Source: a virus. From it: a DNA stretch of 38,130 nt. Below the pieces are notes generated by a model. That model had not been told where the DNA came from. It saw nothing but the letters and a program-made list of their open reading frames with translations, and made no database searches. Each line of letters begins with the position of its first letter. Within the stretch, counting starts at the first letter, position 1. Of this stretch, positions 1-38,130 are shown in pieces. The stretch covers positions 1 to 38,130 of the IMG/VR virus record IMGVR_UViG_3300007344_000074. One strand, given 5' to 3'. The translations under genes and the position numbers were made by a program.

Positions 1-583
1 CATTCTCGTCCTTAGATATCACTTCCTTCAAAGCAGAAAGGATCGCTTGGAAAAGCCAGTTTCTGTGAGCTGATTTGTATTTACTTTCGTTCTTTCTGTA
101 ATCTGGGGAATAGAAAATAAACTTAGCCCAGTCCATATCAGAAATTGGAATTAGATCCAATTGAACTATACCATTTTCAGCATCACCCTCTATAGGCCAG
201 CCAATTGAAAGAACGTTGATTCCCCTCATTAATTTCATATCGGGTACAAACCCAAGTTTGTTATGTAGTGTCTCTGAAAGGTTCTTATATAAAGCTCCAA
301 GAACATCATCCTCGGAAACACCTAATCTTTTCGAAAGAAACTTTTTATCTATCCCGAGGTCAATATCTCCAGATGTGTCGTTTTGATCTTTCTTCTTACC
401 GATGCTACCAATGATAAGGTATTCCTTGTCTACCTCACCACCACCAAGCAAAGGGAAAAGGATTTCTTTGATAGACTCCATAGTTTTTGGAACCTCACTC
501 TCCTTTATCCTTCTGGATTCTTTTATCGCCGCTCCGCCTTCAAATAACGAAACGTAATCCCCAAATTTTAGCACGTTTCTCAT
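1..583 (-). CDS. Pol-beta-type nucleotidyltransferase, partial (C-terminus off the left edge)
   Basis: The frame opens with ATG at 583 and stays open to the window edge, giving 194 residues without a stop. The pattern IIGSIGKKK (57-65), then SGDIDL (71-76), is the classic G-S ... D-x-D signature of the pol-beta nucleotidyltransferase superfamily; D73 and D75 would bind metal. A later QLDLIP segment fits the third catalytic Asp. Proteins of this fold transfer a nucleotide to RNA, protein or small molecules; the substrate here cannot be told. The ATG overlaps the TGA of the upstream gene (ATGA), so the two are translationally coupled. The first 15 residues, ending in LFE, resemble a T4 capsid-targeting peptide with an [L/I]-x-E cleavage site. 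The fold is fairly certain and the function unknown. Confidence 0.7.
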   Translation of the reverse strand, partial: MRNVLKFGDYVSLFEGGAAIKESRRIKESEVPKTMESIKEILFPLLGGGEVDKEYLIIGSIGKKKDQNDTSGDIDLGIDKKFLSKRLGVSEDDVLGALYKNLSETLHNKLGFVPDMKLMRGINVLSIGWPIEGDAENGIVQLDLIPISDMDWAKFIFYSPDYRKNESKYKSAHRNWLFQAILSALKEVISKDEN

Positions 584-1068
584 TTTTCTAAATCAAAATA
601 GTCTGTGGCAGAAAAGACGTAATCCTTGTAAAGCTGTTGATCTCTTCCTTGTGGGTTGTTTATATCAAAGTCTTTACCAAAAGTCGACTTACCCTTTCGG
701 ATAGCATCCCTATAGAAAGTCTCATATTCACCCCTTTTGTTTTTTCCAGAGGCTTTAATTGAATCTCCCCATCTGGATAACACCTGGTCTTTGTTTTTAC
801 TTAGATCCTCAACATCCATGCTTGCTGCCTTACCAGAATCAAATAGATCAGCAATTCCCTGACCCAATTTTTGCAGTCCCTCTACAGCACCTCTTACAAG
901 TCTCTGTAAAGCCCCGCCTTCATCATAAGTCATTTGATAGATTTTCTCAGCGCCGGTTTCTGCCTCTATGCTTCTCCTTTTCTGCTTAATCCACTCAGTA
1001 GCAGAATATGGTTCTCTTCTTTCAACATTCTCGTTGAGAAAACTTTGAAAATCTTTTATGTTATCCAT
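580..1068 (-). CDS. Hypothetical protein with capsid-targeting-like N-terminus (possible internal head protein)
   Basis: I do not recognise a family. The start at 1068 gives 162 residues; an in-frame ATG at 1080 would add MRKI. The 1068 start is preferred because GAGGAAG lies just upstream and because a promoter-like box at 1087-1094 would leave almost no leader for the 1080 start. The N-terminus, MDNIKDFQSFLNENVE, resembles the T4 internal-protein targeting peptide (aromatic residues, then [L/I]-x-E). The rest is charged and helical: a basic stretch (KQKRR) and a Gly-rich amphipathic segment near 55-80. It overlaps the following nucleotidyltransferase gene by ATGA. A DNA-associated protein packaged in the head is an inference only. 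Confidence 0.6.
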   Translation of the reverse strand: MDNIKDFQSFLNENVERREPYSATEWIKQKRRSIEAETGAEKIYQMTYDEGGALQRLVRGAVEGLQKLGQGIADLFDSGKAASMDVEDLSKNKDQVLSRWGDSIKASGKNKRGEYETFYRDAIRKGKSTFGKDFDINNPQGRDQQLYKDYVFSATDYFDLEK

Positions 1069-1086
1069 TATCTTCCTCATTTATCC

Positions 1087-1094
1087 TATATATC
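1087..1094 (-). promoter_or_regulatory. Putative late promoter box GATATATA
   Basis: The minus strand reads GATATATA in the 24-nt gap after uvsW, 18 nt before the preferred ATG at 1068. The same octamer stands before other transcription units at 9616, 9970 and 30120, and resembles the T4 late -10 box TATAAATA. This is inference from recurrence and position. Confidence 0.4.
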
Positions 1095-1104
1095 GGACAA
1101 ATGA

Positions 1105-2628
1105 TTAGAGATTAACATTAAAGATCTTGTACTTGAACTTTTCGTTCTTGTAGATCTCGATCCTTGCTTCGCTGTGTTTGAGGAGGTAATTCTTATATCT
1201 TGGGGAAGAAAAATCGTCAACAAAGTCAATCACATTAACCTTGTCCTTTCCATCCATTTTTCTCATTCCCCTACCAAGACTCTGCTTAATCAGGACCTCG
1301 CTCTTATAAGATTCAACTAAGAAAATGTTGTGAAGGTTGTTGATTGAGATACCGGTAGAGAAAGTACCGTATGTTGCAACCAGGATTTTATTCTCGCCAT
1401 TGGCCATCCTAGATTTATATTCCTCCCTGAGGGATTCGTCGGTATCACCATCAACATAAAAGACCTCTTTATCGTTGGTTATCTCTCTGAGCATATTCCA
1501 GATTTGCTTACCGTATTCGTCTTTTACGGATTGGAATAGCACTAAGGAATTCTTAGATGTTTTAGATATGAATTCAACGACATAGTTAAGCCTCTTCTCA
1601 CTTTCTATTACAAGCTTTCTTTCAAGGTTATAAAGTTCATTGCCCTCAAGATTTTGTGAATTAGCTTTTAAATCTGCTAGCTTTCCCTTAATCTCATCAT
1701 CCAGCCAATTCATCCGTACTACCTTGATGTGAACTGGTGTTGCATGTTTATTTTTGAAAAGGAAATCTGGGGAAATTTCAACGACAACAGGGCCCAAGAA
1801 TTGCTGTATGGTTAAATGGTCAGCTGATCCCCTTTTAGTAAGAGTCCCAGTTAAACCAAATCTCCACTTACTGTGCATACATTTAGCAACAATCTTCTTA
1901 ATCGACATTGAGTTGGTGTGATGAGCCTCGTCAACAAAAACTGCATCAATCTCCTCAAAGAAATCTTCGTCTTTCTTAACCAATGATTGGAAAGTACCTA
2001 TAATAAGGTCACACCCATCTCTAAGTTTACTACCCCCTCCGATTTGTTGAATTCTTACCCCCAGTTCACCAATACCATAGTCTATAAAGTCATCATTTCC
2101 TTGGAAGACTAGGTTAGTGTTTGGTACAATCATTAAGAACTTTCTAATAAGTCCCCTCTGCTTAAGAAAAGCAAAAATCATGAAAGATATAAGGGTCTTA
2201 CCAGAAGATGTAGCAATCTCAGATACCGAATATCTGTATTTTACAATTTTCCATGCAGCTTCAACCTGATAATCACGCGGGGTAATTTCTTTGTCGTCAA
2301 AAAATCCATCCACCCATTCCTGGAATTCCTCCAGAGTTAAGTCACTGAGTATTATCTTATCAAGGCCCTCAATGTCAATTTCTATATTAAACTCTTTTCC
2401 TATTTCTAGGACCTCCCTCCAGAGACCAATAGGAACCTTCCAAAAGGCACCTTTCTTTTCTATAAAGCAAATATTACCGTCCCAGATCTTCTTCTTAACC
2501 AATGGGTGAAAATACCAGTTGTGTATTTTCTTGGTTAGAGAGATCTCAATTTGCCTTTTTTCTATCTCATCATTAGATTGAGCAAGTATTAGCCATTGTT
2601 GATCTTCGGATACATTAAACTTAATCAT
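1105..2628 (-). CDS. uvsW: UvsW-type superfamily 2 helicase
   Basis: At 507 residues it is close to T4 UvsW (about 500). Helicase motifs appear in order: motif I ATSSGKTL (139-146), motif II DEAH (233-236), motif III LTGT (259-262) and motif VI QSLGRGMRK (449-457). The roughly 110 residues before the helicase core match the N-terminal DNA-binding region of UvsW. UvsW unwinds R-loops and branched DNA, and in T4 it moves the phage from origin-dependent to recombination-dependent replication. It lies 9 nt after the uvsY-like gene, an association also found in T4. The last gene of its likely operon (primase, small protein, uvsY, uvsW). Identification is secure. Confidence 0.93.
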   Translation of the reverse strand: MIKFNVSEDQQWLILAQSNDEIEKRQIEISLTKKIHNWYFHPLVKKKIWDGNICFIEKKGAFWKVPIGLWREVLEIGKEFNIEIDIEGLDKIILSDLTLEEFQEWVDGFFDDKEITPRDYQVEAAWKIVKYRYSVSEIATSSGKTLISFMIFAFLKQRGLIRKFLMIVPNTNLVFQGNDDFIDYGIGELGVRIQQIGGGSKLRDGCDLIIGTFQSLVKKDEDFFEEIDAVFVDEAHHTNSMSIKKIVAKCMHSKWRFGLTGTLTKRGSADHLTIQQFLGPVVVEISPDFLFKNKHATPVHIKVVRMNWLDDEIKGKLADLKANSQNLEGNELYNLERKLVIESEKRLNYVVEFISKTSKNSLVLFQSVKDEYGKQIWNMLREITNDKEVFYVDGDTDESLREEYKSRMANGENKILVATYGTFSTGISINNLHNIFLVESYKSEVLIKQSLGRGMRKMDGKDKVNVIDFVDDFSSPRYKNYLLKHSEARIEIYKNEKFKYKIFNVNL

Positions 2629-2637
2629 CCACCTATT

Positions 2638-3084
2638 TTATTTTATCGTGCTCGCCCTCAAATATTCTTCAAGCGCAATCCTAGATTTTATACCATAGAG
2701 CATATGATCAACAGTCTGAATTGTTTGGTCGATGAATTTGCGGTGTCCCTCAACTAGCTGTATTTTTTCCACAACGTCTGCAACATCTCCCTCTATAAGT
2801 AATTTGGTCTCGTTTGATCCGTATCTCACATCACTGTTTACAGTATAATCTCTTAGTTTTGAAGCCCTCAACTTTCTTTCCTTTGTAGCAAGTTTGCTGA
2901 CAATCTGAGCTAGTTTGTAGCTATATTCTAACAGTATTTGTCTATTAGAAAAAAGCTCTACCTGTGCTTCAGCAACGGTCCTAATGCTTTTTAAGCTCAG
3001 TGATATTACTTGGATTTTTTCTTTCCATTCAGCTCTTTCACTTTCAAAAAGCTTACCGTAATCAGTTTTTTGTTGCTCTGACAT
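2638..3084 (-). CDS. uvsY: UvsY-like recombination mediator
   Basis: The 148-residue protein is helical and charged. Its central and C-terminal parts follow the UvsY layout: a helix with LLEYSYKLAQIVSK, a basic KERKLRASKLRDYT segment (68-81), a KLLIEGDVADVVEK segment matching the UvsY KTVLSADKDVLKV region, and a C-terminal helix with MLYGIKSRIALEEYLRA, like UvsY DAIKSRGFAIKHIQDMRA. In T4, UvsY helps load UvsX recombinase onto gp32-coated single-stranded DNA. Finding it beside uvsW and one small gene from primase, with gp32 in the neighbouring unit, fits that role. The match comes from recalled sequence and is weak in identity but consistent in length, layout and neighbours. Confidence 0.75.
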   Translation of the reverse strand: MSEQQKTDYGKLFESERAEWKEKIQVISLSLKSIRTVAEAQVELFSNRQILLEYSYKLAQIVSKLATKERKLRASKLRDYTVNSDVRYGSNETKLLIEGDVADVVEKIQLVEGHRKFIDQTIQTVDHMLYGIKSRIALEEYLRASTIK

Positions 3085-3085
3085 A

Positions 3086-3304
3086 TTAGAATAATTCGTT
3101 GCCTTTGTTTTTAGTCTTTTTACCTAGCTTTATTTCCTTTACCGAGGATTTCTTAAGTCTTGGGGTTCCTATATCAATATTAGAGGCTTCTACCTTAATA
3201 TCTTCCTCATTAAATCTATCAAGAAAAGATACTGGAAATTTTACGTCTCCCTCTTCTGAATTTAAGCTCTCCTCCCATTCATGGGTTTGGTCTATAGTTG
3301 GCAT
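3086..3304 (-). CDS. Small acidic hypothetical protein with a clamp-binding-like C-terminus
   Basis: The frame ends 1 nt before uvsY begins. Three in-frame ATGs are possible, at 3334, 3313 and 3304. The 3304 start follows the primase stop by a single base (TGAGATG), which suggests reinitiation; the earlier ones overlap primase. The product, about 72 residues, has an acidic first half, a lysine-rich patch (KKSSVKEIKLGKKTKNK) and ends in GNELF. T4 gp33, gp55 and gp43 end in short acidic-hydrophobic tails that bind the sliding clamp, so a gp33-like role can be imagined, but there is no wider similarity I can name. Confidence 0.6.
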   Translation of the reverse strand: MPTIDQTHEWEESLNSEEGDVKFPVSFLDRFNEEDIKVEASNIDIGTPRLKKSSVKEIKLGKKTKNKGNELF

Positions 3305-3305
3305 C

Positions 3306-4367
3306 TCAAGCATATATGAAATCGGATAAATCAAGTATTTCCTCCGTAAAGTAGTTATCCAATCTCCTTATTTTTATTCTCTTCGCTCGAAGAAAATTTA
3401 CAAGGTCATTTAAGTCCCATTTCTTATTTATCGGAAGTTCGTGATCCACCAAAAACTTCTTCCAATTGAACACCCTTTTACCTGCAGATAGAAGTTCAGA
3501 ATGTTTTTGTCTTCCTGCATTATCCCAGTCATACCAGTATTGTACATTTTCAACATCAAACGGAAATTTGTTTTCTATAGAACAAAGTGCAACCGAATTT
3601 TTCCAGAGCCATGAATCCATTGGACCCTCGAAGATTGTGATGGTTCGGTCAAAAGAAATCCGCCCCACATTAAAAACAAATGATACTGGATCTATCTTTT
3701 TTGCCTCTTCTATCAAATTTTGATCGTCCGTCTTAAGAAGCTTTTCCCATATTCCACTTAGTTTATATGTGTAATATTTGGAACCATATGTGGAATCCAT
3801 ATTTCTAAATTGCAAACCCAATATCTCATTATCCTTAGATAGATTGAAGAGATATAGTTTACCAGTTTCAGGATCCCAGGCAAACTTGTCATCGGATTGC
3901 TGGTTTCTACGTATCAAATAGTTTTCCATCTTAGAGCCCTTAACCTCCTGGAGTCCCATTTCTTGCATGAATCTTTCCCTTGGAATAACTACGGATTTGA
4001 AATCAGTATCGAAAAACAAAGAAATATCTACGTCGCCATAAGTGGTTTGTCTCTTTTCCTTACCCTTCTTGATCAGGTCAATTATATCCCTTTTTTCATC
4101 TCCATCAAGTTTTGATACAACCTGAAAATCACGAAACATAGAGAAAGCATCCTTGTAAATCCCACAACCACCATTATAGCATTTATAGGTGAGGGTATCA
4201 ACGTAGAAATTTCCCCTCTTCTTTCTTGGATTTGAAGAATCCCCACAATATGGACAAGAAATATTTAATCTATTACCAGCCTCATATATCTTTTGTTTGC
4301 CAGCATTTCCAGCAAACTCTTTTCTTAAAATGTCATCTAAAAGTTCCCTAATTCTACCCAAATCCAT
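3306..4367 (-). CDS. 61: DNA primase, T4 gp61 type
   Basis: The protein has 353 residues, against 342 in T4 gp61. The N-terminal zinc ribbon has CPYC at 38-41 with further cysteines at 63 and 68, followed by the aromatic and basic pattern typical of primase zinc domains. The TOPRIM core shows FEGPMD (246-251), matching gp61 LEGPID, then YDWDNAG (279-285) and DLNDL (318-322), giving the Glu, Asp-x-Asp and final Asp that bind metal. It makes RNA primers for lagging-strand synthesis with a gp41-type helicase, which is not in this window. It is the first gene after the gp32 terminator, so it needs read-through or its own promoter; none is clear. Confidence 0.9.
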   Translation of the reverse strand: MDLGRIRELLDDILRKEFAGNAGKQKIYEAGNRLNISCPYCGDSSNPRKKRGNFYVDTLTYKCYNGGCGIYKDAFSMFRDFQVVSKLDGDEKRDIIDLIKKGKEKRQTTYGDVDISLFFDTDFKSVVIPRERFMQEMGLQEVKGSKMENYLIRRNQQSDDKFAWDPETGKLYLFNLSKDNEILGLQFRNMDSTYGSKYYTYKLSGIWEKLLKTDDQNLIEEAKKIDPVSFVFNVGRISFDRTITIFEGPMDSWLWKNSVALCSIENKFPFDVENVQYWYDWDNAGRQKHSELLSAGKRVFNWKKFLVDHELPINKKWDLNDLVNFLRAKRIKIRRLDNYFTEEILDLSDFIYA

Positions 4368-4387
4368 ATTAATCCTAGTTTACAGTT

Positions 4388-4427
4388 AAAAAAGAAAGGG
4401 GGCAGCAATTCTCATTGCCAAGCCCCC
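4388..4427 (-). terminator. Rho-independent terminator after gene 32
   Basis: On the minus strand a GGGGGC / GCCCCC stem (4422-4427 with 4398-4403), extended inside by GCAA/TTGC pairing, is followed by TTTCTTTTTT. It begins 14 nt past the gp32 stop. The G+C-rich stem in an AT-rich genome and the U-tract make it a strong intrinsic terminator. Confidence 0.88.
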
Positions 4428-4440
4428 ATTCAAGATAGAT

Positions 4441-5394
4441 TTAGAGATCTGCGTATAGGTCGTCTAGGGACGATGAAGTTTCTGGTGCTGAAGGTTGGCT
4501 GATGCCCTTATCCTCTTTTGCAGGTTCGGATCCTACCTTTGTTGAAGAAGCTTCATTATAGAAATCGTTCGTTGAACTAGAAGATGAAGTTGTAGTAGAA
4601 GATTGGTTTACACCTCCTAAAACCTCATTAACTAATCTTCCGTCAGGAACTGAATTCTTAATAACATTCATCACACGGTCGGTAGTATTTTGATCCCAAT
4701 CCTTGTATTCAAATTGTGTGAGGTTATCAGGACCTGTTTTAAGGTATTCCATGATTGCATTCATGTCATCCTGATTCTTAGCCATCTTCTTGCCGTTGAT
4801 CTCGATAGCGGTTCTATCACCAACGAATGAGCAAAGATCGTAGTTGTTCCACTCACCAACTTTTCTTGTATGTACTGAGAAAAGTTTACCTTCAAAAAGA
4901 TCGTAAGGGTTGCAAGAATCTCCATATTCAGGCTTGAGCTGTGCTTCGAGCATATCGTTTAGCTTACGTCCAAATTTGAAGATCATAATTTTTCCCTCAA
5001 GCTCAGGATTGTGTTTATCCTGTACGATTTGAATGAGTGAGTAGTAGTCTTCCTTTCTAGAAAAACTTCTTGATAATTCTTGGTCTGCTGCTGAATGTGA
5101 ATTTTTCAGCTTCCAGAACATGTCCTTAAGTACTGATTTTTTTCCTACCGTTGACGGACAGTCAACTGGAAATCCATCACCTGTTGTTGGATCGTTTAGA
5201 TAAACGTAGTACTTGTGGATTTTTGATTTCGTCGGATCGACGTGGTTAGGAAGAAAACGGATCAGCGATTTGTAAACTCCATCCTTTCCGTTTTCCGGAT
5301 ATGGTTTGTAAAATTCTGTTCCTTCTGAATTCTCCTTTTTTGCTTTCGTTACGAATGCTTCCGCATCCAAATTGAAAATGTCTAAATTACTCAT
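4441..5394 (-). CDS. 32: Single-stranded DNA-binding protein, T4 gp32 type
   Basis: The protein has 317 residues, against 301 in T4 gp32. The layout matches: an N-terminal cooperativity region, a core beginning SLIRFLPN (43-50; T4 AVIRFLPS), EGKIMIFKFGRKL (133-145; T4 EGKVFKYRFGKKI), a Ser-rich linker and an acidic tail SSSLDDLYADL like T4 LDDLLNDL. It coats single-stranded DNA and recruits replication and recombination partners through that tail. The zinc-binding CPVC of T4 is missing; only C79 remains where T4 has C77. The leader is A-rich with AAGAGAAA and no strong Shine-Dalgarno. A strong terminator follows. It ends the operon that carries the RuBisCO-like cassette. Confidence 0.93.
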   Translation of the reverse strand: MSNLDIFNLDAEAFVTKAKKENSEGTEFYKPYPENGKDGVYKSLIRFLPNHVDPTKSKIHKYYVYLNDPTTGDGFPVDCPSTVGKKSVLKDMFWKLKNSHSAADQELSRSFSRKEDYYSLIQIVQDKHNPELEGKIMIFKFGRKLNDMLEAQLKPEYGDSCNPYDLFEGKLFSVHTRKVGEWNNYDLCSFVGDRTAIEINGKKMAKNQDDMNAIMEYLKTGPDNLTQFEYKDWDQNTTDRVMNVIKNSVPDGRLVNEVLGGVNQSSTTTSSSSSTNDFYNEASSTKVGSEPAKEDKGISQPSAPETSSSLDDLYADL

Positions 5395-5435
5395 GATTTT
5401 CTCTTAATTATTTTTTAAAATCCTTTATTTAATCT

Positions 5436-6218
5436 CTAAGTGTCCCAAATGTTTCCCCTAGACATTATATATCCAAAACTTTTTTCATCTATTTCGTTTT
5501 CTGATACTTCGGTCTCCCAAACATTCTTACCTCGGAGTGAAACTTTGACAAACGGCCTAGATAAACCAAATTCAGAACTTTCTATGTGATATCTTAGTAA
5601 AGTTTCAGGGTGGAAGTAAATATCGGATAGAATATACTCCTCCAGATAGTCGAACATTTTGCAGTAATGCTCCATTGCATCTCTACCTCCCCAAGCCAAT
5701 ATATCATTTACCCCACCTTTCCAATCAAACCCAGGAGGAACATTGATCTTATCCAAGTCCTGTCCTAAATTCAATTCATTGTGAATCTTAATATCCATTC
5801 TTCCCTTGATGACGCAATCGTACTTTTGACCTACCTGGATTTCATATTCTTCCATCAAGGAGTAAGCTTGTCTAATTTTATACCACATCAAAAAAACAGA
5901 CACTGGATTGATCTCACCAGTCTGTGGACCAAACCCCTCATAAGACCAAGCCCTGTCAATAAACTTTCTAATCGCATCAGAACCAAAATCGTCGGTCTTC
6001 AAGTGCTTGGGTGAATACATCTTTATAAGATCGTCAATGGTTAAGGAGTCCACTAGATCTTTAGTTTCAGCATGTAGAGATTGGTTGATTTCACCCGAGG
6101 GATTCCAAGTTGATATGAAAACATCAGTATCATACTTATCTAAAATTTCTGACTTGATAAACGGGAAGGAATCCTGAGCTTCCCTTATTTGACCAGGAAG
6201 TAGCAAGGCAACCCTCAT
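5436..6218 (-). CDS. Polysaccharide-type glycosyltransferase-like protein
   Basis: The 260-residue protein begins MRVALLLPGQIREAQDSF and has DVFISTW at 32-38. This opening (a hydrophobic strand, G-Q-x-R, then DVFIxTW) is typical of a family in capsule and exopolysaccharide loci usually annotated as glycosyltransferase-like or of unknown function. The middle has MWYKI (111-115) and YDCVIKGRMDIKI (133-145), whose R-x-D is the likely nucleotide-sugar or metal site, then NDILAWGG (171-178). It overlaps the preceding glycerophosphodiesterase-like gene by ATGA. Its product may transfer the group made by the upstream genes to a glycan or other acceptor; acceptor and donor are unknown. Confidence 0.6.
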   Translation of the reverse strand: MRVALLLPGQIREAQDSFPFIKSEILDKYDTDVFISTWNPSGEINQSLHAETKDLVDSLTIDDLIKMYSPKHLKTDDFGSDAIRKFIDRAWSYEGFGPQTGEINPVSVFLMWYKIRQAYSLMEEYEIQVGQKYDCVIKGRMDIKIHNELNLGQDLDKINVPPGFDWKGGVNDILAWGGRDAMEHYCKMFDYLEEYILSDIYFHPETLLRYHIESSEFGLSRPFVKVSLRGKNVWETEVSENEIDEKSFGYIMSRGNIWDT

Positions 6219-6649
6219 GAATAATTCACAATATAATCAGAACATACACCACAACAACTATCAACTTTCTCCTCGTACATCTCAGGTAAAACCGCAATGC
6301 TTTTGCTAATTGGTTGCATCCCAGGAAAAGCCCAAATGAAAGATTTAGAGGTAAGGGTTACCTTGTCGTTTTCGTGCCAAAAAACATTGAGATCTCCATA
6401 TTCCTTCAGATAAACCATAGCTGATATGTTTTTACAATGTATCCATAACTTATCCCCTCTTTCTAAAAGCCAAGCAAGATGTATTTTGGTTTCTGGAGAA
6501 TCGTGTCCCAAATAGATTGATGCTCCGGAGATCCAAACGTCGATCTCCACATCATACCCCAGATCAAGAGCTTCCTGTATATAGTCAATCGTATTTTCTC
6601 TATCCGGATTTGGACCTTTTAAATTACCTCTATGTGATATTAGCTTCAT
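6215..6649 (-). CDS. Short glycerophosphodiester phosphodiesterase-like protein
   Basis: The 144 residues carry the signature residues of the GDPD / PI-PLC TIM-barrel superfamily: SHRG (5-8), ENT (18-20), EIDVW (35-39) and GHD (48-50), giving the catalytic His pair and the metal-binding Glu and Asp. LWIHCKN (68-74) replaces the usual E-x-K strand, and CSDYIVNY forms the C-terminus. Family members usually have 230-300 residues, so this is a compact form. The family hydrolyses, or in some cases transfers, phosphodiesters of glycerol or similar polyols. It starts 1 nt after the RuBisCO-like gene and overlaps the glycosyltransferase gene by 4 nt. A role in adding or removing a phosphopolyol is likely but unproven. 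Confidence 0.68.
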   Translation of the reverse strand: MKLISHRGNLKGPNPDRENTIDYIQEALDLGYDVEIDVWISGASIYLGHDSPETKIHLAWLLERGDKLWIHCKNISAMVYLKEYGDLNVFWHENDKVTLTSKSFIWAFPGMQPISKSIAVLPEMYEEKVDSCCGVCSDYIVNYS

Positions 6650-6650
6650 A

Positions 6651-7886
6651 TCAGAATATTCGATAGTCTAGATCTTCCGAGAAACATTTATTACCCCACT
6701 TTTCTATTGCTGCTTTATATTCAGGCTCATCATGATCTCCATCGATAGACTGTCTCATTGCCAAGGCACCAGCTCTAGTTCCCTGTGGGTGTCCATGCAT
6801 AGCACCGCCAACGTTTGCCATCCAATCGAAGCTTCCTATTGTTGTATTAATATACTCAACAAGCCCTGGATGCATACCACAGCTTAAAGCAGGAACAATG
6901 TTATAATTCCAAAGGGTTTGTAAGGTATCTTTTATTTCCTGCTCATCTTGGCTCATATAACCGCCGATCATTCCTGCATGGATCGAATCGACTCCAGACC
7001 ACCCAGCGATCTTGCACAAAACCGGCCAGTAAATGTGGTTTGGCGCCCTACGGTCAGTAAAGAATTTATCTCCGCTCTTTTGGAAATGTATCCAGAGATT
7101 TGGATTTTGCTTTCTAATAGCACGATAAATTCCCAGGCCGCTCCACACGTTTATGTGTATTCCGTTCCCACCGTTATCTGCTACAAATTTTGCCCTTTCT
7201 AAGGCATATGGACTATCACCATTTATGCAAAAGCAATAAATTACGTCGGGCGCATTCTCTTTTAACCAAGATGAAATCAAAGGTACTCTTTCTTCAAGAG
7301 GGCAGTGGGAAGGGTTAGCAAGTAATTCATCCTCTTTGATGAAATTCACACCACCATAAACCATTTCCTTCACAGCTTCGAGAAGAACAGAGGGAGACAT
7401 ACCAACCTTAGGTTTAACTATTCCACCTAAGAAAGGTCTTTGTTTTATACCATTAAATTTCCTCCATCCATCAATACCATAGGCCGGATTTAAAGAAAAT
7501 GATCTCTCAGCATCCTCAGGCAAAGAAATGTCCAAGACATGACATTGTCTTACTTCCTCTATGTCAACCTGACCACCAGCTATATGACAAAGTATTTGAG
7601 AGATCCCATCTTCTTCCAAATTAAGATTTGCTAGAGGAAAAGCTATCTCGATCTCGCCCTCTTTTAGCTGGGTAAGATCTTCTTCGTTTGCAAGAATAAA
7701 GCAACTGTGATTTTCAAACATCTCATCGGTTTCCCACTCGCTCCTATTATTCGGGTTACCTATACTTTGACCTATAGCCAAATTCCAGGAAGCTTCCCTC
7801 AAAGAAGTTTTAGCTTCCAAAAAGTATTTGACTATAAAATACTGGGATGTATCAAAATCCGCCTTATTTTTAAAAATGCTTATCAT
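6651..7886 (-). CDS. RuBisCO-like protein (large-subunit fold, probably form IV)
   Basis: The 411-residue protein has the N-terminal alpha/beta domain and TIM barrel of the RuBisCO large subunit. Recognisable landmarks, with spinach numbering in brackets, are GGIVKPKVG (154-162; K158 is K175 and K160 is K177), FIKEDE (182-187; K184 is K201, the lysine carbamylated to bind Mg, with D186 and E187 as metal ligands), WIHFQ (265-269; H267 is H294), SIHAG (301-305; H303 is H327), LSCGM (334-338; S335 is S379) and VGGAMHGHPQG (359-369; phosphate-binding glycines). The loop-6 lysine (K334) is replaced by Tyr or Gly, R295 by Phe, and the N-terminal E60/N123 pattern is not evident. This points to an enolase, isomerase or retro-aldol reaction on a phosphorylated sugar rather than CO2 fixation. 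The start overlaps the cupin stop (ATGA). Confidence 0.92.
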   Translation of the reverse strand: MISIFKNKADFDTSQYFIVKYFLEAKTSLREASWNLAIGQSIGNPNNRSEWETDEMFENHSCFILANEEDLTQLKEGEIEIAFPLANLNLEEDGISQILCHIAGGQVDIEEVRQCHVLDISLPEDAERSFSLNPAYGIDGWRKFNGIKQRPFLGGIVKPKVGMSPSVLLEAVKEMVYGGVNFIKEDELLANPSHCPLEERVPLISSWLKENAPDVIYCFCINGDSPYALERAKFVADNGGNGIHINVWSGLGIYRAIRKQNPNLWIHFQKSGDKFFTDRRAPNHIYWPVLCKIAGWSGVDSIHAGMIGGYMSQDEQEIKDTLQTLWNYNIVPALSCGMHPGLVEYINTTIGSFDWMANVGGAMHGHPQGTRAGALAMRQSIDGDHDEPEYKAAIEKWGNKCFSEDLDYRIF

Positions 7887-8206
7887 TCAATTACAAATTT
7901 ATCACCAGGAACCGAGGGGGTCTTAACTATAAAAACTTCACAGTCTTCCAAAAATACGGGGTCAGCAATTTCATCTTTCCTTAGAATAAACACATCCCCC
8001 GAATTTAATTCCCGTCCTTGTATAATCATTTTACCCGATCTGAGGAAGTTTATTTCATCCGCTTCCTTATGGTAATGTTTTGGCCACTCTTCGCCCTTGA
8101 AGTGCTTTTTATAACAAATCTCAAAATCACTAGTTTGGTAAGCTACTGGGGAGAAATCTCCAGCATACCAACCTCCCTTCATATCTTCAATTCTATAAAC
8201 TTCCAT
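7883..8206 (-). CDS. Small single-domain cupin
   Basis: The 107 residues form one beta-barrel cupin. Motif 1 is clear: KHYHKEADEINFLRSGKM, with metal ligands H44, H46 and E51. Motif 2 (SGDVFILRKDEIADPVF, 69-85) lacks the usual His, so the metal site is incomplete or uses an acidic ligand. Cupins of this size act on sugars as epimerases or isomerases, or only bind them. The gene begins 3 nt after the nucleotidyltransferase and its stop overlaps the RuBisCO-like start, so it is surely co-expressed with both. A role in shaping or binding the same sugar phosphate is inferred from position. Confidence 0.78.
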   Translation of the reverse strand: MEVYRIEDMKGGWYAGDFSPVAYQTSDFEICYKKHFKGEEWPKHYHKEADEINFLRSGKMIIQGRELNSGDVFILRKDEIADPVFLEDCEVFIVKTPSVPGDKFVIE

Positions 8207-8209
8207 AAA

Positions 8210-8941
8210 CTAAACCAACTTTAAAAATTTATCCAGGTCCTCTGGGGTACCTATCGGAAAGTGAAGGTTATAGAAGAAGGGCAATATTTTCTTTCCACTT
8301 TTTATCATGTAATTGTAGGTAGGTGCAACATAGAACTCATTATTGTACCGATCGTTTGCTGCTATCATTTGTTCCGCACTTTCCACAAAGTATTTACCAT
8401 GCTTCCAAAAATGTAACCCGTTAGTAGCAATGTTGGAAATCACAATTTTTTCCTTCACATCACAGACCTCTCCGTTTGGATCTAACTTAACATAGCTGTT
8501 CTTTTTAGAAGAGGAAAGAAAACATCCCAACAATCCATCACACCCCGTAGTTCTTGCAAAATCTAAAATGAAGTCCAGATTGAAATCCAGAATAATCTGA
8601 TCACAGTTAACAACAATGAGAGGCAGATCGTTATTGATCGACTGACTTGCAAAGAGAACCGTTGAAGCTGGTCCTTGTGTTAATGTTGGGGTTGAGAAAA
8701 TCTCATACGATATTCCCATGTCTGATATATGGGAGTCAAATTCTGTAGGAGAAATATATTCCTCGTTTATCACAAATACAAAGTGTGCATCTTGATGATT
8801 TAGGTTTTTAATCACTGACCTAATCATCGTTTCTCCGCTGACGTCTATAAATGGTTTTATCTGTAGGTATCCAGCGTCGCTGAATCTCCTTCCAGCACCT
8901 CCGAGAGGAATAAGAATGTTAACCTTCTTTGATTGAGTCAT
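8210..8941 (-). CDS. NDP-sugar-type nucleotidyltransferase
   Basis: The 243-residue GT-A-like nucleotidyltransferase opens with ILIPLGGAGRRF (9-20), the G-G-x-G-x-R nucleotide loop, followed by K29-P30. TLTQGPAST (86-94) binds the base or sugar, VNCDQ (111-115) supplies the metal-binding Asp, and NEFYVAPTYN and FPIGTPEDL are typical of sugar-phosphate or alditol-phosphate nucleotidyltransferases. The reaction should be sugar- or polyol-phosphate + NTP giving NDP-sugar + PPi. Which base and sugar cannot be read from sequence. The start lies 23 nt inside the end of the RuvC-like gene. It is the first enzyme of the cassette in transcription order, and would activate the product of the RuBisCO-like and cupin steps. 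Confidence 0.85.
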   Translation of the reverse strand: MTQSKKVNILIPLGGAGRRFSDAGYLQIKPFIDVSGETMIRSVIKNLNHQDAHFVFVINEEYISPTEFDSHISDMGISYEIFSTPTLTQGPASTVLFASQSINNDLPLIVVNCDQIILDFNLDFILDFARTTGCDGLLGCFLSSSKKNSYVKLDPNGEVCDVKEKIVISNIATNGLHFWKHGKYFVESAEQMIAANDRYNNEFYVAPTYNYMIKSGKKILPFFYNLHFPIGTPEDLDKFLKLV

Positions 8942-9590
8942 ATAAAAATAAACATATCCAGGTCGAATCTATAATATCATCCAATGGCTTGTTTACATTA
9001 CCGGAGGGAGTTATCCATTCGTCCTTATTTTCTTCTAAAATACTAGTGAAAGACCCTAAATTAGTTTCTGGAAATTTGTGATCAATAAGAGAATTATAAA
9101 GTTCGTGTTTTTTTGCATTTCCCTTAAAAGCGAACTTCTTGATAGAGGTGGGTGAATAAACATAGAAATTATCGCTACCTGTATGATCAACTATTTTCTT
9201 ACGGAGTAGAGCTGTGGCCATAGAGATATCAATCAAAGCATTACCATTAGAGGCAAAACTTAGTCCTTCCATAGCTACAACAATATCATCACCTGCACAG
9301 ATATTTTCTACTTCAGACCAAAATTCATCAACGAGCTCCTGAAAATAATCTATCTTTATCCTTTCCCTTTCCGAGTAGTCTTCTGGCATTTTATCCTTTG
9401 ACATAAACATAAGAACATAGTCTTCCGTTTTGTCTTCAGATAAAACATAGTAAGGTTTTTTAGCATTTTTCTTAAGTGATTCTGCAGTCCGGTCACTTCT
9501 TGTTAAAGACCCCCAAGTGAATTGATTATCCCTTAGAATACAGAATGCGGGTGAATTAAGGGAAAAGTCTATCCCAACTAATGTTTTCAA
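8919..9590 (-). CDS. RuvC-like Holliday junction nuclease (RNase H fold)
   Basis: The 223-residue protein starts LVGIDFSLNSPAF, where D8 in GIDxS is the first RuvC catalytic Asp. It continues with VVAMEGLSF (104-112; E108), PTSIKKFAFKGNAKKHEL (147-164; the basic region of RuvC) and PLDDIIDST (202-210; the D-D-x-x-D end motif). It would resolve branched DNA before packaging. The start must be TTG at 9590, or ATT one codon earlier: the frame closes with TAA at 9603-9605, and the next Met, at residue 61, would lose D8. A terminator and a GATATATA box stand just upstream, so this gene opens the transcription unit that carries the sugar cassette and gene 32. Confidence 0.82.
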   Translation of the reverse strand: MKTLVGIDFSLNSPAFCILRDNQFTWGSLTRSDRTAESLKKNAKKPYYVLSEDKTEDYVLMFMSKDKMPEDYSERERIKIDYFQELVDEFWSEVENICAGDDIVVAMEGLSFASNGNALIDISMATALLRKKIVDHTGSDNFYVYSPTSIKKFAFKGNAKKHELYNSLIDHKFPETNLGSFTSILEENKDEWITPSGNVNKPLDDIIDSTWICLFLYDSIKEG

Positions 9591-9615
9591 AATGTATGTG
9601 TTTTAGAATACAAGT

Positions 9616-9623
9616 TATATATC
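9616..9623 (-). promoter_or_regulatory. Putative promoter box GATATATA
   Basis: The minus strand reads GATATATA directly after the U-tract of the 9626-9655 terminator and 25 nt before the TTG start of the RuvC-like gene. That position fits a -10 box for the RuvC, sugar-cassette and gene-32 unit. Confidence 0.45.
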
Positions 9624-9625
9624 AA

Positions 9626-9655
9626 CACAAAAAAGCTCCCCGTTTCCAGGGAGCT
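9626..9655 (-). terminator. Rho-independent terminator after the 81-residue gene
   Basis: On the minus strand AGCTCCC (9649-9655) pairs perfectly with GGGAGCT (9634-9640) around an 8-nt loop, followed by TTTTTTGTG. It separates the structural region from the replication and sugar-cassette unit. Confidence 0.88.
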
Positions 9656-9673
9656 GAAACTCTTATGAGTCGG

Positions 9674-9694
9674 TCCTTGGATACTATCCAAGGA
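9674..9694 (-). terminator. Perfect 9-bp hairpin upstream of the terminator
   Basis: TCCTTGGAT (9674-9682) and ATCCAAGGA (9686-9694) form a perfect inverted repeat around a 3-nt loop, 8 nt past the stop of the 81-residue gene. No U-tract follows. It may protect the 3' end of the mRNA or bind a protein rather than stop transcription; the type given here is the nearest available. Confidence 0.55.
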
Positions 9695-9702
9695 GAAGTG
9701 GG

Positions 9703-9948
9703 TTACATATTAGGCTTTACAACCTCGCCTTTCTTTCCAGTATAGTTGTAATCATTAATGAGCTTGTCATAACACTTTTTCATCTGATCGTCAGTCAAGC
9801 AATCAACAATATCATTTAGCACCCTCTGATCGTTGCCGGATGCAGCTACTAAAAGATCTTTCATATGTTGCTTTAGGTCATCCTCGCCGTACATTGGCTG
9901 ACCATATTTCATTTCATTAATTTTGGTTAAATCTGAGAACTTCTTCAT
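9703..9948 (-). CDS. Small hypothetical protein with capsid-targeting-like N-terminus
   Basis: I do not recognise a family. The 81-residue protein begins MKKFSDLTKINEMKYGQ. The Lys/Phe start and the I-N-E at 10-12 resemble the T4 internal-protein targeting peptide and its [L/I]-x-E prohead protease site. The remainder is predicted helical (DDLKQHMKDLLVAA, RVLNDIVDCL, DQMKKCYDKLINDYNY) with a basic tail. A GATATATA box lies 21 nt upstream and two hairpins follow, so the gene appears to be the last of the late block. A small virion or internal head protein is plausible. Confidence 0.65.
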   Translation of the reverse strand: MKKFSDLTKINEMKYGQPMYGEDDLKQHMKDLLVAASGNDQRVLNDIVDCLTDDQMKKCYDKLINDYNYTGKKGEVVKPNM

Positions 9949-9969
9949 ACCTTAGTATTTTTTGTATTT

Positions 9970-9977
9970 TATATATC
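9970..9977 (-). promoter_or_regulatory. Putative late promoter box GATATATA
   Basis: The minus strand reads GATATATA between the stop of the tail-tube-like gene (9978) and the 81-residue gene, 21 nt before its ATG. Position and sequence match the boxes at 9616 and 30120. Confidence 0.45.
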
Positions 9978-10538
9978 TTACCTTTCCCTTCCAATTTCAA
10001 GATCAAGACCCAAATAGTTGCATTTGAAGCCCACATTGAAAGTGTAAACAGATGGTGTGTTTTGTGTGTAGTTCAAGTTTAGTTCGGAGAAAGAGGTTAA
10101 CGTCACCTCTTTAAACATAACGGTCGTAAGTATATTTCCCTCGTTGTCCAAGGTCCTTAGTGGCAGATTCTGAATATAGATTCCAGGGTTTTTGAAATCC
10201 AGGTAATCCAAAACAGTTTCTAACATAATAAAATAGTTTACAAATCCCTCCGCTATTCTGAAAGATATCTGGAATTCCCTATTAAACAAATCCTGGACTG
10301 GGGTTGCACTTTGATAGTTTACCCTTTTACCAAGTTGTCTTACCTGTTCCGACAAGTCCATACTCATAGACGGGAACGTTACACTTTGTATTGTACTATT
10401 CATGTAAGAAGTTAAAGTGTCGTAGGGTGTTGGCTGCTTCTTTAAATAATCAATATACTTTTGATGAACCTCCTCTGGGAAAAAACCCTTAGGGAACACA
10501 AAATAAAAACTATTTGCTCTTGCGTTTAATATAGCCAT
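9978..10538 (-). CDS. Tail-tube-like virion protein (gp19/gp54-like fold)
   Basis: The 186-residue protein follows the order of strands seen in myovirus tube proteins. There is an N-terminal FYFVFPKG strand, a long insertion, SVTFPSMSMDLSEQ (T4 gp19 has CKATALPAGIVEK here), EFQISFRIAEGFVNYFIMLE (54 to 60% through the chain; T4 has DWTVTVMND ... FVDWQ), then VMFKEVTLTSFSELNLNY and VYTFNVGFKCNYLGL (T4 IEIKGLWPTNVGELQLDW and TFEVTLALDYW). It would polymerise into the tail tube or act as its initiator on the baseplate. The match is by layout, not strong identity. Its ATG directly follows the stop of the upstream gene with no gap. Confidence 0.6.
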   Translation of the reverse strand: MAILNARANSFYFVFPKGFFPEEVHQKYIDYLKKQPTPYDTLTSYMNSTIQSVTFPSMSMDLSEQVRQLGKRVNYQSATPVQDLFNREFQISFRIAEGFVNYFIMLETVLDYLDFKNPGIYIQNLPLRTLDNEGNILTTVMFKEVTLTSFSELNLNYTQNTPSVYTFNVGFKCNYLGLDLEIGRER

Positions 10539-11069
10539 CTATGCAATTTTTTTAAAGGGGACAGTATATTCTCTCTCGTTGAACTTATTCACTGCAGAAC
10601 TAACATCATAATCCCTAAAGTGGTAAAGATCCTCATCCAACGGAGTAACTATCCCGCTCATAGTATATACTCTTCCTTTGCCATTCTCCTCAATATCTTC
10701 AACATCAAGATATGTAATTATCTTTTCCTGACCCAGAAGTTCTTTACCTAGGGCTAGGGTTTTGTTTTTCCAGGAAATATCAATAAGGAGATCGTACTTT
10801 TTACCAATCTCAAATCCACTTATTAATCCTTTTTTAAGGTTCTTTAAATCAGTTACCCCACCAGATAAGATAATATCAACATCGAGGGTATCATATCTTT
10901 TCCCGCTTGTCCCAAAAATATTCTCACAAAACGCACCAGCTAAATACACATCATACTTTAAATCCCTGTTATGGTCAACATAGTCTTTCAGCCATAACCT
11001 GAACAGTTCCCAAGTGGGGTTTTTAAAGGGTTGATTAGAAAATTGATTTCCTCTCCTATGAAGATACAT
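10539..11069 (-). CDS. Nucleotidyltransferase-fold protein within the structural block
   Basis: The 176-residue protein shows a pol-beta-type minimal pattern: VYLAGAFCENIFG (41-53), then TLDVDIIL (61-68) with D63 and D65, and KYDLLIDI (91-98), where D97 fits the third catalytic Asp. The G-S pair of the canonical motif is degenerate (G45, A46). The family transfers nucleotides to RNA, proteins or small molecules. It is sandwiched between two virion genes (11 nt and 0 nt away), so it is co-expressed with structural proteins. It may act in virion maturation, or may be a catalytically inactive assembly protein. It is not obviously a copy of the nucleotidyltransferase at 1-583. Confidence 0.55.
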   Translation of the reverse strand: MYLHRRGNQFSNQPFKNPTWELFRLWLKDYVDHNRDLKYDVYLAGAFCENIFGTSGKRYDTLDVDIILSGGVTDLKNLKKGLISGFEIGKKYDLLIDISWKNKTLALGKELLGQEKIITYLDVEDIEENGKGRVYTMSGIVTPLDEDLYHFRDYDVSSAVNKFNEREYTVPFKKIA

Positions 11070-11080
11070 TTATGACTTAC

Positions 11081-13552
11081 TTAAGATGGATCAGTTGGAA
11101 ATTGAGGTCCACTGTTTGGACTACCATTGTCGCTTCCCGTTTGATTCTTATTTGATCCTTTTTGGGATCCACTTCCCCCGTTTGTTCTTCCAGAAGAAGT
11201 GTTACCATAATTAAGGAGAAGGCTTAGATCCGCTCTGCTAAATATACCAGTTACTGCTTGTTCAAAAACTTCTTTACTAATTCCACCATAAAGCTTATAC
11301 CCAGTTCCAGAAGGGTCTAAGAAATATGAAAGTATATCTGGTGTGCTCCATCCTAGTTCCATTTTTCCTTGGACGTCTGATGCAATAGCATTTCGTAGCT
11401 GAGCAGGGCTTAGGTTACTTAAATTGCTATTACTGGTTCCTGAAGTTCCCTGGGAAGATGTATTTGCCTGAGAATTAACGGATATAGATCCAAACTTTTG
11501 CCAAGAAGATTTACCTGTTATTTCCCTTTGTATTGAGGTTGAGGCTGGTGTATTAGCTGATGTTGCAGAGATGCTACTTAATCCAGTATCTGCAACTACA
11601 GTTGTCTGTGGTGCGGTTTCGTCTTCGCTTATCCAATTACCCCAATAAAGAACAGAAGATGACTTAGAAGAGATTCTAGCGGTATCCATCTTTACTGACG
11701 TATTTTGCTCTGATGCCTTAATACTTTCAGCCCTTAGCTCCGTTATCGAATCATTCAAAGAAACCGACCTTGCTGCTAACTTAGCTGATACATTACTGAG
11801 CCTAGATACCTTGCTATTTGTATTGCCTGTATTTGCTTCAACCCTAGGTCTATTTGAGATGTAGAATTTCTTGTTGGTGAACTGTAATATCTGAGTTGCT
11901 AATGTTTCATCTATTTTGAAAGCAAGTTCACCCTTAGCTGGTTTAGCAATATTATTATCAACTATTGATGGAGCACTAACCTTTTTGTTTTGGTTATTTA
12001 TAAATACCATAGAATATTCACCAGAAGAAGAGAGATCTATATTTTTTGTAGTTCCATCATTAGCCTTCTGGAAAAAAGTAAACTTATAATAATTATCAAA
12101 TGGGGAAATGGTAATATAAGCTTGACCAACACCATAAGAAATTGCTGCTGTTGCAGTTGTATCGTTTGACGTATCTTCCCTTAGAGTAGTTCCATTTACA
12201 ACCAAATTGGTAAGTGAGGTATTCACCAAAGTCCTATCTACAAAAACATTAGAATATTTAGTTATTTGCTTTGGTGTATTCCTATTACCAGAGATTGAAA
12301 TATTTGCTCCCCCAGCAACCTTATTGTAAATCTTTTGCTGTTGTGGCAAAACTTGAAGTTGCAATGGTTGGATTTCAGCACCATATCTACTAACATCAGT
12401 TGAAGTATATGTTGCAACCCTTATTAACCTTGATTGGTCCTTATTGTTTACCAGAGTCATTGTATATCTCAAAGTAAAGGAAGAAGCAACCTGTGGATAT
12501 CTAACAATTGGTCTTAAAAGATTGGGTACGTCATAGGCAGTTGTCTGTATATTGCTGAAGTTTGATGTATTCAATAAAGCACCGCCAACTTGCTCCAATG
12601 TTTCTATTGTGTGGTTAAGGTAGTAACTATTTCCAATTGAGTTTTGGAAAAGTATAAAATCCTCAGGGAAGCCTCCATTGTCAGTTGCAAAATATTCGAA
12701 ATAATCACCCTGGTCAGATGGAGCAATATAAGCACCAATATTTTTAAAAGGATCTGTTGACTCTAAGGATAAAGAGGCTAAAAGATCGGTTCCGTAAGTA
12801 TCATAACCGTTTGTGGTAGTAGTGCTTAAAATCTCATAAGCCTTTATCCTTATAGGAGCAGCAGTTTGATATCCTTTACCACTCTTGCTGGTAAGACCGG
12901 CTAAAGTATTAGGCTTATTCGGAGAAGTAGCTGCACCATACTTGTTGTTCATATCAACAAGACTTGGTATCTTAACCTCGTAATACTTATCAAAAATATT
13001 AGATCCTATAGTAAGTGGATTAGGACTCAAAGTATATGTTTGAGAGGAACCCTTGGATAACTTTATTTGCGAGAAAGTAACATATGATCCATCCACATCT
13101 AAATATTGTATTTGCAATACCAGACCATCAACATTATCAAGATTGTATCCTGCTAATATGTGATATCTAACTGAGTCATATACAACTTGAATATTAGAGG
13201 TAAATGTTATTTCTAAATTTGCAGTGTTGGTTAGATTCGAATTAAAGTCATTGTAAGGGACTATTAAGCTCGGATCTAAAGTTACGAATGTGTTTTGATT
13301 AGTCTGTACAACACTATTGTTTCTAGTGTTTTGTGTTACTGACTGATCTTGGTCCAAATTCATTATTTGGATGTCATCAGATGGCTGTCCATTATCATCC
13401 TCAAGAACACCATTTACCAATTTGTTGAACCCGACAGCAGGAGATCCAGTGTTGACAAAATATGTTTCTGGATTAGGCTGATCAGCATACCGATATTCCA
13501 TAACCAAATATGGGGTTAGTTGAACAAATTTTGATGTAGTTGAAAATGCCAT
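11081..13552 (-). CDS. Large virion structural protein of unknown role
   Basis: The 823-residue protein has no domain I can name. It is rich in Asn, Thr and Ser, with the long runs of alternating hydrophobic residues seen in phage baseplate, tail or decoration proteins. The first ~550 residues look globular and beta-rich. A helical, low-complexity segment follows (KVSRLSNVSAKLAARSVS onward). The last ~45 residues are Gly/Ser/Asn-rich (for example RTNGGSGSQKGSNKNQTGS), like a flexible tail. It begins after an A-rich leader (GAAAGATAAA) 11 nt downstream of the spanin-like gene. Assignment as a virion protein rests on composition, size and neighbours. Confidence 0.6.
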   Translation of the reverse strand: MAFSTTSKFVQLTPYLVMEYRYADQPNPETYFVNTGSPAVGFNKLVNGVLEDDNGQPSDDIQIMNLDQDQSVTQNTRNNSVVQTNQNTFVTLDPSLIVPYNDFNSNLTNTANLEITFTSNIQVVYDSVRYHILAGYNLDNVDGLVLQIQYLDVDGSYVTFSQIKLSKGSSQTYTLSPNPLTIGSNIFDKYYEVKIPSLVDMNNKYGAATSPNKPNTLAGLTSKSGKGYQTAAPIRIKAYEILSTTTTNGYDTYGTDLLASLSLESTDPFKNIGAYIAPSDQGDYFEYFATDNGGFPEDFILFQNSIGNSYYLNHTIETLEQVGGALLNTSNFSNIQTTAYDVPNLLRPIVRYPQVASSFTLRYTMTLVNNKDQSRLIRVATYTSTDVSRYGAEIQPLQLQVLPQQQKIYNKVAGGANISISGNRNTPKQITKYSNVFVDRTLVNTSLTNLVVNGTTLREDTSNDTTATAAISYGVGQAYITISPFDNYYKFTFFQKANDGTTKNIDLSSSGEYSMVFINNQNKKVSAPSIVDNNIAKPAKGELAFKIDETLATQILQFTNKKFYISNRPRVEANTGNTNSKVSRLSNVSAKLAARSVSLNDSITELRAESIKASEQNTSVKMDTARISSKSSSVLYWGNWISEDETAPQTTVVADTGLSSISATSANTPASTSIQREITGKSSWQKFGSISVNSQANTSSQGTSGTSNSNLSNLSPAQLRNAIASDVQGKMELGWSTPDILSYFLDPSGTGYKLYGGISKEVFEQAVTGIFSRADLSLLLNYGNTSSGRTNGGSGSQKGSNKNQTGSDNGSPNSGPQFPTDPS

Positions 13553-13563
13553 TTTATCTTTCT

Positions 13564-14379
13564 TTATTTACCAAATTGCAAGAATTTTGGAGAGTAGTGT
13601 AAGCCTATACCAATAACAGGACCTGCTTGGTAACCGTTAGTCGTGAAAACCATACCATATCCTACATTAACACCAATACCGAAGGGCTTTCTGGCCCCTC
13701 TTAGAGCTTTTCGAGTTCCCGGATCATCTACCATATCTAAAGCATTTATATCATTAAAAGATATTCCTGGAAATGTAGTAGATGCTCTAACAAAAAGTCT
13801 ACCGGTTTTCGGATCCCTATATAAACCTGTCACAAGATCTATCCTTTGCTCAATAGAAAGGTTAGCATAACCAGGTACAATTAAGATCCTTTCATCACCG
13901 TTGAAAATGGTGTCCTTTGTTGTGTAAGGTAATATTCCATTAACAGCCAATCTGTTATTACCAGGAAGGTCTGGGTCATACGAGAATTTAAGCAAATTTG
14001 TGCTATCACCAATTTCACTTTGAACTGGGACTAGAATAGTGGTATCCCTGTAAACAATACGTGTCTCTATAACTACACCAGGTTTTCTATTCCTAGCAAG
14101 CTCTAGTTGCTTAATTAATTCTTCTTGGTCCTTAGAGAGTTCGTTGTACTTAAGTTGAAAAGAAGCCTTTTCTGCTAATGCATTACCTAGTTTGGAGGAA
14201 ATTTTTCGAACAGTATCTTGTTCAGCCAGAAGATTGTTCATGTTCCTTTCAGCCTCCCTTTTAGCATCCTGAGCTACGTTACACTGCCTTAGAAGCATAA
14301 AAGATAAAACGACTATAGCAACTACAGGGAAATATCTGTTGTTTAATAGGGCCAATATTTTACCTATTGCTGGTGTCAT
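13564..14379 (-). CDS. Membrane-anchored coiled-coil protein with outer-membrane-like C-terminus (spanin candidate)
   Basis: The 271-residue protein has one N-terminal transmembrane helix (YFPVVAIVVLSFMLL, 16-30), then a Cys, then a coiled coil (about 36-95). A periplasm-like region with VYRDTTILVPV (110-119) comes next, and then a Gly/aromatic beta segment, PFGIGVNVGYGMVF (232-245) and AGPVIGIGLHYSPKFLQF (252-269). That ending resembles the beta strands of small Bacteroidota outer-membrane barrels. A protein reaching from inner to outer membrane through a coiled coil has the design of a phage spanin, which disrupts the outer membrane at lysis. It starts in ATGA overlap with a small coiled-coil gene. 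No lysozyme or holin is visible next to it, so a virion role stays possible. Confidence 0.55.
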   Translation of the reverse strand: MTPAIGKILALLNNRYFPVVAIVVLSFMLLRQCNVAQDAKREAERNMNNLLAEQDTVRKISSKLGNALAEKASFQLKYNELSKDQEELIKQLELARNRKPGVVIETRIVYRDTTILVPVQSEIGDSTNLLKFSYDPDLPGNNRLAVNGILPYTTKDTIFNGDERILIVPGYANLSIEQRIDLVTGLYRDPKTGRLFVRASTTFPGISFNDINALDMVDDPGTRKALRGARKPFGIGVNVGYGMVFTTNGYQAGPVIGIGLHYSPKFLQFGK

Positions 14380-14612
14380 TGCATATAAATTAGTTTAAAT
14401 GGATCGAGTGTTCCCTCCCCATATTTTTCTTTCAGGTTGCCAATAAATTTGGATTCCTGGTCTCTTAATTCCTCTAATTCCCTAATTAGTGTACCTGCCT
14501 TTGTATTTAAAATATCCATCTCGGACTGTACAGATTCAATCTCTGCCCTAACCGAAGAAAATCTATCCTTCAGAAGACTGGCTTTTTCTTTCTCTTTTCT
14601 TGTTAATTCCAT
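14376..14612 (-). CDS. Small coiled-coil protein
   Basis: The 78-residue protein is almost wholly heptad-like: EKASLLKDRFSSVRAEIES, then QSEMDILNTKAGTLIREL and LRDQESKFIGNLKEKYG, ending DPFKLIYMQ. It has no signal or membrane segment. It overlaps the following membrane-anchored coiled-coil gene by ATGA, so the two could form a complex. No family is recognised. Confidence 0.65.
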   Translation of the reverse strand: MELTRKEKEKASLLKDRFSSVRAEIESVQSEMDILNTKAGTLIRELEELRDQESKFIGNLKEKYGEGTLDPFKLIYMQ

Positions 14613-14620
14613 CTTAGTTA

Positions 14621-14628
14621 TATTTATC
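14621..14628 (-). promoter_or_regulatory. Possible late promoter box GATAAATA
   Basis: The minus strand reads GATAAATA in the 54-nt gap between the collagen-like fibre gene and the coiled-coil gene, 8 nt before the ATG. It is one base from the T4 late consensus TATAAATA, but closer to the start than usual, so the call is tentative. Confidence 0.3.
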
Positions 14629-14666
14629 CGACATCTTTATTAGTTAAAAACATTAAGGACCCAACC

Positions 14667-16253
14667 CTATAACCCTAGGAAGCCGCCGCCGGGGCCGGGG
14701 CCAACATCAGTAGCCGCCGCAACTGTATATGTAATCTGGCCACATTTATAATTGTCATCAGAAAATGCTTCGTAATGAAATTTCTCAGTGACGCTCGAGG
14801 GGAAGAATGTAATTCTAATATGCTGGCATCCTGCTTCTCCAGCAGCGTTATCGTCTATATAAACTCTGGTTGTAGAACCAAATCCAGAATCAGGAAGAAC
14901 CCTTATTCCGCCAAAGGAATATGCAGAGCTATTTATAAAGAAGTCAAACGTTCTGCTCTGTCCGGCATTTACTAGGCCGCTAGCCCAAGAAAAGTTACTA
15001 CCTAAGGACAGCATTATTCGATTAGTCTTTCCATTAGCAGTTGGAATGGATGCTATTAAAAGAGGAGGAATAATAACACACACATCATTTGTAGGGTTAC
15101 CACAATTTACGTAAGAGTCCGTCCCATCGGACAAGAAGCTTTGAGAAGTAGTGGTAATTCCTTTGACCTTTTTAAGTCCTGTTGCTCCGACAGAGCCAAA
15201 TACAAATTTATTTGTTCTTTCAGATTTAATTAAATCCTGGTCCGTAGTGTTTAATATCTGCAGAAGCTCATCGGAGGTTTCAGAGGATGCAGTAACATTT
15301 ATTCCAGATCCAGATCCAGAGATACTTACCAACGGAATATATGGGGTAACTGGAGCTGCAATATATCCAGTCCCCCCAGGATTTGAAAGGGTAGCAGAAA
15401 ATGACGAAGATGACAAATTAACCAGCGACGAGGAAAGGCTTAAAACACCAGGGGTTGAAAGAGAATAAGCACCACTTGTTCCAGTTGCCGCAGTAAAGTT
15501 AACAAAGCTTTGTGACGAACCCACCACGTTTTGGTTGGAAGTTGACAGAGTCATATTACCTCCAGTAGCAGAATAGTTGGAGGAAATTCCACTTTGCATC
15601 CTTATTTCGTTAGGAAATGTCCATCGATGATTGTAAGAACCTCCAGTTGCTGCCCATTTCATCGAAACTATCTTTCCTGGCGATTGGGTTAAAAACGTTT
15701 TTGCAAAGCCCAAAACTGGAAAGTCAGCAGTTTGTGATGTATCAGTTGAAACCAAAACTTTAGCAAAGTTTGGATTCATTGAAGATGTTGCTCCAGTAGA
15801 ATCTGACAGCACCAAAGTTTTATCTCCCTGGCTACCATTAATGTAAATGGCATTACTCGAGGTTGAATTACCAGGTCCAGATATTCCAGTAATTGTAGAA
15901 AATACACCGGAAGAAAGAAGTGTTTGTCCACTATTGACCCAAGCTCCTGAAGTATAAATGTAAACCTGTTGGCCTCCAGTAACCCCTATATTAATCCAGA
16001 TATCTCCATTCTGAGATACAGAATCACTTGGCTCGGTAGAGGAGAAAAACCAATCAGCAGCTCTTTCGCCAGTTGCACCTGCTTCACCATCTCTCCCAGC
16101 TTGACCTCTAATACCAGTAGTACCAACATAGCCAACAGGACCCTTTTCACCGACACCATTGAAAAATACCTGATAAAAATTGTGATTTATCTTATTGATG
16201 ATGGTATCCTTGTCATCTCCAGGTAATATGTATTTTGTATTAAAATCTGCCAT
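14667..16253 (-). CDS. Collagen-like tail fibre protein (paralogue A)
   Basis: The 528-residue fibre starts with an attachment motif, DTIINKINHNFYQVF (16-30). Ten uninterrupted collagen triplets follow (G35-R64: GEK, GPV, GYV, GTT, GIR, GQA, GRD, GEA, GAT, GER), then a small domain ending GDIWINI and a segment YIYTSGAWVNSGQTL. A Ser/Thr/Gly-rich stalk leads to a distal domain from about residue 350 that contains paired cysteines. The last residues, DVGPGPGGGFLGL, come from an unusually GC-rich stretch. It shares its layout with the next gene upstream. It probably forms trimers that contact the host surface. The ATG is preceded directly by AGGAG with no spacing, so that Shine-Dalgarno-like run is probably not used. 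Confidence 0.8.
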   Translation of the reverse strand: MADFNTKYILPGDDKDTIINKINHNFYQVFFNGVGEKGPVGYVGTTGIRGQAGRDGEAGATGERAADWFFSSTEPSDSVSQNGDIWINIGVTGGQQVYIYTSGAWVNSGQTLLSSGVFSTITGISGPGNSTSSNAIYINGSQGDKTLVLSDSTGATSSMNPNFAKVLVSTDTSQTADFPVLGFAKTFLTQSPGKIVSMKWAATGGSYNHRWTFPNEIRMQSGISSNYSATGGNMTLSTSNQNVVGSSQSFVNFTAATGTSGAYSLSTPGVLSLSSSLVNLSSSSFSATLSNPGGTGYIAAPVTPYIPLVSISGSGSGINVTASSETSDELLQILNTTDQDLIKSERTNKFVFGSVGATGLKKVKGITTTSQSFLSDGTDSYVNCGNPTNDVCVIIPPLLIASIPTANGKTNRIMLSLGSNFSWASGLVNAGQSRTFDFFINSSAYSFGGIRVLPDSGFGSTTRVYIDDNAAGEAGCQHIRITFFPSSVTEKFHYEAFSDDNYKCGQITYTVAAATDVGPGPGGGFLGL

Positions 16254-16261
16254 CTCCTATA

Positions 16262-17794
16262 TTAGAATAAAACTCCACATTCTCCAGCACATGTAGACCA
16301 ATAACATTTATAAGTTGAACCGACATTCATATGAGTAACCTCTACCCGGCTAGCAGAGGTTGAGAACTCAGTAAACGAACTTGGAGGACTACCGGCAAAA
16401 TATGTTATACCATTGAAAAGCTTTCCACTGGCAGCATAATAAACCAAGGTAATAGACTCGTTATTTGAAAGCCACTCTCCCCAATTGGTTGGGTTGTTAT
16501 TAACATTATCTACGTATATTACACGCTTGTTAGATGTCGTCCAATTAGCATACATATTATTCCCAGGACCAAAATCATATATTGTAACAAATGAGCTGTG
16601 AGTACCAGAAACCGGTCCATAACACCAAAGATCACAATCAACTCCCAAGGGGGATAAAGTGGACGTTAAACTACGACCAGTTCCAGTCGGACCATCATCT
16701 GATGGTGTGCTGCTAGCAGTATTATTAGTAGCATTAACTTGTCTTTGGAATGTTACTTTACCATCATTTCTAACACTAAATCTTTCAGTATTAGCACTTA
16801 ATAGCCTTAGAAGATAGTACGAAGAAGAAGAGGAAGTAGACTGAATTTTTAGAGTGTCCCCAGAACCACTACTAAGAAGACTAAGGAGTGGGGATTGGGA
16901 TGTCACGCCGCTTATGGTCATAGGAACATTAAGAGCCAACAATGACGATGTTAAATTAAATTTCTGAGAAGAAAAAGTCATTAAGGATGTTCCAGAAGAG
17001 AATGACATTGCACCAGTTGAGGTGAAAGTCATTTGAGAACCCGATGTGATATTTAATCCACCATTACCAGAGATGTTAAGGGTAGAAGAAGTCGACTGCA
17101 AAAGCATACTTCCTCCAGAGGTTACTGTAAAATCATCTTGTGGTACAGAGAAAAGAAGGTCATAATTACTACCAGAAGGGTCTAACCACCTAAATTGCGG
17201 GTGCCTATTATAATCAGCTGGAGTACCAATTCCACCAACGTTAGTTTTGGAGAATTCCAAAATTGGATAATCGTTGCTTCCGTTGGATGAAATCAGAAAC
17301 TTAGCATAAGTTGGGTTTATAGTTGAAGTTGCAGCTGCAGAATCGCTAATTACCAGTGTATTAAGTTCTGGGAAAGGACTGCTTATAACTATTGCATCCT
17401 TTCCACCAGTTGGACCAGAAATACCGGATACAACCTCAAATACCTCAGAAGCTTTTAGGTTTTGTCCAGTATCGATCCATCCGGAATCGGTATATTCATA
17501 AATAGAGTTATTAGAAAGTGTTTGAACCCAATAATCTCCAACTCTAATGGGATCACTTGGACCCCCAATAGGTTCTGCTCCTTGAACAAACCATTTAGTT
17601 CCTCTTATCCCTTCTTGCCCAGGGTCTCCCTTGGGTCCAGCCGGACCAATAGGACCTTGCTTTCCCTGGTCACCTTGCTGTCCCTGAGGTCCACCACCAG
17701 CCGCCACTACCGAGTCAAAGTTTGAGTTTACCTTTTCCCTAATAGACTCCTGTGTATCACCAGCATTTAAAGCTTTTATGTTCAGATTCGGCAT
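16262..17794 (-). CDS. Collagen-like tail fibre protein (paralogue B)
   Basis: The 510-residue fibre has the same build as its downstream neighbour: DTQESIREKVNSNFDSVV (13-30), ten collagen triplets G35-R64 (GPQ, GQQ, GDQ, GKQ, GPI, GPA, GPK, GDP, GQE, GIR), a domain with GDYWVQT and YEYTDSGWIDTGQ, and then the ASEVFEVVSGISGP segment. The distal domain differs and ends in a Cys-rich tip, YKCYWSTCAGECGVLF. The first 190 residues align well with the paralogue while the receptor-facing end does not, which is typical of duplicated fibres that diversify in host contact. An A-rich leader and an AATATATA box lie upstream; 8 nt separate it from the next fibre. Confidence 0.82.
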   Translation of the reverse strand: MPNLNIKALNAGDTQESIREKVNSNFDSVVAAGGGPQGQQGDQGKQGPIGPAGPKGDPGQEGIRGTKWFVQGAEPIGGPSDPIRVGDYWVQTLSNNSIYEYTDSGWIDTGQNLKASEVFEVVSGISGPTGGKDAIVISSPFPELNTLVISDSAAATSTINPTYAKFLISSNGSNDYPILEFSKTNVGGIGTPADYNRHPQFRWLDPSGSNYDLLFSVPQDDFTVTSGGSMLLQSTSSTLNISGNGGLNITSGSQMTFTSTGAMSFSSGTSLMTFSSQKFNLTSSLLALNVPMTISGVTSQSPLLSLLSSGSGDTLKIQSTSSSSSYYLLRLLSANTERFSVRNDGKVTFQRQVNATNNTASSTPSDDGPTGTGRSLTSTLSPLGVDCDLWCYGPVSGTHSSFVTIYDFGPGNNMYANWTTSNKRVIYVDNVNNNPTNWGEWLSNNESITLVYYAASGKLFNGITYFAGSPPSSFTEFSTSASRVEVTHMNVGSTYKCYWSTCAGECGVLF

Positions 17795-17814
17795 TTTTTT
17801 CTTTTATCTTTGTT

Positions 17815-17822
17815 TATATATT
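17815..17822 (-). promoter_or_regulatory. Possible late promoter box AATATATA
   Basis: The minus strand reads AATATATA 20 nt before the ATG of the upstream collagen-like fibre gene, in the 45-nt gap after the giant virion gene. It differs by one base from the GATATATA found before other units. Confidence 0.35.
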
Positions 17823-17839
17823 ACAATATCTCTAATCCC

Positions 17840-20800
17840 CTATATTTTTTCAATCTGGAAAGTGAAGGTTGTTGAATAGTTTTTACCACTTTCTAATGGA
17901 AGCTCAAAAGAATAAGAAAGGGCATTTCTTTTTGTAAGCTTATAGTTAGGCTCCGAGTAATATGAATATCTAATTCTATCAGGGCTAGTTAAGTCACCTC
18001 TTAACAATAATTCAGTAGAGGTTAGGTCTGTTCCTGTCTTTTTGACAAATAGGTCAAAAGTTATACCTTGATAAATAGGAACTATATTTTTATCTATATA
18101 AGTTTTGATGTCATCGTTGATACTCTCTGGGTCTCCAACACCAAATTCACTTATAATATTGTCTACAAACACCTTACTAATCCCAGCATTTAGCAAATAT
18201 CTTCTAAGGATTCTGTCTAATCTAATAGATCCATAAAGGGTATTAGTTCTAGTATCTTTTTGCCAGAAAACTTCCACATCTGGATAAATCCCCTCGTCAA
18301 AAACTTGAAGGTCGACGTTTGAAAATACTGTCCCTAGCTGACCAATTCCAGTATTAGATGTTTGTGGGGTTATATTTTGGATTTCACTTAAAGCCTGCTT
18401 TGCCTCAAGGTTAATCTTTTGCACATCAGTTTCACCAGTGGTTCTATTAACCTCCAATGTTATAAAGGTATAAGTAGTAATGGTATAAGGGGTTTGCATC
18501 ATTTTAGAACCAAGGAATGATTTATTCTCCCTCATAGATCTGGTTCCAGCAACCGGGGAATTTTGTGTAGCAGAAGTGTAAAGATTAAAATACCCAGGAT
18601 CCCATGTTGACAAAAATATAGAAAAGTTCTTCTTTGCAACTGGTGTTTCACCAACAAGAGGATATACTGGACCAAGCGGAAGATTTGCTGATTTTTCAAG
18701 TATATTCTTGCCAAGAGAAACCTTACTATAATTTAGATTCTTTACAGTACCGAAATCTATTTTTTCGGGGGCAAATGTACAGTTTCGGTAACTCAAGTCA
18801 GCAGAAGAATAACCAGAAATAGTATCAGTTTTATCATTCTTATACCTAATAACCTTATTAAAAAGTGGTTCGTATTTACCAGCATATCTTAAAATGTCAG
18901 CAGCATAATTAGGACCAGCATTTATTTGGTACCCGGTAGGCTGGTTCTGTCCCAAAGTTTGTGGGCCAGAGTAATCAGCAACAGGGTAGGTTCCAGTTGA
19001 TCTATGAAGAGCTGTTGGCTGCTGCATATAGATCTGGAAATAATCGCTTCGTACCTCAGTTGTCTGCGTATCCGCATTCCATGAATATGTACGGTATTTA
19101 ATATAAGGGCTTTCGTTATTTACACGATCTGAGATCTGGGAAAGCGAAATTCTTCTAATTAGAAAATCAAAGTATTTTTCGCCACCCTCTTCCTGGAAAA
19201 CCGGATAATCAGCATAAGCACTTCTAGGTCCTACTGGAATAGTAACCGGGGATCCGAATGCGAAAGGAATATCAAAAGTGTAATTAGTTCCAACCGGACC
19301 GAATGATGCTAAATTCTTAGATCTACCAACCGGCCAAGGATATGTTGAGTTAATCGAAGGAACCCTAAAACTTCCCTTTCCTGTTGGAGATAAAGATCCG
19401 GTACCACCTACAGGATAGATTGTATTGATCTCCTCTCTCAGGTCAGTGTCATAATCTGGATTTGGTATTGTGTAAATAAAACCAGGATTTGTAAACTGAG
19501 TAACAGAACTTTCAGATGTGATAGAAAGATCCAAGGCGGAACTTAGCTTTATATCATCTATCTCATATAAAGGAATTCCAGTTGCTCCTGTAGTACCTGT
19601 TACACCAACACCAGAATCCTTCTTTTTGTCGCTCAAGCTATAAAGCAATAGATAATCAACTGAAGGATTTCCTCCGGTTCCTCCAGTATAGCCAAGGGGT
19701 AAAGCACGATAGTCTTTTACTACTATCTGACAAACAAATAAGACAGACTTTTGTTGGGTATTCTCAACAATCTCATAACTTACAGGAGACTGGATAGTGT
19801 TACCCGTTTCTGGAACCACCCTTAACACGGAAGCAAATTTATAGTCTTCAAACCCCCTAAAATTGGGTACATATTTTTCAAGATCCGTTTTCGGATTAGT
19901 AACTGTGCTTCTTCTTCTCAAAGAAATCTTTGCCCCCCTAAATACAGTATCATAAAATCCAGTAGATCTATTGTACGTAAACGGGGTAAATAATTCTTTA
20001 GTAGTATTACTAGCTATATTATAAGGACTTGAATAATCAGCAGGTTCTACAGTGAAGAATGAAGAAAAATATAAACTGTCATCCGGGTCTGCACTTCTTA
20101 CCTTTGATAAATCAATCTTTGCTGGAAGATAGCTATTTTGACTTTCTATCTTATCACTAGGATATCCGTCTGGAACACCTTCCAATAGCATCCACTCATG
20201 AGTTAAATACATTGGATCTGGAGTTTCCTTCTCGAAGCTAGGAGAAAAATTGGTTGGGCTGAAAGCTGCAGAAGCATTCAATCTGTAGCCGTGGCCTCTT
20301 GAATCGGTTCCGCCAAAGTATCCCCACTTATTAATAAAAGGAACTATCTTAGATCGGTTAGCCCTGGAAGTGGTATAGTTTTCTTCCAGGTAATCATATT
20401 CAGTTTCAAGCTTACCGTAATTGAAAATAAACCCCTTAGTGTTTGATTGTGTTACAGCCTGTGTTTCACTAATAGATTGAATTCCGAAGAAACCATCGAA
20501 AGAATCTAAATTCTTTTCAAAATTTATTAGCTTTGAATTATAAGAAGCTGAAGGATCTTTCCATTGTATTTGTGTAAAAATAGCTGGAACAACTATCGAT
20601 TCAACACCAGTGTTTGTAAACCCGCTATCTATAAAGAAATCTACAGTGGACCCTACGAAAGCCCTTCCCGCAGGCAGGGTTCTTTCATTCACAGTACCAA
20701 CATCCACTACAACTTCACCAGACTTAACCAGGTATTTTACACCATCCTTAATTTGTCCTTTGATTTCAGGTATAAGCTGAAAATATCTATGGAACTCTGG

Positions 20801-23368
20801 AGTAGGTGTTTCACCATAAGAGGAAGACCAAAAATCAAAGTCAAAGTCTTTAATATCAAAGAAGGAGAATACCCCAGTTTTGATCTTTGGCATTTCAAAT
20901 AAGTTGAAAGATTGGCTTGTTCCCAAATCAATTACCGCCTTCCGATCCCTCAGATTTGCAATTAATAACTCATTATATCCCTTAAAACCATCAACCCTTC
21001 CATTAGAATCTAATACAGGATCTTCAACATATTTGGTTACGCTTTCAATCATAGAAGCTCCACCTGTTATACCGCTTCCCGATGTTACCTGAATATAATT
21101 TCCAGCCACCACTTTATTAATTTCCTTAATATCAAAAGCCACCCTACAAAGGGGGTAATCAGTTCCCCCACTAAATGAGATAGGCCCATTCAAAGAAGAG
21201 GCATCAGTTCCAGCTATCTTAACAAATCCACTCTGGGAAAAGGTTGAGTATAATTGCCAGTTAGATGAATCTAACGAAGGATCTGTATTTTGAGATCCGG
21301 GTATTGCAGAAGGAATATTATTCTTCGCTTGGTAGTATATGTTAGAACTTAGAACAACATCACCGGTTGAATATGAACTTGTGTTATTCCAAACTCCAAT
21401 ATACAAGGACTTAAAAGTTGTATAGTCATCATAAGCTACAACCCTATATTCTTTATTGACCTTAGACCCGAAAGCTTTTGTTCTAATAACTGAAGTTGAA
21501 GAACTAGGAGCAGAATCCCATACAACGTCACTTATAGACGATACACACTCACAAAAAGCAGCAGCGATTTCTTCTGTCGTTCCATCAGTGGCGTTAAAGA
21601 AATGTTCTGTCCCTATATTATAAGAAGATCCAGATTTCCACCCCACAAGGGTTCCACCAAATTCTCCAGTCTTAATCAGATCATATCTTCCAGCAGGCTC
21701 AGATTTAGATCCATTTGGCCAGAAAATCTTAAAAACGGCTTCATTTCCGGAAGATTCATTTCCAGTAAATTCTATACCAATATTGGGTCTCCCCTTAGTT
21801 CCAGGTAAAATCCCTTTTATAGAACCTATCTTATCCCCGTACCCAGTGAAGTTTTGTAGATTTACTGATGTGTTACTAACCACCAATGATCCGGTTGTTA
21901 GATTGGGGTTTCCAGTTACACCAAAAGTGCTTCCGTCGTAAGGACCATATTTAGCATATTGTGGAGTATTGTCAATCCAAGTTTTATTAGACGTGTTATA
22001 GTTTTCAAACCTTTTTAAGGAATAGAACCTATCAGATTTGTCGGTAATATAATATAGTTTCTGCGGGTCGTTTACATTTGTATCATAAGATCCTGGTATC
22101 CATCCAGAAGATCCCTCATAATAAAGTCTGACCCCACCTGTGCTACTCTGAAAATTCGGTCTATTGTCTTCATAATGACCGATATTGTTTCTTGAAGGCT
22201 TAGGTAAATTTAGATTGCCGTTGGAGTTCTTAAAATCGTAAAAGTAATCTCCATTTAAGAAAAACTCACCAAGGTCATTTTTCGAAACATAAAATCCAAA
22301 ATACCTATTTATAGTGTATAAATCAGAGTCCGAATCGTTAAACAAGAATTCCATATTCAACACATTAGGACATATCACACCATTTCTTTGGAATCCGTCA
22401 GTTACATAGTTTTCGAAATCTGATTGTATAGAAGATTGTGGGTTTATCAGATAATCATAAAGTAGCTCTCCCCTTTCTGTAAAAACACCGTCTTTTATAC
22501 TAACACCATTATAATAGGTGTAGGTGTTCTGCTGAAAAGAAAAATCTATTGGAGATTGCTTGTAACCCTTATTATTTACAATGCTTCTTATATAGTCACC
22601 AATCTTAGTTCCAGCCCTCAAATCAAAAGTAGCAACAACACTAGCGTTTGGTAATATTTTTGAGTTGAAGAAAGATTCAACATCATCGACATTTGATTGA
22701 AATTTTAGCTCATTCATCTCAACAACTTTACCAGATCCTGAAACCACTGAATATGAGCTGTACAAGTCTACACCCTCGAAAATTTCATTTGCCTTATATA
22801 CAATTTCCTGCCCAGCATTATCCTTTCCGTATGTAATGGAAAAGGTCTCAGAAGAATCTGGGTCCTGAATTAGCTTATAGCTTACCGAGGTTTGAATGTT
22901 AGTTACATTGGTAGTATATGGATAGCTTACTGGATTTGGTAACTTAAAAACAACGAAAAACTCAGGTAATTCATTGCGTAGCCAAAGGGGTTGGAAATAT
23001 CTAAAATTCTCAGTGTAGTTTTTGTCAATTAATGTGGAAGCACCACTACCATAAAAGAAGTCGTACTGGAATTCAAAATCCTCTTGAGCTTTTGAACTCC
23101 CGTCTGTGAATTCTCCTACCTGGAAAATAAGATCATTTGCAACAGATCCCTTATCGAAAAAATTGTATAAATCAGTAGCGTAAGAATCCTTTCCTGTTAC
23201 CTGGAACTTTTTAAATTTCTCTGTGCTAAGTGTTGGATTTGCATTAAAGGAGTTTAACCAAACACCGCCAGAGGAATCTAATGACACCTTCACATTGCCG
23301 GTAAGTTTGGGGTTTGTCCTTAATAGTCCAAATGATGAATTATAATCAAATAATTTTGGTGATGCCAT
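17840..23368 (-). CDS. Giant virion structural protein with a carbohydrate-binding-like module
   Basis: At 1842 residues this is the largest gene in the window. It starts MASPKLFDYNSSFGLLRTNP after an A-rich leader. I cannot name a family for the whole, but residues ~655-709 (from YIGVWNNTSSYSTGDVV, through IYYQAKNN, to SNWQLYS) match the small CBM5/12-like module (W ... Y ... GD.V ... YYxA ... WxL) common in phage tail proteins. Short glycine-threonine islets such as GVGVTGTTGATGIP sit between beta-rich domains. The end, LESGKNYSTTFTFQIEKI, is a beta strand. Its size and its place beside two other very large genes suggest a baseplate or tail-fibre network component. No enzymatic domain is evident. 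Confidence 0.7.
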   Translation of the reverse strand: MASPKLFDYNSSFGLLRTNPKLTGNVKVSLDSSGGVWLNSFNANPTLSTEKFKKFQVTGKDSYATDLYNFFDKGSVANDLIFQVGEFTDGSSKAQEDFEFQYDFFYGSGASTLIDKNYTENFRYFQPLWLRNELPEFFVVFKLPNPVSYPYTTNVTNIQTSVSYKLIQDPDSSETFSITYGKDNAGQEIVYKANEIFEGVDLYSSYSVVSGSGKVVEMNELKFQSNVDDVESFFNSKILPNASVVATFDLRAGTKIGDYIRSIVNNKGYKQSPIDFSFQQNTYTYYNGVSIKDGVFTERGELLYDYLINPQSSIQSDFENYVTDGFQRNGVICPNVLNMEFLFNDSDSDLYTINRYFGFYVSKNDLGEFFLNGDYFYDFKNSNGNLNLPKPSRNNIGHYEDNRPNFQSSTGGVRLYYEGSSGWIPGSYDTNVNDPQKLYYITDKSDRFYSLKRFENYNTSNKTWIDNTPQYAKYGPYDGSTFGVTGNPNLTTGSLVVSNTSVNLQNFTGYGDKIGSIKGILPGTKGRPNIGIEFTGNESSGNEAVFKIFWPNGSKSEPAGRYDLIKTGEFGGTLVGWKSGSSYNIGTEHFFNATDGTTEEIAAAFCECVSSISDVVWDSAPSSSTSVIRTKAFGSKVNKEYRVVAYDDYTTFKSLYIGVWNNTSSYSTGDVVLSSNIYYQAKNNIPSAIPGSQNTDPSLDSSNWQLYSTFSQSGFVKIAGTDASSLNGPISFSGGTDYPLCRVAFDIKEINKVVAGNYIQVTSGSGITGGASMIESVTKYVEDPVLDSNGRVDGFKGYNELLIANLRDRKAVIDLGTSQSFNLFEMPKIKTGVFSFFDIKDFDFDFWSSSYGETPTPEFHRYFQLIPEIKGQIKDGVKYLVKSGEVVVDVGTVNERTLPAGRAFVGSTVDFFIDSGFTNTGVESIVVPAIFTQIQWKDPSASYNSKLINFEKNLDSFDGFFGIQSISETQAVTQSNTKGFIFNYGKLETEYDYLEENYTTSRANRSKIVPFINKWGYFGGTDSRGHGYRLNASAAFSPTNFSPSFEKETPDPMYLTHEWMLLEGVPDGYPSDKIESQNSYLPAKIDLSKVRSADPDDSLYFSSFFTVEPADYSSPYNIASNTTKELFTPFTYNRSTGFYDTVFRGAKISLRRRSTVTNPKTDLEKYVPNFRGFEDYKFASVLRVVPETGNTIQSPVSYEIVENTQQKSVLFVCQIVVKDYRALPLGYTGGTGGNPSVDYLLLYSLSDKKKDSGVGVTGTTGATGIPLYEIDDIKLSSALDLSITSESSVTQFTNPGFIYTIPNPDYDTDLREEINTIYPVGGTGSLSPTGKGSFRVPSINSTYPWPVGRSKNLASFGPVGTNYTFDIPFAFGSPVTIPVGPRSAYADYPVFQEEGGEKYFDFLIRRISLSQISDRVNNESPYIKYRTYSWNADTQTTEVRSDYFQIYMQQPTALHRSTGTYPVADYSGPQTLGQNQPTGYQINAGPNYAADILRYAGKYEPLFNKVIRYKNDKTDTISGYSSADLSYRNCTFAPEKIDFGTVKNLNYSKVSLGKNILEKSANLPLGPVYPLVGETPVAKKNFSIFLSTWDPGYFNLYTSATQNSPVAGTRSMRENKSFLGSKMMQTPYTITTYTFITLEVNRTTGETDVQKINLEAKQALSEIQNITPQTSNTGIGQLGTVFSNVDLQVFDEGIYPDVEVFWQKDTRTNTLYGSIRLDRILRRYLLNAGISKVFVDNIISEFGVGDPESINDDIKTYIDKNIVPIYQGITFDLFVKKTGTDLTSTELLLRGDLTSPDRIRYSYYSEPNYKLTKRNALSYSFELPLESGKNYSTTFTFQIEKI

Positions 23369-23395
23369 TTAAAATGTTGTTCCTTTATTAAACCC

Positions 23396-26300
23396 TTAGC
23401 CTACATTTCTAGTTGTTGAAGAGAAATTTGGTGCTGAGAGGGTATCATTTTTATATTTTCCAGTAACCTGCACGTCAAAAGAGAACGGACTTTGGTTTCT
23501 AACCTGTATATCTATTCCTATCTTTTTACTATAGGTTATATTTGTTGGGTTTCCATCAGCTCTAAATCCTCCGATATAACCCAACTTATCATTTGCTCTA
23601 AACTGGAATATTAAAGGAACATTTATAGAATTGGAATCTCCATTCTTAACAAACTTAGAAGCCAATTGAGTTGATCCTTCAACTTGAATAGTTGAAGCTG
23701 TTGGTGGACCTAAGAATAGATAGGCTCCACAAGTATATCTTCCAACCAGATACTCATCATTAGCGGTGAATCCAAGTTTATTTGGATACATTTCATCTTC
23801 TCTAGAAGCAGTAGCTCCCTGTACAAAATCAGTAGACACCTGTTGATATCCCAACTGCTTATAATTGTCCAAAAGTGTAGTATCTGTGTAGAAATAATCT
23901 GAATGTCTGAAGTATGGGTAAACTACAAGACCACCGGAGAAATTAGGTTTCACCAAATTAGTGAACGAAAGACCTGTGGTAAGATCTGGGTGATCCTTGT
24001 GTATACAGAATTCGCTTAATGTACCATTTCCAATACCAGTATAACTACCAGTTGCCCCAGTAATCACACCACTCCAAATATTAGCATCAGTACCAGAGGC
24101 TGTAGGAACTGAATTATCAGTTGGATCAAAAGGAAGTAATTGACTACCATTTCTAGGTAAACCGCTCACATCGCCAGTATAGAGATAAGAGCCAGCAAAA
24201 GTAGAAGGTGCTATATAGAGTTCATTGTCAAACCCAACCGACTTCCACCTAGGATAAACAAATTGACTATTTGAGTTACCAGAAGCATACGGTGGCGCCT
24301 GTCTAAACTCTTTAAAAGAATCGTTATTTGCACCTCCAGTGGATCCTACAGGAACTATATCCGATGTGGTAAGGGACGTAATAGAAATTGGCACCGCGCC
24401 ATATCTTAAATTAGATGCATATCCTTCGGGTAATGCATAGGAGGAGCTTGTTCCGGCAAGTGTTGTTAAACCACCAGGTAATATAGAAGAAAGCTCCAAG
24501 AGACCAGCGGAAGTGTTGCTTATCTTAATCTCATAAACAGTAGAAGCTATTTTACCTGCATCGCTTGTAGATGCATTTTGGTATATCTGGTTAAAGTAAC
24601 CAGCATTTAGGTTTACAGTTGAACCATTAGTCACCAGTTGTGTGTTTGTATCATCAACAATATAAACTTCTAAAGTACCAGTAGCATTTTCTACAGTTGC
24701 TCTTAAAGAGTTCAATTGATCCTGAAGTTCACTTAGCTTTTGGAAAAGGTCCAAAGGATTACCAGCAGAATCATAGTAGCCACTAAGAATTGAATTTGTT
24801 CCCAAATAGTAAGTCTTATCACCAGTAACTACCTGTTGATTCAAGAGTCCGTCTATACCCTTAGCTGTTAAATCTTGTTGAATTGCAAGAACAGCCTCGT
24901 CTTTTAAGTTTGTGCTAACACTCTCAGCTGTACTTTGGGTTGAAAGATCGTCAGGGAAAGCTACAACAACAGGATCTGAAAAATCCGATGTTACCGGGTT
25001 ATCTGGCCACCCTGCTTCTGAAACCGCTTTAATGCGGATTTCAACTCTTTCTCCTTTTGTAATTGGTATATCAAGTTGATTGATATTAGTAGCATCTGCA
25101 TTCTCAGTATCTTCAGGGGCCCAAACATACGTCCCTGTATTAGCATCATATATCTTCTTTCTTACCTCTGATTTTATCTCAGTCCAGTTTGAAAAGGCCC
25201 CGGTTTTTTCTTGACCGTTATCATCAAGGTAACCTATCTGCTGTACCGCAGGAGAAGCTCCAGCCTCTGAAAGGTACCTATACTGTATAATGAACTGAAT
25301 GACACTCTGATCTCCAGTAACCGTGCTACTTTTTGGCAAAGGAATGGGCCAAAAACCCCTCACTCTATATTTAGGTTCTACTTTGAACTGGGTATTTGTT
25401 TCTGAAATAGTAGTGATATCACTTACGACGGAAGCAAGGAGTTGTTGTTTTTGTACTCTTTGCTGGGTCAAAGAATTAAGTGAAGCTATAATCGAACTTG
25501 ATGCCTGAGCATTTCCTGTATTAGAAGAAGAAACAGAAGCAATTGAAGAGTTGTTAGCTAAAACACTTGTGGAAGAAACCGAATTTAAATCGGTTCTAGC
25601 TTTTGATATAGATCCATCTAACTGTTGTATTTCTGATTGCAAAGTTGATTTTAAAGCTACCTTGTCATTCAGAGTTTGGACATCAGTTCCTTCGGTAAGC
25701 TGGGTATTAACCTGAACCACCCTAAAATTAGTAGCAGAAACTGAAGGAGCATCTGGAACCAACCCATTTATGGCATTTATCTTCTTCTCTTTAGCCATTC
25801 CAAGGAATATCTGACCAAGATCTGCTACTGAATTAAGATAGAACTGCTCCAGTGTTTGCACACCAGAGTCAGTGTTAATGGTTAATTCATTGCTGAAAAT
25901 AATAATTCCGTTTGACCAAGTGGATCCAATGATATTGAAGTTATCATCTATCTGCTTAAAAAATATTCCCTGCCTTTCGTCAAAACCAACATTAACCTCT
26001 ATAAGTCTTGCACTTAATTGGGTTGATTGTAAGGTTAATTGATTATCACCAATTTGTACCGGTTGATACCCAGAATCTCTTTTAAGCTGAACAGATGTCT
26101 CCTCTATATTAACCGCGGTAATAAGATATCTAGTTCCATCATTAGTTAATAGGGTATCACCAACGGATAATGTCCTCCCGTTGGTAACGTTAGAAGTCGT
26201 ATCAGTATAATTAACTGTATTTAATTTATAGTTCCTTCTAGTTTCCTGGACTTGATTTCCATTTGCATCGGTTATCGTTACTACGTCATCATAAAAGGAA

Positions 26301-26950
26301 AGAACACCGAAAGATCCTTTATTCCTAATTGACCTCAGTGGTAAGTCAATATTGTCTTCATCAACAAAATAGTCTATACCAGCATCATCCAGCTCATTAA
26401 TAAAATCTTGCTCAGATAGGTCATTCCTTCCATTTAGGTTATTATCAAAATAAGCCTTCTTTTCATCAGTATTAGTATTTGCTATAATTCTTTTAACCCT
26501 AACACGATCAGCATCATCAGCAACCTGACCGGTTACGTCAATAGAGATGTATAGAAGCGGGCTTAAAAAGCTTTCAAAGAACCAATTATCCCTTGCAGAA
26601 AATGTGCTTGGCACCTGAAGATTGGCAAGAGGTGCAGGATCCTTTATAGGTTGAGACTTATAAACTTGACTATACGTACCATCAGGATTTCTAACGGTAG
26701 CAAAGTTGTCCCCCAGTCCAGCAAGAGACTGGATGTTAGAATCGAGCCTTTCTATTTCACTTCTAAGATAACCATAGGCTGGAATACTAGCGACAGATGG
26801 CAAACCATTTTCATCTAGTAGCTCGATCTGTACATTATCGTTAGTAGAAGTTGCTACCTCATTGAGGCCGTTAATAATCTCCAATGAATTTTTTTGCAGT
26901 CTTAAAAACTGAGCTACTAGAGAACTTATTGAATTTTGTGTTGATGCCAT
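23396..26950 (-). CDS. Large virion (baseplate/tail) protein with a fibronectin III-like domain
   Basis: The 1184-residue protein begins with a helical oligomerisation segment (SLVAQFLRLQKNSLEIINGLNE). A coiled-coil, Ser-rich region lies around 430-510. Residues ~525-665 look like a fibronectin type III domain (YRVRGFWPIPLP, FIIQYRYLSEAG, GERVEIRIKAVSEAGW, DFSDPVVVAFP). A second helical segment (LFQKLSELQDQLNSLRATVEN) precedes the C-terminal third, which is beta-rich and Gly/Ser/Tyr-rich. The order of helical bundles and Ig-like domains fits an extended tail-tip or baseplate wedge protein. It lies 27 nt upstream of the giant 1842-residue gene and 16 nt after the next, with A-rich leaders, so the three are one late operon. 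Confidence 0.7.
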   Translation of the reverse strand: MASTQNSISSLVAQFLRLQKNSLEIINGLNEVATSTNDNVQIELLDENGLPSVASIPAYGYLRSEIERLDSNIQSLAGLGDNFATVRNPDGTYSQVYKSQPIKDPAPLANLQVPSTFSARDNWFFESFLSPLLYISIDVTGQVADDADRVRVKRIIANTNTDEKKAYFDNNLNGRNDLSEQDFINELDDAGIDYFVDEDNIDLPLRSIRNKGSFGVLSFYDDVVTITDANGNQVQETRRNYKLNTVNYTDTTSNVTNGRTLSVGDTLLTNDGTRYLITAVNIEETSVQLKRDSGYQPVQIGDNQLTLQSTQLSARLIEVNVGFDERQGIFFKQIDDNFNIIGSTWSNGIIIFSNELTINTDSGVQTLEQFYLNSVADLGQIFLGMAKEKKINAINGLVPDAPSVSATNFRVVQVNTQLTEGTDVQTLNDKVALKSTLQSEIQQLDGSISKARTDLNSVSSTSVLANNSSIASVSSSNTGNAQASSSIIASLNSLTQQRVQKQQLLASVVSDITTISETNTQFKVEPKYRVRGFWPIPLPKSSTVTGDQSVIQFIIQYRYLSEAGASPAVQQIGYLDDNGQEKTGAFSNWTEIKSEVRKKIYDANTGTYVWAPEDTENADATNINQLDIPITKGERVEIRIKAVSEAGWPDNPVTSDFSDPVVVAFPDDLSTQSTAESVSTNLKDEAVLAIQQDLTAKGIDGLLNQQVVTGDKTYYLGTNSILSGYYDSAGNPLDLFQKLSELQDQLNSLRATVENATGTLEVYIVDDTNTQLVTNGSTVNLNAGYFNQIYQNASTSDAGKIASTVYEIKISNTSAGLLELSSILPGGLTTLAGTSSSYALPEGYASNLRYGAVPISITSLTTSDIVPVGSTGGANNDSFKEFRQAPPYASGNSNSQFVYPRWKSVGFDNELYIAPSTFAGSYLYTGDVSGLPRNGSQLLPFDPTDNSVPTASGTDANIWSGVITGATGSYTGIGNGTLSEFCIHKDHPDLTTGLSFTNLVKPNFSGGLVVYPYFRHSDYFYTDTTLLDNYKQLGYQQVSTDFVQGATASREDEMYPNKLGFTANDEYLVGRYTCGAYLFLGPPTASTIQVEGSTQLASKFVKNGDSNSINVPLIFQFRANDKLGYIGGFRADGNPTNITYSKKIGIDIQVRNQSPFSFDVQVTGKYKNDTLSAPNFSSTTRNVG

Positions 26951-26966
26951 TTTACTTTATAAAATT

Positions 26967-29177
26967 TTACCCATTATTTGTTAAGCTTTTACCCACTATA
27001 TCTGCCTGGAATACTAAGTTTTCATCGTCAATACAAACGATCTCTATAACTGGCATATAATCATAAGAGGATATGTCAGAATCAACCAGGGAAATAATAA
27101 GATTTGAATATGCAACCCCTGAAGGATTGTTGATCGGATATCTACCAACTGCGTTAGTAAGGAAATTGATTGTGAAATCGTTTGGAATTATCTGATCACC
27201 GAAGCTAAATTTAAGAGCCTGTCCTTTCTTCCATGATGTAATAGAATCATCAACCCTAATAGACAAATCAGAAGTCAGAGTAATTGGGGTACCATTGTTA
27301 ATGTGTTTATAATAATTACCAAAACTTCTAAGATCAACCCTATTTAAGGCATTGTTCTGTAGAGTTATGGTTCCGTTACCCTGCCCAAGGTTAAATTCCT
27401 GATTATTATTTTCAATAGTAACCTGATTAGGTATGGACCTATTAACAAGGACACCAGATCCTTGCTTAATCGTATCAAGATTATATGAGATTTCCACAGA
27501 GGTCTCATTATTAATAATGGCCCTAATTAACTCATAATTCTGAGTGATTAGACCCATGACAGATTGAGTATTGTTAAACAATGCTTGGTTAGCAGCATAA
27601 GAACTTTCAAGGCTTGTTATTCTTCTATCAAGAGAAGTTGAAGTATCCTGTGTGAGTAACAAATTCTCCATAGCGGAAACCCTCTCTTCCAAATCTATAT
27701 AGCTTGCTGCGTTGTTGTTGAGTGTACTTGAAGCATCCTGTAAAACATTTACAGCATCCATAAACATAGTTAGCGAGAATGGGGAATAGTCATTTATCGC
27801 TTGCTCAACACCAGTTTGATCTATATCAACATCAAATTTGATGTTTAGTTTTAATCCATAAGAATTACCATTAAGCTTGGTAACTATATTTGGCTTATAC
27901 TTTTGGAATCTAGGAATGCTATAAATTCCAGACCCTGTAGTTTGCACGTCATCTAGAAATAATACCCCGTAGAGGTTTGTAGCAGAATTAGTTGGATTAG
28001 CCGGGTCATAAACATCATAGTAAATTAACACCGCATTAAACTCAAAATCCTCCGAAATGGAAGTAGAGTTAAATTCTTCTAGAGTTGAAATTGATGCATC
28101 ATCTATGATTTGTTTGTAGGAATCTGGGTCAAAATCAATACCAACTGAATCCAGCCTCGTTCTAACGTATTTCTGGAATCCAACACCTGCGGTTGCTCCA
28201 GATACGGATTTAGAAATAATCTGTGCGGTTGGATCTACAAACGAGGAATCTGTAAAATATGTATTTGCAGTATCCCTTGGAGTATACCAATTACCACTTC
28301 CTGTAGTTCCATTGGTGGTATCCTCAAATGTAGCGGAAGGAGATCCTAAAACATCATCATCAAAAATTGCTAAATTGGTTAGACCACTTGGATTCAACTC
28401 ATCATAAGATCTACCAGTCAAATATTCCTTGTCTAGTGGATCTGCAGGATTATTAGTCCATTGGTAATCTGGGTAGTAGTTTTCATCCACCACATTCTTA
28501 AAAAGAACGGTTGGTGTATTACCATCTTTAGTTGGAACATGGACATATACTTCAGAATAGGTATTATTGTTATTCTTAACCGAATTTACAATATCCAAGT
28601 TACCAATATATTGAACTACTCTATTGTATGTAGAACCTGCTAAGCCATAAGAACCTGTTCCACCCGAAGGATCACCCTCCACATATCTTTTCTGAGTAGA
28701 TGGCAATCCGTTGATAGTCATAACAGTATTTTGATCAAGAGTAGAAACTACCTGATCGGAAGATGCTGGTTGATATCTAATGGCTCCAACTTCCTTCAAC
28801 CACTTGAAGAAAACCCTCTCAGAAATGTTTTGCTTTAAATCTGGGTTGTAAACATCAGAGCTTAAAACCGTCGTTTCAAAGTTCAAACAATAGCTTTGGA
28901 AACTTTGTGAGAAATCAGTATTGGCATTACCAGTAATAATGTTTCCAGCGCTTGTGGCATAATCTAAAAACGCACTGTCAGGTGCGTTTAGTTTAATGCT
29001 GTTACCAAGGGGATCTCCAGAATTGATATCAGGAATATTCAGAAGTGCAAATTTGGAAAACTTGAACTTGTCTACTGAATTATTAAACGTAAAGGACAGA
29101 TCTTCAGCGGCAGAAGAGAATGCGTAAAAAGTTCCACCCTGTACTTGAAGAGGCCTTATAAATGGGGTTTTTGCCAT
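26967..29177 (-). CDS. Large virion structural protein with central coiled coil
   Basis: The 736-residue protein opens MAKTPFIRPLQVQGGTFYAF; its N-terminal 450 residues look globular and beta-rich. Residues ~494-556 form a coiled coil (DLEERVSAMENLLLTQD, DRRITSLESSYAAN). The C-terminal domain (from EISYNLDTIKQGSGVLVNR) is beta-rich with IEIVCIDDENLVFQADIVGKS near the end. No known family is recognised. It belongs to the run of three large genes and is probably a baseplate or tail component, with the coiled coil driving trimer assembly. Confidence 0.65.
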   Translation of the reverse strand: MAKTPFIRPLQVQGGTFYAFSSAAEDLSFTFNNSVDKFKFSKFALLNIPDINSGDPLGNSIKLNAPDSAFLDYATSAGNIITGNANTDFSQSFQSYCLNFETTVLSSDVYNPDLKQNISERVFFKWLKEVGAIRYQPASSDQVVSTLDQNTVMTINGLPSTQKRYVEGDPSGGTGSYGLAGSTYNRVVQYIGNLDIVNSVKNNNNTYSEVYVHVPTKDGNTPTVLFKNVVDENYYPDYQWTNNPADPLDKEYLTGRSYDELNPSGLTNLAIFDDDVLGSPSATFEDTTNGTTGSGNWYTPRDTANTYFTDSSFVDPTAQIISKSVSGATAGVGFQKYVRTRLDSVGIDFDPDSYKQIIDDASISTLEEFNSTSISEDFEFNAVLIYYDVYDPANPTNSATNLYGVLFLDDVQTTGSGIYSIPRFQKYKPNIVTKLNGNSYGLKLNIKFDVDIDQTGVEQAINDYSPFSLTMFMDAVNVLQDASSTLNNNAASYIDLEERVSAMENLLLTQDTSTSLDRRITSLESSYAANQALFNNTQSVMGLITQNYELIRAIINNETSVEISYNLDTIKQGSGVLVNRSIPNQVTIENNNQEFNLGQGNGTITLQNNALNRVDLRSFGNYYKHINNGTPITLTSDLSIRVDDSITSWKKGQALKFSFGDQIIPNDFTINFLTNAVGRYPINNPSGVAYSNLIISLVDSDISSYDYMPVIEIVCIDDENLVFQADIVGKSLTNNG

Positions 29178-29194
29178 TTATCTAATTTTTTTTG

Positions 29195-30085
29195 TTATGA
29201 CCAAGACATATTTGAAGATCCCAGTACTACCCAAGATCCTTCCTGACTACCGCTATCCTTTCCTATCCTCGGCTCCCATTGAAGCTGAATAGAAGATTGG
29301 TAAGGTCTGTTTGCGTCAACTGTAATCCCAGTTGATGGGAATTCTCCATATCCGCTTGCAGTATTAAATCCAGTGTAGTTTGATCCTTGAACTCCAGTTT
29401 TAATTGAACCAGCAGAGGTCTCAGTATTTATAATTGTAATTCTTAGACCAGCAGGAAGGTTAGCTGCTGTAGTTCCTGCAGTTCCAACGCTCATATAGAA
29501 GCCAGAAGAACACTGAGCATATATTACATCCTCTTGAGCAGTGATAACGTAAGGACTTGCAGATGAAGTTCCACGTCCACCACCACCTCCGGTTGCGGAT
29601 GAAGGGAAAACGGTTCCTGAAGTTGCACCACTAGCACCAATAGTATTTTGACAAGCAAAATTACCAACAGGACCAAGGGTCATTGTATTATTTAGGGTCG
29701 TAGCTCCGCTAAGTGTTGTCGAACCAGAGAATGTTGAAGTGCCGCTCTGTGTTAAAGTACTTCCAGATCCAAAGCTTATTGTCCCGCTACCAGTTAAATT
29801 TGTGGTTGAGACCGAAGAAAATGAACCAGCTCCAGAAGAATTAATCTGAGCTAGTGCAGTACCTCCGCTTGGAATAACAATAGAATCGAATTTTCCAGTT
29901 TTAGCAGAGATTCTTCCTGTCGATGCACCGGTTAAATTGATAATACCATTTACCGTATCTAGACCGAAAACCGTGTTGTAATTATTAACCCAATTTTCTA
30001 GTGTAAGAAAGTTTGAGTTTATAGTAGTTCTCGATGCAGAAATCGAATCAGAGCCAAGAATGGAAGTAGTGTTTACTGTAGCCAT
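29195..30085 (-). CDS. Fibre-like virion protein with INxNF attachment motif
   Basis: The 296-residue protein begins with GSDSISASRTTINSNFLTLE (11-30), a motif typical of phage head or tail fibres (S-x-x-x-I-N-x-N-F). It resembles the N-terminal motif of the two collagen-like fibres. A repetitive Gly/Ser/Thr region (about 80-135: TLTQSGTSTFSGSTTLSGAT and similar) gives a beta-helical stalk. The distal part has a Gly run (SATGGGGGRGT) and a globular tip ending WVVLGSSNMSWS. It is the first gene of the leftward late block and diverges from phoH. It probably forms a trimeric fibre. Confidence 0.7.
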   Translation of the reverse strand: MATVNTTSILGSDSISASRTTINSNFLTLENWVNNYNTVFGLDTVNGIINLTGASTGRISAKTGKFDSIVIPSGGTALAQINSSGAGSFSSVSTTNLTGSGTISFGSGSTLTQSGTSTFSGSTTLSGATTLNNTMTLGPVGNFACQNTIGASGATSGTVFPSSATGGGGGRGTSSASPYVITAQEDVIYAQCSSGFYMSVGTAGTTAANLPAGLRITIINTETSAGSIKTGVQGSNYTGFNTASGYGEFPSTGITVDANRPYQSSIQLQWEPRIGKDSGSQEGSWVVLGSSNMSWS

Positions 30086-30119
30086 TTGTTGTAATTATTT
30101 TGATTTCTTAAGTTTTGAA

Positions 30120-30127
30120 TATATATC
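30120..30127 (-). promoter_or_regulatory. Putative late promoter box GATATATA in the divergent phoH region
   Basis: The 65-nt gap between the fibre gene and phoH (30086-30150) must hold both divergent promoters. The minus strand reads GATATATA 34 nt before the fibre ATG. No clear box for phoH could be picked out on the plus strand. The whole gap is AT-rich. Confidence 0.45.
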
Positions 30128-30150
30128 ACATTAACTTTTAAATAGTAAAA

Positions 30151-30807
30151 ATGCCAGACTCATCGAAACGTAACCCCAAGGGAGATACGAAGTTTAACAT
30201 TACTCTTTCAGAAGAACAAAAATCGGCAAAATCTGAAATCAGGAAACACCCATTCAATTTTATTACTGGAAAAGCAGGAAGTGGTAAGACACTTTTAGCA
30301 GTCCAAATAGCACTAGATTGCTATTTCAAAAGAGAATGTGAAAAAATAGTAATCACTAGACCAACGGTTTCTAACGAGGATAACGGATTTTTACCAGGAT
30401 CTCTAGAGGAAAAAATGGAACCTTGGCTTGTTCCAATTAGATCGAACATGAGAAAGGTTTACAACAAAGCAGACCATTTGGAAAGAATGGAAAAAGATGA
30501 GATTATCGAATTGGTTTCTCTTAGTCATTTCAGAGGGAGAACGTTTGATAGATCTGTTGTTATTGTAGATGAATTTCAAAATTTAACCAAGCAACAACTA
30601 GGTATGGTACTAGGTAGACTTGGCAAGCATTCAAGAATGATTCTTTGTGGTGATGGACAGCAGATAGATTTGAAATTTGCTAATGATTCGGCTATCCATG
30701 AAGTACCAAAACTCAAGGATTCAAAATTTGTCTATTCAATAGCTTTGAAAGATAACCACAGACACGAGTCTATAGATGAAGTTCTAAGGCTACTTTATAC
30801 ATTCTAA
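30151..30807 (+). CDS. phoH: PhoH-like ATPase
   Basis: The 218-residue P-loop ATPase shows Walker A GKAGSGKT (40-47), ITRPTVSNEDNGFLPG (68-83, the family's R-P ... G-x-L-P-G signature), Walker B VVIVDEFQN (136-144), GDGQQID (167-173) and KDNHRHESI toward the C-terminus. It corresponds to the PhoH core without extra domains. PhoH-like proteins are common in phages and related to SF1 helicases; a role in RNA metabolism is suspected but not settled. It is the only plus-strand gene, divergent from the fibre gene and convergent with the propeller gene, whose stop codon directly abuts its own. No terminator was seen at that junction. Confidence 0.92.
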   Translation: MPDSSKRNPKGDTKFNITLSEEQKSAKSEIRKHPFNFITGKAGSGKTLLAVQIALDCYFKRECEKIVITRPTVSNEDNGFLPGSLEEKMEPWLVPIRSNMRKVYNKADHLERMEKDEIIELVSLSHFRGRTFDRSVVIVDEFQNLTKQQLGMVLGRLGKHSRMILCGDGQQIDLKFANDSAIHEVPKLKDSKFVYSIALKDNHRHESIDEVLRLLYTF

Positions 30808-33800
30808 TTAAAACTGATCGAACGTTGCATCTGGATTATCTTTAATGATTAATCCAGAACCAAAAGGGACAAGGTTTTGAAGCATTATTCTTTTTTGCTC
30901 CTCACTTAAATCTTTAGATAACTCCTTGTACTCAGCCCCACTTATATAAGATGGCTGTTTCCTATATCCATAGTCTGAAGAATTTACAAACTCTGGGTTA
31001 GGATCATCAGCTGCAGGTATAGTCTGATCTACAACCTTAACAAAAGCAGGTTTTGATATCTGATAAACATTACCGTTACAGTCTTCCACAATATTTTGAA
31101 TTGAGTAATATCCGGACACGGAGAATGTGTAAATAAAGAATGGAACATCCTTTACATCAAGCAAAGTTTCACCCGTAGTAGCGTTGGTTAATTTCCACCT
31201 ATTTGTGTTTTTACCAAAAATTTTGCTATCGTAATTACTTAGGAAAACTGTTGATAAAAGGGGAACGAAAAGATCCGAATCAGAGTTGTGAACATCTACC
31301 CAAGTCCAAGCTCCAGAACCAGCCCTTGAAATAATATTACCGACATCTTTACCGACACCAGGCTTATAGCTTTCTAACAAAGAGACAAATCCGCCAGTTG
31401 CTGAACTATAGGGTAGATTTGCTGGTCCAGTTACACCAGCACTAGAGCCAGCAAGGAACACATCTAAATTTGGATTTACATGTATTTTAAGCTGGGATTG
31501 GTCCCCAGTATTTCCCTGTCCAAAAGTAGAAGCAATATCTACATAGGTTCCCGTTACGTTTCTTTTTATAATGGTGTGGCCCCCACCGGTTAGACCAGAG
31601 GTTCTTTGATAATACAAAGCCATATATTGGTCTCCACCAGGCATAGAATCGCTTTGATCGCTAATGAATGATGAGTATGGAATTCCGTACGTTTCTGGTA
31701 GAACCTCATAGGAGGAAAGCTGCTTGTAATTGCCACCAGGTCTAACCGAAAGCGTAAGTACATTCACCCCACCAGAAGTGCCAGTAGCATCTAACTTAGT
31801 ACTTTTTGTTATTGGGTAAAGAGCGGGAGTATCTGTATAGAGAGAGTTTATATAGTAACTATCATCTGATCTATATCCAGAAATAGTTTTATACCAAGTT
31901 TCATATTGAGCTGCTGTCCCTCCAGAATTTTTTATGAAAGCACCAGTTAGTGAGGCGTGGTTAAAATCATTTAAAATGAAATATGGATACGAAAAACCTG
32001 GATTCGGATGTGATACAGTAAGATTACCGACTATGACATCTCTAGTTGAAGTTCCAGTAAGCAGATAGGTCAGAGAATTTTCTAGTGAAGTTATCCCATC
32101 AACACTAGAAGTACTAGAACCGGTAAGCCCAATTTTGAACCCATCTCGCATTGAAAGATTCGAGTTCATATCAATTAAGGAGCCACTTCTGTCATAAGTA
32201 CTAGAATTCTTAGAAGAAAAAATAAACTCAGGCGAACTTGGTAAATCACTAAGATCAAACCATCCATCCTTTAAAACAGATATTCCACCAGAATAATTAG
32301 AAATCACCCTAACAGAATTCTCAGTAACAGATAGATCCAGATTTTCAATAGATGTAGGCGGGGAGTATGCTGGATCAATTACACCCGTTGGATCGTAGCT
32401 GCCGCTAGCTCCTGGGAAATACCTAAAGTTCTTAAGAGAAAATTGATTTAATGCAGAATAATCAGTCGTGAAGTCCATATCACCATAGCTAACTTTGCTA
32501 CCAAGATCAATTTCAACTTCAGCCATAAAGATAGCCTCAGTATCGCCAAGAATAGAGGTCTCCGGTAAATAAATCCCGCTGGTTGCACCGGTTGCACCGT
32601 TAAGTATCCAAGGATAAGCATAAGATGCAGTTAAACCAGGAGAGGATATATTAGAGAATCCTACAGGACCTCCAGTAGGACCGGTTACACCTGTTACAGT
32701 CATATCAGATGCACCCGGATATTTACTAGAATAAATAAACTCGCCAGCTTCAAGGTATTTACGGAATGTACCTAAAACATAAATGGAGGAATTATCTGTA
32801 GATGGTAATGCCTTATAAACTCTTGTCGAGAACCCCCTGAAAGGAACTACTGTCTTAACTTGTCCGCCATCACTATAAAGTGCAACAAAACCAAGATCTC
32901 CAGTGCCACCAGCAGAATCTGTTGGGTTTGGATTAGATAAAGTGTAATTTGGAGTAAGGTTGTTCTTCTCACCAAAGTTTATAGACGATTCACTTGAATA
33001 TCCAGTCAATACATTATAATCACGGTACTTACTAGCAGAGGTTACTGTAAAAGTAGTTGTGTCTGTGAGCCAGTCAGAATCTGCTATAAGTTTAGAAAGC
33101 TCTTCATCACTGTAAGGGATTATTTCACCATTATTCCAATAGGGCTGTTCCCCTGCTTTACCGCTTGCAATGTCTTTGAAATTGGTTTCCAAAAACAAGT
33201 TTCTTGGATCTAAACCAGGATGGAGGTTTTTTAGGTATTCGTTATCGTATCCTCTCCAGGTAGGGTATTTCCAAGTGTACTTGTCAGCTTTCGGAAGTCT
33301 AGCAGTATCAGTAGTTCCGCCCTCTGTGGTGTGTGTATAATAAACAAAATTCCATCCTGTGGTTCCTGTATACTTAGATGTTCCATATACGTGAGGCAAA
33401 GTGTAATCAAAGAGGCAAATATTATTACCAGCAACAATCCAAAGATCCTCCTCGTAAACCTTCCTTGTTCCAGCTAGAGATTTTTCTTCGACCTTCATTA
33501 ATTCAATCACCCTATTATCGGGCAGATTTGTATTGGAAGAAGTTAAATGGGTGAAGGAATCCCCATTAAAATGATAGAATCCATTTGAAGTAGAAGGCTG
33601 ATCAAAAGGATTACCTATCCTAAAGAAGACGTGTCCATTCTTCCTTGCTACTACCTTAGTTACACCTACTCCGGATCCAACATTCCAGTTATAAAATTTC
33701 TTACCATCCCAATATGTTATACCATTCTCGGTACCAGCCCAATAGTTGCCATCCTCATCAAATGAAACATCATATACAATATCACCACCAATGCCAGAGG

Positions 33801-34470
33801 TAATGGAATTGTATTTAGAAAGCTGCTTAATTGCAAGCTCACCATTATCCAAAGTTATAGGATCAAGATTTCCCTGTGGAATAGTTTGGAGTCCGTCATT
33901 TGTGCTTAGATAGTACTCAAATGTATTACCACCTTCACCCTTAGCTGTTATCTCGTATATGTGAGGCCATGTATATCCTGGACTTACCTCGCTCCATTGT
34001 TCAGCAACTTTATCATACCTCCAAAGATATCCCCCGGTCACCCCGGTGTTTCCAGTTCCGCCAGTTCCAGCACCACCATTCAGTGGTGAGATAAAAGCAA
34101 GAACTTCCTCCGTGTAGGGACTTGCGTAAATAGTAGGTACTTCCCAATTAGGAGACTGCGAAGAATAATTTCCAAATTGACTTAAAGACCAACTTTCCCC
34201 AGTAGCAGCCTGACTTCCAACAGCCTTAAAAACTAATTCCTGAGATAAAGAAGCAGTTACCGCACACCCAACCCATTTGCTGTTTTCATTATCAATAGAG
34301 ATTGACCTAGTATCCAAGAAGTATGGATCATTGCTAGGAACCACCGAATTTTGGTAATTATAGTATGACCAATTTTCGCCATCGTATTTGGTAAGATCTC
34401 TTCCCACAGCCCAAACGTCCCCAAAGGAATCAAGAGCTGCAGTGTTTATATAGAAAAAAGTTGTTGGCAT
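30808..34470 (-). CDS. Giant beta-propeller fibre or adhesin-like virion protein
   Basis: The 1220-residue protein carries, in its first ~350 residues, repeats of the 'regulator propeller' type: DSFGDVWAVGRDLTKYDGE, SIDNENSKWVG, then VSFDEDGNYWAGTENGITYW and DGKKFYNW. This blade pattern (D-x-x-G-x-x-W-x-G-T ... G-x-x-x-x-D-G) is known from extracellular sensors and adhesins. The remainder is Gly/Ser/Tyr-rich with TG islets (GGTGNTGVTGG, TVTGVTGPTGGPVG, GATGATSG). The C-terminus ends with a charged helix (YKELSKDLSEEQKRIMLQNL) and a tail. A surface-binding role is likely; the ligand is unknown. Its stop abuts the phoH stop. Confidence 0.7.
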   Translation of the reverse strand: MPTTFFYINTAALDSFGDVWAVGRDLTKYDGENWSYYNYQNSVVPSNDPYFLDTRSISIDNENSKWVGCAVTASLSQELVFKAVGSQAATGESWSLSQFGNYSSQSPNWEVPTIYASPYTEEVLAFISPLNGGAGTGGTGNTGVTGGYLWRYDKVAEQWSEVSPGYTWPHIYEITAKGEGGNTFEYYLSTNDGLQTIPQGNLDPITLDNGELAIKQLSKYNSITSGIGGDIVYDVSFDEDGNYWAGTENGITYWDGKKFYNWNVGSGVGVTKVVARKNGHVFFRIGNPFDQPSTSNGFYHFNGDSFTHLTSSNTNLPDNRVIELMKVEEKSLAGTRKVYEEDLWIVAGNNICLFDYTLPHVYGTSKYTGTTGWNFVYYTHTTEGGTTDTARLPKADKYTWKYPTWRGYDNEYLKNLHPGLDPRNLFLETNFKDIASGKAGEQPYWNNGEIIPYSDEELSKLIADSDWLTDTTTFTVTSASKYRDYNVLTGYSSESSINFGEKNNLTPNYTLSNPNPTDSAGGTGDLGFVALYSDGGQVKTVVPFRGFSTRVYKALPSTDNSSIYVLGTFRKYLEAGEFIYSSKYPGASDMTVTGVTGPTGGPVGFSNISSPGLTASYAYPWILNGATGATSGIYLPETSILGDTEAIFMAEVEIDLGSKVSYGDMDFTTDYSALNQFSLKNFRYFPGASGSYDPTGVIDPAYSPPTSIENLDLSVTENSVRVISNYSGGISVLKDGWFDLSDLPSSPEFIFSSKNSSTYDRSGSLIDMNSNLSMRDGFKIGLTGSSTSSVDGITSLENSLTYLLTGTSTRDVIVGNLTVSHPNPGFSYPYFILNDFNHASLTGAFIKNSGGTAAQYETWYKTISGYRSDDSYYINSLYTDTPALYPITKSTKLDATGTSGGVNVLTLSVRPGGNYKQLSSYEVLPETYGIPYSSFISDQSDSMPGGDQYMALYYQRTSGLTGGGHTIIKRNVTGTYVDIASTFGQGNTGDQSQLKIHVNPNLDVFLAGSSAGVTGPANLPYSSATGGFVSLLESYKPGVGKDVGNIISRAGSGAWTWVDVHNSDSDLFVPLLSTVFLSNYDSKIFGKNTNRWKLTNATTGETLLDVKDVPFFIYTFSVSGYYSIQNIVEDCNGNVYQISKPAFVKVVDQTIPAADDPNPEFVNSSDYGYRKQPSYISGAEYKELSKDLSEEQKRIMLQNLVPFGSGLIIKDNPDATFDQF

Positions 34471-34477
34471 TGCTTTC

Positions 34478-34485
34478 TATTTATC
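34478..34485 (-). promoter_or_regulatory. Possible late promoter box GATAAATA
   Basis: The minus strand reads GATAAATA in the 21-nt gap before the propeller gene, 7 nt upstream of its ATG. It matches the element at 14621-14628. So close to the start it may be chance in an AT-rich leader. Confidence 0.28.
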
Positions 34486-34491
34486 AAAATT

Positions 34492-36117
34492 TTAGAATAT
34501 GGTATTTCCGTACACTATTCGCTTACCCTGCTCAAAGTAATCGTTTGTAGGTAAGATTAAATCAGGTGGCATACCAGAGCAAGAAAGAACATTTGAGCTA
34601 CCAGTATAATAATAAGCAAATGGAGCTAAGTTCAAAGAAAGTGATGCATTTAGTGTAGCAGAGTTATCTTTTATTTGCACAGTTTCGATACTCTCAATTT
34701 TAACCTCCATTTTTAAACCATAATAATTAGCTGGGGTTCCAAGTGGATTAATATTATAATTTTGAACTGCAGTAAATTCAATAGAACCAGTACCGCCTGG
34801 TATTGATGATGAAGCAATGGCAGCATTCAACTGTGTAGCAACCCCATCATTTCCTCCAGCATCTTGCATTACATAATATTCAAAATTAAGTGACCCAGGC
34901 TCATTTCCCTGGCCAGAATTAGCATTAACAGTACACGTGGCATTGAAAGAGCCGTTAACAGTTATGTAAATCTCGTAAGCATTACCACTATACCCAAGAT
35001 TCGTGAAATATTGTGGTGAATAAACCACGGGATTAAACCCAGAACTTTGGCTAGTAATCGGAAATCTTGGAGACCAATAATCACTCTGTGCTGAATTTAA
35101 CTGCGGATAAACATTATTTAAGATATCTGCAATTAGTGACAGAGAATAATTTCCGTTGGTAACCAGATCCGTGATATTTCCGGATTGACCATCGTCTGCA
35201 AAGTAAAGCTGTTTTGGCCTTCCGAGGTTAGGTAGGGTAGGGTATATGTAGCGCCCAGTTATTATTTCTATATCACCACTCGCATAAAAATAGTCCTCCA
35301 CAATAATATAACCATTAACACGCGAAACCCCTGTGGTTACAAAAAGTGGGTTGCCACTAAGACCTGTACATGCTATGTAAGCATCCTCTTGAGTAGAGTG
35401 AAATCCAGTAACAAATTGACCACTCGCGGCGGAAGAAAAGTCAATCTCAAAAACATAGGAATTAGTAGGATATCCAAAGACACCTGTTTGTCTTCCGGTA
35501 CTTGTGATAACCCCCTCCTGTGAATAAGGTTGGGCTGGACCAATCCTGTTTATATAATTGGTTTCTTGTACCCCGGTTTTAGTAACTGTTATTGAAGAAG
35601 AACTAGTATCAGTGGCAAAAGAACTTGTGGCATCAAGTCTCGTAGAAACAAGCACAGTTGATCCCGGAGCAGCTGCTATATTAGCTCCAGGGACGAGTTT
35701 CCAATCATCGTATTCTAGAGTAGGGTTAGTACTTGTTGAATAGTTAGATCCTCCTATAACCCATTGATAAGAGGTAGGTGCTTCTGGTACCCCAGTGGAA
35801 GTATTGGTAAATTGTGCTTCCTGTGACATCAGAACTGGGTTTGGTGCAACACTAAAGGATGAAGTTACCGAAGCTGTCAATACTTCTATACCGTTGGTGG
35901 AGGTAAATGAATTTGTAACATTATTAAAATCAGTTACCGTTAGTGTAGCAGTGTACTGTCCTGGAGTATTATACCTAACCTGTGCAGTTGCTCCTGTTGC
36001 TGAAGCAATGTCACCTCCATTGAAAGTCCATCTCCTATTATATGGAGGCAAACCGCCATATGTAGTGTCTGTAAAAATGACTGATTGCGTTTCGTATATT
36101 TGAATTGTTGAAGACAT
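34492..36117 (-). CDS. PKD-domain virion or fibre protein
   Basis: The 541-residue protein begins with two immunoglobulin-like PKD domains. The first (about 5-80) has SVIFTDTTYGGLPPYNRRW and NTPGQYTATLTVTDFNN; the second (about 85-180) has SFSVAPNPVLMSQEAQFTN and TSYQWVIGG. The G-x-Y-x-x-x-L-x-V-x-D strand is the PKD hallmark. The C-terminal ~300 residues are beta-rich without a named family, ending in a domain with FEQGKRIVYGNTIF. PKD domains act as spacers or bind glycans on cell surfaces. It lies between the other two fibre-type genes with 12- and 21-nt gaps and is clearly co-transcribed with them. Confidence 0.75.
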   Translation of the reverse strand: MSSTIQIYETQSVIFTDTTYGGLPPYNRRWTFNGGDIASATGATAQVRYNTPGQYTATLTVTDFNNVTNSFTSTNGIEVLTASVTSSFSVAPNPVLMSQEAQFTNTSTGVPEAPTSYQWVIGGSNYSTSTNPTLEYDDWKLVPGANIAAAPGSTVLVSTRLDATSSFATDTSSSSITVTKTGVQETNYINRIGPAQPYSQEGVITSTGRQTGVFGYPTNSYVFEIDFSSAASGQFVTGFHSTQEDAYIACTGLSGNPLFVTTGVSRVNGYIIVEDYFYASGDIEIITGRYIYPTLPNLGRPKQLYFADDGQSGNITDLVTNGNYSLSLIADILNNVYPQLNSAQSDYWSPRFPITSQSSGFNPVVYSPQYFTNLGYSGNAYEIYITVNGSFNATCTVNANSGQGNEPGSLNFEYYVMQDAGGNDGVATQLNAAIASSSIPGGTGSIEFTAVQNYNINPLGTPANYYGLKMEVKIESIETVQIKDNSATLNASLSLNLAPFAYYYTGSSNVLSCSGMPPDLILPTNDYFEQGKRIVYGNTIF

Positions 36118-36129
36118 ATCGGTAATTTT

Positions 36130-38130
36130 TTATGGTCCTGTTGCTACTACAAAAGCTACAACTAGAGGTGGTGGTGCTCCAGGGACCGAAGCCGGAACTG
36201 CACCAGTTCCACCCGTTGCTGCAAACGGGAATAAAGATACAGAAGAAGGCCCTGCAGTGGTTAATGTTGCAGTTGCGGTTTCTGGAATAACCCTGTAATA
36301 AAAGTTTGTAATATTTGGATCCGAAGAAGCGTTCAATTGGCTAGCAGCAGATCCCAAGGTCAAATAAGCAGAAGCACCTGTTCCACCACCAGTAGGTCCA
36401 AAAGTAACACCAACGGGGAATGGGAAAGGTTCGCTACCTGTACTTATTTTAACGTTATCACCAACTTTAGCACTATGTATTTCATATCCCCCGAGCCATC
36501 CTGTCTCAAACTCTAAATCGTCCCAGGAATGAGCATAGGCATTGTCCCAGGATGCTTGAGTAAAGGTTTGCCATTTGAGATTTTTAGTTCCAAAATATTT
36601 AAGATTTTCTACCGGGTTTGATCCAGAAGAAGCATCCCAATCAACATAACTAAATCCTCCAGTTACACCACCAGAAAGTTGGGAATCTATAGATGTTAAA
36701 GTTAGTGACCCAGTTAGAGATACGGTGAGATTGTCACCGTTACCTATATTTCCACTCTCAGTACCAGCTACGATATTAATCGTTACTGGACTTTCTGTTG
36801 GATCAAAAGTTTGTGCAAAGTAATCTGGTTGGGTTTCTACCTTGTTTATCTCCTGTATAATGGAGTTAGCGGTAGACTGTAAATTCGAGCCAGAAGCTGT
36901 AGCACCAATAACACGTCCATTAACAGACACACTAATTGATCCACCTCCGGTTACTTTCTGACTCGGATAAGAACTCGACAAAACATAATACCCAGTTCCA
37001 CCCACAATAGAAGACGGACCTGATGTTGCCCCTACACCAGGCTGGCTACCTAGTATGTAAGGTATTTGGAATGAATATCCAGTTGCTCCGGGAGGTATAG
37101 AAATTTTCCAAGACTTGTTTAAATCATCAATGCTTCCAGTTATAAAAACATCTGAACCATCAGTAAAATTGTGTGGCTGTGTTGTGAATACATTTGCAAA
37201 GCTATATTGGCTACCTGATATTAAGATAGAGTATACCTTAGAGATGTCTAATATGTTTTGGGAAATCTTAATATCTCCAGAAGCCCCAACTGGAGGTAGA
37301 TTTTTGCCGACTTTGAAAATTTGCCCGTCTATAGCATTGTTTCCATAGATTGCAAAGTCAAGAAGCTGCTCTGGAATTTCTTTCTTAACTTCATTCTCAG
37401 TTTTACCCTCAGCTGGATATTCCCAGATGGAATCATAACTATCCCAATCTCTGATTGTTAGATCCCATGAATATCTTTCATTTTCTCTATATCGAGTCCA
37501 TCCATCTATTAATACAGTTCTAGGAGAAACAGTGACCGAGGACTTAACAATTTTTCTATTCTTAAAGTTAAAAGCATCGTATAAGTAACAGGTTACATCA
37601 TATTCGCCTGTATAAGGAAGGAAATGTGCTAGTCTATAAAAATCTATAGCATATCCCCTATGCGAGAAATTGTAACCTGTACCAGTCTGGGTTTCAGATT
37701 TATTAATTACCCATTCAATTTCATTGTAGGCAGAAAAATCTATGGTTCTCCAAGTTAAAGCACTATTTTGACTCTGAAAAGATGGAAGATTCAAAGAATC
37801 CCACGACATTCCCATTTCATCCCAATCCCAGGTATCAGGAAGTAATTCAAGGATCACCGGCATCCCAACAGGAACACCACATTCAGAGTTATCTAGATTC
37901 ACATTAGTATTTATCCTTATATTATTAGGTACCAGAATTGGGGTGCTTGTGGGTGTGGGGGTAGGGGTTGGGGAAACAGTAGGGGTAGGGGTTGGTGTTG
38001 GTGAAACAGTAGGTGTTGGGGTTGCTGTAGCAGGTACAGGGGTTGGTGTACTCGTAGCAGTAGGTGCTGGAGTAGGTGTTGGGGTTGCTGTAGCAGGTAC
38101 AGGGGTTGGTGTACTCGTAGCAGTAGGTGC
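36130..38130 (-). CDS. Fibre-type protein with Pro-Thr-rich repeat linker, partial (N-terminus off the right edge)
   Basis: The frame runs open from the right edge to a stop at 36130, so the start is outside the window. A GTG at 37902 is inside the gene and is not needed as a start. The visible N-terminal part (~60 residues) is a Pro-Thr-rich linker (TPTPTVSPTPTPTPT and TSTPTPVPATATPTPTP) encoded partly by a perfect 63-bp repeat. A beta-rich region with an Ig/PKD-like segment follows (EYDVTCYLYDAFNFKNRKIVK, then VSPRTVLIDGW). The C-terminal half is rich in Gly, Ser and TG islets (GPTGGGTGAS, AATGGTGAVP) and ends PPPLVVAFVVATGP. Pro-Thr linkers separate domains of secreted and surface proteins; here the likely role is an extended fibre joint. 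Confidence 0.72.
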   Translation of the reverse strand, partial: APTATSTPTPVPATATPTPTPAPTATSTPTPVPATATPTPTVSPTPTPTPTVSPTPTPTPTSTPILVPNNIRINTNVNLDNSECGVPVGMPVILELLPDTWDWDEMGMSWDSLNLPSFQSQNSALTWRTIDFSAYNEIEWVINKSETQTGTGYNFSHRGYAIDFYRLAHFLPYTGEYDVTCYLYDAFNFKNRKIVKSSVTVSPRTVLIDGWTRYRENERYSWDLTIRDWDSYDSIWEYPAEGKTENEVKKEIPEQLLDFAIYGNNAIDGQIFKVGKNLPPVGASGDIKISQNILDISKVYSILISGSQYSFANVFTTQPHNFTDGSDVFITGSIDDLNKSWKISIPPGATGYSFQIPYILGSQPGVGATSGPSSIVGGTGYYVLSSSYPSQKVTGGGSISVSVNGRVIGATASGSNLQSTANSIIQEINKVETQPDYFAQTFDPTESPVTINIVAGTESGNIGNGDNLTVSLTGSLTLTSIDSQLSGGVTGGFSYVDWDASSGSNPVENLKYFGTKNLKWQTFTQASWDNAYAHSWDDLEFETGWLGGYEIHSAKVGDNVKISTGSEPFPFPVGVTFGPTGGGTGASAYLTLGSAASQLNASSDPNITNFYYRVIPETATATLTTAGPSSVSLFPFAATGGTGAVPASVPGAPPPLVVAFVVATGP
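38011..38130. repeat. Perfect 63-bp tandem repeat encoding a Pro-Thr-rich linker
   Basis: Positions 38011-38067 and 38074-38130 are identical over 57 nt, separated by 6 nt, giving a 63-bp period that keeps the reading frame (21 residues per copy). The second copy is cut by the window edge, so the copy number is unknown. Less perfect G/T-rich units (37941-38010) continue the same Pro-Thr coding pattern. Confidence 0.9.

Follow-up and report, generated by a model that had tools for sequence, protein, structure and literature searches.

Genome context of the five-gene cassette

The source of the DNA is a large bacterial virus (IMG/VR record IMGVR_UViG_3300007344_000074), and the window, that is, the whole stretch of 38,130 nucleotides that was analyzed, contains five consecutive open reading frames (ORFs) on the minus strand. 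These encode a nucleotidyltransferase-like protein (NT), a cupin-like protein (CUP), a RuBisCO-like protein (RLP), a glycerophosphodiester-phosphodiesterase-like protein (GDPD) and a glycosyltransferase-like protein (GTL) (Table 1). NT and CUP are separated by 3 nt, CUP and RLP overlap by 4 nt, RLP and GDPD are 1 nt apart, GDPD and GTL overlap by 4 nt and NT overlaps the RuvC-like ORF by 23 nt. The ORF coordinates bear out the preliminary description, which had placed five consecutive genes with these junctions between the RuvC-like gene and gp32. Base composition is no marker of insertion, with 39.0% GC in the cassette versus 38.1% in the window.

Table 1 Cassette genes and flanking genes in the window
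Feature	Coordinates	Strand	Length	Identifying match
NT, sugar-phosphate nucleotidyltransferase-like	8210..8941	-	243 aa	PF00483 2.6e-10
CUP, cupin-like, single domain	7883..8206	-	107 aa	PHROG 24762 8.9e-30 (unnamed)
RLP, RuBisCO-like protein of separate clade	6651..7886	-	411 aa	PF00016 4e-33
GDPD, compact glycerophosphodiester-phosphodiesterase-like barrel	6215..6649	-	144 aa	profile to 7e0v 4.1e-5
GTL, glycosyltransferase-like, GT-A fold	5436..6218	-	260 aa	predicted fold
RuvC-like resolvase gene, upstream flank of insertion site	8919..9590	-		PHROG 159 3.9e-14
gp32-like single-strand DNA-binding protein, downstream flank	4441..5394	-		PF08804 1.8e-12; PHROG 224 2.2e-33
Primase, after gp32	3306..4367			PHROG 2.2e-23

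Class and active site of the RuBisCO-like protein

The RuBisCO superfamily domain is present in the RLP (PF00016, 115 bits against a cut-off of 30.1 in a single-sequence Pfam scan), together with the signatures QKSGD, GMxGGY and SCG. The protein scores under all of the NCBIfam cut-offs listed, reaching 167.8 bits with the curated form III model (cut-off 497.45), 119.4 and 89 bits with the MtnW models NF007095 (cut-off 409) and TIGR03332 (cut-off 513.6), and 124.6 bits with the OiaX model NF042437 (cut-off 700). In 72 of 72 aligned cassette members, Gln replaces H294 and Tyr replaces K334, which, in numbering and roles, we take to be catalytic carboxylation residues of RuBisCO, K334 being that of loop 6. 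Among the 30 reference RuBisCOs and RLPs, the H294 position is His in all 30 and the K334 position is Lys in 28 and Arg in 2. The metal and base residues K175, K201, D203 and E204 are retained in 72/72, so that the residues for enolization are kept. With H294 and K334 both replaced in all 72 members, the RLP is very unlikely to fix CO2. Judged by its sequence, it fits form IV, having the superfamily domain and lacking the residues for CO2 fixation.

In a midpoint-rooted tree with 30 sampled references, none of them a named MtnW or Deep-Ykr sequence, the cassette RLPs split off from all 30 with support of 100/100; of the sampled branches, that of the OiaX-type group lies nearest, the support for that fork being just 93/56. 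In a PDB search with the cassette (A1) profile at a threshold of 1e-15, a comparison with no named R. rubrum sequence, the solved RLP2 2qyg (presumably the Deep-Ykr RLP) scored 101 bits, under form III at 168, versus 302–722 for cassette members. Four RLP pairs gave low dN values of 0.08–0.16; dN/dS is not given because the synonymous distance was not computable.

Identification of the partner proteins

NT exceeds the Pfam cut-off clearly (40.8 bits versus 21.2 for PF00483) and matches PDB entry 4evw at 1.5e-13 by phmmer and 2.4e-34 by profile. Residues G15, G17, R19, D114, E164 and K165 are invariant in 50 aligned sequences and K29 nearly so. The family is broad, and neither the nucleotide nor the sugar can be read from the sequence. 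CUP scored 15.6 bits with Pfam Cupin_7, under the cut-off of 27, and its profile matches to solved cupins range from 5e-5 to 6e-2, the best (5.4e-5) covering part of the domain. The motif of H44, H46 and E51, which are conserved columns, and these weak profile matches make for a tentative cupin assignment.

GDPD gave no match in the single-sequence Pfam scan. The GDPD family is marked by HR, ExD and H motifs, and H6-R7, E35, D37 and H49 are invariant in 36 aligned sequences. Its predicted model (pLDDT 97.2) had a best Foldseek match of 5.8e-3 and a VIA Z of 10.4 to 1o1z (rmsd 3.3, 137 aligned). The motifs on a GDPD barrel, backed by profile search and predicted folds, support a GDPD-like identity. 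For GTL, no Pfam family scored over the cut-off (one DUF fell under it) and no sequence match was found in the PDB. Its predicted model (pLDDT 85.9) gave a Foldseek match at 1.9e-6 with a TM of about 0.44 and a VIA Z of 11.9 to COLGALT1 (rmsd 3.3, 181 aligned); the best 50 VIA matches were all GT-A-fold glycosyltransferases or synthases (Z 10.9–11.9). It is the predicted fold that supports the glycosyltransferase call.

Distribution of the cassette in viruses and cells

In IMG/VR, 347 stretches match, and the RLP was found in no INPHARED record at 1e-5. Neighbors were tallied by profile search over all ORFs. NT lies within 4 kb of the RLP in 77 of 80 viral RLP loci, a small cupin in 74/80 (six without a detected cupin) and a short GDPD-like protein in 62/80 (18 without a detected GDPD), some stretches in the cupin and GDPD tallies ending at contig ends. 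The least constant member is GTL, which went undetected within 4 kb in 33/80, its tally varying with the method (39/80 by blastp, 47/80 with the broad profile); since it was not detected near these 33 RLPs, the transfer step does not appear to be fixed. Sugar and glycan genes surround the RLP in other viral loci. Distances for RLP and NT are moderately correlated (Mantel r 0.37, with no control gene from outside the cassette), and in two loci (L054 and L068) the RLP seems to have been exchanged on its own.

In bacterial or archaeal loci, NT lies on the same strand within 4 kb of the RLP in 19 of 23; of the other four, L087 has NT on the opposite strand and L096, L101 and L105 are close to contig ends. 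The best NT match lay within about 2 kb of the RLP in 10/10 cell genomes, of which four (G002, G004, G007 and G009) have neither their own NT nor a near copy in the NT profile, although that of G004 still has Pelagibacter relatives there. The gene order GDPD-RLP-CUP-NT was found in Azospirillum, A. oleiclasticum included, and in Elusimicrobia, a LicD gene adjoins RLP-NT in 3/3 Legionella loci examined, and GT61, epimerase and WavE genes occur near other RLPs in cells. A phmmer search for LicD in viral loci with one Legionella LicD, a narrow query, returned just the three Legionella genes. The cellular loci are mostly from metagenome-assembled genomes or single cells, sources that can include stray phage contigs; among the loci from named isolates are those of Azospirillum and Legionella. 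The earlier suggestion that the five genes behave as one cassette is upheld by this co-occurrence of homologs elsewhere, in viruses and in cells. From gene content, the core of the cassette appears to be RLP and NT, usually with cupin and GDPD.

Insertion site and partner exchange

At the RuvC–gp32 junction of one large-phage backbone, the whole cassette was found in 17 of 80 loci, while 62/80 were empty or held other small ORFs; GDPD alone occupies the junction in 4 loci. On the same backbone, NT is present in 17/17 loci with the RLP and in 0/63 without it, the latter count covering stretches that reach at most 7 kb to each side of gp32, some of them shorter. This grouping of RLP and NT is far beyond chance. 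The cassette had been described as integral to a phage replication operon, a view that does not hold, as the junction is empty or otherwise occupied in most relatives examined. Present at a variable junction, the cassette is movable cargo and no part of replication.

Partner exchange was assessed in 54 dereplicated cupin loci from the best 80 of 540, those closest to the window cupin. A domain fused to the C-terminus of NT occurs in 10 of 12 loci without the RLP versus 1 of 42 with it (Fisher p 3e-8), in a set whose choice by likeness to the window cupin favors RLP loci. Of the ten C-terminal fusions, seven gave HAD phosphatase matches in a Pfam scan, six of these over a cut-off, one (L134) matches the ribose-5-phosphate isomerase B (RpiB) profile and two were outside the scan. 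Cyanophage NTs are fused to RpiB in Bellamy and to DHBP synthase in S-SKS1. RpiB as a general stand-in for the RLP failed, with 2 loci only (L082 and L134), the usual scanned C-terminal domain being HAD. N-terminal HAD-NT fusions coexist with the RLP, the cupin having such a fusion as its neighboring NT in L009, L010 and L061; C-terminally extended NTs also occur in the RLP loci L051, L073 and L080. The exchange argument would be valid only for domains at the NT C-terminus. HAD-NT fusions found with the RLP lower our confidence in the pathway proposed below.

Related systems and alternative explanations

In R. rubrum, as set out in part of PMC4958253, an RLP isomerizes a methylthio-pentulose phosphate (MTRu-1P) and a cupin sulfurylase then takes the product. 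The likeness to the cassette lies in the RuBisCO fold, a phosphoketose substrate (a supposition for the cassette) and a cupin acting next; compared with R. rubrum, known here by description, the cassette RLP is paired with NT and GDPD and has Gln/Tyr at H294/K334. OiaX-type RLPs (NF042437; plasmid loci L249–L253) share K175, K201 and D203 and differ in having a four-carbon acid sugar kinase alongside. Cyanophage glycan islands (Bellamy, S-SM2, S-SKS1 and DSL-LC03) contain the NT family in 4/4, the GDPD family in 3/4 and a cupin in Bellamy, these shared genes sitting among glycosyltransferase and phosphosugar genes, but without an RLP. Systems of CDP-choline or CDP-polyol with LicD are of a known kind; the LicD-family gene beside RLP-NT in Legionella resembles them, with the RLP as the addition.

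A phage RuBisCO that boosts host CO2 fixation would agree with the RuBisCO Pfam domain and with passages of PMC8506154 and PMC12607003 in which viral rbcL is classed as a carbon-fixation gene; a portion of PMC12615777 reports one viral rbcL, co-expressed with rbcS, to be active. We give this next to no credence for the cassette RLP, given the replacement of K334 by Tyr and of H294 by Gln in 72/72, a score far under the form III cut-off and four companion proteins that match neither the phosphoribulokinase nor the small-subunit family in Pfam. A scan of viral contigs for exact peptide patterns of a single protein, the presumed form I RuBisCO L189, returned no hit. A role in methionine salvage or the MTA-isoprenoid shunt, in which a methylthio-pentulose phosphate would be the RLP substrate and the cupin would release methanethiol, has in its favor the R. 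rubrum pairing of RLP and cupin described in the part of PMC4958253 cited above. It is nonetheless highly improbable: the MtnW models stay far under their cut-offs, 2qyg scores under form III with the cassette profile, and NT and GDPD fit nowhere in that route. The RLP fails the salvage models, and no salvage gene occurs among the Pfam-scanned neighbors, which are part of all neighbors.

There is likewise only a slim chance of sugar-acid or apionate-type catabolism by an OiaX-like decarboxylase. In favor of it, no sampled branch lies closer than that of the OiaX-type group, though at a fork of 93/56; the RLP scores far under the OiaX cut-off and is split from all 30 references at 100/100, and all five plasmid RLPs fetched adjoin the four-carbon acid sugar kinase that the cassette lacks. 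The replacement of several canonical residues would suit a non-catalytic RLP serving as scaffold or regulator of NT, but invariant metal and base residues (72/72) and low dN in four pairs make this improbable. Transfer of the activated group onto phage DNA instead of a glycan is suggested by the DNA-metabolism genes that surround the cassette in this backbone; the cassette lies there at an insertion site, viral RLPs elsewhere lie amid sugar and glycan genes and cells have the same genes, which leaves a DNA target very unlikely.

Discussion

We lean, with somewhat better than even confidence, toward a movable cassette whose product is a sugar or polyol phosphate, probably an unusual one, in nucleotide-activated form. 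The pairing of the RLP with a sugar-activating NT points to what is probably an unusual surface-coat building block, not carbon fixation. The preliminary description had proposed an activated short-chain sugar or polyol phosphate for a host-surface glycan, a virion glycan or phage DNA, and the NT, GDPD and GT-A partners point to an activated sugar or polyol phosphate for a glycan. Gene content, conservation, movability, clade, active-site changes and predicted folds are the observed part of this account. The RLP, with its Mg/carbamate site kept and without the carboxylation residues, would enolize a phosphorylated ketose, most likely a common pentulose or hexulose monophosphate, and shift or invert a carbonyl or hydroxyl in isomerase or epimerase chemistry. 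The cupin may complete or modify the RLP product and NT, going by its family, would attach a nucleotide to the sugar phosphate. Transfer of the group to a glycan of the surface or the virion would then fall to the GT-A protein or, in Legionella, to LicD, and a phosphodiester may be made, trimmed or recycled by the GDPD-like protein.

No description of an RLP-NT-cupin cassette was found in the literature searched (openly licensed PMC papers), and the portions of PMC9875498, PMC13269706 and PMC12168267 that were examined hold nothing on viral RLPs. We see an even chance that the RuBisCO superfamily has an unrecognized, cassette-borne branch that helps to make nucleotide sugars (or polyol phosphates) for surface glycans, is common to large phages, several bacterial phyla and archaea, and may explain some of the viral 'rbcL' genes that are currently taken for carbon fixation. 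Residues 294 and 334 should be checked in viral genes called rbcL before these are counted as carbon fixation. The insertion of the cassette in one phage lineage offers natural pairs with and without it for its benefit to the phage. If the proposed role is true, the partner NT would restrict the possible RLP products, and the RuBisCO fold would gain a new role in the building of surface sugars.

Gene content of the cassette

Rechecking the ORFs of the 38,130-base virus record reproduced the five genes of the preliminary description, with their strands, junctions and 23-nt overlap with the RuvC-like gene. Pfam or PHROGs matches back the sugar-phosphate nucleotidyltransferase-like protein (NT), the RuBisCO-like protein (RLP), gp32, the RuvC-like protein and the primase; the cupin is weakly assigned, from a motif and weak profile matches. 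The short glycerophosphodiester-phosphodiesterase-like protein (GDPD) is predicted to fold as a compact GDPD-like barrel (pLDDT 97.2) that aligned with 1o1z over 137 residues (VIA Z 10.4, rmsd 3.3), and Foldseek on its own matched nothing below 1e-3. By predicted fold, the fifth protein (GTL) is a GT-A glycosyltransferase (pLDDT 85.9; Foldseek 1.9e-6; VIA Z 11.9, rmsd 3.3, 181 residues); a profile search of PDB sequences with it returned no match. Elsewhere, a PhoH-like gene (PF02562, 8.7e-51) interrupts a minus-strand block.

Coordinates of features in the window and in compared loci
Record	Positions	Strand	Feature
Window	1105–2628		507-aa protein
Window	5436–6218	minus	GTL
Window	6215–6649	minus	GDPD
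Window	6651–7886	minus	RLP
Window	7883–8206	minus	Cupin
Window	8210–8941	minus	NT
Window	30151–30807	plus	PhoH-like
L026	1287–1922, 4056–4937		DHBP synthase, transaldolase match below cut-off
L054, L068	about 5989–7182		Backbone and cassette as in the window
L082	4835–5992		NT–RpiB fusion
L085	6001–7428		NT–DHBP synthase fusion
L103	3891–9568		GDPD-RLP-CUP-NT, then PAPS-reductase-domain and APS-kinase-domain genes

Co-occurrence of the cassette genes

Scanning IMG/VR with the RLP gave 91 relatives, of which 80 were examined, and scanning with an RLP alignment gave 347 matching stretches; in the 50,697 INPHARED records, tblastn with the window RLP found no match at 1e-5. Partners were counted by profile on all ORFs, on the same strand and within 4 kb of the RLP. 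By this measure, with broad NT and GTL profiles and many close relatives among the 80 loci, NT accompanied the RLP in 77/80, cupin in 74/80, GDPD in 62/80 and GTL in 47/80, while NT and cupin occurred together in 74/80 and with GDPD in 57/80. The proposal that these genes form a cassette was borne out. A similar but separate count found RLP, NT, cupin and GDPD all close together in 57 loci (44 dereplicated), across which their protein distances correlate (Mantel r 0.37–0.65, each p 0.0005, among cassette genes only, with no outside control gene).

Two loci (L054 and L068) share the window's backbone and cassette; their NT and cupin are 69–71% and their gp32 78–80% identical to the window's, well above the RLP (53 and 51%), which looks from these identities to have been swapped alone for a distant version. 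Close to its RLP cassette, L026 has a gene for DHBP synthase and another that matches transaldolase below the cut-off; together they look like a second sugar cassette, such as S-SKS1, a cyanophage, also has.

The cassette is cargo at the RuvC–gp32 junction

A gp32 scan gave 156 relatives, 80 of which, near-copies included, were kept for a junction survey. The cassette occupied the RuvC–gp32 junction in 17/80, with all five genes each time and two extra ORFs in one; the spacing was below 300 nt in 31/80, other small ORFs filled it in 31/80 (GDPD alone in four) and RuvC was missing from the stretch in one. The 63 backbone loci that lack an RLP gave no hit to NT, cupin or GTL (0/63 each), and GDPD was found in 4/63; the lone GDPD-like genes sit at the cassette's junction position (L269–L271 and L278). 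Only 16/80 viral RLP loci had window-type RuvC/gp32 surroundings. The cassette is cargo, not replication machinery: the replication-operon setting first emphasized is incidental, as 62/80 junctions are short or otherwise filled. The window probably belongs to a large phage, because backbone contigs reach 434,509 bases (L300) and the 15 closest records to its 507-aa protein among the matches listed are phages of 462–642 kb (32–44% identity).

Cellular relatives

One scan of genome contigs yielded 23 cellular loci, from Pelagibacteraceae, another alphaproteobacterium, Patescibacteria, three archaea, Verrucomicrobia, Elusimicrobia, Bacteroidota, Azospirillum and Legionella. NT lay within 4 kb on the RLP strand in 19/23; in the other four it was on the opposite strand (L087) or the locus was close to a contig end (L096, L101 and L105). 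GDPD was near the RLP in 14/23 and cupin in 7/23. In 10/10 cell genomes the best of 1–6 NT matches (1e-5) was located no more than about 2 kb from the RLP, although the profile contained the NTs of G006, G008, G010, G011 and G012 and a near copy of that of G003, leaving G002 (one match in all), G004 (NT related to a profile member), G007 and G009 as less dependent tests.

The cassette is rare in cells: it was found in 1/197 Pelagibacterales genomes sampled, that one being the search center, and in 4/22 genomes of the Legionella genome's genus. Since most loci are on MAG or single-cell contigs, stray phage DNA is possible among them; Azospirillum and Legionella are isolates. A Sphingobacteriales-bin locus (L104) carries RLP-CUP-NT among genes that are phage-like by eye, and may be a phage contig. 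In Azospirillum (L103), PAPS-reductase-domain and APS-kinase-domain genes follow the cassette, a possible link to sulfation. Two different NT genes flank each Pelagibacteraceae RLP (L091, L093–L095, L097 and L098).

RLP clade and active site

Of the 71 rows in the tree (69 different), 24 were cellular RLPs, 17 were viral RLPs and 30 were references: form III proteins (TIGR03326), alphaproteobacterial RuBisCO-domain proteins (OiaX model) and five plasmid proteins, of which one is annotated OiaX. Cassette RLPs split from all 30 at 100/100; their profile scored members at 302–722 bits versus 53–191 bits for references, and at best 168 bits among solved structures. We aligned 72 cassette RLPs (48 viral and 24 cellular, including near-copies and one identical pair) at positions that we take to be K175, K201, D203, E204, H294 and K334 of RuBisCO. 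The first four are conserved in 72/72, and H294 is Gln and K334 Tyr in 72/72; references have His at 294 (30/30) and Lys (28/30) or Arg (2/30) at 334. These residues make enolisation plausible and carboxylation not.

Previously, the Global Ocean Sampling (GOS) paper described 65 RuBisCO homologues clustering with no known RuBisCO (PMC1821046). Viral RuBisCO genes are presented as carbon fixation in PMC8506154, PMC12615777 and PMC12607003, the last with a protein within an 'RbcL-like' cluster, and an unspecified viral Rubisco-domain gene appears in PMC10159854. Among openly licensed PMC papers, we found no description of an RLP with NT, cupin and GDPD.

NT fusions and a proposed pathway

The NT family also occurs in HAD phosphatase fusions and, in cultured cyanophages, fused to RpiB (Bellamy, L082; annotated as phosphatase) or DHBP synthase (S-SKS1, L085; annotated as DHBP synthase). 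Among the best 80 of 540 cupin relatives (those most like the window's), 60 had an RLP nearby. A C-terminal domain was fused to NT in 18/20 cupin loci without RLP versus 1/60 with it (dereplicated, 10/12 versus 1/42, p 3e-8); seven of the ten dereplicated fusions match HAD families (six over cut-off), one an RpiB profile, and two fell outside the scan. Because these fusions concentrate where RLP is absent, we take the RLP to stand in for a phosphosugar enzyme, with the reservation that C-terminally extended NTs occur in RLP loci L051, L073 and L080 and that N-terminal HAD–NT fusions coexist with RLP, adjoining cupin in L009, L010 and L061.

In the proposed pathway, the RLP would isomerise or epimerise a phosphoketose, the cupin would act next, NT would activate the product, the GT-A protein or LicD would transfer it and GDPD would act on a phosphodiester. 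The HAD–NT fusions made us slightly less confident in this pathway class, which we still somewhat favor. Sugar activation as originally proposed probably stands with the cassette itself, without its operon setting. In Rhodospirillum rubrum, an RLP and then a cupin act on a pentulose phosphate (PMC4958253). A pentulose 5-phosphate is one candidate substrate for the cassette RLP, though less likely than not. A divergent LicD gene adjoins RLP-NT in 3/3 Legionella loci examined, which by analogy with the LicD family suggests that a phospho-group is moved from a nucleotide carrier there. Provided that no distant gene contributes, the Legionella RLP would be expected to act on a common metabolite.
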